The notes beneath the pieces are model-generated. The model did not search any database, was not told where the DNA came from, and saw nothing but the letters and a program-made list of their open reading frames with translations. 64,000 nucleotides of DNA from Candidatus Hydrogenedentota bacterium. GTDB lineage: Bacteria; Hydrogenedentota; Hydrogenedentia; Hydrogenedentales; JAGMZX01. Positions within the stretch are counted from its first letter, which is position 1, and each line of letters opens with the position of its first letter. Below are positions 1 to 64,000 of the stretch, piece after piece. The stretch lies in assembly GCA_029556545.1 (NCBI GenBank), contig JAKQEQ010000017.1:124001-188000 (forward strand), in the 5' to 3' direction. The position numbers were made by a program, and so were the translations under genes.

Positions 1-77
1 GCTCGCGGTGTTGCGCGCACGGGCGGATTTCCACGATAGTTAGCGGCGGCACTGCCGCTACTGGGGACAACGGCGAC

Positions 78-1340
78 ATGGCGACGACGAATACACCGGA
101 CATTGCGGCCGCGGCGCGGCCCCGGCTCGCCTATCTCACCACGCAATATCCGAGTGTAAGCCACACGTTCATCCGCCGCGAAATTGCGGCCCTCGAGGCA
201 CTCGGGTACCGCATCCTTCGCTTGTCCATCCGGCCCGGCGCGGCAGTGGCGGACCCGGCGGACCAGGCGGAAGCGGGCCGGACGTTCTGTTGTCTCGCGC
301 AGCCGCCGGCGACGTTGCTCTTCGCGGCGGCCTTGTCGCTGATTTCACGGCCAATCGCCGCGGCGCGGGCACTGACCATGACCCTGTCCATGCATCGGCG
401 CAGCGAGCGCGGCCTCCTGCGACACCTCGCCTATCTTGTCGAGGCGGCGGTCCTCCTGCGCGTGCTGATTCGCGAGAACGTATCGCACGTTCACGTCCAT
501 TTCGGCACAAACGCCGCCGCCGTCGCGCGCCTCATTTGCCGCCTGGGCGGACCCGGCTATAGCATGACCGTCCACGGCCCGGACGAGTTCGACGCGGCAA
601 TCGGCCTGAGTCTGGGTGACAAGATTCGCGACGCGGCGTTCGTCGTGGGGGTATCGCAATTCGGCGCGGCGCAATTGCGGCGTTGGATTCCTTGCGACAT
701 GTGGGATAAGGTCCACGTCGTCCACTGCACGGTGGACGAGTCCTGGCTCGCGCCCGCGCCGCCCGTCGATGCCGCCTCGCGCACGCTCGTGTGCGTGGGG
801 CGCTTGTCCGCCCAAAAAGGGCAGGCGCTGCTCATCGAAGCCTTCGCGCGAATGGCCGCCGACGGCGTGGACGCGCGGCTCGTGCTCGTGGGCGATGGTG
901 AACTGCGCGGTGCGATCGAGGCGCGCATCGCGCGTTACGGACTGGCCGACCGCGTCGTGATCACCGGTTGGCAAAGCGAGGTGCAAGTCCGCGCGCACGT
1001 ACTCGAGGCGCGCGCGTTCGTGCTGTCGAGTTTCGCCGAAGGACTCCCCGTCGTGATCATGGAGGCCCTTGCCCTCGGGCGGCCCGTGATCAGCACCTAC
1101 ATCGCGGGTATCCCGGAACTGGTCCGGCCCGGCGAAAATGGCTGGCTCGTTCCCGCGGGTGACGTCGCGGCGCTGGCCGCCGTGATGCGGGAGGCGCTCG
1201 AGGCGCCGGTCGAAACACTCCGCGCGATGGGCCGCGCCGGACGCGATCGGGTCGCCATCGAGCACTGCGCCGAAACGGAAGCCCGCAAACTGGACATGCT
1301 GTTTCGGCACTACCTCAAGCCGGGAGGGTCGGCCCATTAA
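78..1340 (+). CDS. GT4-family glycosyltransferase
   Basis: A 420-residue protein that looks like a complete GT-B fold sugar transferase of family GT4, probably acting on an exopolysaccharide or lipid-linked glycan in the cytoplasm. The N-terminal half starts with the acceptor-domain pattern (YLTTQYPSVSHTFIRRE) typical of the WcaL/colanic acid subgroup. The C-terminal half has the donor-site signatures: VGRLSAQKG near residue 235, LVGDGELR near 270, and the E-x7-E region FAEGLPVVIMEAL near 320. ATG at 78 follows a GGGGAC stretch. It sits directly upstream of a second, membrane-bound glycosyltransferase on the same strand, so the two probably act in one glycan pathway. Donor and acceptor cannot be read from sequence. 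Confidence 0.86.
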   Translation: MATTNTPDIAAAARPRLAYLTTQYPSVSHTFIRREIAALEALGYRILRLSIRPGAAVADPADQAEAGRTFCCLAQPPATLLFAAALSLISRPIAAARALTMTLSMHRRSERGLLRHLAYLVEAAVLLRVLIRENVSHVHVHFGTNAAAVARLICRLGGPGYSMTVHGPDEFDAAIGLSLGDKIRDAAFVVGVSQFGAAQLRRWIPCDMWDKVHVVHCTVDESWLAPAPPVDAASRTLVCVGRLSAQKGQALLIEAFARMAADGVDARLVLVGDGELRGAIEARIARYGLADRVVITGWQSEVQVRAHVLEARAFVLSSFAEGLPVVIMEALALGRPVISTYIAGIPELVRPGENGWLVPAGDVAALAAVMREALEAPVETLRAMGRAGRDRVAIEHCAETEARKLDMLFRHYLKPGGSAH

Positions 1341-1368
1341 CGTCGGGACCTGGATACTCGCGCCGCTA

Positions 1369-2532
1369 TTGATCGCGCCGACCGCGTACCTGCTGATAGT
1401 TTGCGCCTACTTGTTCCTGGTCACGTGCGCCGCGTATGCGTTCCGAAAGAAGACGCGGCCCGACGCGCCGCTCGTGCCTTTCGCGCTTGTCATGCCCGCG
1501 CACAATGAGTCGGACCAGATCGACGCCATCCTCGCGGACGCAGCGCGCCTCGATTACCCCAAGGACCTGTACGTCGTTTTCGTCATCGCGGACAACTGCA
1601 CGGACGACACCGCCGACCGCGCCCGCGCGGCGGGCGCCGTCGTGCACGAGCGCCACGATCCCGATCTGCGCGGCAAGGGCCCCGCACTCGATTGGTTTCT
1701 CCGCGCTGCCCGCGAACAACTCGAGTCGTTCGATGCCGTGGCCTTTGTGGACGCCGATATGCGCATTGACCCGCGCTTCCTCCGGGAGCTGTCCGGCGCA
1801 TTGGCTTTCGAGGACCGCCAGGTTGTACAGGCGTCAAACGGCGTCGCGCGCCCTGAAGCGAATTGGCGAGCCGCCCTCGGGTATCTCGGTTTTAGCGTCA
1901 TCAATCACGTGCGTCCGGCGGGCCGGGATGCCCTCGGCGGCACAGCGGAACTGAGGGGCAGTGGCATGGCCTTTCGCACCCGGCTGCTGCTCGAATACGG
2001 CTGGCCCGCCCACTCACTCGCGGAAGATATCGAGTTCTCGAGGCGGCTCCTGCTAGACGACATCCTCGTGCATTACAACCCGCACGCCCGCGTGGTGAGT
2101 GAACTTGCGACCCGGCGCGCTCAGGCCACGGTGCAACAGGCCCGCTGGGAAGGCGGCAAGCTGGACCTGTTCAAGCGGTATTTCCCGACGGTCCTGCGCC
2201 GCGCTCTGCGGACGCGCCATTGGCGCTATATCGACGCCGCGCTCGATATGCTTGTGCCGCCCCTGTCCCTGCTCGTGATGTCGATCTTGATAACGGGTCT
2301 TGTCAGCCTGCTCGTACACCCGGTGTGGACCGCGGTGGTCGCGTTGTGCGCTGTCGCCGTCGCGTGGTGCGTACTCTCCGGGCTCATCCTTTGCCGCGCC
2401 CCCTTGCGCGTCTGGCTGTACCTCGCTGCCGTGCCGGTGTTCATCGTGTGGAAGGGCGCGCTGTTCCTGAGCCTTATTGTTCGACGCGGCCCCCAGGCTT
2501 GGCAACGCACCCCCCGCGACCGCGAACTCTGA
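1369..2532 (+). CDS. membrane GT2-family glycosyltransferase
   Basis: A processive-type GT2 enzyme related to NodC/PgaC-like N-acetylglucosaminyl or cellulose-type synthases, anchored in the inner membrane. It has an N-terminal membrane segment, then a GT-A domain with the nucleotide-sugar aspartates (FVDADMRID near residue 125), an EDIEFS motif near 220 and a QxxRW-like motif (QQARWEGGK) near 250. Two or more hydrophobic segments follow after residue 295. The start is uncertain. TTG at 1369 lacks a well-placed ribosome site, whereas a GGGAGGG stretch at 1322-1328 is properly spaced from an in-frame ATT at 1336. That start would overlap the previous gene's stop and lengthen the first membrane helix. 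Short for a processive synthase, so it may add single sugars. Confidence 0.84.
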   Translation: MIAPTAYLLIVCAYLFLVTCAAYAFRKKTRPDAPLVPFALVMPAHNESDQIDAILADAARLDYPKDLYVVFVIADNCTDDTADRARAAGAVVHERHDPDLRGKGPALDWFLRAAREQLESFDAVAFVDADMRIDPRFLRELSGALAFEDRQVVQASNGVARPEANWRAALGYLGFSVINHVRPAGRDALGGTAELRGSGMAFRTRLLLEYGWPAHSLAEDIEFSRRLLLDDILVHYNPHARVVSELATRRAQATVQQARWEGGKLDLFKRYFPTVLRRALRTRHWRYIDAALDMLVPPLSLLVMSILITGLVSLLVHPVWTAVVALCAVAVAWCVLSGLILCRAPLRVWLYLAAVPVFIVWKGALFLSLIVRRGPQAWQRTPRDREL

Positions 2533-2584
2533 ACTCCAATTCCGGCGCGACACCATACGCATGGTGCAACGGCTTGGCGTGCCA

Positions 2585-2640
2585 GTTCGTAGTACAGGCT
2601 TTGCCTGTCTTCAAGACAGCCTGAAGGCTGTACTACGAAC
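2585..2640. repeat. palindromic repeat between convergent genes
   Basis: The outer arms GTTCGTAGTACAG and CTGTACTACGAAC are perfect reverse complements. An inner hairpin (CTGTCTT/AAGACAG) sits inside them. The element lies in the gap where the glycosyltransferase gene and purE run into each other. The same GTTCGTAGTACAG core recurs near 8503. It could act as a two-way RNA hairpin or a REP-like element, but there is no T-run of a classical terminator. Confidence 0.7.
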
Positions 2641-2644
2641 AATG

Positions 2645-3148
2645 CTATTCCTCGATGGGGAGGCGATCCTCCAGGACTTGTTTTGCGCGTTCGCGGCGAT
2701 AAGCTTGAAGTTTCTCGCGGTATTCGGGGCGATTGTTGGCGAGAATCGCGACGGCGAGCAGGGCGGCGTTCGTGGCGCCCGGCTTTCCGATGGCCAACGT
2801 GCCGACGGGGATGCCCGGCGGCATTTGCGCCATGGCGTACAGCGCGTCTTCGCCGTTGAGCGCCCAACCCAGCAGCGGTACCCCCAGCACCGGCACGGTG
2901 GTCAGGGCGGCCACCGCGCCGGGCAACGCCGCCGCGCCGCCGGCGCCCGCGATAAAAACCTCCGTGCCCTCGGCGTCGGCGGTGCGGACCCACGCGGCCA
3001 GTTCGTCCGGCGTGCGGTGCGCGGACAGAACCCGGCACTCGTGGGGTACGCCGAACTCCTTCAGCGTCTCGTGCGCGCGGGACATGGTGTCCCAGTCGGA
3101 CTTGCTGCCCATCACTATGCGGACCAACGTTTTCTGTTCTGATGCCAT
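2645..3148 (-). CDS. purE: N5-carboxyaminoimidazole ribonucleotide mutase
   Basis: Class I PurE, which moves the carboxyl group of N5-CAIR to give CAIR in de novo purine synthesis in the cytoplasm. The protein is 167 residues, the usual length. It carries the family's N-terminal motif MGSKSDWDTM, the catalytic-loop motif SAHRTP and the GAGGAAALPG loop. I chose the ATG at 3148 because a GGGGAGAA ribosome site precedes it, while the longer open frame to 3250 adds 34 residues with no family similarity. No purK is nearby. The gene is last in an apparent operon behind a kinase-fold gene (65-base gap). Confidence 0.95.
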   Translation of the reverse strand: MASEQKTLVRIVMGSKSDWDTMSRAHETLKEFGVPHECRVLSAHRTPDELAAWVRTADAEGTEVFIAGAGGAAALPGAVAALTTVPVLGVPLLGWALNGEDALYAMAQMPPGIPVGTLAIGKPGATNAALLAVAILANNRPEYREKLQAYRRERAKQVLEDRLPIEE

Positions 3149-3212
3149 GTCGTATTCTCCCCGGGGGATATCGCGGACCAGTCTAATGAAGCGCGCCCGG
3201 AAATCCAAGCGA

Positions 3213-4220
3213 TCAGGTCTCTCCCCAGCGCGCCTTGTGGGCGCGGTCATTTAGCCATTCACACTGCGAGGCCAGCACTTCCATCCACTGGGCGGCGGTG
3301 AGCCCGGCCACATTCGCGCCCTGCTGCACCAGTTGATATGAGACGGTGGCGATCTGCTTTACGCCGACGGCGAAGTACAACGCGACCATCTCGGCATAGG
3401 AAAGGCTGCGGCTGAACTGGTAGTGGTCGAGCATTATATTGGATCGGGCGGTAAGCACGTTATGCTCCGGCGTGGTGCGCAGACACAGGTTCGACATGCC
3501 GTATGCGATGTCTTCGAGAAAGCAGCCGTCGCCGGCGAACTCGAGGTCCACGATCGCGACCAGTTGCTCGCCCCGGAACATGAGATTGCCGCCGTGCCAG
3601 TCGCCGTGGATAAGGCCGGTCTCGAAGGTCGAGCGCTTCTCGGTGCTCAAGGCGTCCGCCGCGTTGTGCAGGAACAGGGCGATGGCGTTGCAGTGGGGCA
3701 CTATGCGCTGTTCGTCCGTCTCGGCGCACGCTTTCTTGAACAATTCCTGGAACGCCGCCCGGGGCACGTCGCTGAATCGCCACATCTGCGCGTCGCGCGG
3801 CGGACAGGGCACGTCGCGGCAGACGCGGTGAAATTCGCCGAGCGCGCGCGCCGATGCGACCAGCGTATGCGCCGTCAGCGGCATCGATCCGCCTTCGATG
3901 AATTGCTGCAACTCCATCGCCCACGTATCGAGTTCGACGATACCTTTGCCGTCGCGGGCGCGCTTGATCACGGCGACTGGCAGCCCGTTCGCGTTGAGAT
4001 GGTCCGAGAGGCGATGCTGAAAGCGAAGCGCGTCCAGCACGACGGGGTCCCGTTTGTACGTCTTGACGAGAAATCGGCCCGCGTCGGTCTGCACCACCAT
4101 CTTGCGGTGGCGGCGTTGATGGGCCGCCTCCAGCGGCTGCGGGAGTTGCACCGCGCCGACGTCGTAGTAACGGCGGATGACTTCCGCGACGACCTCCAAT
4201 CCGCTGAGCTTGCTTGTCAC
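3213..4220 (-). CDS. aminoglycoside/homoserine kinase-like phosphotransferase
   Basis: A 335-residue cytoplasmic kinase of the APH/HSK-II/CotS clan that transfers phosphate from ATP to a small hydroxyl-bearing molecule. Visible features are a candidate ATP-binding lysine at 53 (FLVKTYKRD), the catalytic loop HGDWHGGN with Asp207 and Asn212, and the metal-binding Asp225 in IVDLEF. The start codon overlaps the stop of the upstream acylase gene as ATGA, so the two are translationally coupled. purE follows 65 bases on. The substrate is unknown. Homoserine, choline-like compounds and aminoglycoside-like amines are all possible for this fold. Confidence 0.82.
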   Translation of the reverse strand: MTSKLSGLEVVAEVIRRYYDVGAVQLPQPLEAAHQRRHRKMVVQTDAGRFLVKTYKRDPVVLDALRFQHRLSDHLNANGLPVAVIKRARDGKGIVELDTWAMELQQFIEGGSMPLTAHTLVASARALGEFHRVCRDVPCPPRDAQMWRFSDVPRAAFQELFKKACAETDEQRIVPHCNAIALFLHNAADALSTEKRSTFETGLIHGDWHGGNLMFRGEQLVAIVDLEFAGDGCFLEDIAYGMSNLCLRTTPEHNVLTARSNIMLDHYQFSRSLSYAEMVALYFAVGVKQIATVSYQLVQQGANVAGLTAAQWMEVLASQCEWLNDRAHKARWGET

Positions 4221-6367
4221 GGGATGGTCAACACCTTTTTCGATTCCAGATGCTCGATCAGTTCGTCCTTCTTGAACCAGGTCGGCTTCATGAGGCGCTT
4301 CGAGTACAGGTCGCGCGCTTGGTCAACGTGATGCGGCGAGGCCGGGTCCGCGCTCTGGCCCCAGGGCGTACACGTGTACGACTCGATGCCGTCCGCGTGG
4401 AAGAACATCAGCATGGCCGCCATCGAGCCGCTGTTCGCGACAAAACGGCCCGAGCCGGGCGGCGTCTCCTTTGCCTCGACGTTGCGCAACGTCTCCGTAC
4501 TGTTCGCGCCGCGCCCGAAGTCCGCGCCGTCGCAGGGGAAGTACTGCCCGCCGCGCCCCACGACCTGCACCTCGCCCCAAGTCACGCGCTTGCCGTCATA
4601 CAGGCGCTCCATTTCGGCGAGCGTTTCTCGTAACTGCTCGAGCAGCGCCGTCCGGTCCGCCTCCGAGAGCGTCTTCCCGTCCGCTATGGCGTCTACGTCC
4701 ACCTTGCCCTCGCACGAGAGCCGCCACAGTCGCATGATCGCCGCGGCGGTGCTGTCCTGCGTGAACTCGCAATTCCACGCGAGCAGGTCCGCCACCGCCG
4801 CCGCGAGCACCGCGTCGTCACGCAACTCGTCCGGCGCCGCGACGAACGCCGCGCGCAAGGCGTCCTGCCACGCCCTCGAGGGCAGGTCGTACACGTCCAT
4901 GACGATGGCCTTCGCTTTCGCCACCGTGACGGCGTCGTCCGCGGCAAGCAATTCGAGAGCGCGCCGTCCGCGCGGATTGTTTTTGTCCCACGTGCAGTTG
5001 TAGAGATAGGGCAAATATTTCTCCGGCGTCAGAGGCGAATGCTCCATCATGTTCGCCGGACTGATATTGCAGTTCTGCATGTAGCCTTGCGGCGGGTTCA
5101 TGATCCACACGTGATCATCGAGACTGTGAATGCCGAGCCATTGCGTCGCGGGCGTGTCGCCGGGCACGGGCCGCGACCAGTCCCAATCGCCCTCGGGGCG
5201 GATGGGCGTGCGCCCCACGCGCGCATAGCCGATGTTCCCCTTGCGGTCTGCAAAGAGGATGTTCTGCTCCATGAAGCTGTTCAGCCGCAGCGCCTCGAAG
5301 AATTCGTGCGCGTCCTGCGCCATGCACATGGCGTATTGCTGATGGAAGAAGCCCGCGTCGTCCAGGTACGGCGTATTCCCCGCGTAGGCGACGCCCTTCT
5401 CGAAGTCCGGCTCTTCGAGCAGCGGGCCGTGGACCGTGAACATGGCGGGCATCGCGCGCGGCTTTTCGCCCTTAACCTTGATGGTGAAAAGCTTCAGTTC
5501 GGGCGTGCGCCAAGCGCCGTCGTATTCATACTCGAAGCCCAGCGACGTCTTGCGCACCCGGAGCATGTACGCGTCCGACGTGTCCGGTCCCCCCGTGGTG
5601 CAAGCCCAACCCACGTTCGCGTTGTGGCCGAGGCCGAGCGCCGGCGTCCCCACAATGAAGAACCCGTTCATCACGAGGTCGCCCCCGAACACGCGCGCCT
5701 CGTGGAACACGGCCAAGCTTTCCCAGGTCAGGTGCGGGTCGGTGAGCAGGATGGCGCAATTATTCGCCGACCGGGACGGCGCGACGGCCCAGCCGTTTGA
5801 GCCGAACGCCGGTTGCTCCGAGCGGCGGCGAAACTCGCTCATCACCGTGCCCAACGGCCATTGCAGGAGCATGGTCCGGCCGATGGCGGCGCAGTGCCAT
5901 CCCTCAAGCTTGATAGCGTATTCCGGCTTCTTCTCCGGGTGGTCTTCCAGATAGGCCTCGACCCCGCGCACGAAGCTGTCGCCCAGTTCGCGCACCTCCG
6001 GCGACGCCGTTTGCCAATAGGTCTCGCAATGCCGCGCGTTCCCCACCAGCCGCATCGCGTAATCCGTTTCCACGTGGTCCGGCCCGAAATGTTCCGCCAT
6101 CGTCCCAATCGCCGTGTGGACATTCCGGAAAATGTCTTCGAGGCGGTCTTCGGCTTGGGCGTAGCCGAGCCCATACGCCGCCCCCGCCGGGGTGGACGCG
6201 TAGATATGGGGCACTCCGTAAGTGTCCCGATAGATGGTTACCGTTTCCGCCACGGCGGGCAGCCACGGCAAGACCGACAGCCCGATCAGCGCGACGACGA
6301 CTGCAAGGGGGCGGCCCGGGGGTAGTGGCCGAATAGACTGCTGTAACTGGGTTCTGCCGGTGCGCAC
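4217..6367 (-). CDS. penicillin acylase-family Ntn hydrolase (exported)
   Basis: A self-processing amidase of the penicillin G acylase/AHL acylase family, about 716 residues and a normal precursor length. The chain would be cut before a nucleophilic Ser near residue 190, in the motif GSNGWAV, to give alpha and beta subunits. A conserved Asn lies in the segment YMQNCNISPANM further on. The N-terminus has a basic stretch, a hydrophobic core (LAVVVALIGLSVLPWLP) and an AVAE cleavage site, so the enzyme should act in the periplasm or outside. I favour GTG at 6367, preceded by AAGGAG six bases away, over ATG at 6397, where the G-rich site abuts the start codon. It leads the operon with the kinase gene and purE. 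The acyl-amide substrate is not predictable. Confidence 0.88.
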   Translation of the reverse strand: MRTGRTQLQQSIRPLPPGRPLAVVVALIGLSVLPWLPAVAETVTIYRDTYGVPHIYASTPAGAAYGLGYAQAEDRLEDIFRNVHTAIGTMAEHFGPDHVETDYAMRLVGNARHCETYWQTASPEVRELGDSFVRGVEAYLEDHPEKKPEYAIKLEGWHCAAIGRTMLLQWPLGTVMSEFRRRSEQPAFGSNGWAVAPSRSANNCAILLTDPHLTWESLAVFHEARVFGGDLVMNGFFIVGTPALGLGHNANVGWACTTGGPDTSDAYMLRVRKTSLGFEYEYDGAWRTPELKLFTIKVKGEKPRAMPAMFTVHGPLLEEPDFEKGVAYAGNTPYLDDAGFFHQQYAMCMAQDAHEFFEALRLNSFMEQNILFADRKGNIGYARVGRTPIRPEGDWDWSRPVPGDTPATQWLGIHSLDDHVWIMNPPQGYMQNCNISPANMMEHSPLTPEKYLPYLYNCTWDKNNPRGRRALELLAADDAVTVAKAKAIVMDVYDLPSRAWQDALRAAFVAAPDELRDDAVLAAAVADLLAWNCEFTQDSTAAAIMRLWRLSCEGKVDVDAIADGKTLSEADRTALLEQLRETLAEMERLYDGKRVTWGEVQVVGRGGQYFPCDGADFGRGANSTETLRNVEAKETPPGSGRFVANSGSMAAMLMFFHADGIESYTCTPWGQSADPASPHHVDQARDLYSKRLMKPTWFKKDELIEHLESKKVLTIP

Positions 6368-6617
6368 CTCAGTCTCCTTCGCTTGACGCCTGCACATCTC
6401 CCTGAAGAGTCTCTAGAATATAGAATCAAGGCGGCGCGCTCAAGAACGTATTCACGGCGAGACGCATTTCCCCCTTTTGTCTTCGCCGTCTTCGTGTGGC
6501 CATAGACTCAATTGCACCATGACGGTCGTCAGGGTGCTCGGCTGCGATCGATCGCTTGCCTCCACGGAACCGGCGAAGGTAGAGTACGCATACCCCGGAA
6601 GATTACTGCGGCCAAGG
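6368..6617. other. divergent intergenic region, no gene seen
   Basis: This stretch separates the minus-strand acylase from the plus-strand sulfite reductase gene. I see no open frame with coding character. The acylase promoter should be here but no convincing -35/-10 pair was found for that strand. Confidence 0.5.
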
Positions 6618-6644
6618 GTATTCCCTCTGGGTCTGCGGGAATAC
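6618..6644. promoter_or_regulatory. inverted repeat abutting the -35 box, putative operator
   Basis: GTATTCCC at 6618-6625 and GGGAATAC at 6637-6644 are perfect reverse complements separated by 11 bases. The right arm ends directly against the TTGACA of the sulfite reductase promoter. A dimeric regulator of sulfur assimilation is the natural guess. The sequence does not identify the regulator. Confidence 0.5.
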
Positions 6645-6673
6645 TTGACATACCCTATAATGTTTGTTATGAT
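6645..6673 (+). promoter_or_regulatory. sigma-70-type promoter of the sulfate assimilation genes
   Basis: TTGACA at 6645-6650 is followed after exactly 17 bases by TATGAT at 6668-6673, a near-consensus housekeeping promoter. Transcription would start near 6680, leaving a leader of about 55 bases before the ATG at 6736. The TATAAT at 6656-6661 is only 5 bases from the -35 box and is not the matching -10. Confidence 0.75.
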
Positions 6674-6735
6674 TAGTGTGCCGGGGGAAAGAAAACCGTC
6701 GGGGGGCTCTCCACCCCGCGCAAGGAGTGTCTCAA

Positions 6736-8499
6736 ATGGCGAATCTTATCGAGTCGCAGGGCGACGTGGCCCAATTATCCGGCGTGGAGAAGCTTAAGCA
6801 CGCGAGCATTGGTCTTTACGGCACGATTGCCGGGGAACTCGGGCAGCCAACGGACCATTTCTCGGAAGACACCGTCCAATTGCTGAAGCACCACGGCACG
6901 TATCAGCAGGACAACCGGGACACGCGCCTGCAACGCAAGAAAGAGGGGCTCGACAAGGACTATCGGATGATGGTGCGCACGAAGTTCCCCGGCGGGCGCA
7001 TCACGGCGGAGCAGTACCTGATCTGCGACGCCTTGTGCGACAAGTACGGCCAGGGCGACCTGCGCGCCACGTCGCGACAGGATTTCCAGTTTCACGGCGT
7101 GGTCAAGGGCAACCTGCGCCTGCTTATCCACGACTTGAACACTCTCTCTCGCATCATGACCTTCGGCGGTTGCGGCGACGTGGTCCGCAACACGATGGCC
7201 CCGCCGGTCGCCGACATCGACGCGCGATATAAGGATTGCGGCGCGGACCTGCTTGCTGTGGCGCGGGAGATCAGCGACCGGTTCCTGCCGCGGACGACTA
7301 GCTATTTCGACCTGTGGATTAACGACGAGAAGGCGACGGTCAACCCGGACGGCACGATCTCGTTTCGAGGGACCATGCCGGAGAAACCAGTCGAGGAGCC
7401 GCTCTACGGCGCGCAGTACCTGCCGCGCAAGTTCAAGATCGGCCTCGCCGCGGATTTCGACAATAGCGTCGACGTGTACACGAACGACGTGGGCGTCCTT
7501 GCGGTCACCGAGGGCGGGCGCATCGTGGGCTACGAAATCCTCGCGGGCGGCGGCATGGGCTTCTCGCACGCGAAGAAGAACACCTACCCGCGCCTGGGCT
7601 CGCCGGTGGCATTCGTCCCATACGACGACGTGATCCCGATTTGCGAGGCCATCATCAAGACTCAGCGCGACTATGGCGAGCGAACGGACCGCAAACAGGC
7701 GCGCCTGAAGTACACCATCGACCGGATGGGCCTCGATGCGTTTGTGAAATTGATCGAGACTTACGCGGGGCGGCGGTTCGACCCGCCGCGCAACGTCCGG
7801 CCCACGGCGCAGCCCGACTATCTCGGCTGGCATAAGCAGTCGCAAGACGGCCTGAACTACGTCGGCGTCTGGATCGAGAACGGGCGCATCCGCGACTTCG
7901 AGGACAGCCATCAGTTCAGGAGCGGCCTCCGCGCCGTCGTCGAGCGCTACCGCAGCGACGTGCGCGTGACGCCGCACCACAACCTCGTCCTCGCCAACGT
8001 CGCGGATGCGGACGTAGCGAGCGTGCAGGCGTTGCTCGATGAATACGGCATCCCCACGGACCGGGGTATCTCCACGATTCGTCGGCAGGAGATGGCCTGT
8101 CCCGCCCTGCCGTACTGCGGGCTGGCGCAGTCCGAGGCCGAGCGCGCGCTGCCGACCATCATGCGCGGCCTCGAAGCCGCGGGCTACGGCGACCTCGACG
8201 TGAGCATCCGCATGACGGGCTGCCCGAACGGCTGCGCGCGTTCGAGCACCTCCGAGATCGGCCTCATCGGCAAGGGCCCAGAACGCTACATTCTCAATAT
8301 CGCGGGCGATTACAACGGGACGCGCCTCAACACGACGCTAATCCCGACGATCAAGTTTGACGACATCGTGCCGACACTGTCGCGCCTTTTTGACCTGTGG
8401 AAGGAACAGCGCGAGGACGGCGAGCGGTTCGGCGACTGGGCGCATCGGATCGGGACGGAGCAGGTCCTGAAACAAATGGGCATCGAGGTAAGCGCATAA
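6736..8499 (+). CDS. cysI: assimilatory sulfite reductase, siroheme/4Fe-4S subunit
   Basis: A 587-residue hemoprotein that reduces sulfite to sulfide in the cytoplasm with six electrons. The two ferredoxin-like halves of the nitrite/sulfite reductase family are present. The four cluster ligands are Cys455 and Cys461 (CPALPYC) and Cys496 and Cys500 (TGCPNGC), matching the spacing that binds the coupled 4Fe-4S and siroheme. No flavoprotein partner (cysJ) is in the window, so the electron donor could be ferredoxin or a distant CysJ. ATG at 6736 follows AAGGAG eight bases upstream. The gene heads a two-gene unit with APS reductase and is driven by the promoter at 6645-6673. Confidence 0.93.
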   Translation: MANLIESQGDVAQLSGVEKLKHASIGLYGTIAGELGQPTDHFSEDTVQLLKHHGTYQQDNRDTRLQRKKEGLDKDYRMMVRTKFPGGRITAEQYLICDALCDKYGQGDLRATSRQDFQFHGVVKGNLRLLIHDLNTLSRIMTFGGCGDVVRNTMAPPVADIDARYKDCGADLLAVAREISDRFLPRTTSYFDLWINDEKATVNPDGTISFRGTMPEKPVEEPLYGAQYLPRKFKIGLAADFDNSVDVYTNDVGVLAVTEGGRIVGYEILAGGGMGFSHAKKNTYPRLGSPVAFVPYDDVIPICEAIIKTQRDYGERTDRKQARLKYTIDRMGLDAFVKLIETYAGRRFDPPRNVRPTAQPDYLGWHKQSQDGLNYVGVWIENGRIRDFEDSHQFRSGLRAVVERYRSDVRVTPHHNLVLANVADADVASVQALLDEYGIPTDRGISTIRRQEMACPALPYCGLAQSEAERALPTIMRGLEAAGYGDLDVSIRMTGCPNGCARSSTSEIGLIGKGPERYILNIAGDYNGTRLNTTLIPTIKFDDIVPTLSRLFDLWKEQREDGERFGDWAHRIGTEQVLKQMGIEVSA

Positions 8500-8502
8500 A
8501 GC

Positions 8503-8557
8503 GTTCGTAGTACAGCCTTCAGGCTGTCCAAGTTCGTAGTGCGGCTTTCAGGCCGCC
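8503..8557. repeat. tandem hairpin repeats between cysI and cysH
   Basis: Two related units follow each other, each beginning GTTCGTAGT and each folding into a short hairpin (ACAGCCT/AGGCTGT in the first, GCGGC/GCCGC in the second). The first unit shares its core with the element at 2585-2640. In the message it lies between two genes of one pathway, so it may stabilise the upstream part or damp expression of the downstream gene. Confidence 0.65.
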
Positions 8558-8581
8558 TTGAAAACATAGCGAGTACACAAC

Positions 8582-9313
8582 ATGGCAGTAGCGGCAAGAG
8601 AAGAGACCGTCTCGCGGCTCAACGAGATGGGTCCCGAGGAGTTGTTCGCTTGGGCGCTCGAGGCGCACGGCGACCGCGCCGGGATCATCACCAGTTTTCA
8701 GGATACCGGCTGCGTCATGATCGACCTCATGTGCCGCGTCGCGCCGGGCCTGCGCGTGATCACCGTGGACACACTGCGCCTCCACGACGCAACCTACGCC
8801 GTCATGGACGCCATCGAGGGGAAATACGGCATCGAAATCGAGCGGTTCCGACCCGACCCCGAACGGCTCGCGAAAATGGTCGCGCAGCACGGCGAATACC
8901 TCTTCTTCGACTCGAAGCCGAAGCAGGAATTCTGCTGCAACGTGCGTAAGGTCGAGCCGAACCAGCGCGCCCTCGAGACGCTCGATGTCTGGTTCACCGG
9001 CCTGCGCCGCGACCAGTCCGAATTCCGCGCGCAGACGCCCCGGGCCCAACTCGTCGACCGCAACGGGCGCAAGATCATTAAAGTCGCGCCGCTCGTCGAT
9101 TGGGACCAGGCGCGCATCGACGCCTACATCGCGGAACACGACGTGCCGAAGAACGCGCTCTACGATGAGGGCTACACCAGCATCAGCTGCGTCATCTGCA
9201 CCACGCCCACCCTCCCCCACGAGGACAAGCGCGCCGGCCGCTGGCGCTGGTTCAGTTACCTGGAAAAAGACGACAAGGAATGCGGCATCCACATCGGCGG
9301 CAGCGGCATCTGA
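8582..9313 (+). CDS. cysH: adenylyl-sulfate (APS) reductase, 4Fe-4S type
   Basis: Reduces adenylyl sulfate to sulfite with thioredoxin or a similar donor, feeding the sulfite reductase encoded upstream. The 243-residue protein has the PP-loop family motifs TSFQDTG (residues 37-43) and VDTLRLHDATY. The paired cysteines Cys118-Cys119 and Cys203-xx-Cys206 are the 4Fe-4S ligands that separate APS reductases from cluster-free PAPS reductases. Cys234 in KECGIH is the C-terminal catalytic cysteine. The substrate-contact motif WFTGLRRDQS is present near 137. No APS kinase or ATP sulfurylase gene is nearby. Confidence 0.92.
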   Translation: MAVAAREETVSRLNEMGPEELFAWALEAHGDRAGIITSFQDTGCVMIDLMCRVAPGLRVITVDTLRLHDATYAVMDAIEGKYGIEIERFRPDPERLAKMVAQHGEYLFFDSKPKQEFCCNVRKVEPNQRALETLDVWFTGLRRDQSEFRAQTPRAQLVDRNGRKIIKVAPLVDWDQARIDAYIAEHDVPKNALYDEGYTSISCVICTTPTLPHEDKRAGRWRWFSYLEKDDKECGIHIGGSGI

Positions 9314-9384
9314 GTTCAGGCCAGGTCGCTTGCCGCAGGCACAGCGCCGGAGTCCACCCATTGCGGGTTGACACGCCTGTCACA

Positions 9385-9606
9385 CTATGCTTCAAATAAT
9401 GTGCGAGGCAATCCCGACTGACGGATGATGGAACGTAACGTACCTATGCGCAATTCGCCATGATCGGGAACGGGAATCGTGGTCGTCCCCGTGTCGTCAC
9501 GGCGCTGCATTACGATATGGCTGCCTTTTCTGCGCACTTCGACGTATCCACGGGCTTCGAGCAGACGGCAGAGTTCCGCGCCGGACATGGGTCGCAGTTT
9601 AGGCAA
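9385..9606 (-). CDS. hicA: HicA-family mRNA interferase toxin
   Basis: A 73-residue double-stranded-RNA-binding-fold toxin that would cut or block mRNA when free. It shows the HicA pattern LLEARGYVEVRRKGSH with the catalytic histidine at residue 30, then TTTIPVPDH and GTLRSIIRQSGL. I place the start at TTG 9606, which gives the family-typical MPKLRPMSG beginning and overlaps the last 8 bases of hicB. ATG at 9588 is the alternative. The antitoxin gene lies upstream, so the order is hicB-hicA. Confidence 0.88.
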   Translation of the reverse strand: MPKLRPMSGAELCRLLEARGYVEVRRKGSHIVMQRRDDTGTTTIPVPDHGELRIGTLRSIIRQSGLPRTLFEA

Positions 9607-9823
9607 TGTTGCATTCCAATGGGACGATATACCGCTCGCCCGATGTCCGCCGTTCAATCTCTTCTTCGCTCGCGCATTCAAGAAAGAGCTCGACGGCTTC
9701 CTTGAGCATGGCGCGCGCTTCCTCGACGGTCGATCCCTGGCTGGCAATATCCAACTCGGGGCAAAGCGCCACGAAGCCGTCGTCTTCTCGTTCAATTAGC
9801 GCGGTGAAATGTACGGTTCGCAC
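9599..9823 (-). CDS. hicB: HicB-family antitoxin
   Basis: A 74-residue antitoxin with the degraded RNase H-like HicB core: IEREDDGFVALCPELDIASQGSTVEEA, read here in two parts (IEREDDGFVALCPEL, then DIASQGSTVEEA). It would bind HicA and silence the pair. No clear C-terminal DNA-binding domain is visible, since the chain ends soon after the helix rich in Glu and Leu. It starts with GTG at 9823, preceded by GGGAG. Its stop overlaps the toxin start, giving coupled translation. Confidence 0.88.
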   Translation of the reverse strand: MRTVHFTALIEREDDGFVALCPELDIASQGSTVEEARAMLKEAVELFLECASEEEIERRTSGERYIVPLECNIA

Positions 9824-9847
9824 AGGCTGACTCCCGGTCGTGTTTTC

Positions 9848-9878
9848 TCGATCTATCGAAATTCGCCCATGAATTCGA
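9848..9878. promoter_or_regulatory. inverted repeats in the hicBA leader, possible operator
   Basis: TCGAT-CT-ATCGA at 9848-9859 is a short palindrome. TCGAAATTC (9856-9864) and GAATTCGA (9871-9878) form a second, slightly imperfect inverted repeat. Both lie just downstream of the putative -10 box, where an autorepressing antitoxin complex would bind. Confidence 0.4.
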
Positions 9879-9888
9879 CACTGCCGGA

Positions 9889-9917
9889 ATTATAGCCCGC
9901 CACAGGCGAATCAGCAA
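9889..9917 (-). promoter_or_regulatory. putative hicBA promoter
   Basis: Read on the minus strand, TTGCTG (9917-9912) and a perfect TATAAT (9894-9889) are separated by 17 bases. The hicB start is about 65 bases downstream. Confidence 0.55.
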
Positions 9918-9963
9918 CGGCCTCGCGGCGGGACTCATCCCCGCAAACGCGGAGACCGCCTGC

Positions 9964-10740
9964 CTACAGCACCTTTTCGTCGTCGCGGAGGGCGCTGACG
10001 AGGGCGCGGACGCGCTCGGGCGTTTCGCCGTCGAGTATCTTGTTGAGGCGGTCCTGTCGCGGCAAGGCGAGGGCTTCGACCACGAGCCCCGGGCGCAAGG
10101 CGTCGGGCGCCAAGCCGAGGTCCGCGAGCGAGACATCCTTTATCTCCTTCTTCTTCGCCTTCATGATGTTGGGCAGCGTCGGATAGCGGGGCGTGTTGAT
10201 GCCCTTCTGCGCGGTGAACAGGGCGGGCAGCGGGACTTCGAGGGTGTATTGCCCGCCTTCGATCTCGCGGTCGACCACGGCGCGGTCGCCCGCCAATTCG
10301 AAGCGGGTGATGACCGAGGCGTGAGGCAGTTCGAGCAGTTCCGCTACGCGCTCGGGCACCTGCGAGGCGTCATCGTCCACGGCCTGCTTCCCCGCGAAGA
10401 TAAGGTCGGGATTCAACGTGCGGACCGCGGCGGCGAGCACCTGGGCCACGCCGTTCCCCGTGAGTCCTTCGGTGTCCGCGCCGGTGACGAGGAGTCCCCA
10501 GTCCGCGCCCATCGCCAAGGCGGACCGGATGGTTTCCTTCGTCTCGGCGGGGCCGAGGCTGACCACGACGACCTCGGCGCCGTTCGCCTCCTTAAGCTTG
10601 ATAGCCTCCTCGACGGCGTGCTCGTCGTAGGGGCTCATCACGTACTTGAGAGCCGTCATGTCGATGGACTTGCCGTCAGCGCCAATCTTGAACACCGAAG
10701 CCGTATCGGGCACGCGCTTGATCAGAACCGCAATCTTCAC
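9964..10740 (-). CDS. etfB: electron transfer flavoprotein, beta subunit
   Basis: The small subunit of ETF, which accepts electrons from acyl-CoA dehydrogenases and binds AMP. The 258-residue chain begins VKIAVLIKRVPDT and contains the ETF-beta signature region (VPERVAELLELPHASVI) and the nucleotide-binding segment MGADWGLLVTG. Start chosen at GTG 10740 because AGGAGAA precedes it. The open frame to 10878 adds residues unlike the family. A matching etfA normally lies immediately downstream, but here hicBA follows. The acyl-CoA dehydrogenase gene upstream is a plausible electron donor. Confidence 0.93.
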   Translation of the reverse strand: MKIAVLIKRVPDTASVFKIGADGKSIDMTALKYVMSPYDEHAVEEAIKLKEANGAEVVVVSLGPAETKETIRSALAMGADWGLLVTGADTEGLTGNGVAQVLAAAVRTLNPDLIFAGKQAVDDDASQVPERVAELLELPHASVITRFELAGDRAVVDREIEGGQYTLEVPLPALFTAQKGINTPRYPTLPNIMKAKKKEIKDVSLADLGLAPDALRPGLVVEALALPRQDRLNKILDGETPERVRALVSALRDDEKVL

Positions 10741-10998
10741 TGTTGAATTCTCCTCTGTCTTACGGCAAGCACCAAGAATGGGAAGACTGAATATGGAAAG
10801 CGGGAAATGGGGAAAGGAAGAGTCGTACATCGAGACGGTTGCGGGAAGATGTGAACTTCTCTTGTCCCACGTTTCCAATTGCCATGTTCAGAACCCGTTC
10901 AACCTCCAGAATTGCCTCTAGTGCGGAAGATCAACACAGTCTCTTGTGGGGCGGGACGCCCCACCCCCTGTGACAATGCCATCCGGGGTTGCGGGCGG
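10741..10998. other. intergenic region with a strong GC hairpin
   Basis: No gene is seen here. GTGGGGCG and CGCCCCAC at 10946-10964 form an 8-base-pair stem with a 3-base loop just past the end of the acyl-CoA dehydrogenase gene. It has no T-run. A purine-rich low-complexity stretch (many GGAAA-like words) covers about 10780-10850. Confidence 0.5.
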
Positions 10999-12174
10999 TC
11001 AAGTCGCGCCGATGCCGAGGAACTTGCAGATGATTTCGTTCATGACCTCGGTCGTGCCGCCGCCGATGCTGAGGATGCGCGTGTCGCGGTAGAGCCGCTC
11101 GACCATGTACTCGCGGGCGCAGCCGTAGCCGCCGTGCAGTTGCACGGCGTCGTAGGCGACGCGATCGCATACCTCGCACGCGAAATTCTTGGCCATCGAA
11201 ACTTCCGTTACGGGGTATTCGCCCGCCTGGACCTTCGCGGCCACGTCGTAGTTGAACGCGCGCGCCGCGGCGACGCGCGTGGCCATGTCGGCCAGTTTAT
11301 GGCGCGTGACCTGGAACCCGACCAGGGGCCGCCCGAAGGCGCGGCGGGTATTCGCGTATTCGAGGGCTTTTTCATAGGCGACGTGGGCCGCGGCGTGGGC
11401 AAGCACGGCGAGCGCGAGGCGCTCGTGTTGGAAATTGACCATCAGCCCTTCAAACCCGGCGCCTTCCGCGCCGATAAGGTTCGCGGCGGGCACGCGGCAG
11501 TCCTGGAACACGAGTTCCGCCGTGTCGCTCGCGTTCCAGCCCATCTTCTTCATCTTTTTCGCCACTGAGAAGCCGGGACACTCCTTCTCGATTACCAGGA
11601 GGCTGATCCCGTCGCTTCCTTCGGGGCCCGTGCGCACGACGGTGGTGATCAGGTCCGCGCGGCAGCCGCTCGTGATGAACGTCTTCGCGCCGTTGACGAT
11701 GTACCAGTCCCCCTCGCGGCGGGCACGGGTCTGGATATTCGCCACGTCCGAGCCCGCGTTTGGTTCAGTTACGGCGAGCGCGGCGATCTTCTCGCCCGCG
11801 AGCACGGGCGGCAAGAAGCGTCGCTTCTGTTCCTCCGTACCCAAGGCGACAATGGGCGGCAACGCGATATTGAGGCTGAACAGGCCCGCGAGCAGCCCGA
11901 TCGAGCCGCACCGCATGAGTTCTTCGGTTACCGCGATGCCGTGGAAGACATCGCCGCCCGCGCCGCCCAGCGACTCGGGGTAGCCCAGCCCGAGGAGGCC
12001 CGCCTCCGCCGCCTTGCGATACAGGGCGCGGGGGAATTCCTCGGCATCCTCCCACGCATCGACATGCGGCGCAATTTCCCGCGCCAGAAAGGCGCGGGCG
12101 GCCGCCCGCAACAGGTCGTGCGATTCGTCGAAATAACCGGGCATTTCACCAGTCTCAAAACGGGACGTCGTCAT
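10999..12174 (-). CDS. acyl-CoA dehydrogenase
   Basis: A 391-residue FAD enzyme that would oxidise an acyl-CoA to the enoyl-CoA and pass electrons to ETF. Family motifs include AVTEPNAGSDVANI near 135 (flavin/substrate site), FITSG and the C-terminal HGGYG region. The usual catalytic Glu of short- and medium-chain enzymes is replaced: the position reads GGGT (residues 371-374). A Glu at 251 in HERLALA matches the alternative base used by isovaleryl-CoA and long-chain dehydrogenases, so a branched or long substrate is likely. ATG 12174 has GGAG nine bases upstream but overlaps the DUF502 gene by 20 bases. ATG 12144 is an alternative start. Confidence 0.9.
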   Translation of the reverse strand: MTTSRFETGEMPGYFDESHDLLRAAARAFLAREIAPHVDAWEDAEEFPRALYRKAAEAGLLGLGYPESLGGAGGDVFHGIAVTEELMRCGSIGLLAGLFSLNIALPPIVALGTEEQKRRFLPPVLAGEKIAALAVTEPNAGSDVANIQTRARREGDWYIVNGAKTFITSGCRADLITTVVRTGPEGSDGISLLVIEKECPGFSVAKKMKKMGWNASDTAELVFQDCRVPAANLIGAEGAGFEGLMVNFQHERLALAVLAHAAAHVAYEKALEYANTRRAFGRPLVGFQVTRHKLADMATRVAAARAFNYDVAAKVQAGEYPVTEVSMAKNFACEVCDRVAYDAVQLHGGYGCAREYMVERLYRDTRILSIGGGTTEVMNEIICKFLGIGAT

Positions 12175-12970
12175 CGGCGATAAACTCCAGAAGCGGCCCC
12201 GATTTCGGGTCGAGAGCCCCGCCGGAAATGATCAGTTTCATGGCCTCCTCGACACTCATGTCCACGGGGGTGACTTCTTCGGGCGGAAAGTAGAGCAAGA
12301 AGCCCGAAGTGGGATTCGGGGTCGTGGGAACGAACACGGCCGTGAGGGGGGCGCCATGCGTTTGGGGAATGACGCCGTCCCCTTCGGCGGTAATGAATCC
12401 GACGGCCCAGATGCCCCGGCGCGGGTACTCGACGAGCACGACCTCCTGGAATACGGCGCCGCGACCGACGAAGACGTCGCGGGTCTGTTGCACGGCGCGG
12501 TAGACCTTGTTGATGAGCGGGATGCGCGCGAGCAGCACTTCGCCGAGGCGGATGAGCCTGCGCGTGACGAGGTACCGCGCGAGCAGTCCGGTGGTCAGAA
12601 AGATGAGGATTGCCGTCAGCATGCCAAGGCCGGGCGTATACTCGATCACCGTGAGAAATCGTAGCGACGGCACGCGCCCGCCGACGCCGTTGAGATAGGT
12701 CACAAACCAGCGAATTAAACCCTCGATGCCGCCAACGATCCGCGTGATCGCGACCCAGACAATCCAGAGGGTGACGATCAATGGTACCCAGACCAGCATG
12801 CCGCGAACGAGATAGCGCCGCAAATGATAGAAGTACCGCCGCCAGAAGCCGAAGAACCCCGGCTCGTCGGGCTCGCCGTCGCGGCCTGCCGTGCGGGGGG
12901 GCCGGGAGCGACGGGGCGAGATGTCCGCCGGCGGGGAGTCAGGCTTCCTTGGATATCTTCTGCGTCGCAT
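12155..12970 (-). CDS. DUF502 family membrane protein
   Basis: An integral membrane protein of unknown function. A basic, proline-rich N-terminus (about 40 residues) is followed by two membrane segments (near 58-80 and 112-132). A soluble C-terminal domain follows, with the DUF502 patterns RIPLINKVYRAVQQ, YPRRGIWAVGF and VFVPTTPNPTSGFL. The gene starts inside the end of the CorC-like gene (overlap of about 32 bases; ATG 12970 with AAGGA just upstream) and itself overlaps the acyl-CoA dehydrogenase start. Members occur in many Gram-negative bacteria and in chloroplast-bearing plants. Close packing with two CorC-like genes hints at an envelope or ion role, but this is inference. Confidence 0.88.
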   Translation of the reverse strand: MRRRRYPRKPDSPPADISPRRSRPPRTAGRDGEPDEPGFFGFWRRYFYHLRRYLVRGMLVWVPLIVTLWIVWVAITRIVGGIEGLIRWFVTYLNGVGGRVPSLRFLTVIEYTPGLGMLTAILIFLTTGLLARYLVTRRLIRLGEVLLARIPLINKVYRAVQQTRDVFVGRGAVFQEVVLVEYPRRGIWAVGFITAEGDGVIPQTHGAPLTAVFVPTTPNPTSGFLLYFPPEEVTPVDMSVEEAMKLIISGGALDPKSGPLLEFIADDDVPF

Positions 12971-14207
12971 CAATTCCTTCCCGCGGCAATACCTCGAGGC
13001 GGATGCTCGATAGATGATGTGGCGCGCCCTCGAGCACGGTGACCCGGAATCGGTCGAAGGCGATTACTTCGCCCTTCGCGGGGATGCGCCCGACCGCGTG
13101 CATGACCCAGCCGCCGACCGTCTCGACCTCGTCATCCTGGATTTCAAGCCCCATGGCGCGGGCCGCGTCCTCAAGCCCCATTCGCGCGTCAATCACGTAG
13201 GCGTCCGGGCCAACCTTGCGAATCGACATGCCTGTCTTATCGAACTCGTCCTGAATGTCGCCCAGAATCTCCTCGAGAATGTCCTCGATGGTAACCAGTC
13301 CGTCCGTGCCCCCGTACTCGTCCGTCACGATAGCGATATGTTCGCCCGCCCCGCGCATGGCCTTGAGCAGGTCGTCCAGTTTCATCGAGTCCGGCACATG
13401 CATGACCTCGCGGATGAAGCGGTCCAGGGTCTCGTCCTCGGGCGTGGCGTCCGTGAGCACGTCAAACGCGCTTACGACGCCGATGATTTCGTCGATGGTT
13501 TCCCCGTAGATGGGAATGCGCGTGAGGCCGGTGTCTGCCAACATCTGAACGAGTTCCCCGCGCGTCGCGGTTCGGGGCAGCGCCTTCATGTCTATGCGCG
13601 GCACCATGACTTCGTTCGCCTGTTGCTGCTGGAGGTCGATGACCGAGTGGATCATCTCGCGCTTCTCGGGTTCGATCGTGCCGTGGTCCGCGCTCTCATC
13701 CACCAACGACCGCACGTCGTCCACCGAACTCATGAGCAGGCGGATATTGCGTGTCCGCGTTTCGTCGCCGAGCAGCCCGCGAAACGGGCGCGCGATCCAC
13801 GTCACTGGGACGACCAGCGGCCAGAGCACAAACGAAAACGCCCGAACCACCGGTAACAGCAATAGCGCCAGCCGTGTCGGATGCATGCGGAACATGCTTT
13901 TCGGTACGACTTCGCCAAAGACCAGGATGAGTGCTGTGGCCAGGAAAGCAGCCCCAATCGGGCCGGCGGCATGGGTGAAAGTCAGAGTAAACGCTACATT
14001 CACGAGGTTGTTTCCAATGAGCAGCAGGATAATCATCTGGGCGGGATGATCGAGGTAATACAGGAGTTGCCGCGCTCCCGAATGCCCTTCTTTTTCGGCA
14101 AGGTGACGCACCCGGATCGCGTTGCAGGCGATGAAACCGGTTTCATAGCCTGAGAAGAAGGCGCTAAGCAACAGGGTAAGAGCCAGTATGGCAAGAATCG
14201 TAATCAA
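12939..14207 (-). CDS. CorC/HlyC-type CNNM-CBS membrane protein (second copy)
   Basis: A 422-residue protein with the three-part layout of the hemolysin/CorC/CNNM family. It has an N-terminal CNNM (DUF21) domain with four hydrophobic segments in residues 1-180, a pair of CBS domains around 205-330, and a C-terminal transporter-associated domain ending near 415. The family is tied to magnesium or cobalt export and to acid and antibiotic tolerance. The start overlaps the stop of the larger paralogue upstream as ATGA. Direct ion specificity is not readable. Confidence 0.9.
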   Translation of the reverse strand: MITILAILALTLLLSAFFSGYETGFIACNAIRVRHLAEKEGHSGARQLLYYLDHPAQMIILLLIGNNLVNVAFTLTFTHAAGPIGAAFLATALILVFGEVVPKSMFRMHPTRLALLLLPVVRAFSFVLWPLVVPVTWIARPFRGLLGDETRTRNIRLLMSSVDDVRSLVDESADHGTIEPEKREMIHSVIDLQQQQANEVMVPRIDMKALPRTATRGELVQMLADTGLTRIPIYGETIDEIIGVVSAFDVLTDATPEDETLDRFIREVMHVPDSMKLDDLLKAMRGAGEHIAIVTDEYGGTDGLVTIEDILEEILGDIQDEFDKTGMSIRKVGPDAYVIDARMGLEDAARAMGLEIQDDEVETVGGWVMHAVGRIPAKGEVIAFDRFRVTVLEGAPHHLSSIRLEVLPREGIDATQKISKEA

Positions 14208-15724
14208 CGCCCGGCGGCCTCCGTTCGATCTGAAGTTTCTACGGGAACTTGGATGAGTACGCGTGCGACCCGCCTCTTGTCCATGGCTTCAATTTGATAA
14301 CGCACCCCTTCATGCTCCACCTGATCCCCCACATCTAAAACCTTCTCCGACAGGTCCATGAGAAAACCGGCGACGGTTGTATGTTCCTCGTCACTTACGG
14401 GAACACCGGTCAGTTCTTCAAGTGCGTCCAGCGGAAGGTTTCCTTCCACGCGATATAGGCCATTGCCAACGGTCTCGTACGGCGGTTTCTGTTCGAGTGC
14501 TTCTTCACCGATCTCGCCCACGATCTCGCGCAGCGCATCCTGTAAGGTCACAATACCTTCTGTTCCGCCGTATTCATCGACCACGACGGCCAAGTGCATA
14601 CGCATGTGCTGTGCTGTCTTGATGAAGTCGGCAATGGACATGGTTTCCGGTACGAAGAGCGGCTTGCGGAGCAGCGGTCTAATCGGACCGCCGGTCTGGC
14701 CGCTTGAGAAGCCGGGCAGCAGGTCTTTAGCGTAGAGCACCCCCGTAATATGGTCCAGGTTCTCGCGAAATACGGGGATGCGCGCGTACTCTTGCTCCCG
14801 AAACAGCGCGAGCGCCTCCTCAATCGAAGCGTCCTCGCGCAGGGCCACTACGTCGGGCCGCGGAATAAGAATCTCCCGGACCATGACCTGTCCAAATTCA
14901 AGAATGCCTTGGATCATGCGGCGCTCGTCTTCCTCGATGACGCCCACCGCTTCGCCTTCGGACAGGACTGACTTGAATTCCTCATCGGTCATGAACGGCG
15001 CGGGTCGGACTTGGCTGAACTGCGTGATTCGGAAAAGGAATGCCGTGAACAGGATCATACTGTCACGTAATGGCCGCATCAGCCAGTCAATAGCGGCGAT
15101 AGGTATTGACGCAAACTGGGCATACGCCTCGCTCTGCCACACCACCATAGTCTTGGGCAGAATTTCCCCGAACAACACTAGGATCGCGGTGCTCACAAAA
15201 ACCGCCGTCGCGGACGCGGCCGCGGCGGGGGCCTCCAGAAACAGGGAACTGAAAAGCGCCTCAAGACGCGGGGCAAGGACCACGCTCAGGAGCACGTTAA
15301 CGATGGAGTTGCCCATCAGGATGGTGGTCAGCAGGTTGCCCGGGTGCTCGAGGAGGCGGGCCGCCAGCCGCGCGAGCGCATGGTCGCTCTCGCGCATGGC
15401 GCGTACGCGCAGTTTGTGCAAGGAGAAGAAGGCGACTTCCGTCGCGGAGAAAAACGCGGAACACGCCAGCAGGAACAACGAGAGCGCCACGCGTTGCCGG
15501 GGAAAATGCTCGCGCAGGGCATCGCCGAGAGACATGCCTTCCGCCGTCGCGCCCGCTTCCGCTGCCGAGGACGGCGCACCGCCCACGGCGTTGACCAGGA
15601 ACAGCGCCACAGCTACCCAAAGGGCCGTCACGGCCATTAAGGCCAGCGGCGACCTGGCGCGTCTGTGGCGTCTAGGTCGAACCGCGTCGCTGCTTTCGTC
15701 CAAGGTTTCCCGCACCTCTTCCAC
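14204..15724 (-). CDS. CorC/HlyC-type CNNM-CBS membrane protein (first copy)
   Basis: A 506-residue paralogue of the next gene, with the same order of CNNM transmembrane domain, CBS pair (FMTDEEFKSVLSEG hinge near 262) and C-terminal CorC_HlyC domain. It has a longer basic N-terminus and an extra hydrophobic segment near residue 30. It begins three bases after ybeY ends. A CorC homologue beside ybeY and phoH is a conserved arrangement in many bacteria; two unequal tandem copies are less usual and may form a hetero-oligomer. Confidence 0.9.
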   Translation of the reverse strand: MEEVRETLDESSDAVRPRRHRRARSPLALMAVTALWVAVALFLVNAVGGAPSSAAEAGATAEGMSLGDALREHFPRQRVALSLFLLACSAFFSATEVAFFSLHKLRVRAMRESDHALARLAARLLEHPGNLLTTILMGNSIVNVLLSVVLAPRLEALFSSLFLEAPAAAASATAVFVSTAILVLFGEILPKTMVVWQSEAYAQFASIPIAAIDWLMRPLRDSMILFTAFLFRITQFSQVRPAPFMTDEEFKSVLSEGEAVGVIEEDERRMIQGILEFGQVMVREILIPRPDVVALREDASIEEALALFREQEYARIPVFRENLDHITGVLYAKDLLPGFSSGQTGGPIRPLLRKPLFVPETMSIADFIKTAQHMRMHLAVVVDEYGGTEGIVTLQDALREIVGEIGEEALEQKPPYETVGNGLYRVEGNLPLDALEELTGVPVSDEEHTTVAGFLMDLSEKVLDVGDQVEHEGVRYQIEAMDKRRVARVLIQVPVETSDRTEAAGR

Positions 15725-15727
15725 GTC

Positions 15728-16174
15728 CTATTTCGCCTGGGGCATGCGCCCCAGGTAGCGCGCCTGCCGCGCCCGCATAACTTGATCCTCCGCGCGCGTC
15801 GCGTGATCGTACCCCAACAGGTGCAACAATCCGTGACAGAACAACAAGCGCACGTCCTCACGCATGGCGCGTGGGTTGCCTTTGCACCGGCGCGCCACGG
15901 TTTCGAGCGAGATGACGACGTCGCCGAGCACGCGCGACCCGTCCGGCTGCTCTCCGTCCTGGCCGAACGAGAGCACATCCGTAGGACCGCGTTTCTTGCG
16001 ATACTGCCGGTTCAATTCCGCGATGCGCGCATCGTCGCATAACAGGACGCTGATTTCGAGGTCGCCGTGGCGTCCCTCGCCCTCGCAGACACGCTCCGCC
16101 AGTCTGCGGAGGACGTCCCGGCGGTGCGTGCGCTTGATTCGAGACTCATTGCGGATTTCGAGGCGTGGCGGCAT
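15728..16174 (-). CDS. ybeY: endoribonuclease YbeY, rRNA maturation factor
   Basis: A zinc-dependent single-strand RNase used in 16S rRNA 3' end maturation and late ribosome quality control. The 148-residue protein carries the metal motif H-x3-H-x5-H at His114, His118 and His124 (HGLLHLLGYDH), plus the upstream pattern RGPTDVLSF. I chose the ATG at 16174, which shares one base with the stop of the preceding pgpH-like gene (TAATG), because the open frame to 16321 has no family similarity. Confidence 0.94.
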   Translation of the reverse strand: MPPRLEIRNESRIKRTHRRDVLRRLAERVCEGEGRHGDLEISVLLCDDARIAELNRQYRKKRGPTDVLSFGQDGEQPDGSRVLGDVVISLETVARRCKGNPRAMREDVRLLFCHGLLHLLGYDHATRAEDQVMRARQARYLGRMPQAK

Positions 16175-18693
16175 TATGCGCCTCCGGGCATGCGGATGAT
16201 GTTCGCGCCGCCGTCTTCTTTCTTCATTTCCGGGTATGCGATGCGCGTGTGCGATGCGCTTAGCACGCGCCGCATGAGCAACGACGCAATCACGTTGAGG
16301 TCCTTCATGGTCAAATCGCATTCGTCGAACTGGCCGTCCGCGGCGCGCGCCGCGATGATCTTGTCGATGAATTCGCGCACCCGTTCCTCGTTCGGGTTCT
16401 TGATGGACCGCACGCCGGACTCAACTGCGTCGCAGATCATGAGGATAGCGGTTTCACGGCGCTGCGGTTTCGGTCCGGGGTAGCGGAAGTCCTCCTCGCG
16501 AACGTCGCCGTGCTTATGCTGTTCGCGGGCCAGATTGTAGAAGAACCCAATCATAGTCGTGCCATGATGTTCCAGAATGCCGTCAATGATGGGCTTGGGC
16601 AGGTGATGCTCCCGCGCGAGTTCGACGCCGTAGGTCACATGCGCCGCGATAGCGCGCGCGCTCAGTCGCGGCGGCAGTTCGTCATGAATGTTTACGCCGC
16701 GCTGGTTCTCCGTGAAGTACTCGGGGCGCCGCATCTTGCCGATATCGTGGTAGTACGCGCAGACGCGCGCGAGCAGCCCGTTCGCACCAACGGCTTCCGC
16801 CGCGGCCTCGGCAAGTTGCCCCATCATCAGCGAATGCGACCAGGTCGCCGGCACTTCCATGGCCAGCATTCCGAGCACCTCGTTGTTCAGGTCGGAGTAT
16901 TCGAGCAGTTGAATGTCGGTGGTAATGCCGAACAGCCGTTCGAGCGGCGACAACACGCCCGGGACGATGAGCAGGCACAGGAAGCCGTTGAGCGCGATGA
17001 GCATGAGGTGCCGCGCGGCGCTCTCGCTGAACAATGCGTCCGTGGCCAGGATAAGCGCGAGCATCGCGACCACGCCTGCGAGCAGCGCCTTCAGCGTCGC
17101 GGCGGTCATGTCGCTGCGCCGCCGCACTTTGAATATGCTGAAGACGCCCGCCAGCGACATGGCCGTGGTTACCACCGCCACGCGCCAGTCGTAACCGTAT
17201 TGCGCTGAGACCAACCCCGCGGCGACAAGCGTAAACAGGGCGGCGAGCCGCACGTTAATCAGGATGGCGTACAAGATCGCAGCCGCCGCGACCGGCAGCA
17301 GAAAGCCCGTCGGATCGAAGTAGTAGACAACTCGTCCGGCCATCAACAGTCCGCATAACAGCAGCAGGGCGACATACAGCTCCTTGTCCTGTTCGGCCGG
17401 CGACTTCGATCCGAAGAGGACGGTCGCGCGGCTCAGGCACGCGAGCGCCATCACGCCCAAGATGATATGCGCGAAAAACGTCGTGTGTAGCCGCCGCGAA
17501 GGCCGCTGGTACGACCGCAGTTTTTCAAGATAGGTTCGGACATCCGATCGCGACTGGGTCGTCCAGCGCTCGCCCTCGTCCTGGATGACCTCGTGGGCCT
17601 GAATCTCTTTCATGACGGGCGGCACGGCGCTGCCCGCCTGCTGCCGGGCGTTCTTCGTCGCGTCCTCGTCCAGATAGAGCGTATCCGTAATGACCGGCGC
17701 GGCGACGGCGAAGGCGGCGTCGCTCAGCTTGCCCCAGTCGAAATCCGGGTCTTGCTGTTCTCGTGCATACAGCTTGGCCGAGGATTCGAGGCGCCCACGC
17801 AATGCCTCGGCGGCCTGTGCGGGGTCCGGTACACTGGCCAAGGTGCGTTCTTCGCCGAGCTTCTGGCCGGCGGCGGGGTCCTCGCGCAGGACCACGATCC
17901 GCCGGTCGATGGTGTCGGGCGCAACCTCCGCGCCACGCACGCCCTGCATCAGCGTGAATTCCAGGTCCTCGCGCGCCATGCGCGCCAACAGTTCCCCCAT
18001 CCCGAAGGAGAGCAGGCCCGAGGTATCCGGATTCAACGCCGCGACCGGAAGCGCTTCGGGGACATCTTCGGCGGAGCGCTCGGCCGCCTCGGGCGTCGCG
18101 GCGGGCTCCGCGAATACGCGGTCCGGCAGTGAGAACAGGTCCGGCGTCAACCAGAGCGCCAGTGTGGCCGGCTCAAGGGCGCCGCCCAGCAGCGGGTCAT
18201 CGCCGAGCCCGGCGATGTACTCGGCGACGGCCTTATCCACCACTTCCTTGGGCGACAGGGCGGAGTTGGAGGCGCGCAGCGCGTCGATAATACGCCGCGA
18301 GACCTCCGGCCAGTGGGCGCGGATCGCGGTGATCTGCTCGCCTAACCGCGTCAATTGTTCGCGCACCCGGTCGCGTTGCACGCGGTACGTGTATGGCGCT
18401 TTCGCCGCGGCGGCGGCCCGGGCCTGATCCGTCTTTTCGAGGTCCACTGACTCGAAGAAGAACGAAGCCTGGTACCGTTGTGTAGCCACAATCTGCTTGT
18501 CAATATCGAGATCGAGGGACTGAGGCGGCTGCTCCGGCATGCGGGTGACCATAAGGACTACAACGGCCAGAGCCGCGGCAAGAACACCGCGCCGGAGCAC
18601 CATCGCACGGCCACGCGCGGCGTCGCCGTCATCGGCGGCGCGCAGCGCAAAGGCGCCGAAGCGAGATTTCTTTTGCCCGAAGCGACCGATCAT
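16174..18693 (-). CDS. pgpH: 7TM-HD phosphohydrolase, PgpH-like cyclic di-AMP phosphodiesterase
   Basis: An 839-residue inner-membrane protein of the 7TMR-HD family. One N-terminal helix (near 32-48) is followed by a long extracytoplasmic 7TMR-HDED domain (to about 410), then about seven membrane helices (about 415-610). The cytoplasmic HD phosphohydrolase domain follows, with YYHDIGKM and EHHGT motifs near 670-740. In Firmicutes this family degrades cyclic di-AMP. Whether this organism makes that nucleotide is not shown in the window. The start overlaps the phoH stop as ATGA, and ybeY follows with a one-base overlap, the conserved phoH-pgpH-ybeY order. Confidence 0.9.
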   Translation of the reverse strand: MIGRFGQKKSRFGAFALRAADDGDAARGRAMVLRRGVLAAALAVVVLMVTRMPEQPPQSLDLDIDKQIVATQRYQASFFFESVDLEKTDQARAAAAAKAPYTYRVQRDRVREQLTRLGEQITAIRAHWPEVSRRIIDALRASNSALSPKEVVDKAVAEYIAGLGDDPLLGGALEPATLALWLTPDLFSLPDRVFAEPAATPEAAERSAEDVPEALPVAALNPDTSGLLSFGMGELLARMAREDLEFTLMQGVRGAEVAPDTIDRRIVVLREDPAAGQKLGEERTLASVPDPAQAAEALRGRLESSAKLYAREQQDPDFDWGKLSDAAFAVAAPVITDTLYLDEDATKNARQQAGSAVPPVMKEIQAHEVIQDEGERWTTQSRSDVRTYLEKLRSYQRPSRRLHTTFFAHIILGVMALACLSRATVLFGSKSPAEQDKELYVALLLLCGLLMAGRVVYYFDPTGFLLPVAAAAILYAILINVRLAALFTLVAAGLVSAQYGYDWRVAVVTTAMSLAGVFSIFKVRRRSDMTAATLKALLAGVVAMLALILATDALFSESAARHLMLIALNGFLCLLIVPGVLSPLERLFGITTDIQLLEYSDLNNEVLGMLAMEVPATWSHSLMMGQLAEAAAEAVGANGLLARVCAYYHDIGKMRRPEYFTENQRGVNIHDELPPRLSARAIAAHVTYGVELAREHHLPKPIIDGILEHHGTTMIGFFYNLAREQHKHGDVREEDFRYPGPKPQRRETAILMICDAVESGVRSIKNPNEERVREFIDKIIAARAADGQFDECDLTMKDLNVIASLLMRRVLSASHTRIAYPEMKKEDGGANIIRMPGGA

Positions 18694-19607
18694 GAAATGG
18701 AATCCACGTCGTTCACGGCGATACGGTTCGGCGCGACGGGGGCTACCTGTGTCTGGTCCGCCCGGTCCGCCTCATAGGCGTCAATAATGCGCTGCACCAG
18801 CGGATGCCGCACGACGTCTTCCTTCGTCAGGCACACGATTCCAATGCCCGGCACGTCGCGGAGAATGCGGCGTGCCTCGATCAAGCCCGATTTTGCGCCT
18901 TTCGGCAGGTCGATCTGGGTGATGTCGCCCGTGATCACGGAGCGTGACCCCTTGCCCAGACGGGTCAGAAACATGAGCATCTGTTCCGTGGTTGTGTTCT
19001 GCGCCTCATCAAGGATTATGAATGCGTTGTCCAGGGTGCGCCCCCGCATGAACGCCAGCGGGGCCACCTCGATGCGCTCCTGGTCCATCAGGCGGCGCAC
19101 ACGCTCCAGGTCCACCATCGAGTACAGCGCGTCATAAAGCGGGCGAAGGTATGGGTTGACCTTCTCCTCGATGTCACCCGGCAGAAAGCCCAGACTTTCG
19201 CCGGCCTCGACGGCGGGCCGCGTAAGGATTAGCCGCGTTACTTCTTTGTTCAGCAACGACGATACCGCAGCCGCCATGGCGAGGTAGGTCTTCCCGGTGC
19301 CGGCGGGGCCGATCACGAGAGTTGTTTCGCAACGCTTGATCGTGTCCAGGTAGAATTTCTGGCCGTGCGTGCGCGGGCGGATGGGCATGTCGTTCCGCAG
19401 CACAGCGTGGCGCTGCGACAAGACCTCCCCGAATCGCGCGTCGCGCCCCTGGCGCAGTTCATCGAGCGCATAAGTGACATCGGCGACGGTAGGCGTGTGC
19501 CCGCCACGCACGGCATCGAGAAGTCCCGTCAGCAATTCAACGACCGTCGGCGCTTCCTCGCTGTCGCCAATCACGACGACCTTCGCGCCCCGGTCCACAA
19601 TTCGCAC
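18690..19607 (-). CDS. phoH: PhoH-family ATPase
   Basis: A P-loop ATPase of the PhoH/PhoL group, linked to RNA processing with YbeY. Walker A is GPAGTGKTYLA and Walker B FIILDEAQNTT, followed by a sensor motif GKGSRSVITGD. From GTG at 19607 the protein has 305 residues. However, the reading frame stays open upstream and encodes residues that fit the normal PhoH N-terminus (EEAVKLLGHNGELRKRI) back to about 19703. In that stretch I find no ATG, GTG or TTG, only CTG at 19703 and ATT at 19691, until the stop of the DivIC-like gene. The true start is therefore probably a rare codon near 19690-19703. Confidence 0.9.
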   Translation of the reverse strand: MRIVDRGAKVVVIGDSEEAPTVVELLTGLLDAVRGGHTPTVADVTYALDELRQGRDARFGEVLSQRHAVLRNDMPIRPRTHGQKFYLDTIKRCETTLVIGPAGTGKTYLAMAAAVSSLLNKEVTRLILTRPAVEAGESLGFLPGDIEEKVNPYLRPLYDALYSMVDLERVRRLMDQERIEVAPLAFMRGRTLDNAFIILDEAQNTTTEQMLMFLTRLGKGSRSVITGDITQIDLPKGAKSGLIEARRILRDVPGIGIVCLTKEDVVRHPLVQRIIDAYEADRADQTQVAPVAPNRIAVNDVDSIS

Positions 19608-19775
19608 CTGGGTTTCCGCCTGGATGCGTTTGCGTAACTCCCCGTTGTGTCCGAGGAGTTTGACGGCCTCTTCTTGACTGTTGAGTTGAATTTCGTGATT
19701 CAGGTCGCGTCCGCGTCCTTCTGTTGCCTTGACACGCGGGCAGCCGCCCGTTCGCGGGCCGCCCGGGCCCTGATC

Positions 19776-20204
19776 TCAGGGACCCGGCGTCAGAGGCGCC
19801 TCGATCGGCTGTGCTCCCGTTTCCGCGTCGGGGGACATATTTCCCGGCGTGGCTGCTTCCGACTTCGGGCCGGACGAAACGGGTTCGGCAAAATGCTGTT
19901 CTGAGGCGTCCCCTTCCGGGGCCACCTTGATCTGGTAGGCCTTCTCGCCCGGCTTGAGAAACTTGCCCGTACCGCGGATTTCCACCTCGAGCGCGAATGG
20001 GTCCGACTCGAGACACTGTACCCGCGCCTCGGCCTTATCCACCATGTCGCGCAATCGCTCCAGATCCCGTTGCCGGCTCTCGACCTGCTCTTTGGTCTGG
20101 ACATTCAGTTCGCGACGAGGTTCGAGGCCCTGCCAATACGTCACGGACAGCGCCACGCCCGAGCTCAGGAGTACAAGATATGTCACCACGCGAAAACGCT
20201 TCAT
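19776..20204 (-). CDS. FtsB/DivIC-family septum formation protein
   Basis: A small bitopic division protein. It has a short cytoplasmic start, one membrane helix (near 5-22: VVTYLVLLSSGVALSVTYW), then a coiled coil with repeated Glu/Arg/Leu heptads to about 55. The family's closing motif near 80 is FLKPGEKAYQIK. The family links FtsL and FtsQ at the septum. A proline- and glutamate-rich tail of about 40 residues follows, which typical members lack. Start at ATG 20204 with GGAGG seven bases upstream. It lies between eno and phoH; eno next to a DivIC/FtsB gene is a widely conserved pairing. Confidence 0.82.
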   Translation of the reverse strand: MKRFRVVTYLVLLSSGVALSVTYWQGLEPRRELNVQTKEQVESRQRDLERLRDMVDKAEARVQCLESDPFALEVEIRGTGKFLKPGEKAYQIKVAPEGDASEQHFAEPVSSGPKSEAATPGNMSPDAETGAQPIEAPLTPGP

Positions 20205-20307
20205 AGAGACGCCTCCGGGACCCTCGCACAGGGTCCTGCTGGAAACGAAACCAAACCGGTTTGCTCCGTCACCTCTATTTTCGCGCAATCCGCACCCTTT
20301 TGTAAAC

Positions 20308-22453
<2,146 letters not shown>

Positions 22454-22522
22454 GGGTTGGCCGATAAGTGATGGCGCGAAGGCGCCGCTTGGTCCCGTTT
22501 CACCGGGGATGACGGCCCGTGT

Positions 22523-23488
22523 TCACAGGAATATGCGCACACGGCTGCGCTCGCGCAGGTCTGCAATCCACTTCTTATAGCGTTCATCGGCGTAGCGGGC
22601 GCGGAGCCGGGGCTCGATTTCCGTTCGCGCCTCCTCGAAAGACGCCGTACCCGCATTCTCCCTGCCCTCCGACTTCAGGAGGTGGTACCCCCACTGGGTC
22701 TCGACCGGTTCGCCGACGCCGCCCTCGGGCAGTGCGAAGGCCGCCGATTCGAGTTCCGCCACGAGGTCGCCCCGGCTGACCCAGCCCATGAGGCCGCCCT
22801 GCGCCGCCTCGGGGCCTTCAGAGTACTGTTTCGCGAGCTCTACGAAGTCCGCGCCCATACGGGCTTCTTCGGCGATTGCCTCGAGGCGCGCCTTGGCCCG
22901 GACCCGCTCGGCGGTCGCGGCGCCGGCGCTCAAGAAGACGCGGCGCAGTCTGACGCGCTCGGGGCGGACGTATTCGTCCTGGTGATCCTGATAGTACTGG
23001 CGGGCGTCCGCGTCCGAGATCACGACATCGCGCTCGAACGCGCGCCGCTTCTGTATGCCGACCGAGACGGCCATGATTTGCCTGCGAAGGCTCTCCCGGA
23101 AGTCGCTCATCGATTCGCCGGCTTCTTCGAGCGCGCGACGGAACTCCTCGATGGAATTATATCCCTGGATAATCTTCGAAAGGCGTTCCTCGACGTCCTT
23201 GTCGCTCACTTCGATGCCCGCGAGCTGCGCCTCGCGATAGAGGATTCTGCGTTCGATCGCGGTGTCCAGCGCTTCTCGAACGGCCTTCTGTCTCTCCTGT
23301 TCGAAGGCTTGCTGCGAGGGCGCGCGCAAGCGCAACTCTTCGAGCAACGGCGCGGTCTCGCTCAGCACGTCGCTGAGCAGGATGACCTCCGTGTCGACCG
23401 TTGCCGCGATCCGGTCCACAATTTCCGGATACGCCGGCGCTGCCACAATCGCAACGATCAGCAAAATGGAGCCCCATCGAGTGTTCAC
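22523..23488 (-). CDS. SurA-like periplasmic peptidyl-prolyl isomerase
   Basis: A 321-residue exported folding factor. After a signal sequence (ILLIVAIVAAPAYPE) comes a SurA N-terminal chaperone domain (to about 165), then one parvulin PPIase domain (about 170-275). This has the patterns FVELAKQYSEGPEAAQGGLMGW and ETQWGYHLLKSEG. E. coli SurA has two parvulin domains; one copy is common elsewhere. Start set at GTG 23488, with GGAGG eight bases upstream, rather than the longer frame to 23656. It likely helps outer-membrane protein assembly. It follows rpoC by 170 bases on the same strand. Confidence 0.87.
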   Translation of the reverse strand: MNTRWGSILLIVAIVAAPAYPEIVDRIAATVDTEVILLSDVLSETAPLLEELRLRAPSQQAFEQERQKAVREALDTAIERRILYREAQLAGIEVSDKDVEERLSKIIQGYNSIEEFRRALEEAGESMSDFRESLRRQIMAVSVGIQKRRAFERDVVISDADARQYYQDHQDEYVRPERVRLRRVFLSAGAATAERVRAKARLEAIAEEARMGADFVELAKQYSEGPEAAQGGLMGWVSRGDLVAELESAAFALPEGGVGEPVETQWGYHLLKSEGRENAGTASFEEARTEIEPRLRARYADERYKKWIADLRERSRVRIFL

Positions 23489-23658
23489 GTTTCTCGCCTC
23501 CACGAAAATGCCGGAACGCCGCCCCGCCGCCGGCTGTCCGCAGGTTTGACCACGGAGGCGGCTTGACTGCCCCGGTGTTACGCCCCGAGAGGATACCAGA
23601 AGGACCACAGGCGCACAAAGCGTCACACCCGCGGCCTTCCCTGTCTTCGGTTTCATAT

Positions 23659-26600
23659 TCAGGCTTCGCCGCCCGCCTCCGCCGCCGGCGTGTCAATTTC
23701 GAGTTCGTCGGTGAAGTCTTCCAGTTCGGCCACCTTCAGGACCGGCTGCGAATTCTGGTAGTGAGGACTACCCGTGCCCGCCGGGATAAGGTGCCCGATG
23801 ATGACATTTTCCTTGAGCCCGGCCAGCAGATCCTTCTTGCCGCTCAGGGCTGCGTCCGTGAGTACGCGGGTGGTCTGCTGGAACGAGGCCGCGGCGATAA
23901 AGCTCTCCGTCGAGAGCGCGGCCTTCGTAATGCCCTGGAGAACGGGGGTTGCCTCCGCCGGGCGGCCGTTGCGGCGCTGGGTTTGTTCGTTGATCTCGGC
24001 GAAGCGGATTTTGTCGACTTCCTCGTGAGCCAGGAACTGCGTGTCGCCCGGGTCGTCCTTGATGCGCACCTTGCGCAGCATCTGGCGAATGATGACCTCG
24101 ATGTGCTTGTCGTTCGTACGAACCCCTTGCAGGCGATACACCTGCTGCACCTCGTCCAGGAGATAGCGCCGCAGTTGGTCTTCGCCCTGAACCTCCAGAA
24201 TATCCTGCGGAATGACCGGGCCGTCCGTCAGCCGTTGGCCCGCGTAGACGCGGTCGCCCGTCTGCACGTTCAGGTGCTTGCCTGGCGGAATCGTATATTC
24301 GCGTTCCTTGCCCACCGGCGGGGTCACCCTTAGCCGCCGCATCCCCTTTACCGTGCCGCCCAACTCGACGATACCGTCGATGTGGCTGATAATCGCGGGG
24401 TCCTTCGGTTGGCGCGCTTCAAACAACTCGGCGACGCGCGGCAGGCCGCCCGTGATGTCCTTCGTCTTGCTTATCTGCCGCGGCGTCTTGGCCAGCAGGT
24501 CGCCGGCGCGCACCTTGGCGCCGTCGGCCACCAGCACGTGCGTCTGCGCCGGCACCGTCGCGAACGAAAGCACTTCTCCATCCTTGCCGAGGATCGTAAC
24601 CTGAGGGTGCAAGTCCTGCTTGTGCTCGGTAATGACGCGCTCCTCGAGTCCCGTATCCGGGTTAATCTCCACGTGCATGGTCATTCCTTCCACCATGCCC
24701 TCGAGCCGCACCACGCCCGATGCCTCCGCCATGATCGAAATGTTGTAGGGGTCCCAATGGTAAAGCACTTGGCCCTTACGCACCTTTTGTCCGTCGTCCG
24801 CGAAAAGAACGCAGCCCGCCGGCACCGCATACCGCTGCAGTTCCTTGCCGTCCGCATCCAGTACGCCGATTTCGCCGCCGCGGTTCACGACCACGCGGTT
24901 GCCCTCGCGAGTGGCTGTGCGGACGTTGCGGAACTCGACGGTCCCACCCTCGATCACCTTCACCTCGCTGCTCTCGACCTGTCGCGTCGCCGCGCCGCCG
25001 ATGTGGAACGTGCGCATGGTCAACTGAGTCCCTGGCTCGCCGATGGACTGCGCCGCGATGATGCCGACGGCCTCGCCCAATTCGACCAGCTTGCCGGTGG
25101 CGAGATTACGTCCGTAGCACAAGGCGCAAACGCCGCGCTTCGCTTGACAGGTAAGCACCGAGCGGATTTTCACGCCGGGCAGGCCGTACTCCGTCAACAG
25201 TCGCGCCGTTTCCTCGGTAATTTCCTCGTTCGCTGCGATCACCGGATCCGATTGGCCCGGCACCATCACGTCGTCCAGGACGTAGCGACCGACAACGCGC
25301 TCCTCAAGCGGCGCGATGACCTCCGCACCATCCATAAGCGGCTCGACCCAGACACCGTTGAGCGTGCCGCAGTCGTGTTCCTCGATGGTCACGTCCTGCG
25401 CCACATCAACGAGACGGCGCGTCAGATAGCCGGCGTCCGCGGTCTTGAGGGCCGTATCGGCCAGCCCCTTGCGCGCGCCGTGGGAGGAGATAAAGTACTC
25501 GACCACGGTGAGCCCCTCGCGGAAATTCGAGGTGATGGGTGACTCGATGATTTCACCGGACGGCTTGGCCATGAGGCCGCGCATGGCGGCCAACTGGCGG
25601 ATTTGCGACTTCGAACCGCGTGCCTTCGACTGATACATCAGGTGAATGCCGCTGAAGCCCTGCTCATGCTCGGTCATGTACTTGAGCATTTCGGCGGCGA
25701 CCCGCTCCGACGCGCCGGTCCAAAGGTCGATAATCTTGTTGTACCGTTCGCCTTCGGTGATGAGGCCGTTCTGATACTGTTCGTCGATGCGCTTGACTTC
25801 CTGCTGCGCGGCCTCGATCAATTGTTTCTTGCTGTCCGGAACAATCATGTCGCCGATGGCAATGGAAATGCCGGAAAGGGTGGCGTACTTGAACCCGACC
25901 CGCTTCAAAGCGTCGAGGAGTTCGATGGTCTTCGCGTGGCCGTGCCGCTTGTAGCAGTTAGCAATGACCCTGCCGACCGTCGCCTGGTCGTGTTCGCGGT
26001 TTACGTCCTCGAGTCGAATCTCGGCCGGAAGCGCATCGCACAGCAAGATCCGACCGACGGTCGTGTCCACGATGCGGCCTTCCTCGTCGCGCACCTTGAC
26101 CGCCGCGTGAATGTCCACTTTGCCGGCGGCATGAGCCATGATGACCGCGTCAAGGCTGGGATACACCTTGCCCGGCCGGAGATATTCGCCTTTCTTTCCG
26201 ACCCATTCCGCCTTCCACTCGCCCAAGGCGCCCGCCCGCGCGCGCGTCATCCACGCGATGCCGAGTACGATGTCCTGCGAGGGCGTCACGATCGGGCTGC
26301 CGTCGGAAGGAGAAAAGATGTTCGACGAGGCCATCATGAGCAAGTGGGCCTCGAGCTGCGCCGCGGGCATTAAGGGGACATGCACCGCCATCTGGTCGCC
26401 GTCGAAGTCCGCGTTGAACGCGCGGCAGACCAGAGGGTGAATGCGTATGGCCTTGCCCTCGATAAGCACGGGCTGGAACGCCTGAATGCCGAGGCGGTGC
26501 AGCGTCGGCGCGCGGTTCAGCAGCACCGGGTGGTCCTTGATGACCGCTTCGAGAATGTCCCAGACCTCTTCGCGTCCTTGGGTAATGGCGCGCTTGGCCG

Positions 26601-27789
26601 CCTTGATGGTCGAGGCGGCGCCCCGCTCCTTCAACTGATGAATGATGAACGGCTCGAACAATTCGAGCGCCATCGTCTTGGGCAACCCGCATTGATGCAG
26701 CTTGAGTTCCGGGCCGACGACAATCACGGAGCGTCCTGAGTAGTCCACGCGCTTGCCCAACAGGTTTTGGCGGAACCGCCCCTGCTTGCCCTTGAGCATG
26801 TCGCTGAGCGACTTGAGCGGCCGGTTGCCCGCGCCGAGCACGGTGCGGCCATGACGGCCATTGTCGAACAGGGCGTCCACCGCTTCCTGGAGCATGCGCT
26901 TCTCGTTACGCAGAATGACCTCGGGCGCGCGCAGCTCGATCAGCCGCTTGAGGCGATTGTTGCGGTTGATGACGCGGCGATACAGGTCATTCAAGTCGCT
27001 GGTTGCATAGCGTCCGCCCTCGAGGGGGACCAGCGGGCGCAGGTCCGGTGGGATCACCGGGATGTTGTCGAGCACCATCCACGTCGGATCATTGCCGGAC
27101 TTGCGGAGGGCTTCGACGACCTTCAGGCGCTTGATGGCCTTGGCCCGCGCCTGAGCGGAGTTCGTCTTGGCGAACTTCTGATGCAATTCGGCGCTCAAGG
27201 CGTCGATGTCGATCTCGTCGAGCAGCATCTTGATGGCTTCGGCCCCCATCTTCGCCACGAACTCGCGCTTCCGTTCCGGATGGTCCATGAACTCGGACTT
27301 CGCGTCCTGGTATTCGTCCTCCGTGAGCATCTGCATCTTCTCGAGCGTCGTATCGCCGGGATCGACAACGATATACTGCTCGAAGTAGATGATCCGTTCG
27401 AGCGCGCGAATCGAGAGGTCAAGCAGGTTCCCGATGCAGCTGGGCGTCGTCTTGAAGAACCAGATGTGCGTCACCGGCGACGCCAGCTTGATATGGCCCA
27501 TGCGTTCGCGGCGCACCTTCGACTCAGTGATCTCGACACCGCACCGGTCGCAGGTGATGCCCCGGTGCTTGACCTTCTTATACTTGCCGCAGCCGCACTC
27601 CCAATCCTTCACCGGACCGAAGATGCGCTCGCAGAAGAGCCCGTCCTTCTCCGGCTTGAAGGTCCGGTAATTGATGGTCTCCGGCTTCTTGACCTCGCCG
27701 CGGGACCATTTCTGGATTTCCTCGGGAGAGGCCAGCCGGATGGATAAGGCGTCGAAGCGGTCGCCCGTTGTCGGAATGTATTTCGCCAC
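23659..27789 (-). CDS. rpoC: RNA polymerase subunit beta prime
   Basis: The 1376-residue clamp subunit of RNA polymerase. The N-terminal zinc ribbon ([16 protein letters not shown] region, residues about 65-90), the catalytic magnesium loop [12 protein letters not shown] near 460, the second zinc site ([13 protein letters not shown]) near 890 and the trigger-loop region are all present. GTG start at 27789 lies three bases after rpoB, whose last codons contain the GGAGG ribosome site. No lineage-specific large insertion is evident from length. Confidence 0.98.
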
Positions 27790-27792
27790 GGC

Positions 27793-31653
<3,861 letters not shown>

Positions 31654-31771
31654 GCGGAGACTCCTATAGGTACGAAACAGCGATCACGGCATTAATGAAC
31701 ATCGCGTACCGTTTGTTCAGAAGGGGAACAAATCTCCGGGAAGACAGATCTCCCCTATGGAGCAGCAACAG
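31654..31771 (-). promoter_or_regulatory. rpoB leader with a hairpin
   Basis: The leader between the promoter and the rpoB ATG is about 110 bases. TTTGTTC (31712-31718) and GAACAAA (31726-31732) can pair as a 7-base-pair stem with a 7-base loop. The AGGAG ribosome site precedes the ATG. In organisms with an rplJL-rpoBC operon, control acts in the L10 leader and attenuator, which are missing here, so this leader is where control could sit. Confidence 0.45.
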
Positions 31772-31800
31772 ATTGTAGCAAGAACAACGCCAATTGTCAA
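31772..31800 (-). promoter_or_regulatory. sigma-70-type promoter of rpoBC
   Basis: On the minus strand TTGACA (31800-31795) and TACAAT (31777-31772) are separated by exactly 17 bases. This is a near-consensus promoter reading into rpoB with a start near 31765. Confidence 0.78.
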
Positions 31801-31959
31801 CAACGACCTATGCCCCGATATTTCTCCTATAACCGACGTCAGATTATGCCCTGCCCTTTGCCCCCGCGCGCCCATGATCCGTCAGCCCTTGGCGGGACCT
31901 CGCGCCGGGCAAGGAATGTCGTTTTGCCTTCCCGACGCTATCCTTACCGCAGCGTGTTC

Positions 31960-32190
31960 CTACTCATCGCCTCTCGACACGTTGACCGCTTGCGGGCCCT
32001 TGTCCGTCTCTCGCAGTTCGTAATAGACCGCGTCGCCCTGGCGCAGCGTGCGGAATCCATCCATCTGGATGGCGGTGTGGTGTACAAATACGTCGTTTGC
32101 GTCGTCTCGCAGGATGAATCCATACCCTTTCTTGTTGTTAAACCATTTGACCTTGCCTTCGAGCCTCTGTCCTACTGATGCCACGGACAC
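31960..32190 (-). CDS. cold-shock domain protein
   Basis: A 76-residue single-domain RNA/DNA chaperone of the CspA type. RNP1 appears as KGYGFI and RNP2 as VFVHH, after the standard opening GKVKWFNNKKGYG. It would melt RNA structure in the cytoplasm. Start taken as GTG 32190, preceded by GGGAGG; a second GTG six bases on is possible. A leader of about 105 bases separates it from its promoter, as in cold-induced csp genes. It is divergent from nothing: rpoB lies 306 bases downstream on the same strand under its own promoter. Confidence 0.93.
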   Translation of the reverse strand: MSVASVGQRLEGKVKWFNNKKGYGFILRDDANDVFVHHTAIQMDGFRTLRQGDAVYYELRETDKGPQAVNVSRGDE

Positions 32191-32292
32191 TGCAGAAGCC
32201 TCCCACTTGTTATGATGTCCGCCACCCGGGGCCAACATCGTACTACACACTGCACCAATCCTTTTGCCCTGTCCGAGGACTTGGCAACTTTC

Positions 32293-32309
32293 TTATCTTA
32301 ATAAGATAA
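32293..32309. promoter_or_regulatory. perfect 17-base palindrome over the cold-shock -10 box
   Basis: TTATCTTA and TAAGATAA flank a single central A. The whole -10 hexamer of the cold-shock promoter lies inside. It is in DNA upstream of or at the transcript start, so it is more likely a repressor operator than an RNA hairpin. Confidence 0.6.
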
Positions 32310-32331
32310 TACATGCGCGAGAATCTGTCAA
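32303..32331 (-). promoter_or_regulatory. putative cold-shock gene promoter
   Basis: On the minus strand a consensus TTGACA (32331-32326) is followed after 17 bases by TATCTT (32308-32303). The -10 match is moderate. Transcription would start near 32296, giving a leader of about 105 bases. Confidence 0.6.
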
Positions 32332-32444
32332 TAGCGCGAATAACCCGACCAGGATCATCGAATTTCGCGCGGTTTTTTCCAATAAACCGCATATTCGTGC
32401 CGCCGCCGTCCATCAAATGATTGAGAGTCCTCGCGTGCCGCCGG

Positions 32445-34880
32445 TCACGGCGCTGGTTGGTCCAGCAATTCGCGAACGCGCCGCAACAGTTCCTGCCGGT
32501 CATACGGCTTCTGTATCACCTGCATGCCCTCGGCCAGCACAAACCGGCTGTGAATGGCGCTGGGGCTGTACCCGGTCGTAAACAGGGCACGCAAATCGGG
32601 CCGCTGGCGCCGGACATAGTCATAGACCTCTTTGCCCCCCAGACGCGGCATGACGACATCCAACAGCGCGAAGACAATCTCGTCGCTATGCCGCTCGAAG
32701 ACCTCGATGGCCTCCCGCCCGTCGGTGGCTTGGTATACCCGATATCCGGCAAGTTCGAGGGTGCGTGCGGCCACGTCGCGTACCGCCGGGTCGTCTTCCG
32801 CGATGAGTATGGCCTCCGCCCCGCCGCGCGCGGGAAGGGTGGGGCTCCGTTCAACATCGATAGCGCGCCGGGCTACAACCGGCAGGTATATCTTGAATAC
32901 CGCGCCGTGCCCAGGTTCACTGTACACGTTGATGGCGCCGTCGTGCTGCTGAACGATTCCATAAACCGTCGCCAGGCCGAGCCCGGTGCCCTTGCCGAAT
33001 TCCTTGGTGGTGAAGAAAGGGTCGAAGATTCTGGACATGGTCTCGGCGTCCATGCCGTGGCCGGTGTCGGAGACGCTCAGCAAGACGTATCGCCCCGGCG
33101 CTGCCCAAGCGTGGGTGCGGCAATACTCGCCGTTCAGCAGTACGTTATGCGTTTCGATGGTCATCGTGCCGCCTTCCGCCATGGCGTCGCGCGCGTTCAC
33201 GCAGAGATTGATGAGCACCTGCTCCATCTGGGTTCGGTCCGCGTGCACCAACCCGAGCCGGGTGCCTGGGATGAAGTCCACCTCGATATCCTCGCCGATG
33301 ACACGACGCAGCATGAGCAGCGCGTTGTCGATCACTTGGTTGAGGTCGAGGTCCTCCAGCTTGAGCATCTGGCGTCGACCGAAGGCGAGAAGTTGGCGCA
33401 CGAGGTTCGCGGCGCGCTCCGCGGCTTCCTGGATTCCCCGGAGGTCCTCGTGGCTGGGGTCCGTCGGCGGAAGGTCGCTGAGCGCGAAATCAACGCGGGC
33501 GAAGATGGCCTGCAGAATGTTGTTCAGATCGTGGGCGATGCCGCCCGCCAACTGTCCCACTGCCTCCATTTTCTGCGACTGGCGCAGTTGTTCCTCGATA
33601 CGGAGTTCCTCCGTGATATCCCGCTTGACGGCCACGAAGTTCGTGACTTCCCCCGTCGCGTCGACTACGGGCGAGATCGTGCATTCCTCCGTGTACCGGG
33701 AACCATCCTTGCGGTGGTTTACGAATCTGCCGAACCAGTTCTTGCCCGCCAGGATGGTCTCCCACAATTCGCGGTAGAAAGCCGCGTCCTGCTCACCACT
33801 GCGCAGGAACCGTGGGTTATGCCCCACGACTTCGCTCGTCGAGTAGCCGGTCATGCGCTCGAAAGCCGGATTCACGTACACGACGCGCGCGTCCTTGTCG
33901 GTAATCATCACCGCTTCGCTGGTCTGGGTGATCGCGGCCGTAAGGCGTTGGCTTTCTCGTTCGGCCCGGACGCGCGCCGTGATGTCCTGGGCCGTGAACA
34001 CGACGCCCGCCGAAAGATTCCCCGGCGTCAGAGCGGTCGAACTGAGTATGACGTGGATGACGGAACCGTCCTTGCGTTGCCAGCGGGTCTCGATGCGGCC
34101 GGTGCCTGTGGCGCGGATTTGCGCGTACTTCTCCCGTCCCACGCGTTCGAATTCCGCATCATCGGGATACAGCATGCGCGCGCTCCGGCCGAGGAGTTCC
34201 TCCCGCGCGTAGCCGGTCATTTCGCACATGCAGTCGTTGACTTCCTCGAAGGCCCGGTCCACCATGACGCCGATGCCAACCGGGGCCGCTTCGAGAATGA
34301 CCCGCAACTTCGCTTCTCGTTCTTCGAGCGCCTCCTTGGCGGCGAACAGGTCAGTGACGTCTCGCGCGGCGTCGATGACATGTGTCACGCGGCCCGCACG
34401 GTCCTTGATCGGCGACAGCAGCACGTCCACATGCTTACATGTCCCGTCTTTCTGTCGCTGCAGGTGGTGGAAGTTGATGGGCCGACCCTCGGCGAGTACG
34501 GTCTCGAACGGACAGCGTACGCCGTCCCATGTGCAAGGTTCGACGAGGTCGTGTACGACGTCGAAGCAAGTCCGGCCGATGACCGCGTCCCGGGTCAAAC
34601 CCAGGCCGGACAGAGCCGAAGTGTTAATATCGACAATCCGGTACTGCGCGTCGATTACCAGAATATCTTCGTGGATGCTGTCGAGTAACGTCCGGTAATA
34701 GCGTTCTGTGGCTTCGAGGCTCGTCCCGGTGTCCCGTGGAACCTCGACGTCAGCTGCGGCTTTGCTCGACACGGACCGCGCCTCGACGGGCGGTTCGGAG
34801 GAGGCTTGCCTGGCAAGGGCGGCTTGCGCCTCGGCCAGGCGCGCTTCGAGTTCCTCGTACGAGGGACGATTCGGAGGCAT
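32445..34880 (-). CDS. PAS-domain hybrid sensor histidine kinase
   Basis: An 811-residue soluble sensor kinase. A short coiled coil (residues 5-25) precedes three PAS domains (about 58-180, 188-305, 310-425), each ending in the PAC-type pattern before the next. The kinase core has the H-box with His450 in GGIAHDLNNIL, the N-box Asn562 and the G-boxes DTGHGM and GTGLGL. A C-terminal receiver has the phosphoacceptor Asp741 in LLDVVMP. No membrane helix is seen, so it senses an internal or diffusible signal. The cysteines around 116-123 and 217-219 could bind a cofactor, but this is speculative. No partner regulator gene is adjacent. ATG 34880 has AAGGGG upstream. Confidence 0.92.
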   Translation of the reverse strand: MPPNRPSYEELEARLAEAQAALARQASSEPPVEARSVSSKAAADVEVPRDTGTSLEATERYYRTLLDSIHEDILVIDAQYRIVDINTSALSGLGLTRDAVIGRTCFDVVHDLVEPCTWDGVRCPFETVLAEGRPINFHHLQRQKDGTCKHVDVLLSPIKDRAGRVTHVIDAARDVTDLFAAKEALEEREAKLRVILEAAPVGIGVMVDRAFEEVNDCMCEMTGYAREELLGRSARMLYPDDAEFERVGREKYAQIRATGTGRIETRWQRKDGSVIHVILSSTALTPGNLSAGVVFTAQDITARVRAERESQRLTAAITQTSEAVMITDKDARVVYVNPAFERMTGYSTSEVVGHNPRFLRSGEQDAAFYRELWETILAGKNWFGRFVNHRKDGSRYTEECTISPVVDATGEVTNFVAVKRDITEELRIEEQLRQSQKMEAVGQLAGGIAHDLNNILQAIFARVDFALSDLPPTDPSHEDLRGIQEAAERAANLVRQLLAFGRRQMLKLEDLDLNQVIDNALLMLRRVIGEDIEVDFIPGTRLGLVHADRTQMEQVLINLCVNARDAMAEGGTMTIETHNVLLNGEYCRTHAWAAPGRYVLLSVSDTGHGMDAETMSRIFDPFFTTKEFGKGTGLGLATVYGIVQQHDGAINVYSEPGHGAVFKIYLPVVARRAIDVERSPTLPARGGAEAILIAEDDPAVRDVAARTLELAGYRVYQATDGREAIEVFERHSDEIVFALLDVVMPRLGGKEVYDYVRRQRPDLRALFTTGYSPSAIHSRFVLAEGMQVIQKPYDRQELLRRVRELLDQPAP

Positions 34881-35876
34881 TAATTACCCCTTCCCACCGG
34901 GCACAGCGAGCCGGCGCAGCCGCGCGGACGCCGTTGCCGCCACAAGTCGTCGGATCACATCCCGTCGAGAACTGCCAGCCCCCATGTTAATTGCCTCCCG
35001 ACACCGCATCACCTGCGCACAAGCCACCGTGCTTCACGCATAAAGAGAGGAAGCAACGTCGATAAGGTTTCGCTGGTCTAGGCGGGGCGCTTCACATGCA
35101 CCCGATGATCCTGTTTGGGACCTTTGCAAGACCTTTTCGCACGCGGCTTCCTGCTCGCGTTCGGGCCGATGACCACCCGACCGCCGCGTGCGCCTTCCTC
35201 TCTCGCGGGCTCTCACATGGCCCAGTTCCTGCCCCACGTATGTAGCGCGGACTTCAGCCCGCTTTTTTCGCGCCCTCCAGGGCGCACTACATACTCGCTA
35301 GGGGGATACGCGCACCGCTTTGGCCTCGTGTGGCATCGCCCTATCAACAACGGGTCGCCGCATCCTCACGTGACCGCCCTGCGCCCCGCGGGGCGCTACG
35401 ACGCCCTCACTACGCAATCCGCGTTGTTCTGGGCCTCTGGGTGTCGGGCTTCCGTCACGCGTTTCAAATGCAACTTCCCGTGGAAGGGTTCGCCCGAAGC
35501 CGTTTCACCGGGCCGCTTCCTTGTCGCGTTCATCACCGCGTTTCGCGCGGCCGGATTCCCGGCTTTCGCCGCGCCCCTCTTCCATCCGGGATTATATCAT
35601 AGCGATCGCCGATTGCCAAGAACTTTCTCGATGGCGCGTCTCTTCTGATGATCGCCAACACGTCCGAACGCCGAATGCTTCCCGCCTGTTGAGACTGCCA
35701 GTTCCGCACATAGTGCTCGCTACGGGGTCGGCGACCGTCCCGGTTTCGGCGGGCTTCCGCCTTCCTGGAAATCGCGCCTAAAAATCAATAAAATATCGCC
35801 TTGTCGCCTCGAACCATCCGGTGACAGTGGGGACACGCCCGGTGGCATCCCGAAGGCCGGAGTCAGGATAAACGTC
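34881..35876. other. about 1 kb without a recognisable gene
   Basis: This gap lies between the divergent sensor kinase and acyl-CoA synthetase genes. The longest frame (35115-35648, plus) has a composition unlike a protein and no recognisable motif or ribosome site. The one structured feature seen is the palindromic repeat at 35239-35293. An AT-rich patch near 35780-35800 may hold the promoter of the next gene. I recognise no structural RNA here. Confidence 0.5.
35239..35293. repeat. palindromic repeat in the gene-free region
   Basis: Outer arms TATGTAG and CTACATA enclose two GC-rich hairpin-like halves (GCGCGG...CCCGC and GCGCCC...GGGCGC) separated by a run of six T. The plan, a short outer arm plus two inner hairpins, is the same as at 2585-2640 although the sequence differs. 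Confidence 0.6.
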
Positions 35877-37973
35877 ATGTTGGAAGCTCTGCTGTATCCC
35901 AAGACCGTGGCTGTAATCGGCGCTTCGCGCACACCGGGCAAGGTGGGCCATGCCATTTTGTCTAACCTCATCAAGGGCGGATTCAGGGGGACCATTCTGC
36001 CGGTAAACCCAACTACGCACGAAATGATGGGGTTGCCCTGTTACGCGGACCCGGGCGCGGCCGGGGTCGAGGTGGACCTGAGCATCATCGTCGTACCGCC
36101 AAAGGCCGTACTCGATGCGATTCGCCGGTCGGCCGCGGCGGGCGTGAAAGCGGTGGCGGTGATCACCGCCGGGTTCAAGGAAGTGGGGGAGGATGGCGCG
36201 CGGCTTGAACACGAAATGGCCGCGTTGTGCCGCGACAAGGGATTACGATTGCTCGGTCCGAATTGCCTCGGCCTTATCAATACTGAGAACCGGATGAATG
36301 CCTCGTTCGCCGTGCAGACCCCGAAGCCGGGCCGCATCTCGGTCATTTCGCAGTCGGGCGCCCTGTGTACCGCCATCCTTGACTGGTCGATGGGGCGGGG
36401 CGTCGGGCTGGCGAAGTTGATCAGCATCGGCAACAAGGCGGACCTGAGCGAGATCGATCTGCTGGCCGCGCTTGCGGAAGACGAACAGACGCGCGTCATC
36501 GCTTGTTATCTCGAAAGCATCACCGCCGGCGACGAGTTCATCCGCGTGGCCGAGTCGGTGGCGTCGGTGAAGCCGGTAGTGATCCTTAAGGCGGGCACGA
36601 CAGCCGCGGGCGGGAAGGCAGCCAGTTCACACACGGGCAGTCTCGCGGGGGCGGACATTGCCTATGGCGCCGCATTCCGGCGGGCGGGTGTGGTGCGCGC
36701 GGACGATTTCGAGTCGCTGTTTGATTACGCGATGGCCCTGGCCATGCAGCCGCTGCCGAAGGGCGACAACGTGGCGGTCATCACGAACGCGGGCGGGCCG
36801 GGCATCATGGCGGCGGACGCCATTGAGACACGCGGCCTGAAGGTGCAACCGCTCCATCACGAGATATCGTCGTCCTTGAAAGAGAAGCTGCCCGCGGCGG
36901 CCAGCGTGGGCAATCCGATCGACGTGCTCGGCGACGCCGACCCGGACCGCTACGCCATCGCGCTCGATGCGGCCCTCGACGACACCTCGGTGGACGGCAT
37001 CGTTGTCATTCTGACGCCGCAGGCCATGTCGAAGCCGGCGGAGACGGCGCGGGCCGTCATCCAGCGCATCCGCGGCACGAAGCCCGTCCTGGCCGCGTTC
37101 ATGGGCGGGGCCGATGTGCTGCCGGCGCGCGACGAGTTTGTGGCGGCCAACCTGCCGGATTACCCGGCCCCCGAGCGCGCCGTGGCGGCCCTGAAAGCCA
37201 TGTGCGATTATGCGGCGTGGCGGCGGCGCCCGCCGCGCGTGGTCACGCGCTTCCCCGTGAACCGGCGGCGCGTCGAGCGCGTGCTGTCGCGCATGGCCCG
37301 GTCCGGGCGGTTCGAGGTGGGTGAGGCGGACGCAAAGGAGATTCTGCGCGCGTATGACTTCAACGTGCCGCCGGGGCAGATTGCGCGCGACGCGGAGGAA
37401 GCCGTCGCGGTGGCGGACCGCGTCGGGTATCCCGTGGCGATGAAGATTGTCTCGCCCGACATCATTCACAAGTCCGATTTCGGCGGGGTGCGGCTCGGGC
37501 TGTCGAATGCGGGGCAAGTATTGGACGCCTTCGACCTGATGATGGTGCGGATCGCGCGGCGCGCGCCGGAGGCGAAGCTGACGGGCGTGTATATCGAGCG
37601 CATGTGCAAGCCCGGCCGCGAAGTCATTCTCGGGATGCATCGGGACCCGCAATTCGGTCCGATGCTGATGTTCGGGCTCGGCGGCATCTTCGTCGAGGTG
37701 ATGAAGGACGTCAGCTTCCACCTCGCGCCGATCACGCAGGAAGAGGCCATGGAAATGCTCATGGGCACGCGCTCGTACGCCCTGTTGAAGGGGGCGCGCG
37801 GGCAGGGGGCCGTCGACCTCGGCGGCATCGCGGGCGCGCTCCAGCGCATCAGCCAATTGGCCACGGATTTCCCCCGCATCGTGGAAATGGATATCAACCC
37901 CTTCATCGTAGGGGAAGTGGGCACACAACCCGTCGTCGCGGACGCGCGCCTGACCCTCGCGGAGGCCTCGTAA
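35877..37973 (+). CDS. NDP-forming acyl-CoA synthetase, alpha-beta fusion
   Basis: A 698-residue enzyme of the acetyl-CoA synthetase (ADP-forming) family. It interconverts an acyl-CoA and the free acid while making or using ATP. The N-terminal CoA-binding Rossmann domain (VAVIGASRTPGKVG) leads into two succinyl-CoA-ligase-like domains with the phosphohistidine His252 in SSHTGSLAG. A C-terminal ATP-grasp domain (about 475-690) follows, with HKSDFGGV. It does not have the GNAT tail found in PatZ-type members; a GNAT domain is instead attached to the next gene's product. The gap to that gene is four bases, so the two are probably co-translated and act on acyl-CoA pools together. Confidence 0.9.
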   Translation: MLEALLYPKTVAVIGASRTPGKVGHAILSNLIKGGFRGTILPVNPTTHEMMGLPCYADPGAAGVEVDLSIIVVPPKAVLDAIRRSAAAGVKAVAVITAGFKEVGEDGARLEHEMAALCRDKGLRLLGPNCLGLINTENRMNASFAVQTPKPGRISVISQSGALCTAILDWSMGRGVGLAKLISIGNKADLSEIDLLAALAEDEQTRVIACYLESITAGDEFIRVAESVASVKPVVILKAGTTAAGGKAASSHTGSLAGADIAYGAAFRRAGVVRADDFESLFDYAMALAMQPLPKGDNVAVITNAGGPGIMAADAIETRGLKVQPLHHEISSSLKEKLPAAASVGNPIDVLGDADPDRYAIALDAALDDTSVDGIVVILTPQAMSKPAETARAVIQRIRGTKPVLAAFMGGADVLPARDEFVAANLPDYPAPERAVAALKAMCDYAAWRRRPPRVVTRFPVNRRRVERVLSRMARSGRFEVGEADAKEILRAYDFNVPPGQIARDAEEAVAVADRVGYPVAMKIVSPDIIHKSDFGGVRLGLSNAGQVLDAFDLMMVRIARRAPEAKLTGVYIERMCKPGREVILGMHRDPQFGPMLMFGLGGIFVEVMKDVSFHLAPITQEEAMEMLMGTRSYALLKGARGQGAVDLGGIAGALQRISQLATDFPRIVEMDINPFIVGEVGTQPVVADARLTLAEAS

Positions 37974-37977
37974 TCTC

Positions 37978-39858
37978 ATGAGCGATACACACCCCCTCAG
38001 CTACGACCCGAATTGGCGGGAGAAATACGCCGAGATGATTGCCACCGCGCGTGAGGCCGTCGCCTCCATCCAGCCCGGCCAGCGCATCTTCATCGGCACC
38101 GGCTGCGGCCAGCCGCTCGAACTCGTGCAGGCGCTGGTCGGTCGTTCCAAGGACCTCGCCGACACGGAGATCGTGCATCTGCTCACGATGGGCGACGCGC
38201 CCTACGCCGTGCGCGAACTCGCCGCCCATTTCTCGGTCAACAGCTTCTTCATCGCACAGAACGTGCGCGACATCATCCAGGAGGGGCTGGGCGGATACAC
38301 GCCCATTTTCCTGTCCGATATCCCGCGCCTGTTCAAGACGGGCCAGTTGCCGCTGGACGTGGCGCTTCTCCAGGTCTCGCCGCCGGACGAGGACGGCATG
38401 TGCAGCCTCGGCATTTCGGTCGACATCGTCAAGAGCGCGGCGGAAAACTCGCGGTTGGTCATCGCGCAGGTCAATCCCCAGATGCCGCGCACGCACGGCG
38501 ACAGCCTGTTGCATGTGTACGACTTCGATTTCCTTGTGCCGGTGGACGTGCCGCTCATCGAGGTGCCCGCGCCCGACCTCACGCCCGTGACCCGCGAAAT
38601 CGGCGAATACATCGCCGGGCTCATCGAGGACGGATCGACCATCGAGATCGGCATCGGCCGCATCCCGCAATCGGTCCTCGAATTCCTGAAGGACCGCAAG
38701 GATTTGGGCATCCACACCGAGATGTTCACCGACGCGCTGATCGACCTCATCGAGACCGGCGCGGTTACCGGCGAGCGCAAGAGCCTGGACCGGTGCAAAG
38801 TAGTGGCCAGTTTCGCCGTCGGCACGAAACGCTTGTACGACTACATCAATGACAACCCGACGTTCTGCTTTCACCCGACGGAATACGTGAACGACCCCTT
38901 CGTCATCGCGCAACAACACAAGATGGTGGCCATCAACGTCGCGCTCGAAGTCGATCTCACCGGCCAGGTCTGCGCCGACTCGCTGGGCACGCGCTTCTAC
39001 TCGGGGATCGGCGGGCAGGTCGACTTCAACCGCGGCGCGGCGCGCTCACAAGGCGGCAAGGCCATTATCGCGCTGCCGTCCACCGCGCGCGACGGCGCCG
39101 TCTCGCGGATCGTGACGCATCTGAGCCAGGGCGCAGGCGTGGTGACGACCCGCGGCGACGTCCACTACGTCGTCACGGAATACGGGTCCACCTACCTGCA
39201 CGGGAAAAGCGTGCAGGAACGCGCGCTCGCCCTCATCAGCATCGCGCACCCGAAATACCGCGAACAATTGCTGCGCGAGGCCATCGCGGCGAAATACGTG
39301 CGGCCCGAAATGGCCGACTTCGGCAACAAGATCGTCATCGGCCCGAAGGACATCCGCACCACCTACCTGCTCCACGACGGCACGCAACTCATTATTCGGC
39401 CCGTGCACCCGACCGACGAGCCGCGCGTCCGCGAACTCTTCTATTCGCTTTCGCAGGAATCCCTGTACACCCGCTTCATGAGCCGCATGAAGTGGGTGCC
39501 GCGGAAACAAGTCCAGGAATTTGTGTATATCGACCACCGCAACGAGGTCTCAATCGTCGCGACCGTCCCCGACGCCGACGGCGAGGAGATCGTTGCTATC
39601 GGCGGCTACTACCTCGAAGCCCCGACGAACCGCGCCGAGGTCGCCTTCGTCGTCCGCGACGCTTGGCAAAATCTCGGGATCGGCTCGTTTCTCTTTAAGC
39701 ACCTGACCAACATCGCCCGGCGCAACGGCATCGCCGGGTTCACCGCCGAAGTGCTGCGCGAAAACAAGTCCATGCAGCACGTGTTCAACAACAGCGGCCT
39801 CAAGACCCGGTCCGAACTGACCCAGGGCGTCTACCACTACGAGATGGCGTTTGAATAG
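37978..39858 (+). CDS. acetyl-CoA hydrolase/CoA-transferase fused to a GNAT acetyltransferase
   Basis: A 626-residue two-part protein. Residues 1-450 match the acetyl-CoA hydrolase/4-hydroxybutyrate CoA-transferase family, with paired CoA-transferase folds, the GIGGQVDFNRGAARSQGG loop near 345 and a likely catalytic Glu in ALEVDLTGQV near 325. Residues 470-620 form a GNAT N-acetyltransferase domain with the acetyl-CoA loop WQNLGIGSFL. The first part would move CoA between acyl groups. The second would acetylate a protein lysine or a small amine. Joining them suggests control of a CoA enzyme by acetylation, possibly the synthetase encoded just upstream. Confidence 0.88.
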   Translation: MSDTHPLSYDPNWREKYAEMIATAREAVASIQPGQRIFIGTGCGQPLELVQALVGRSKDLADTEIVHLLTMGDAPYAVRELAAHFSVNSFFIAQNVRDIIQEGLGGYTPIFLSDIPRLFKTGQLPLDVALLQVSPPDEDGMCSLGISVDIVKSAAENSRLVIAQVNPQMPRTHGDSLLHVYDFDFLVPVDVPLIEVPAPDLTPVTREIGEYIAGLIEDGSTIEIGIGRIPQSVLEFLKDRKDLGIHTEMFTDALIDLIETGAVTGERKSLDRCKVVASFAVGTKRLYDYINDNPTFCFHPTEYVNDPFVIAQQHKMVAINVALEVDLTGQVCADSLGTRFYSGIGGQVDFNRGAARSQGGKAIIALPSTARDGAVSRIVTHLSQGAGVVTTRGDVHYVVTEYGSTYLHGKSVQERALALISIAHPKYREQLLREAIAAKYVRPEMADFGNKIVIGPKDIRTTYLLHDGTQLIIRPVHPTDEPRVRELFYSLSQESLYTRFMSRMKWVPRKQVQEFVYIDHRNEVSIVATVPDADGEEIVAIGGYYLEAPTNRAEVAFVVRDAWQNLGIGSFLFKHLTNIARRNGIAGFTAEVLRENKSMQHVFNNSGLKTRSELTQGVYHYEMAFE

Positions 39859-39863
39859 AAGAA

Positions 39864-39891
39864 ATGCGGAATGCGGAATGCGGAATGCGGA
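39864..39891. repeat. tandem heptamer ATGCGGA, four perfect copies
   Basis: Four head-to-tail copies directly follow the stop of the CoA-transferase/GNAT gene. The unit length of seven would shift the reading frame if it lay in a gene. Confidence 0.85.
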
Positions 39892-40084
39892 AACTGAGGG
39901 CTGAACTGGAGACTACGTCCGTTGTGGCCGGCCTCCTGCTTGCCCGCCGAAGTCACGCGCCGCGCGCGACGAAGGCCGGGACCGGGCCACCGGCCCCGAC
40001 CGAAGGTCTCCAGAACCCACACCTCGGAGCGACAAAGAACACAGAGCCCCCAAGAGTTCCGCAATTCGCCAAAGGCGCACAAGT

Positions 40085-40126
40085 CCGAAACCCGAAACCC
40101 GAAACCCGAAACCCGAAACCCTAAAC
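40085..40126. repeat. tandem heptamer CCGAAAC, five copies plus degenerate ends
   Basis: Five perfect head-to-tail copies are followed by one CCTAAAC and a partial unit, ending about 18 bases before the next gene's start. Similar CCCGAA words recur inside that gene's proline-rich linker at about 40420-40560. Confidence 0.85.
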
Positions 40127-40144
40127 CCTGACCAGGATCAACTC

Positions 40145-41035
40145 GTGGCCCGATTCGCTCGATGCGCCAATCCCCACTGCGCCATAGTCTTGAACCTCGA
40201 CCGATTCCCCGAAGGCCGCCCCTGTCACAAATGCGGCGAGACGCGCCGGCTCCCTTTGCCGGAGACGGCCATCGAAACCGCGCCCGGACGCGGACGCGCG
40301 CCCCGGCGCGCCCTGGCGATCCTGGGCGGCCTCGCGATCGTCGCCGGCGCGGCCGCGGCGTTCCTGTCCCTGCGCGGGGATCACGCCCCGGAACCGCCGC
40401 CTGCGGCAGCCCCGGTAGCCGAACCCCGAACCCCGATGCCCGAACCCCAAGACCCGGTCCGCGAGCCTCAGCCCGCGAAACCCGAAGCCCGATCTCCGAT
40501 CTTCGACCGTCAACGCCCGGTTCCTGAAACCCGATCCCCGAAACCCGACTACACCACCTTTCGCAGGGCCTTGACCGAAAGCGAATTCATGCACGAGTAC
40601 GACCGCACCAGGCCCACGGACATCCAACAGTACGACGGCGCGCGCCTGCGGGTAGATCTCGCGTCCTTCCGCCTTTTCGTCGAGTTGGACACGCCCCACC
40701 GCACGCACCCCGGCCCCATCTATCAGTGGACCGGCCGCGGCGAAATCCTCCTCCCAGCGTGCGACGTCCTCGAAACGCCCCTCCTCTGCGACGTGGTCGG
40801 CGGACGGGTCCACGAAGTCCCGGCGGACGCCCTGCTCCAGAAGGACGACGCCCTCGCCGTCGACAAGGCCGCCATCACGCCCCTCGCCCGCGCGCAGGCC
40901 CGCGTCCAGGTCACCATCGACGTCGGCTTCCTCCACATGCTCTTCGTCCTCATCGACGCCGACGACGGCCTCCCGCCGATCCTCGCCGGATTCGGCTATA
41001 GCGGCCAGCGGCTGCCCGTCCGTCCCAAGGGCTGA
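40145..41035 (+). CDS. zinc-ribbon membrane protein of unknown function
   Basis: A 296-residue protein I do not recognise. The N-terminus has a Cys pair pattern (Cys7, Cys12, Cys27, Cys30) suggesting a small zinc ribbon in the cytoplasm. One membrane helix (about 53-76) follows, then a linker of about 60 residues built from Pro-Glu-Pro-Arg style repeats. A soluble C-terminal domain of about 160 residues (from DYTTFRRALTESEF) would be periplasmic. The start is GTG 40145 with AGGA upstream. The linker is coded by heptamer-like words related to the tandem repeat in front of the gene. The gene converges on the DUF4041 gene. Confidence 0.65.
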   Translation: MARFARCANPHCAIVLNLDRFPEGRPCHKCGETRRLPLPETAIETAPGRGRAPRRALAILGGLAIVAGAAAAFLSLRGDHAPEPPPAAAPVAEPRTPMPEPQDPVREPQPAKPEARSPIFDRQRPVPETRSPKPDYTTFRRALTESEFMHEYDRTRPTDIQQYDGARLRVDLASFRLFVELDTPHRTHPGPIYQWTGRGEILLPACDVLETPLLCDVVGGRVHEVPADALLQKDDALAVDKAAITPLARAQARVQVTIDVGFLHMLFVLIDADDGLPPILAGFGYSGQRLPVRPKG

Positions 41036-41227
41036 GCCGCAGATACGCCCTCCCCGAAAAGGAGAGTTAGTCCGCCTACCACGGAGGGGGGGTGCCCCGG
41101 AGCAGGATGCCCCCGGTCCTATGGCGGGCAGGACATCTCGCCCCCATACCACATCCCCTTTCCCCGCGGCGCAGAGCACCGCTGAGATGCGTTACACCGC
41201 GAGAGCGGCGTGACGAGGAGGTTTCCC

Positions 41228-42493
41228 TCAAGCCCCTTTCGTGGCGAGTTCTTCTCCTTGTTTACGTTGGGTTCGAAGCGCCCGGGACTCTCTGTAGTCT
41301 TTGGCCTCGGGAACTCGCACGAACTTGATTTCTGCACCCAATGATCGGACAGCACGTTCGATCTCGTCCAGGTCAGCGTAGAAGAATTCCTTTCTGTCAT
41401 TGACCAGATTCACTTGGCGAGCCTTGAAGTGCTGATGCAACTTGGCCTCCAACGAAGGAGCGTCTTTCGAGTAGACCATTGCGTGGATATCGAACTTGAA
41501 GGGAACAGAAGCGTCGCCAAGCTCAGCGACCCTGTCTTCGGGTTCGAGACGGCGCGTCATGCCAATCTTGAATATCTTGTCGCCGAATGAACCTACATTG
41601 GAAATGATGTAGACATGACCCGACTTGGTAAGTTCGGCCATCGACTGCGCTCTTAGGCCCTTTTCCTTGGCTCCCTCAAGCTTCTTCAACAACAAGGCGA
41701 CAGTCTCGTTGAGCCTATCCAGTTCCTCGTCGCGCGCACTCGCCATTCGGGCCTGAGCTTCAGCCAAAGCTCTCTGAATACGTTCCTGCTCTTGCGTAGC
41801 TTCCTGCAACGCCTTCTCGAATTCGCGCCTGGCCTTCTCTTCCTCCCGCATCTCCTCGCGGTTAGCGCGCTCAGCATCCAATTCGGCCTGACGCTTCTCT
41901 TGATATTCATGCAGTAAACATATCTCATTAAGTTTCAAGGTAATATATTCTTGACTTATCTGAATATCATGACTCTCCACCAACTTGTTGATCGCTTGGG
42001 CTGCGCGGCCCACCTGTTCTAGTGTCTTGCTGACATTCTTCCACGTCACCTTGGATGCAAGCGCATCACACTCGCCATTGAAGGCTCTTAGAACGAGGTT
42101 GACAAGCCGGTTCGTCTCGCCTTTTGTCGCGGTGTTCCCTGTCTTCACGGTCACGGCTGCCTTATCCTTAACCTTCTGTTTCTGGAGGTCTCGGATATTG
42201 TCGAGCTTCAGTTTGTATACTGTCGCAAAATCAAATGAATATGCCGGTCTGTAGATCCCGCACTCTATGAGTTCCTCGTCTTCCTCCATCGCCGCAATGG
42301 TGGCAAGCAACTCGTTGTGCCGCGCAAGCGTGGTGTTATACTTTGACTGTAAACTATCGAGAAGCTGACGAAGCTGCTTTACGGATTCTTCTGCATCGAG
42401 TATGTGTGCTGTGCGCTGGACAAGTTTCTTATATTGCTGTTCGAGTTCCCGGTATTCCTTCGACCCCTTTACAAGGCTTGATACAATATCCAT
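41228..42493 (-). CDS. DUF4041 / T5orf172 GIY-YIG nuclease-like protein
   Basis: A 421-residue protein of the type often found in phages and defence islands. An N-terminal coiled-coil part and a DUF4041 region occupy residues about 1-200, and a long charged coiled coil about 200-290. The C-terminal T5orf172 (GIY-YIG-like) domain starts at GHVYIISN, with KIGMTRR and EAKLHQHF following. These correspond to the GIY-YIG core Tyr, Arg and Glu. ATG 42493 follows GAGAGGAA; TTG 42508 is the alternative. Base composition is clearly richer in A and T than the flanking genes, which points to recent transfer. The broken methyltransferase gene lies just upstream on the same strand. Confidence 0.85.
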   Translation of the reverse strand: MDIVSSLVKGSKEYRELEQQYKKLVQRTAHILDAEESVKQLRQLLDSLQSKYNTTLARHNELLATIAAMEEDEELIECGIYRPAYSFDFATVYKLKLDNIRDLQKQKVKDKAAVTVKTGNTATKGETNRLVNLVLRAFNGECDALASKVTWKNVSKTLEQVGRAAQAINKLVESHDIQISQEYITLKLNEICLLHEYQEKRQAELDAERANREEMREEEKARREFEKALQEATQEQERIQRALAEAQARMASARDEELDRLNETVALLLKKLEGAKEKGLRAQSMAELTKSGHVYIISNVGSFGDKIFKIGMTRRLEPEDRVAELGDASVPFKFDIHAMVYSKDAPSLEAKLHQHFKARQVNLVNDRKEFFYADLDEIERAVRSLGAEIKFVRVPEAKDYRESRALRTQRKQGEELATKGA

Positions 42494-42600
42494 TGTTTCC
42501 TCTCCCAAGAATCAGTTTGATGGTTGCCCTAACATGAGATTTGTGCTGAGATACTCCCATAGCAAAGCACGATTCGTTAGTTCCACGCCTTATTATCCTA

Positions 42601-42822
42601 TTCGCGTGCAGCATTCTCATCCCACTACCGCGTCTCCTCGTGTGCCTTGGTCTGCGACACCGCCAGCGCCTCGTCATGCTCCTTGGACCGCATGTTATAG
42701 TTCGCGTCCGAGTCGAACGGTGCGTCCTGAGACACTACGTTAACCGTGTGGTGCTTAACATAACGCGGCAGAACGTCGAGGTGGTTCCCGTGATAGAGCA
42801 CGTTGCCTTCGCCCTCACTCAT
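42601..42822 (-). pseudogene. N-terminal remnant of a site-specific DNA methyltransferase
   Basis: Translated from ATG 42822, the frame gives NVLYHGNHLDVLPRYVK, then VNVVSQDAPF, then KEHDEALAVSQ and KAHEET. This tracks the start of beta-class adenine or cytosine-N4 methyltransferases (pattern LYYGDNLDVL, DPPFNS, YN, QIKAFEDTWRWDE). The catalytic motif IV has changed from DPPF to DAPF. A TAG stop interrupts at 42625, and the same frame continues recognisably as WDENAARE before another TAG at 42598. The rest of the gene, several hundred codons, is missing. It is a decayed fragment of a restriction-modification or orphan methylase locus. Confidence 0.75.
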
Positions 42823-43043
42823 CCTGTCGCATCTTCTTTATCCAGGTCTCCCTTCCGGCTGAGCCCACCCCCACCCTACAATCCGCGCCGCCGTCCGTGA
42901 CCCCATCCCCAGTATCTTACCCCCGCTGTTGGCCGCGCTCAAGCCACGGGGCAACCTCGGCATTTCTTGGCGATATCCGTCTTGCACCCGCTCGCGCGCC
43001 GGGGCGCTGGAAAAGAGGACCGCAGCCTCACTATATTCGGGTC

Positions 43044-44120
43044 ATGAACACGATAAGCCGAAGAGCGTTTCTTGCCGGGGTTGCTGGCGGGGCCGTCGGG
43101 GCGACAGTGGCCGGGGCGTCCTTAGACGCGTCCGAGGGGCCGTCGCACCGGCGATTGCCTCGATGGCGCGGTTTCAACCTGCTTGAAAAGTTCTGGGTTC
43201 CGGGCAACCGGCCATTTGTCGAGCGGGACTTCGCCTGGATGGCGGAATGGGGCTTCGATTTCGCGCGCCTGCCGCTGTCGTATCATTGCTGGGCGAAGCC
43301 GGACGACTGGTACACGCTGGACGAGGCGGAACTCAAGGAGATTGACGAGGCCGTCGCCTTCGGGCGCAAGCACGGCGTCCACGTGTGCCTGAACTTCCAC
43401 CGCGCGCCCGGCTACTGCGTGGGGGGCGAACCCGAGCCGGTGTCGCTGTGGGACAACGAGGAGGCGCAGCGGGCGTTCGCGTTCCACTGGGGCCATTTCG
43501 CGAAACGGTACCAGGGCATGCCCAATGCCGCCATCAGCTTCAACCTCGTGAACGAGCCCGCCACGGTGGGCATCCCCGTTTACGTGCGCGTGGTCGAGCG
43601 CGCCCTCGAAGCCATCCGCGAACACGACCCGGACCGCCTCGTGATCTGTGACGGCCTGTTCTGGGGCCGCGAGCCGGTCGAGGCGCTGGTCCCACTGGGC
43701 GTGGCGCAGAGCACGCGCGGCTATGACCCGATGCCGCTCACGCACTATCGCGCGTCGTGGGTCGAAGGGTCGGACCGGTGGCCGCTGCCCGCATGGCCCC
43801 TGCGCGAGAGCGACAAGGTGCTCTGGGACAAGGAGCGTCTGCGCGACAAGCGAGTCCGCCAGTGGCGCGCCTTGGCCGACGAGGGCGTGGGTGTGCACGT
43901 CGGCGAATGCGGCGCGTTCCGCCACACGCCCCACGGGGTCGTCTTGGCGTGGCTGCGGGATTGTCTCGAACTCTGGAAGGAAGCCGGCTTTGGCTGGGCG
44001 CTCTGGAACCTGCGCGGGACCTTCGGCATACTCGATTCCGAGCGCGACGACGTGGCCTATGAGGACTTCAACGGCCACAAGCTCGACCGGGCGATGCTCG
44101 AACTGCTCCAAAGCATGTAG
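43044..44120 (+). CDS. GH5-family glycoside hydrolase with Tat-type signal
   Basis: A 358-residue endoglucanase/mannanase-type hydrolase. The N-terminus (ISRRAFLAGVAGGAVG) is a twin-arginine export signal. The TIM-barrel has both GH5 glutamates: Glu171 in FNLVNEP as acid/base and Glu288 in HVGECGAF as nucleophile. It would cut beta-linked glycans in the periplasm or outside. ATG 43044 is preferred over the frame opening at 42897, which has no signal or family match. The next gene encodes a sulfatase, so a sulfated polysaccharide could be the shared target. Confidence 0.87.
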   Translation: MNTISRRAFLAGVAGGAVGATVAGASLDASEGPSHRRLPRWRGFNLLEKFWVPGNRPFVERDFAWMAEWGFDFARLPLSYHCWAKPDDWYTLDEAELKEIDEAVAFGRKHGVHVCLNFHRAPGYCVGGEPEPVSLWDNEEAQRAFAFHWGHFAKRYQGMPNAAISFNLVNEPATVGIPVYVRVVERALEAIREHDPDRLVICDGLFWGREPVEALVPLGVAQSTRGYDPMPLTHYRASWVEGSDRWPLPAWPLRESDKVLWDKERLRDKRVRQWRALADEGVGVHVGECGAFRHTPHGVVLAWLRDCLELWKEAGFGWALWNLRGTFGILDSERDDVAYEDFNGHKLDRAMLELLQSM

Positions 44121-44143
44121 CGGGGGCGTAGCCCGTTGTTCGC
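44116..44143. repeat. short GC hairpin repeat after the GH5 gene
   Basis: TGTAGCGGGGGCG and the following TAGCCCGTTGTTCGC form a small CGGG/CCCG hairpin that begins in the stop codon region. It has the TGTAGCG opening also seen at 35239-35293, so it may be a worn member of the same dispersed family. The evidence is thin. Confidence 0.3.
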
Positions 44144-44161
44144 AACCGGATGCTTTGACCG

Positions 44162-45649
44162 ATGCCGAAAAACGTCTTGTGGATCATGGCGGACGAGTTC
44201 CGCGCGGACTGCCTGGGTTGCGCGGGCAACCCGATTATCCAAACGCCGCATCTGGATGCGCTGGCGGCGGAGGGAACCCGCTTCACGCAGTGCTTCGTGC
44301 AGGCCGCGCCGTGCGCGCCGAGCCGGATGTGTATCTACACCGGCCGCTACCTGTGCGCCACCGGATGTCTCGACAACCGCACGCCCCTTGCGGAGGCCGA
44401 GGACAACGTCGCGATGCACCTGCGCGTCCACGGGCATCGGCCAGCCATCATCGGCTACAACGACTACGCCATCGACCCGCGGACGCTGCCCGAGGGACAC
44501 CCCTACAGGACCTCGCTGAATTACGACAATTTCCTGCCCGGCTTCGACGTCGTCCTTGAACACGAATCGGATTCCCCTGAGTGGTACGCGGACCAGCGCG
44601 CGAAGGGCTATCCGCCGGAGGCGTGCTGCCGCGAGGTCATGTACACGCCCGACATGCCGCCCGAAGGTCCCGGCGAACACCTGCCCTGCTGGTATCCCGC
44701 CCGCTATCGGGCCGAGGACAGCGAAGCGCAGTTCGTCACGTCGAAGGCCATCGAGTATCTCGCGGCGCGCCGCGACTCGGGCTGGTTTCTCAGCCTCAAC
44801 TACATCAAGCCGCACGGGCCGAACCTCTGTCCCGCGCCTTATCACCGGATGTACGGCCTCGACGCGATCCCGCCCGCCGTCCGGCGGCCCGAGGAATGCG
44901 ACGCGACGCACCCATATCTCCGTCGCATGGGCGAGAACGCAAACAGCCAGTTGGTCGACGATCGGGAATTGCGCGAGTTCAAGGCCACGTATTACGGCAT
45001 GGTCTCGGAGATCGACGCCTGCCTCGGGCGCGTGCTCGACGCGCTGCGTAGTTCGGGCCAATGGGACGACACGCTCATCGTCTTCACCTCCGACCACGGC
45101 GAACACCTCGGCGACCACTACCTCGTCGGCAAGGCCCACTACTTCGACGCGGCCCTCCGCGTGCCCCTGATCATTCGCGATCCCTCGCCGCGCGCCGATG
45201 CGACGCGCGGATGCGCCCTCGACGGCTTCTGCGAGGCGATTGACGTCGCGCCGACGATCTGCGAGTGGCTCGACGTGCCGCCGCACGCGCGCTTCCAGGG
45301 CGCGAGCCTGCTGGCGCGCGTCCATGGCCGCCCCGAGGCGCGCCCCAAACCCAGGGTCTTTTACGAGTACTATTACTACAATTCGCTGCACCTCGAGGAG
45401 CGCCCCGCCGACGCGGACGCCTGCCGCCTCTGGGTCGTGCGCGATGACCGTTTCAAGTTCGTCGCTTTCGGCGAAGAGGATGTGCCCCCGCTGTTGTTCG
45501 ACCTGCGCGCGGACCCCGGCGAGTTCGAGAACCTCGCGCGGCGCCCCGAACACGCCTCCATCGTCGCCGAATACGCGCAGCACCTCATCCGCTGGCGCAT
45601 CCGCAACGAAGACAACCGCATGGAGCGCTGGGCGCGGCAGTTTCGGTAA
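44162..45649 (+). CDS. type I sulfatase
   Basis: A 495-residue member of the alkaline phosphatase superfamily that hydrolyses sulfate esters. The formylglycine motif Cys51-Ala-Pro-Ser-Arg55 requires activation by a formylglycine-generating enzyme or anaerobic maturase, neither encoded here. Metal-binding residues are visible in the opening NVLWIMADEFRAD and in FTSDHGEHLGDH near 312. No signal peptide is seen (the chain begins MPKNVLWIMADE), so it may act in the cytoplasm on imported sulfated sugars. It is 41 bases after the GH5 gene. Confidence 0.9.
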   Translation: MPKNVLWIMADEFRADCLGCAGNPIIQTPHLDALAAEGTRFTQCFVQAAPCAPSRMCIYTGRYLCATGCLDNRTPLAEAEDNVAMHLRVHGHRPAIIGYNDYAIDPRTLPEGHPYRTSLNYDNFLPGFDVVLEHESDSPEWYADQRAKGYPPEACCREVMYTPDMPPEGPGEHLPCWYPARYRAEDSEAQFVTSKAIEYLAARRDSGWFLSLNYIKPHGPNLCPAPYHRMYGLDAIPPAVRRPEECDATHPYLRRMGENANSQLVDDRELREFKATYYGMVSEIDACLGRVLDALRSSGQWDDTLIVFTSDHGEHLGDHYLVGKAHYFDAALRVPLIIRDPSPRADATRGCALDGFCEAIDVAPTICEWLDVPPHARFQGASLLARVHGRPEARPKPRVFYEYYYYNSLHLEERPADADACRLWVVRDDRFKFVAFGEEDVPPLLFDLRADPGEFENLARRPEHASIVAEYAQHLIRWRIRNEDNRMERWARQFR

Positions 45650-45691
45650 TCGGGAAGACCGAAGTGTTGCCCTGACGATGCCGGTACATTG

Positions 45692-47623
45692 CTACTTCGC
45701 GGCGGCGCGCGCTACGGCGATGCGTTCCTGGGCGGCCTTAAGGATCATGTTGAGCAGGTCGGCGTAACGCAGGCCGCGCAGGCCCGCCATGAGGTTGAAC
45801 TTGCCATCCCAGCACCAACCGGGATTCGGGTTCACCTCCAAGAGCTTGATCACGCCGTTGGCGTCCGTGCGGAAATCGAAGCGCGCGTAATCGCGGCAGC
45901 CGAGCCGCTCGTAGAGCACGTTCGCGTAATCGTAGAGTTGGCGGCGCGTGTCGGAATCGAGCGAGGCCTCCTTATAGAGCACGTCGCTCCAATAGGGCGA
46001 ATCGGGCAGCCACTTGGACTCGTACCCGAGGATGGCCGGCAGGTCGGGATCGAGTTTCGAGTAATCCACCTCGAGTGGCGGCAGGATCGAGTACGTCAAA
46101 CCGGGGTTTCCCACGATGCCGATAGTATACTCGGGTCCCGTAAGGAACTCCTGGATAAGAATCGCGCATTTGCCGTAGGTCGCGCGCATCCACTGGATAT
46201 ATTCGAGCAATTCCTCGGCGTTGTGCACGACGGCGTCTTGCGTGATACCCATGCTGCTGTCGCCGAAATTCGGCTTCAACAAGGCGGGCAGCGTCGCGGG
46301 CAGCGTCGCGAGCGAGTCGTCCGGGCCGATATACGATTCGAGCGGCGTCGGGATGTCGAGCGATTGCGCAATGGCGTTGACGAGTCCCTTGTTGTAGCAC
46401 AGGCCGAGGCACGCGGGTCCCGCGCCGGTATACGGGATGTCGAGCATCTCAAGAAGGGCCGGCACGTGCAGTTCCATGAAGGCGTCGTTCCGGAAGCCCT
46501 CGTCACAGAGGTTCAACACGAAATGCGGTGGGTTCGCGGCAAGGGCGCGCATCAGATTCTGGTGGTTGTCCAGATACGTGAACTCGTACTCCGGCAACTC
46601 GGCCAGCGCGGCCTTGAGCCGGTTGATTGTGTCGAAATCCTCCGCGTTGAACTTGCCGTCCACCTTCACCTGGTCCGGCAGTTCCGGGTCGCCCATGACG
46701 ACGGTTACCTTCGTGCGGCCGGCGCGGGCCAGCGTGGCCGGGACCACGCGCCGCGGCGCCTTGACTGTCAGAATGAAACGGTGCGCCATCATGCCGAGGT
46801 CCTGGCCGCGCGTCGAATTGGTCTCTAGGGGTTCGTGAAAGCGCACGGATTCGTAGCCGACCTTTTCCAGCAGGTCCTTGAGTTGATCTCGCGTGTACAG
46901 CCTTTCCGCGTAGAACTGGTCCGCGATGACGCCCTTCTCCGCGTGCGTGATGACCTCGCGCGTCACGATGCGGCGTCCGTCCTTGGACAGCGCCCGCTCG
47001 CGGCACACGAAGTGTTGCTCGTCGATCCATTCCCAGGTCCGCTGCTCGAAATTCCGACTCAGCCACTCCCCGTCCGCGAGGTCCACGAAAACGAGGCCGT
47101 GCGGCAGCAGCAATTGCGCAAGGTTCTTCAACACCAACTCATCGTCCGACTCCTGCTCGAAATAGCCGAATGAATTTCCCATCAGCAGAATTGCGTGAAA
47201 CTGCCGACCGCCCAGCCGCGACTTGCGCGCGTCGCCCTCGTGGAACGACACGCTCAACTGCTCCAGCTTCGCGCGGCGGCGCGCCTGCCGGATCAAATAC
47301 CGGGAACGATCGCAGCCGGTAACGTGACGGAAGCCGCGCCGCGCCAGTTCGAGCGAATGGCGGCCCTGTCCGCAGCACATATCGAGGATGTAATCGTTCG
47401 GCTGCAGCCCCAGCAGACGGACCACCATGTCCACTTCCTGCCGCGTGTTCTCCGGGTTCTCGACGACGTCGCCGTCCGTCTTCAGGTACAGAGAATTGAA
47501 GAGCGTGCGCCACCATTCGGACGGCAGATGGCGTTCGAGGTCGGAGATCGGCCCGAGCGTCCGAACGTTGGCGGACCCGTTCCGCTGTGGCCCTTTTCGA
47601 TCAATCATCTCGCGCGTTTTCAC
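45692..47623 (-). CDS. SAM methyltransferase fused to a D-Ala-D-Ala ligase-like ATP-grasp enzyme
   Basis: A 643-residue two-domain protein. Residues about 40-285 are a class I methyltransferase with the SAM loop ILDMCCGQGRHSLEL (79-93). Residues about 303-640 are an ATP-grasp ligase of the D-Ala-D-Ala ligase type, with VTVVMGDPE at its start, KPNFGDSSMGI as the ATP loop and EVNPNPG (about 595-601) as the metal site. The second part should join a carboxylate to an amine using ATP. The two activities may act in turn on one small molecule or peptide. GTG 47623 with GGAGA upstream is preferred over the longer frame, which adds 106 low-complexity residues. It faces the aminotransferase operon across a 299-base gap. 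Confidence 0.82.
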   Translation of the reverse strand: MKTREMIDRKGPQRNGSANVRTLGPISDLERHLPSEWWRTLFNSLYLKTDGDVVENPENTRQEVDMVVRLLGLQPNDYILDMCCGQGRHSLELARRGFRHVTGCDRSRYLIRQARRRAKLEQLSVSFHEGDARKSRLGGRQFHAILLMGNSFGYFEQESDDELVLKNLAQLLLPHGLVFVDLADGEWLSRNFEQRTWEWIDEQHFVCRERALSKDGRRIVTREVITHAEKGVIADQFYAERLYTRDQLKDLLEKVGYESVRFHEPLETNSTRGQDLGMMAHRFILTVKAPRRVVPATLARAGRTKVTVVMGDPELPDQVKVDGKFNAEDFDTINRLKAALAELPEYEFTYLDNHQNLMRALAANPPHFVLNLCDEGFRNDAFMELHVPALLEMLDIPYTGAGPACLGLCYNKGLVNAIAQSLDIPTPLESYIGPDDSLATLPATLPALLKPNFGDSSMGITQDAVVHNAEELLEYIQWMRATYGKCAILIQEFLTGPEYTIGIVGNPGLTYSILPPLEVDYSKLDPDLPAILGYESKWLPDSPYWSDVLYKEASLDSDTRRQLYDYANVLYERLGCRDYARFDFRTDANGVIKLLEVNPNPGWCWDGKFNLMAGLRGLRYADLLNMILKAAQERIAVARAAAK

Positions 47624-47922
47624 CTTTTCTTCTCCCACGGCGCCGCCCCGGCGTGGCACGGGCGTCTCGCCCATGAGTCGATCCGACTTCGGCGGGCATG
47701 GGCGGGATGCCCATGGCGCTGTAAGGGGGGGCGGCGACTCAAAAAAACGCACACTTATAATACTAATCCCGGGAAAAACACAAGAGAAAAATTTTCCGCC
47801 CGAAAAAACCCGAAAACCGGGGTCGGTCCGGCTGGGCAGCGCCGCCGCGCGGGGAAGTCCGGGGCGCATTGCGCGGCGGCGTGGCGCCGTGAAAGAATCG
47901 GGCCGACAACCGAGGAGGCGTG
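47624..47922. other. shared divergent promoter region
   Basis: No gene is evident. A perfect TATAAT lies at 47756-47761 in an A/T-rich island, with only a poor -35 match on either strand. A-rich runs interleaved with CCCGAAAA words cover 47770-47820. Control of both the fusion gene and the aminotransferase operon could sit here. Confidence 0.45.
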
Positions 47923-49338
47923 ATGCACACGACGGAGACAACCAACAACGCGCCCCGCATGACCCGCGCCGAGAAGGCGGCCGTAGTGGCGCGCTTTTCG
48001 CGCTACATCAATCGCGGCCAGGTGAAATACCTGCGATCCGGCCATCTGGACGTCATCGAGACGGAGCGCGGAGGCGTCGGGTTCCGCGATCCGGCCTCGG
48101 GCCGGCGCATGTACGATTGCTTCAGTTCGGCGGGAAGCTTTAACGTGTCGCGGCGCAACCCGCTTATCATGCAGGCGTTGGAGGCGGCGCTGGACGACCT
48201 CGACATGGGCACGTTCCATTTCGCGTCGCCGGCGAAGGCGGCGCTGGCGGCGAAGTTGGCCGCGCTTGCGCCGGGGGACCTGGACGGCGTGTTGTTCGCC
48301 GCGGGCGGCGGGGACGCGGTGGATTGCGCGCTGAAGCTCGCGCGGGGCGCGACGGGGCGAAGCGAGATCATCGCGACCGTGAAGGCCTATCACGGGCACA
48401 CGGGTTTCGCGCTGTCCGCGAACGGCAAGGCGCATTACCGGCGTTTCTTCGAGCCGTTGATGCCGGATTTCTCGTTTGTGCCGTTCAACGACATCGAGGC
48501 GATGCGCGCGCGGATTTCCGAGAAGACCGCCGCCGTGATCCTCGAACCGGTGCAGGGCGAGGCAGGCATCTTCCCGGCGGACGCGGCGTACCTGGAAGGG
48601 CTGCGCGCGCTGTGCGATGAGCGCGGCGCGCTTCTCATCTTCGACGAAATCCAGACCGGCTTCGGACGCACAGGGCGCCTGTTCGCCGCCGATCACTACG
48701 GGGTGGTCCCCGACATCATGACCCTTGCGAAATCGCTGGGCGGAGGACTCTATCCCATTGCCGCAGTGCTGTATCGGCCCACGCCCGCCGTGACCGGCTT
48801 CCTCGATCGCCATCCCGTGTTCCACGAGACCCACGGCGGCGGGGCGGACCTCGGTTGCCGCGTCGGGCTGCGCGTCCTCGAATACATCGAGGAAACGCGG
48901 CTCTGGGAAAACGCCGCCGCGCGCGGCGCGCGCCTGAAGGAGGCGCTTGAGACGCTGCAGCATGAAAATCCGCGCATCATTCGCGCCGTGCGTGGCCTCG
49001 GACTCATGGTCGGCATCGAATACGTCCACGAGTTCGTGGGGCCTATGATGTCCGACGCCCTGGCGCGGCACGGCGTCTTCGCGGCGTACTCGGGCAACGC
49101 GCCGCAAGTGATGCGGTTTATGGTCCCGTTGACGGTGAATGCCGAGGAGATCGAGGGAATCATAGTCGCAATTCGGCTCGCCGTCCGCGATATGAAGACC
49201 CTGCTGCCCGCGGCCTTGCTAGCCGCGAGGGTTCCGGGCGTCCTGCGGCTGCTCAACAACGAACGGGTGCAGACGGCCGCGTTCGGCTTTCTGCGGAAAA
49301 TCGAGGAACTCCTGCCCGCCCGGAGGAAGAACGCATGA
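47923..49338 (+). CDS. class-III (PLP) aminotransferase
   Basis: A 471-residue fold-type I aminotransferase with all PLP features. Lys270 in MTLAKSLGGG forms the Schiff base, Asp241 in IFDEIQTGFGRTG contacts the pyridine nitrogen, and AYHGHTGF near 156 stacks on the ring. It carries about 55 extra C-terminal residues beyond the usual core. The family moves amino groups between omega-amino donors and oxo acids; the substrate is open. ATG 47923 follows GAGGAGG. The stop overlaps the next gene's ATG (ATGA), and that gene encodes a diverged homologue, which suggests a paired complex. Confidence 0.88.
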   Translation: MHTTETTNNAPRMTRAEKAAVVARFSRYINRGQVKYLRSGHLDVIETERGGVGFRDPASGRRMYDCFSSAGSFNVSRRNPLIMQALEAALDDLDMGTFHFASPAKAALAAKLAALAPGDLDGVLFAAGGGDAVDCALKLARGATGRSEIIATVKAYHGHTGFALSANGKAHYRRFFEPLMPDFSFVPFNDIEAMRARISEKTAAVILEPVQGEAGIFPADAAYLEGLRALCDERGALLIFDEIQTGFGRTGRLFAADHYGVVPDIMTLAKSLGGGLYPIAAVLYRPTPAVTGFLDRHPVFHETHGGGADLGCRVGLRVLEYIEETRLWENAAARGARLKEALETLQHENPRIIRAVRGLGLMVGIEYVHEFVGPMMSDALARHGVFAAYSGNAPQVMRFMVPLTVNAEEIEGIIVAIRLAVRDMKTLLPAALLAARVPGVLRLLNNERVQTAAFGFLRKIEELLPARRKNA

Positions 49339-50543
49339 GCGCAAGCACTTCGCCGTTGCAGGCGTCTCCCGGTCTCCCGCAAGGCCGGCTGGAGCGGCTG
49401 CGCGCCCTCGGCCACGATTTCCTCGAGGGGCGTCGCGAAGGGGCATACCTCTGGGATATGCAAGGCCACCGCTACCTCGACGCCGTCTCTGGCGCGGGCA
49501 CGCACAACCTCGGGCGGCGCCCGGAGGCACCGGTGGCGGCGCTGCGCAACGCCCTTCGCGATACGGACCAGGGCAACTTCCCGATGGTCTCGATTGAGAA
49601 GGCGCGGCTTGCCGAGACCCTGGCGGGCTTCGTGCCGGGTCCTCTGGAATGCGCCGTCTTCAGCGTTATGCGCGGCGAGGCAATGGACTGCGCGTGCAAG
49701 GTGGCGCGGGGGCGCACGGGCCGCGCGGAATTGGTGACGGTCGACGGCGGCTGGTACGGACAGACGGGGTTCGCACTGACGCTGTCCGAGCGGGCGGACA
49801 AGACGTGCTTCGGGCCGCTCATTCCCGAGGTCCGCATCGTCCCCTTCGACGATATAAGCGCCGCGGAGCAGGCCGTCACGGCGCGGACCGCCGCCTTTAT
49901 CCTCGAACCCCTGCAAGCCGAAAACAACTGCCGCGCGGCGATGCCCGAGTACGCGGGAGCCGTCGCGCAATTGTGCCGCGATCGCGGCGCATTGCTCGTG
50001 GTCGACGAAACGCAGACGAATTTCGGGCGTACGGGGCACCGCTTCGCTTTCGAGGCGCTGGGCATGTCGCCCGATATTCTCGTCCTCGGCGAGGCGCTGG
50101 GCGCGGGCGTGTTTCCCATCGCGGCGACCCTGCTGACCCAGGACGTGAACCGCTTTCTGAACGCCCATCCGCTGATTCATCTCTCGACTTTCGGCGGGTC
50201 GGACATCGGCTGCCGCGTCGCCCTGAGCGCCGTCGAAACCTACGCACGTCTCGAACCGTGGCGCAACGCCTCGATGGTCGGCGCGCGCCTGCTGGCCGAC
50301 CTGCGCGAGACCGCCGAGCGCCCCGGTTCGCCCATACGCGGCGTGGCGGGCGCCGGGTTGCTGCTGTCGCTGGACTGCGGCACAGAGGAAGCGGCTGCCG
50401 CGCTGTGCCGTCGCGCCGCCGATCAGGGTTTGCTCGTGCTGCCCGGCGCAGTGGCGCGGCACACGGTCGTGCTGCGGCCCAGTCTGCTGATCACCGAAGA
50501 CGAGGCGGACGCCATCGTCACCGCGGTCCGGGCGTGTCTATGA
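49335..50543 (+). CDS. aminotransferase homologue lacking the PLP lysine
   Basis: A 402-residue protein with the class-III aminotransferase fold and clear kinship to the preceding protein (DETQTNFGRTG, TFGGSDIGCRVAL). At the Schiff-base position it reads ILVLGEALGAG, so residue 253 is Glu, coded GAG at 50091-50093, not Lys. The aromatic stacking motif is also altered (GWYGQTGF instead of AYHGHTGF), and GGGD has become MRGE. It is unlikely to catalyse transamination alone. It may be a regulatory or structural partner for the upstream enzyme, or use the fold for another reaction. It is coupled on both sides by ATGA overlaps. Confidence 0.86.
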   Translation: MSASTSPLQASPGLPQGRLERLRALGHDFLEGRREGAYLWDMQGHRYLDAVSGAGTHNLGRRPEAPVAALRNALRDTDQGNFPMVSIEKARLAETLAGFVPGPLECAVFSVMRGEAMDCACKVARGRTGRAELVTVDGGWYGQTGFALTLSERADKTCFGPLIPEVRIVPFDDISAAEQAVTARTAAFILEPLQAENNCRAAMPEYAGAVAQLCRDRGALLVVDETQTNFGRTGHRFAFEALGMSPDILVLGEALGAGVFPIAATLLTQDVNRFLNAHPLIHLSTFGGSDIGCRVALSAVETYARLEPWRNASMVGARLLADLRETAERPGSPIRGVAGAGLLLSLDCGTEEAAAALCRRAADQGLLVLPGAVARHTVVLRPSLLITEDEADAIVTAVRACL

Positions 50544-51739
50544 AAGCCCTGTTCTTCGAGAACCGCCTCGACAAAGTCATCGCCCTCAAGGTGGCCGAAC
50601 GTGTCTCCCGATATGCGGCGTTCGGGCCGTTCTCGCCGCTGCGCTACGCCGAGGTGCCCGAGCCGCGCCTCCCGAATCCACGCTGGATCAAGGTCCGCAA
50701 CATCCAATGCGGCCTGTGCGGCACGGACCTGCACTTCATGTTCATGGACCTGCATCCGAAGTCGTTTTCCGCGGCAATCCCCGGCATACGCAGAAAGTTT
50801 CTCGGCCATGAACTGGTGGGCGAAGTCATCGAGGTCGGCGACGAAGCGGGAGGATTTCGCGAGGGTGAACGCGTCGTCATGCGCATCGACTGGCCGTCCT
50901 GCTTCCAGTTGGAGATGGACCCGCCGTGTCCGCAATGCGCACGCGGCGATTACATGCTTTGCGAGAACGTGGGCGCGAAGGAACTGCCGATCACGGATGT
51001 CGGCGGCGGCTTCTCCCCGTTCATGGTCATGCATCGGACCCAGCCATTCCGTGTTCCCGACGCGCTGAGCGACGATGCCGCCGTCCTGATCGAACCGTTG
51101 GCGAGCGCGGCGCACGGCGTCCTGAAGGCTCCCCCGCATGGCCCCGAGCGCGTCCTGGTAATCGGCGGCGGCACGATCGGATTACTGACGATCGCCGCGA
51201 TCCGCCATATCGCGTCCGAGGCCGCGGTGTACTGTCTCGCGCGCTACCCGTTCCAGGCGCGCGTCGCCGAGAAATACGGCGCCGTCGTCATCCATGAAGG
51301 ACCGGACCTGTATGGACGCATCGCGGGGGTTGTGGACGCGCGGCACGTGCGCGGCCGTCTCGGCAACGAAATCCTGCTGGGCGGCTTCGACCGGGTGTAC
51401 GACACCATCGGCAACGACGCCACCTTCCATAACGCCCTTCGTTGGGCGCGCGGCGGCGGCACGGTGGTGCTGGTCGGGATCAACTTCAGCCCCGGACGCA
51501 TTGACTATTCGCCTATCTGGGCCCGCGAGGTGCATGTGGTCGGCATCAACTGCCACGCCACCGAAACCGATGGCCGCACCTCGTTCGACGTCGCCGCCGA
51601 CCTCTTGCTTGCCCAGACGCTGGACCCCGCCGACATCATCACCCATCGTTTCCCGGTCGCCCGGTATAAGGACGCCGTGAAAGCCTTCGTGCACAAAGGA
51701 CGCGCCGGCGCAATCAAGATCGTGCTGCAACAGCCATAG
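50540..51739 (+). CDS. zinc-dependent medium-chain dehydrogenase
   Basis: A 399-residue MDR alcohol dehydrogenase of the threonine/sorbitol dehydrogenase kind. The catalytic zinc site is in CGLCGTD (near 55) and GHELVGEV (near 91). Structural-zinc cysteines cluster in CPQCARGDYMLC near 132. The NAD(P) fold starts at VLVIGGGTIGLL near 200. ATG 50540 overlaps the stop of the aminotransferase-like gene. The start is long for the family (about 30 residues before the first strand match). It would oxidise a secondary alcohol to a ketone or the reverse, and the ketone could be the substrate of the aminotransferase. Confidence 0.87.
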   Translation: MKALFFENRLDKVIALKVAERVSRYAAFGPFSPLRYAEVPEPRLPNPRWIKVRNIQCGLCGTDLHFMFMDLHPKSFSAAIPGIRRKFLGHELVGEVIEVGDEAGGFREGERVVMRIDWPSCFQLEMDPPCPQCARGDYMLCENVGAKELPITDVGGGFSPFMVMHRTQPFRVPDALSDDAAVLIEPLASAAHGVLKAPPHGPERVLVIGGGTIGLLTIAAIRHIASEAAVYCLARYPFQARVAEKYGAVVIHEGPDLYGRIAGVVDARHVRGRLGNEILLGGFDRVYDTIGNDATFHNALRWARGGGTVVLVGINFSPGRIDYSPIWAREVHVVGINCHATETDGRTSFDVAADLLLAQTLDPADIITHRFPVARYKDAVKAFVHKGRAGAIKIVLQQP

Positions 51740-51862
51740 ACCGCGACGGTCTGAGAGTTCTTGGGGACAGACTGCGAAACTTCTTGCTTGACACTGGGCG
51801 GGAATTACGCCAGACTGCCGCGCGTGGTGGTTGTTGTTCACAACGAAGTGGGAGGTCGAATC

Positions 51863-52849
51863 ATGAAGTCGCGTGGATTCACCCTTATCGAACTGCTTGT
51901 GGTCATTGCGATTATCGGCATTCTGGCGGCGATCCTGCTGCCAGCGCTGGCACGGGCCCGCGAATCGGCGCGCCGCGCGAGTTGCCAGAACAATCTCAAG
52001 GAGTGGGGTCTGGTCTTCAAGATGTACGCGAACGAAGACCCTGGGGAGCGGTGGCCCACAGTGCAATTGGGGGCATACACCAACGACACGGGCGGCACGA
52101 CGGTCGTCATTGACTTCGGTCCGAACTTGTTCCAGATATACCCCGAGTACCTTACGGACCCAATGATCACATTCTGCCCGTCGGACGCCGGGCTGAAGGA
52201 GCATATCCAGGACGCACAGGCGCTGCAAGACGGCGAGTTCTGTTTCGGCGTGGCCCGCGGCAACGCCTATGAGTGCGCCCGCGCCGTGGATTCCAGTTAC
52301 TTCTACGCGGGTTGGGTTTTCGACCGCGTGGGCGATGAGTATCCTGGCGAATCGCTGCAGCCTATCGCGGTGCTGCTCTCCGTTCTCGAGCCGAGTATCA
52401 GTCAAGTCGGCGTCGGCAGCGGACCGCCCCAGGTCGTGCGCGGGCTCCTGGGGCTGCTCAGCGCAAATCTCCTTGCGGGGATTCAGCAAGAGAACAATAC
52501 GCTTATTCAGCGTGAAGTGGACCGGGACGTCAGCACCCCGGAGTTGGCCGGCTACGGCAACGGCGGCGGCGACACGGTCTACCGATTCCGCGAGGGTATC
52601 GAGCGATTCCTGATCACGGACATCAATAACCCGGCCGCGACCGCGCAGGCGCAGAGTACGGTCTTCGTGATGATGGACCAGATCGCGGGTCTCGGGCAGA
52701 CCCGCGTGTTCAATCACGTGCCGGGCGGCGCGAATGTGCTCTTTCTCGATGGCCACGTCAGGTTCATCCGCTACCAGGAAAACGGCACGCCGCCGGTCAC
52801 GCGCCGCGTGGCGGAGACGATGGCGCTGCTTGCGGGTCTGACCATCTGA
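51863..52849 (+). CDS. pseudopilin-like protein with H-X9-DG domain (DUF1559 type)
   Basis: A 328-residue protein with a class III prepilin leader: [14 protein letters not shown], cleaved after Gly and methylated at Phe by a prepilin peptidase. A hydrophobic helix follows to about residue 30. Near the C-terminus lies the [17 protein letters not shown] motif that defines the H-X9-DG group, abundant in planctomycetes and related phyla. It should be anchored in the inner membrane or built into a pseudopilus. ATG 51863 has GGGAGGT seven bases upstream. No assembly ATPase or other pilus gene is nearby. Confidence 0.9.
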
Positions 52850-52960
52850 GGGATACCGAAGGCGGCGTTGGATGGATGGGTGTGTGCGCTGGGGCTAGGT
52901 GGACGACGCTGACGACATGGACGGTCTGGACGGGCCGCGCCCCAGAGGAGTACCCCATCG

Positions 52961-53911
52961 GTGTTTGACCCGGAACGCGACGAGCCCTCGCGTGTGCCTG
53001 ACACTCATGTCTCCTTGTTCGATATCCAGCGGCGCGTGGTCGCAAACAAGACCCTCGAGGGTTGGCGCTCGGCGCCCCACGCCAGCATGGGTATCGAGTT
53101 CGATGTTACGAGTCTCGTGGTGTTCGTGGACGAGATGCGGCGGGGGGCGGGCGACGTCGGCCCCCGCGTGACGCTCAATTCCGCGCTGATCAAGATCGTC
53201 GCGGAAGGGGTAAAAGCCTCTCCCGAGATGAACGCCCACATCGAGTATCGACCCGCGAGCGGCGTGGGCAAACTTATTGTTCATCGCGCGATCAACGTGG
53301 CCGTGCCCCTGCGCATGCCGGACGGGCGCATGCTCACGCCGACGCTGCTCGACGTCGGCGCGAAGTCGTTATTCGAGGTCTGCGCCGCGATGGATGACCT
53401 CAAGCGACGCGCGCGGAACACCAACCTCGATATTCTTCTCCACGACGCCGCCCTGCGCGACACGTGGCGTCGCCTCTGGGAGGGAGACTGGCGGGTGCTG
53501 CTGCGCGTATACCCGAATTTGTTCGGCCGGGACCGGTTGCGGCGCGTGCCCAGACGCGAACGGAAGCAATACGCGGCCATCCCGGAGGAGGATCGCATCA
53601 CGCCGGAAAACCTTATCGCGGCGACCCTGTTAGTCTCGAATGTGGGATCGATGTTGCAGGGCCGTCACGTTACCGTGCAGATGCTCGAAATTATCGCGCC
53701 GCAGACCACGGCCATCGCCTTGGCATCCGTCGTACGCAAGCCCCTGTTGATACGCGGCGACGACGGCGCGGAACGGCTGGAAATTCGCAGCGTGCTGCCG
53801 ATGACGATTTGCGTGGATCATCGGGCTATGGACCTCGAGCACGTGCGCGGCTTTATCGACCGCGTCGAGGAATTGTGCGCCTGCCCGCGGCAACTCACGG
53901 AGCGCGCATAA
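52961..53911 (+). CDS. free-standing E2-type acyltransferase catalytic domain
   Basis: A 316-residue protein matching only the catalytic domain of 2-oxoacid dehydrogenase E2 enzymes and of the CAT-like fold. It has LNSALIKIVAEGVKASPEMNA-type patterns (LNSALIKIVAEG near 72), TLLVSNVGS near 222, and the active-site His287 and Asp291 in VDHRAMD, though Leu follows where Gly is usual. There is no lipoyl domain and no peripheral-subunit-binding domain, so it cannot work as an ordinary E2. It may use CoA thioesters directly or have lost activity. An insert of about 45 basic residues (around 165-210) breaks the domain. GTG 52961 with GAGGAG ten bases upstream. Confidence 0.8.
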   Translation: MFDPERDEPSRVPDTHVSLFDIQRRVVANKTLEGWRSAPHASMGIEFDVTSLVVFVDEMRRGAGDVGPRVTLNSALIKIVAEGVKASPEMNAHIEYRPASGVGKLIVHRAINVAVPLRMPDGRMLTPTLLDVGAKSLFEVCAAMDDLKRRARNTNLDILLHDAALRDTWRRLWEGDWRVLLRVYPNLFGRDRLRRVPRRERKQYAAIPEEDRITPENLIAATLLVSNVGSMLQGRHVTVQMLEIIAPQTTAIALASVVRKPLLIRGDDGAERLEIRSVLPMTICVDHRAMDLEHVRGFIDRVEELCACPRQLTERA

Positions 53912-53956
53912 GGCGGTTTGCCGGGCTCCCACGCGGGCCTGCTTCCCGGCTACGCC

Positions 53957-56188
53957 CTACCGCACCGCAAGCAGCACGGAGATGTCGTCGGTGTCGCGGT
54001 TCACCAGCACCACGTCAGCCCGACCGTCGTTGTTCACATCCACGAGCAGGCCGCCTATCGGCCGCGATCCGACCGGGTACACCAGCGGCGACGCGAACAC
54101 GAGGCTGCCGCGATTCAAGAGCAATGACACGCTGTCGGAATCGTTCGTGGTGAGGATGTCGTTGCGCCGGTCGTTGTCCACGTCGCCGATAACCACGGAG
54201 TTCGGCGCGTCTCCGGTGCGCGAGGGCTCGCCCGCGATGAACTTGCCGTCGGTCTTGCCCTGAAGCACGTTGGCGCTCTTGCGGCCCGGATGCACCGTCA
54301 CGCCGTCCATGCCGCCGCTGCCGTTCAAGTCCCCGATCGCGAGCGCGCGCGGATCCGGATCCACGCTGTAGGGTCCGAAATTGACCCGCGCTTCCAGAGT
54401 GCCGTCGCCGACGCCGAACAGCGTGCGCACCCGCGGCTGCTGGTTGGGCGCGGGGTCATCGGGGTCGATGCCGTTCACGAGAACCACGTCCGGAAACGAA
54501 TCGCCATCGAGGTCCGTCACGTGCACGTCCAACGGGAAGTTGCCGGCGTTGAAGTGCGCGGGCAATCCGAAGAAGCCGTTGCCTATGCCCAACAAGACAG
54601 ACACGTTGTCCGATCTTGAATTTTCCACGACCAAGTCTGGGATTCCGTCTTTGTTCAGGTCGCCGATGGCCACGGACCGGGGTCGGCTGCCGAGGCCGCC
54701 CGCCAGCAGGCGTCGTTCAGCGGCGAATGTGCCGTCGCCGCGCCCCGGAAATACGGAGACGTAGCCGCCGTCGAAATCGACGGCAACAAGGTCGGTATAG
54801 GCGTCGCCGTCGAGCGCGCCGAGAGCGAGCGCGCGGGGCGTGCCGGTCACGTTGACGGTCGTGCCGCGCTGGAACGTGCCGTCGCCGCGTCCGAGCAGGA
54901 GGGTAATGTCGCCCGAGTTGAGATTGGCGACGGCGAGATCGACGCGCGAGTCGCGATTGAAGTCCGCGGCAACCGCCATGCGCGGCAACGCGCCGACGGT
55001 GAACCGCTCGTCAGTCTCGAACGTGCCGTTGCCGCGCCCGTGCAACACGGAGATATCGTCGGTGGCGCTGTTCGCGGTGACGAGGTCTGCGCGGTTATCG
55101 GCGTTGATGTCTGCCGCCGCGAGGCCGATGGTCTGGCCGCGGGAACCGAAATATCGCGGTGCGCCGAAACCGCCTGCGCCGTCTCCCAGGAGCACGGCGA
55201 TCTTCGCGAGGGGCATGGACGCCGCCCCCGTGCCGTAAAGGACGGCGGCGAGATCGGGCCTGTGATCGCCGTTGAAGTCAGCAACCACGAAACGCGTGGG
55301 CAGGTAGTCGATCACGACGCGCGTTTGCGGCGCGAACGCGCCCGCGCCTAAACCCCGCAACACGGAGAAGTCGTTCGATCCCGGGCTCGACGCGACGATG
55401 TCGAGAACGCCGTCGCCGTCGAGATCCGCGAGTGCAACGGATCGCGGGTTCGCACCGACGGCCAACGATACCGCCGGGTCATACCCCGCGGCGTGACTTA
55501 GCAGCAGACTGACGTCGTTCGAGTCGCGGTTGGCGGTGAGAATGTCGACGCGGCCGTCGCCGTTCAGGTCTTCGACCACCACCGCGCGCGGCCCCGCCCC
55601 GACGGCGAGGTCCACCGGCGCCGCGAAAGTCCCATCGCCCGCGCCCGGCAACACGGATACGTTCGCCAGGCCCGAGTTTGCGATAACGATGTCGAGGAAT
55701 CCGTCGCCGTTCGTGTCGCCGACGGCCACGTCGAGCGGCCCGGCGCCCTCCGCCAGTGGCAGGCGCGTTTCCGCGCCGAAGGCGCCGTCGCCGACCCCAA
55801 GAAAGACGGAAACGTCGCCCGAGGTGCTGTTTGCCGCCACGATATCGAGGGCGGCATCGGCGTCAAGCAGGCCCACCGCCGCGGCCACCGGGCCGCCGCC
55901 TGCGGCGTACTCCTGCTGCGCGGCGAAACTGCCCGCGGCGCGCCGCAACAGCACGCTGACCGCGTCGCTTTCCTCGTTCGGCGTGATCACGTCCGGCAAC
56001 CCGTCGCCGTTGAGGTCCGCCGTCACCACCGCAAACGGCTGGTCCCCTGCGGGATACCGCAACTGCGCCTGAAACAGGCGCTGCGTCGGGTTCGGGTCGG
56101 GGTCCGGCGTGAACGGCGGCGGACAGCCCATTAACGACGCCAGGAGCAGAATGAGAGCGGCAATCTGAAGCGGCATTGACGTGCGCAT
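53957..56188 (-). CDS. FG-GAP/VCBS repeat lipoprotein
   Basis: A 743-residue surface or secreted protein. It starts with a lipoprotein signal (LILLLASLMGC; Cys acylated). The rest is a long array of roughly 13-14 repeats of about 48 residues, each with a calcium-binding DxNxDGxxD loop (for example DLNGDGLPDVIT) followed by VLLGxGDGTF. This builds a beta propeller or several. Such proteins bind partners or substrates in a calcium-dependent way; no catalytic domain is visible. ATG 56188 has AAGGAG upstream. It is divergent from the metallophosphoesterase gene. Confidence 0.9.
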   Translation of the reverse strand: MRTSMPLQIAALILLLASLMGCPPPFTPDPDPNPTQRLFQAQLRYPAGDQPFAVVTADLNGDGLPDVITPNEESDAVSVLLRRAAGSFAAQQEYAAGGGPVAAAVGLLDADAALDIVAANSTSGDVSVFLGVGDGAFGAETRLPLAEGAGPLDVAVGDTNGDGFLDIVIANSGLANVSVLPGAGDGTFAAPVDLAVGAGPRAVVVEDLNGDGRVDILTANRDSNDVSLLLSHAAGYDPAVSLAVGANPRSVALADLDGDGVLDIVASSPGSNDFSVLRGLGAGAFAPQTRVVIDYLPTRFVVADFNGDHRPDLAAVLYGTGAASMPLAKIAVLLGDGAGGFGAPRYFGSRGQTIGLAAADINADNRADLVTANSATDDISVLHGRGNGTFETDERFTVGALPRMAVAADFNRDSRVDLAVANLNSGDITLLLGRGDGTFQRGTTVNVTGTPRALALGALDGDAYTDLVAVDFDGGYVSVFPGRGDGTFAAERRLLAGGLGSRPRSVAIGDLNKDGIPDLVVENSRSDNVSVLLGIGNGFFGLPAHFNAGNFPLDVHVTDLDGDSFPDVVLVNGIDPDDPAPNQQPRVRTLFGVGDGTLEARVNFGPYSVDPDPRALAIGDLNGSGGMDGVTVHPGRKSANVLQGKTDGKFIAGEPSRTGDAPNSVVIGDVDNDRRNDILTTNDSDSVSLLLNRGSLVFASPLVYPVGSRPIGGLLVDVNNDGRADVVLVNRDTDDISVLLAVR

Positions 56189-56323
56189 GTGTGGCTCCTT
56201 CGCGCGAAGTTGCGATGCACGAGACTTTTTCCGGGTATAATACCGGTAACGGACCCGGATTATCACGGGACCTCCGAACTCGGTCACATCATTCCGGTCA
56301 CACCGCGACGAGGAGCCTTCTTC

Positions 56324-57028
56324 TTGGAAATTGTCGTTGTCTCCGATTTACATGTCCTCTGCCGGCGTTCGCGCTGGCGCGCCCATCGCGACGCGCTGGA
56401 TGCGCTGGCCGTCGACGCCGATCTGCTTGTGCTGAATGGCGACACGTTCGACTTCAAGTGGAGCGATCATGCCACCGAGGAAGGTGCGGTGGCCGAAGCA
56501 GTCCGTTTTCTGCGAGGCATCCTCGAAACGTTTCCGCGCTGTCGCGTCCACGTGAATCTCGGCAATCACGATCACTATGCGCCCTACATCGAGGCGCTGG
56601 ACGCCCTTGCGCGGCGGCAGCCGCGCCTGACGTGGCATCCCTATTTCCTGCGCGTCGGCAATACGCTTTTCCTGCACGGCGACGTGGCGGTCGGCGCCGT
56701 CGACCCGGAACAATTGGCGGTGTACCGCGGGAAATGGCTGCACAAGAAACGCCCGCACGCTTTTCTCGGGCGCGTTTACGACATGGCGTTCCGACTGCGC
56801 GTGCACGTGCTGCTGCCCCGGCTCTTTTTCCCCACGACGCGCACATTGCGGCGACTGCACGCCTACATCTACGCCATCGGCCACGGCGCGGACACGGGCC
56901 TCGAACACGTGTACTTCGGGCATACCCACGTGCCGGTCCGCGCGCGGCGTTTTCGCGGCCTCACCTTCCACAACGGCGGCGCGCCGCTCCCGCATATCGC
57001 CTTCGCGCCGCTGCGCGCCCGGGTGTGA
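56324..57028 (+). CDS. metallophosphoesterase, LpxH/calcineurin type
   Basis: A 234-residue two-metal hydrolase. The blocks are in order: SDLH (Asp8, His10), LNGDTFDF near 37, GNHDHY near 86, LHGD near 133 and GHTHVP near 210. The closest well-known relative in pattern is the UDP-2,3-diacylglucosamine hydrolase of lipid A synthesis, but the match is loose. Start at TTG 56324 because AGGAG stands eight bases before it and the protein then begins just before the first metal motif. The longer frame to 56189 overlaps the divergent gene's start. Confidence 0.84.
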   Translation: MEIVVVSDLHVLCRRSRWRAHRDALDALAVDADLLVLNGDTFDFKWSDHATEEGAVAEAVRFLRGILETFPRCRVHVNLGNHDHYAPYIEALDALARRQPRLTWHPYFLRVGNTLFLHGDVAVGAVDPEQLAVYRGKWLHKKRPHAFLGRVYDMAFRLRVHVLLPRLFFPTTRTLRRLHAYIYAIGHGADTGLEHVYFGHTHVPVRARRFRGLTFHNGGAPLPHIAFAPLRARV

Positions 57029-57095
57029 CGACTCCCGTCACGGCGGTGCCCCACCCGCTCTTTCTTGCCGCCTTCTCCGGGCCGGAAATGTGGAT

Positions 57096-58079
57096 CTACG
57101 GCACGCGCACGGGTCTGCCCGAGGCGGCGGATTTCCAGGCGGCCTCGGTGACCTCGATGGTGCGCAGGCCGCACTCGGGCGGCGTCTCCGGTTCGGCTTT
57201 GCCCAGGATGACGTCCACGAAGTTCGAGTTCGGGTTCTTCGTGTACTTCGGCAATTTCACGGGGATGGGCCGGCCCACGGCGTCGACGTGGATCAGGCCG
57301 AGTCCTTGGCGCAGGTACAGCGCCCCCTTGCTGCCGACAATGCTGTGGTCTTCGTACCAGCCGGGTGCGTTGCCGATTACCGACATGCCGCCGAGCGCGC
57401 CGTTCTCGAAGGTCATGGTGAGCGACGTGTTAATATCCACTCTCGTGTCAAAATTATCCGCGCGGGCGTAGACTTCCTTGACCTTCATGCCGGTGACCCA
57501 CATCACGATGTCGACGAGATGACTGCCCGAGTCGTTCAACTGGCCGCCGCCGGAAAGCGCCGGGTCCTGCCGCCACGTGCCGCGCGTGAGGCGCAGCCAC
57601 TCCTGCGCCTGAATGGCCTGGACGAACTGCACCTCGCCCAGCCGGCCCTTACGAATCTGGTCGCGCATGTAGCGGAACGTCGGCTCATAATGCCGCTGAT
57701 AGGCGATCATCAGGGTCCGCTTCGTCTTCTTTGCGAGGTCGATCAGCGCTTTCGCGTGTTTGATGGTGCAGACCATCGGCTTTTCGGTCAGCACGTGCAG
57801 TCCCCGCTTGAGCGACGCGGCAATCTGCTCGTAATGCACCGTGTGCGGACTCAAGACCACGACACCGTCGAGACGCTCATTCTTGAGCAGGTCGCGGTAA
57901 TCGCGGTGGACCGGCAACGCCTCCGATCCGGGGCAATGGGCGTGGAATTGCCGCAGGGATTGCTCGCTGGGCTCGTTGATCGCCACAACCTGGGCCTTCT
58001 TTGTCGCGAGAAGTCGCTGGTAATGGCCGATGGCGATGCCGCCCGCGCCGATGAAGCCGATGCGCAATTTCCCGGGCAT
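57096..58079 (-). CDS. Gfo/Idh/MocA-family oxidoreductase
   Basis: A 327-residue NAD(P)-dependent sugar or inositol oxidoreductase. The Rossmann motif GAGGIAIGH is at residues 11-19. The EKP motif with catalytic Lys100 (TEKPMV) and the downstream SGSHLVDIV segment with its Asp/His pair are intact. No signal peptide is seen. The gene follows the large zinc-ribbon membrane protein gene by 80 bases on the same strand. Substrate is likely a cyclic polyol or sugar derivative but cannot be named. Confidence 0.9.
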   Translation of the reverse strand: MPGKLRIGFIGAGGIAIGHYQRLLATKKAQVVAINEPSEQSLRQFHAHCPGSEALPVHRDYRDLLKNERLDGVVVLSPHTVHYEQIAASLKRGLHVLTEKPMVCTIKHAKALIDLAKKTKRTLMIAYQRHYEPTFRYMRDQIRKGRLGEVQFVQAIQAQEWLRLTRGTWRQDPALSGGGQLNDSGSHLVDIVMWVTGMKVKEVYARADNFDTRVDINTSLTMTFENGALGGMSVIGNAPGWYEDHSIVGSKGALYLRQGLGLIHVDAVGRPIPVKLPKYTKNPNSNFVDVILGKAEPETPPECGLRTIEVTEAAWKSAASGRPVRVP

Positions 58080-58159
58080 AGTCGTACTCCTTCCGCGTTG
58101 GAAATGGGGTGTCGCGCGTCACTCTAGCGCTTGCCGCGCCGATTTGCAATCCGCCCGCT

Positions 58160-60679
58160 TCACGGTGCTTGCGGCGGCTCGGACATAGGCAGCGCCACGC
58201 GCTCGCCCGTGTGCAGGATGCGCACGTCGGTCACGCGGCCCTCGTCGTCCAGCAGGCCGATGGTCAGCGTCTGCCGCTGCGGATCGTATTCGGTGGCGCT
58301 CCACGCGCGAAAGACACGTTCACCGAGCCCCACACGGAAGGCGTGCGAGCGCCCGTCGCGGTGATGCAACATGAGTACGAATCGGGGGCCGCCGACGGGA
58401 TCGCTTCCAATGCCGCGCAATTCGAGCTCGGGGCCCGATGCTCTACTCGGCGCCGCCGGCGCCGGCGTGTCCTCGGGCGGTAACGAGTCATCAGGCGCCG
58501 GCATCGGGTCTTGATCTGGCGCGGGCGCGGGCACGTATTCGGGGAATGTCGGCGTCTCGCCGCCGGGCACGTCGTCCACGGACGCATCTTCGGGAGGTGT
58601 TTGGCCCCGCTCCAGCGTAAACATCCGAGTTTGCCCTTCCCGCAGCCAACGAGGATGTAATTCCACGCGGTAGTCTCCAGGCCCCAACACATACTCGAAA
58701 ATACCCTCATCACCCGGATGAAGTACCGCCTCTCCGGCCGCGCCCGCAAGGTCGCGCCAATCCTCCCCGCCGGTCTTGACCCGAATGGGATAGATTTCGT
58801 AATCCCAATCATTGCCGGCTGTATGACGCGCAACGCGGTAAGAGACGGGGTCCGGGCTCGATAAGGCGCGCGGATTCAATCGGCAGGCGCGGCGTCCCTC
58901 GTTCGACACGGTGACCTGGACACGATACTGAAGCGGCGCACGCGGGTCGGTGGTGTCCGCCAATATGTGCGTTATACCCGTCACGACCGGGTTCGGCTTC
59001 AGGTATCCCGCCATCTCCGTCGCCGCCGCGCTGATGATAATTCCGGCCGTGCCGACAATCATGAGGGGAATATGCCACATCCGCCGCTCCTGGAACAGCG
59101 CAATACAGAAGGACGCCGCGATCAGCAGGCCGGCACCGGCGATAAACAGCATGCCTGGCTCGAACATCCAGTACCGGTCGCGTCGCATCATCTCGCTGAC
59201 ACGCTCGATGCCGTGATACTTGTCGTAAAGGCAAAGCGCGAGCGCGACCCCGCCCGCGAGCCAGATGAGGCCGATGGCCGTGCCGCGCGCGCGGCGGTTC
59301 GGTATCGCGGCGGCGAGCGCTGTAGCTGCGGCAGCGACCACCAATCCCACCAGCAATCCCGGCACGGCCACCGCATTGCCGCCCGAGGCCCGGTCCGTAA
59401 TAGGAACGAAGATCGCCAGCACCAGGGCGAGCGCGCCGACCCAGGCGAACCAGGAATCGACACCGATGACGCCTGTCGGGCGCCGTTTCGCCAGTCGCCG
59501 AAAGAGGTTGCTCTGGACGCGCGGGATGTCGTCGACGCTTCGGGCTTCGAGCGCTTGTCGAGCGGCATCACAGGCTTTGGCGCTGTCGGCTTGGGCGCGC
59601 AGAAGTTCGAGCTCAACCGTGTTGAACTGGGTGCTCGTGAGTTCGCCGGCGTCGAGCCGGTGGCGCGCCAATTCGAGGTGCGCCCGCACCGCCTTTACTT
59701 CGCCATCGGCGTCCTGAAGCGCCTGTTGCACCCGCTCCTGCAGAAACGCGGCCGCCGCCCGCGCGCGCGTGCGCGCAGCAGCCGCCATGACCTTGTAACG
59801 CTCGATGTTGAAGCCGGTCAGACCGCCTTCCTGCTCCACCCGGCGCCATTCCTCGAGTTTGCGCTCGGCGTACTCGCGCTCTTCAAGCGCCTCCCGCAAG
59901 GATTGCAGTAGCTGCTCGATCAACGCTTGGTTCGGCGCGGGACTCACCTCCGGAAACTCCGTCTCCTCAATATCGACCGGCGGGTCCTGCAAAGGGAGAT
60001 CCAACAACCCCCCGGCCAGAAACGGATCCGAGACCGCCAGCCAGCCGCGCAGGTTGTAGCGCAAGCGCTCGAGGCATTCGCGCCGCCGGCGCAAAGGCAG
60101 GACCACCTCAAGAAACTCCTGGAACTCCACTTCGCCGACGCGAGCCGATAACGTGCAGCGCGCTATCCGATCCTTTACGTCCGCCAATTCGACCGCCACG
60201 TCCATCAACCGCTGGCGCATCCGCTCATCCAGCTCCGAACGCGCCTTCCGCGCCAGCGCCCGATACCCCATGAGCGCCGTCTTCTCCTGCGCGTTGCCCG
60301 CCCCACTCGCCGCTCCCTCGCGCAGCCGGGCCAAGGCTTGCGTCACGTGGTACTCGTAACTGCACAGACGCCGCACGGCCTCGAACACGTCGAGCGCAAC
60401 AATCTCCCCCCCTTCGTCCCTGTCGCCCAACGTCGCGTCTTCGACCTCATCACCTGCCGCGCCGTCGTCGCCGCGGCGGGACGGTTTCCGCAAAAACTGC
60501 GGGAAGTCCTTCAAATAGACGTCCAAAACCCCGTCCGGCAGTTCCTCGGGGGTCGGCACACGAATCTTCTGACTGCAAGCCACACACTTGCCCGGACGGC
60601 CAAACATGGCCTCCGAAACTCGCATCTTCTGGCCGCAGATACAGTAAACGCGGAATTCAATGGCGTCAGCGGAGGGCAT
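58160..60679 (-). CDS. large zinc-ribbon membrane protein of unknown function
   Basis: An 839-residue protein I do not recognise. It opens with a zinc ribbon (Cys13, Cys15, Cys32, Cys35), then a mostly helical, charged region with coiled-coil character (about 70-410). About five or six membrane helices follow (about 420-570), then a soluble part of about 260 residues. That part has a Pro/Asp/Glu-rich stretch (PAPDQDPMPAPDDSLPPED), and the chain ends in a small beta-rich domain. AGGAG precedes the ATG 60679. The ribbon-plus-membrane design resembles the protein at 40145-41035. A role in envelope organisation or signalling is possible, not shown. Confidence 0.65.
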   Translation of the reverse strand: MPSADAIEFRVYCICGQKMRVSEAMFGRPGKCVACSQKIRVPTPEELPDGVLDVYLKDFPQFLRKPSRRGDDGAAGDEVEDATLGDRDEGGEIVALDVFEAVRRLCSYEYHVTQALARLREGAASGAGNAQEKTALMGYRALARKARSELDERMRQRLMDVAVELADVKDRIARCTLSARVGEVEFQEFLEVVLPLRRRRECLERLRYNLRGWLAVSDPFLAGGLLDLPLQDPPVDIEETEFPEVSPAPNQALIEQLLQSLREALEEREYAERKLEEWRRVEQEGGLTGFNIERYKVMAAAARTRARAAAAFLQERVQQALQDADGEVKAVRAHLELARHRLDAGELTSTQFNTVELELLRAQADSAKACDAARQALEARSVDDIPRVQSNLFRRLAKRRPTGVIGVDSWFAWVGALALVLAIFVPITDRASGGNAVAVPGLLVGLVVAAAATALAAAIPNRRARGTAIGLIWLAGGVALALCLYDKYHGIERVSEMMRRDRYWMFEPGMLFIAGAGLLIAASFCIALFQERRMWHIPLMIVGTAGIIISAAATEMAGYLKPNPVVTGITHILADTTDPRAPLQYRVQVTVSNEGRRACRLNPRALSSPDPVSYRVARHTAGNDWDYEIYPIRVKTGGEDWRDLAGAAGEAVLHPGDEGIFEYVLGPGDYRVELHPRWLREGQTRMFTLERGQTPPEDASVDDVPGGETPTFPEYVPAPAPDQDPMPAPDDSLPPEDTPAPAAPSRASGPELELRGIGSDPVGGPRFVLMLHHRDGRSHAFRVGLGERVFRAWSATEYDPQRQTLTIGLLDDEGRVTDVRILHTGERVALPMSEPPQAP

Positions 60680-60905
60680 ACCCGTCTCCTGCCAGCCTCG
60701 TCCACAACATTATCCATTGACGCCGCGAAAATGCAAATCTGGACATCGGCATCGTCACCTTCCCTAAGGTCCGTGCGTAAGGTACGGGGTCATCGTGTCC
60801 TAAAAAGACTATGCACCGCCCCGCGGGATATCTCGCCTCCTGCCCGCATCTCTCCCAAGAAGCAAGAACACCCTGCCCCCTTCCCTTGCCGAGAGCAGAC
60901 AAGGC

Positions 60906-63545
<2,640 letters not shown>

Positions 63546-63579
63546 GATTCGTCACCTCGATTGCCAAGAGTCCAGTGCC

Positions 63580-63585
63580 ATTATA
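63580..63585 (-). promoter_or_regulatory. possible -10 box for the M14 peptidase gene
   Basis: TATAAT on the minus strand, about 35 bases before the GTG start. No good -35 box is found at the proper distance. Confidence 0.35.
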
Positions 63586-63617
63586 CCGGAAATCCGTGCA
63601 CGAACACCGTGGAATAT

Positions 63618-63625
63618 GCTACAAT
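63618..63625 (+). promoter_or_regulatory. possible extended -10 box for the last gene
   Basis: TGCTACAAT provides a -10 hexamer TACAAT (63620-63625) with an upstream TG. The -35 region is weak. The ATG lies about 50 bases downstream. Confidence 0.35.
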
Positions 63626-63675
63626 GCTTTCGGGTTTGAAGAGTGGCAGGCTAACCGTAACGCGAGAGGTGTCTC

Positions 63676-64000
63676 ATGAGCACTGGTGCGCGGGTGAAGA
63701 CCTATTTCGATGCGGGGCGGATTTTCCTACTGGCCTGCCTGTTGATCGGCCCGGGGGCGGGTGTTGCGCTTGCCGCGCAGACCGACGACGTCGCCTTCGA
63801 TGCGCACTTTTCGCAGCTCGACCTCGGCTGGGACTCCGGCTGGTATCCGCCGGGCGACCCGGCGCCGGGCGCGCAAGTCATCCAGGTGCGTCTGAATTTC
63901 AACGGTACCGCCAAGGTGGACGCGGCGCTGGCCGGGGATTACGAACTCGACGGCAACCGGCTTGGACCAGCCAACGCCGCGGGGGACTGGGCTTACGATT
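63676..64000 (+). CDS. exported protein, incomplete at the window end
   Basis: Only the first 108 residues are present; the frame is open at 64000. They start with a signal peptide (IFLLACLLIGPGAGVALAAQ), followed by a segment with DLGWDSGWYPPG and repeated Asp/Asn residues that looks extracellular. The family is not recognisable from this part. GAGAGGTG stands before the ATG. Confidence 0.7.
   Translation, partial: MSTGARVKTYFDAGRIFLLACLLIGPGAGVALAAQTDDVAFDAHFSQLDLGWDSGWYPPGDPAPGAQVIQVRLNFNGTAKVDAALAGDYELDGNRLGPANAAGDWAYD

Follow-up and report, generated by a model that had tools for sequence, protein, structure and literature searches.

A probable heterodimeric class III aminotransferase pair of Hydrogenedentota, Desulfobacterota and Spirochaetota with active-site residues divided between two paralogues

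The window analysed here is a stretch of 64,000 nucleotides, positions 124001-188000 of a contig within a 6.1 Mb genome of a Candidatus Hydrogenedentota bacterium. Three plus-strand genes in this window are chained by two ATGA overlaps and encode AT1, AT2 and a zinc-dependent medium-chain (MDR) alcohol dehydrogenase. The features of the locus, in window coordinates, are as follows.

47912-47918 (+): GAGGAGG, likely ribosome-binding site of AT1, from the sequence
47923-49338 (+): AT1, putative catalytic subunit, class III aminotransferase of 471 aa (open reading frame; PF00202, 296 bits)
48730-48732 (+): AAA, Schiff-base Lys270 of AT1, which aligns with Lys300 of YgjG
48832-48834 (+): CAC, His304 of AT1 at the inter-subunit Thr position (YgjG Thr332*), from the alignment
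49183-49335 (+): AT1-specific C-terminal tail, residues 421-471, predicted helical (length comparison and a low-confidence AF2 model)
49322-49326 (+): GGAGG, likely ribosome-binding site of AT2, inside AT1, from the sequence
49335-50543 (+): AT2, lysine-less class III aminotransferase homologue of 402 aa (open reading frame; PF00202, 217 bits)
49671-49673 (+): CGC, Arg113 of AT2, replacing the phosphate-loop Gly150 of YgjG (Arg in 39/39 AT2s)
50091-50093 (+): GAG, Glu253 of AT2, replacing the PLP lysine (Glu in 39/39 AT2s)
50187-50189 (+): ACT, Thr285 of AT2 (TFGG motif), the inter-subunit phosphate-binding Thr, kept (Thr in 39/39 AT2s)
50540-51739 (+): zinc-dependent MDR alcohol dehydrogenase of 399 aa, third gene of the operon (PF08240, PF00107)

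The AT1 stop and the AT2 start share ATGA at 49335-49338, an overlap already described in the first-pass annotation of this DNA; that the dehydrogenase start overlaps the AT2 stop in the same way was not described there. The nearest NCBIfam model to the dehydrogenase was L-threonine 3-dehydrogenase, with a score far under the cut-off. Both AT1 (296 bits) and AT2 (217 bits) scored over the curated Pfam cut-off for PF00202 (Aminotran_3, 30.5 bits) and the two proteins were 38% identical across 390 residues (E 2e-79), bearing out their earlier assignment to class III. The reported lysine in AT1 (Lys270) and glutamate in AT2 (Glu253, GAG at 50091-50093) were confirmed in both the sequence and the alignment, and the ring-stacking motif was changed as described, reading GWYG in AT2 vs AYHG in AT1.

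Further upstream the minus strand encodes a 674-residue protein (45692-47716) in which a methyltransferase domain is fused to a D-Ala-D-Ala-ligase-like ATP-grasp domain, and the plus strand encodes a GH5-family glycosidase (42897-44120). The Tat-like signal peptide of the glycosidase begins at an internal ATG (MNTISRRAFLAGVAGG), suggesting that the first start codon is probably too early. Synteny of these two genes and of an upstream sulfatase gene was kept only with a same-genus genome, and they were set aside as unrelated when function was considered.

Escherichia coli YgjG, a putrescine aminotransferase, is a homodimer in which each active site is built from both subunits: Lys300 forms the Schiff base, Asp271 serves the ring nitrogen, Phe180 stacks on the ring, the PLP phosphate is bound by Gly150, Thr151 and the neighbouring subunit's Thr332*, the keto-acid switch consists of Glu243 and Arg426, and the entrance is shaped by the other subunit's Phe327* (PMC4244111). 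We counted residues at these positions, using YgjG numbering, in a joint alignment of 38 AT1, 39 AT2 and 13 background class III proteins. AT1 carried Gly150, Tyr180, Glu243, Asp271, Gln274, Lys300 and Arg426 of its own subunit in all 38 sequences and met the criterion of a Schiff-base lysine (38/38). The Thr332 position was never threonine in AT1 (H13 Y8 I5 L4 S4 F3 W1), and the inter-subunit Thr (Ser) that is a membership feature of class III was not met (0/38 Thr, 4 Ser). This loss, the retention of the threonine as Thr285 in AT2, and Arg113 of AT2 had not been picked up in the first-pass annotation.

AT2 showed the reciprocal pattern. The Lys300 position was glutamate in 39/39 sequences and the Schiff-base lysine criterion was not met, by which AT2 is a class III homologue and is predicted not to be a transaminase alone. 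Arginine occupied the Gly150 position in all 39 AT2s, vs glycine in all 38 AT1s and all 13 background proteins, the Arg426 position held Val, Leu, Ile or Met (39/39), and the stacking position was free (W/C/Y/L/S). Thr332 was kept in every AT2 (39/39), and the Phe327 position was Leu or Met in 39/39 AT2s and variable, half acidic, in AT1. At its own site AT2 retained Asp271 (39/39), Glu243 (39/39) and Gln274 (37/39), indicating that its pocket has not simply decayed. The background set, ordinary class III proteins encoded in the same genomes (n=13), had the lysine in 13/13 and the threonine in 12/13, with one Ser, and some two dozen further relatives (36-53% identical to AT1) all had the lysine, with Thr or Ser wherever the loop was covered. 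An unguided column scan likewise found that the Thr332 loop is fixed only in AT2, with AT1 free to vary there, and that the reverse holds for the Phe180 and Arg426 positions.

The reciprocal distribution of the threonine is evidence for a putative shared active site, independent of the data on which the first-pass annotation relied. As Thr332 is present in 39/39 AT2s and lost in AT1, the pair would jointly supply one complete site, and the reciprocal residues suggest that AT1 kept what its own chain needs whereas AT2 kept what is supplied to a neighbour. On these residues an AT1 homodimer would be without the trans threonine and an AT2 homodimer without the lysine; only AT1-AT2 is predicted to give a complete site, and no more than one. 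The pattern speaks against two equal sites in a homodimer.

Screening 84,980 species genomes for AT2 gave eight true matches (47-59% identity), from Hydrogenedentes, Spirochaetes, Desulfosudis, Desulfatibacillaceae and one bin called Proteobacteria. Whole-genome searches detected AT2 in 9/68 genomes of Hydrogenedentota, 13/395 of Desulfobacterota (the phylum of the Desulfosudis genome, G069) and 14/296 of Spirochaetota (the phylum of G068), the last with 15 copies, and in none of 200 genomes from the phylum of a Paenibacillus, which is no more than a bare negative. A 14th match in the phylum of G069, from genome G103, was a single-gene relative and was left out of the count. A search of the same three phyla for AT1 returned, at its top tier, exactly the same 9, 13 and 14 genomes. 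AT1 and AT2 were held by the same 36/759 genomes, and neither a top-tier AT1 without AT2 nor an AT2 without AT1 was found among the 759 genomes of these phyla. In 38/38 pairs AT2 was the next gene after AT1 and had the same orientation, with a spacing ranging from -4 (the ATGA overlap) to short gaps; G004 was outside this count, having its AT1 and AT2 at contig ends. No natural AT1-AT2 fusion was seen, the two being separate open reading frames in all 38 pairs.

These counts answer a check proposed in the first-pass annotation, that the same lysine loss should always sit beside an intact copy: adjacency on one strand held for 38/38 pairs, with Glu in 39/39 AT2s and Lys in 38/38 AT1s. Two observations that would have refuted that proposal did not materialize, since no AT2 homologue kept the lysine and a sequencing error at 50091-50093 is at odds with Glu in 38 further AT2 orthologues. 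One orthologue, from another genome of the same genus and 74% identical, also had glutamate, and with Glu in all 39 AT2s we conclude that Glu253 can be put down neither to chance nor to a base-calling error.

The AT1 clade and the AT2 clade were reciprocally monophyletic, each with an SH-aLRT of 100, and L078 and L063-type homodimers branched beside them. This tree fits an inferred single duplication that would have preceded spread across the three phyla. With AT1 and AT2 forming one clade each, the residue pattern represents one long-maintained evolutionary event and not 38 independent ones. Path lengths within the two clades were correlated (r 0.82, 0/5000 shuffles), although these parallel distances owe something to shared organismal history, and AT2 paths were 1.6-fold longer than AT1 paths. 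In seven close pairs dN/dS was 0.12-0.24 for AT2 and 0.05-0.16 for AT1. AT2 is under purifying selection and is therefore a maintained protein; a sequencing error or pseudogene was ruled out by this dN/dS range and by Glu in 39/39 AT2s. One genome, G507, carried two separate AT1-AT2 pairs (L085, L086), which fell in different branches of both the AT1 and AT2 trees.

Structure models were made with AF2 for single chains only, from alignments of 7-9 sequences, and served solely as evidence that the fold is retained in AT2. Confidence was moderate for AT2 (pLDDT 71) and low for AT1 (pLDDT 61), and the AT2 model matched YgjG (4uox) with a TM of 0.79. YgjG was the nearest solved structure by AT1 sequence matches and by AT2 fold matches, while Thermus ArgD/LysJ (1vef) topped the AT2 sequence matches; both have the fold and own-site residues seen in AT1. 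From residue 420 the chain ran on for 43-58 aa in 38/38 AT1s vs 7-11 aa in single-gene relatives, and for less than 10 aa in 38/39 AT2s, with 28 in one. L078 lacks this AT1 tail, which is about 50 residues long and includes conserved positions; the low-confidence AF2 model has helices at 407-435 and 447-463.

From the established gene pairing, residue pattern, phylogeny and selection we consider it highly likely that AT1 and AT2 form an obligate heterodimer of class III, fold-type I, with a single working active site; the heterodimer, the single PLP and the substrate class are inferred. AT1 would provide the lysine for the Schiff base, the aspartate at the pyridine nitrogen, the stacking tyrosine, the phosphate loop and the Glu/Arg switch for the keto acid; from across the dimer interface AT2 would add the threonine that holds the phosphate of PLP, as well as some of the entrance to the cleft. 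The site on the AT2 side would be dead, with Glu for the lysine, Arg in the phosphate loop and no trans threonine supplied by AT1; the Arg and Glu of AT2 may form a pair that occupies the vacant pocket. In this scenario the pair arose once, when an ordinary L078-like homodimeric enzyme was duplicated and reciprocal loss followed, and its two genes would since have been passed on together, by descent or by transfer. The fold-type I heterodimer with one dead subunit suggested in the first-pass annotation is supported by the pairing and the residue pattern, while physical association of the two proteins and their 1:1 stoichiometry are still inferences.

Three other readings were weighed. AT1 could be a self-sufficient homodimer, and AT2 a homodimer of its own that regulates or senses a ligand and has only the operon in common with AT1. 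Every own-subunit catalytic residue examined is present in AT1, and retention of Asp271, Glu243 and Gln274 in AT2 means that ligand binding may occur there. This arrangement leaves unexplained that the trans threonine was lost in 38/38 AT1s yet kept in 39/39 AT2s, which have no use of their own for it, and that neither top-tier protein was found without the other in the genomes searched. We regard it as improbable. An AT1 homodimer is not excluded, however, as Ser at the threonine position (4/38) or His or Tyr (21/38) could contact the phosphate.

Slightly less probable still is that AT2 catalyses a reaction itself with no lysine, for instance by using PMP like the ColD/E1 sugar dehydratases, which have His in place of Lys, with Glu253 as acid/base. 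The fixed glutamate (39/39) is not what random decay would leave, and AT2 retains the pyridine-N aspartate; but the phosphate-loop Gly is Arg in 39/39 AT2s, the trans threonine is lost on the AT1 side, the stacking residue varies (W/C/Y/L/S) and the keto-acid Arg is gone. A decaying, functionless duplicate would account for the lost catalytic lysine and for AT2 paths 1.6-fold longer than those of AT1. This last reading has almost nothing left to stand on given full-length reading frames with dN/dS of 0.12-0.24, Glu, Arg and Thr invariant over three phyla, and a constant pairing with AT1.

The preferred obligate heterodimer has partial parallels among known systems. In fold-type I PLP enzymes the homodimer is the usual state, and the active site is as a rule a composite one at its interface. 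Compared with YgjG, AT1 and AT2 would divide the residues of one site between two paralogues, with the second site destroyed. Serine palmitoyltransferase is the best-known heterodimer with a dead subunit and is eukaryotic and membrane-bound. Its SPT1 subunit lacks the PLP lysine, the site lies at the SPT1/SPT2 interface and a single active site is presumed (PMC6148460). AT1-AT2 resembles this LCB1(SPT1)/LCB2(SPT2) pair in being fold-type I paralogues of which one is without the PLP lysine, a likeness of logic and not of membership. LCB1/LCB2 is an acyltransferase of the AOS family whose heterodimer is eukaryotic and located in the ER, whereas Pfam and NCBIfam assign AT1 and AT2 to class III aminotransferases and membership of the AOS family is not met. 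The AT1-AT2 pair belongs to another fold-type I branch and its origin is independent of LCB1/LCB2. The glycine decarboxylase P-protein GcvPA/GcvPB is a bacterial fold-type I pair with PLP in one subunit only, but is a decarboxylase of another family and not class III.

In agreement with the first-pass annotation, which knew of no well-described bacterial case, no report of a heterodimeric class III aminotransferase was found in the open-access literature, a search that did not cover most subscription journals. AT1-AT2 is probably the first class III aminotransferase family made up of heterodimers, and is present in the bacterial phyla Hydrogenedentota, Desulfobacterota and Spirochaetota, with a split composite site, one PLP per dimer, an asymmetric cleft and an unknown, probably non-carboxylate amine substrate. 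It bears on how and why composite-site homodimers become heterodimers with one dead subunit. Annotation pipelines would label AT2 an ordinary aminotransferase, and it can be recognized by Glu at the lysine position, an RGE phosphate loop and a kept TFGG. For engineers the pair offers an asymmetric transaminase scaffold.

The closest homodimer-type proteins found were the L078-type single-gene relatives (G103, G304, G085 and others), about 45-53% identical to AT1. Unlike AT1 and AT2 these keep both the lysine and the trans threonine, and no lysine-less partner was found for them. As such relatives, about 50% identical, are still extant, the split should be retraceable by swapping a few residues. 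Four genomes, G123 (L147/L160), G085 (L148/L161), G159 (L152) and G130 (L149), had two neighbouring L078-related class III genes, one member reading STFGG and the other NSFGG. These were rejected as further split pairs because both members keep the lysine, with Thr or Ser where covered; they may illustrate a stage at which a pair has arisen but nothing has yet been lost.

Gene neighbours and residues gave some indication of function. The substrate-carboxylate Arg of AcOAT, OAT and GABA-AT corresponds to Lys183 in YgjG (PMC4244111). This Arg is replaced in AT1 by His159 (38/38), favouring an amine without a distal carboxylate. A TetR-type regulator recurred at 20 AT1-AT2 loci and an alanine dehydrogenase lay at most two genes away from AT1 in 13 loci, about a third of pairs, with TIGR00518 scores well above cut-off in the two tested. 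The alanine dehydrogenase suggests alanine/pyruvate as the amino donor/acceptor couple of an amine transaminase, although the substrate is inferred. The probable chemistry would be transfer between a non-carboxylate amine and pyruvate/alanine, with the aldehyde partner being produced or removed, in Hydrogenedentota, by the coupled dehydrogenase. Regulated amine-aldehyde interconversion is the role we find most likely, at roughly even chances and also as an inference, and we have less confidence in its direction. Two kinds of amidohydrolase were also found near the pair, at 8 and 5 loci, and an NCBIfam search of them assigned no family. The window's type of dehydrogenase was downstream of the pair in 11 loci, those of Hydrogenedentota and two outside that phylum, L067 (G230) and L079 (G608), where the order AT1-AT2-alcohol dehydrogenase suggests transfer of the whole operon.
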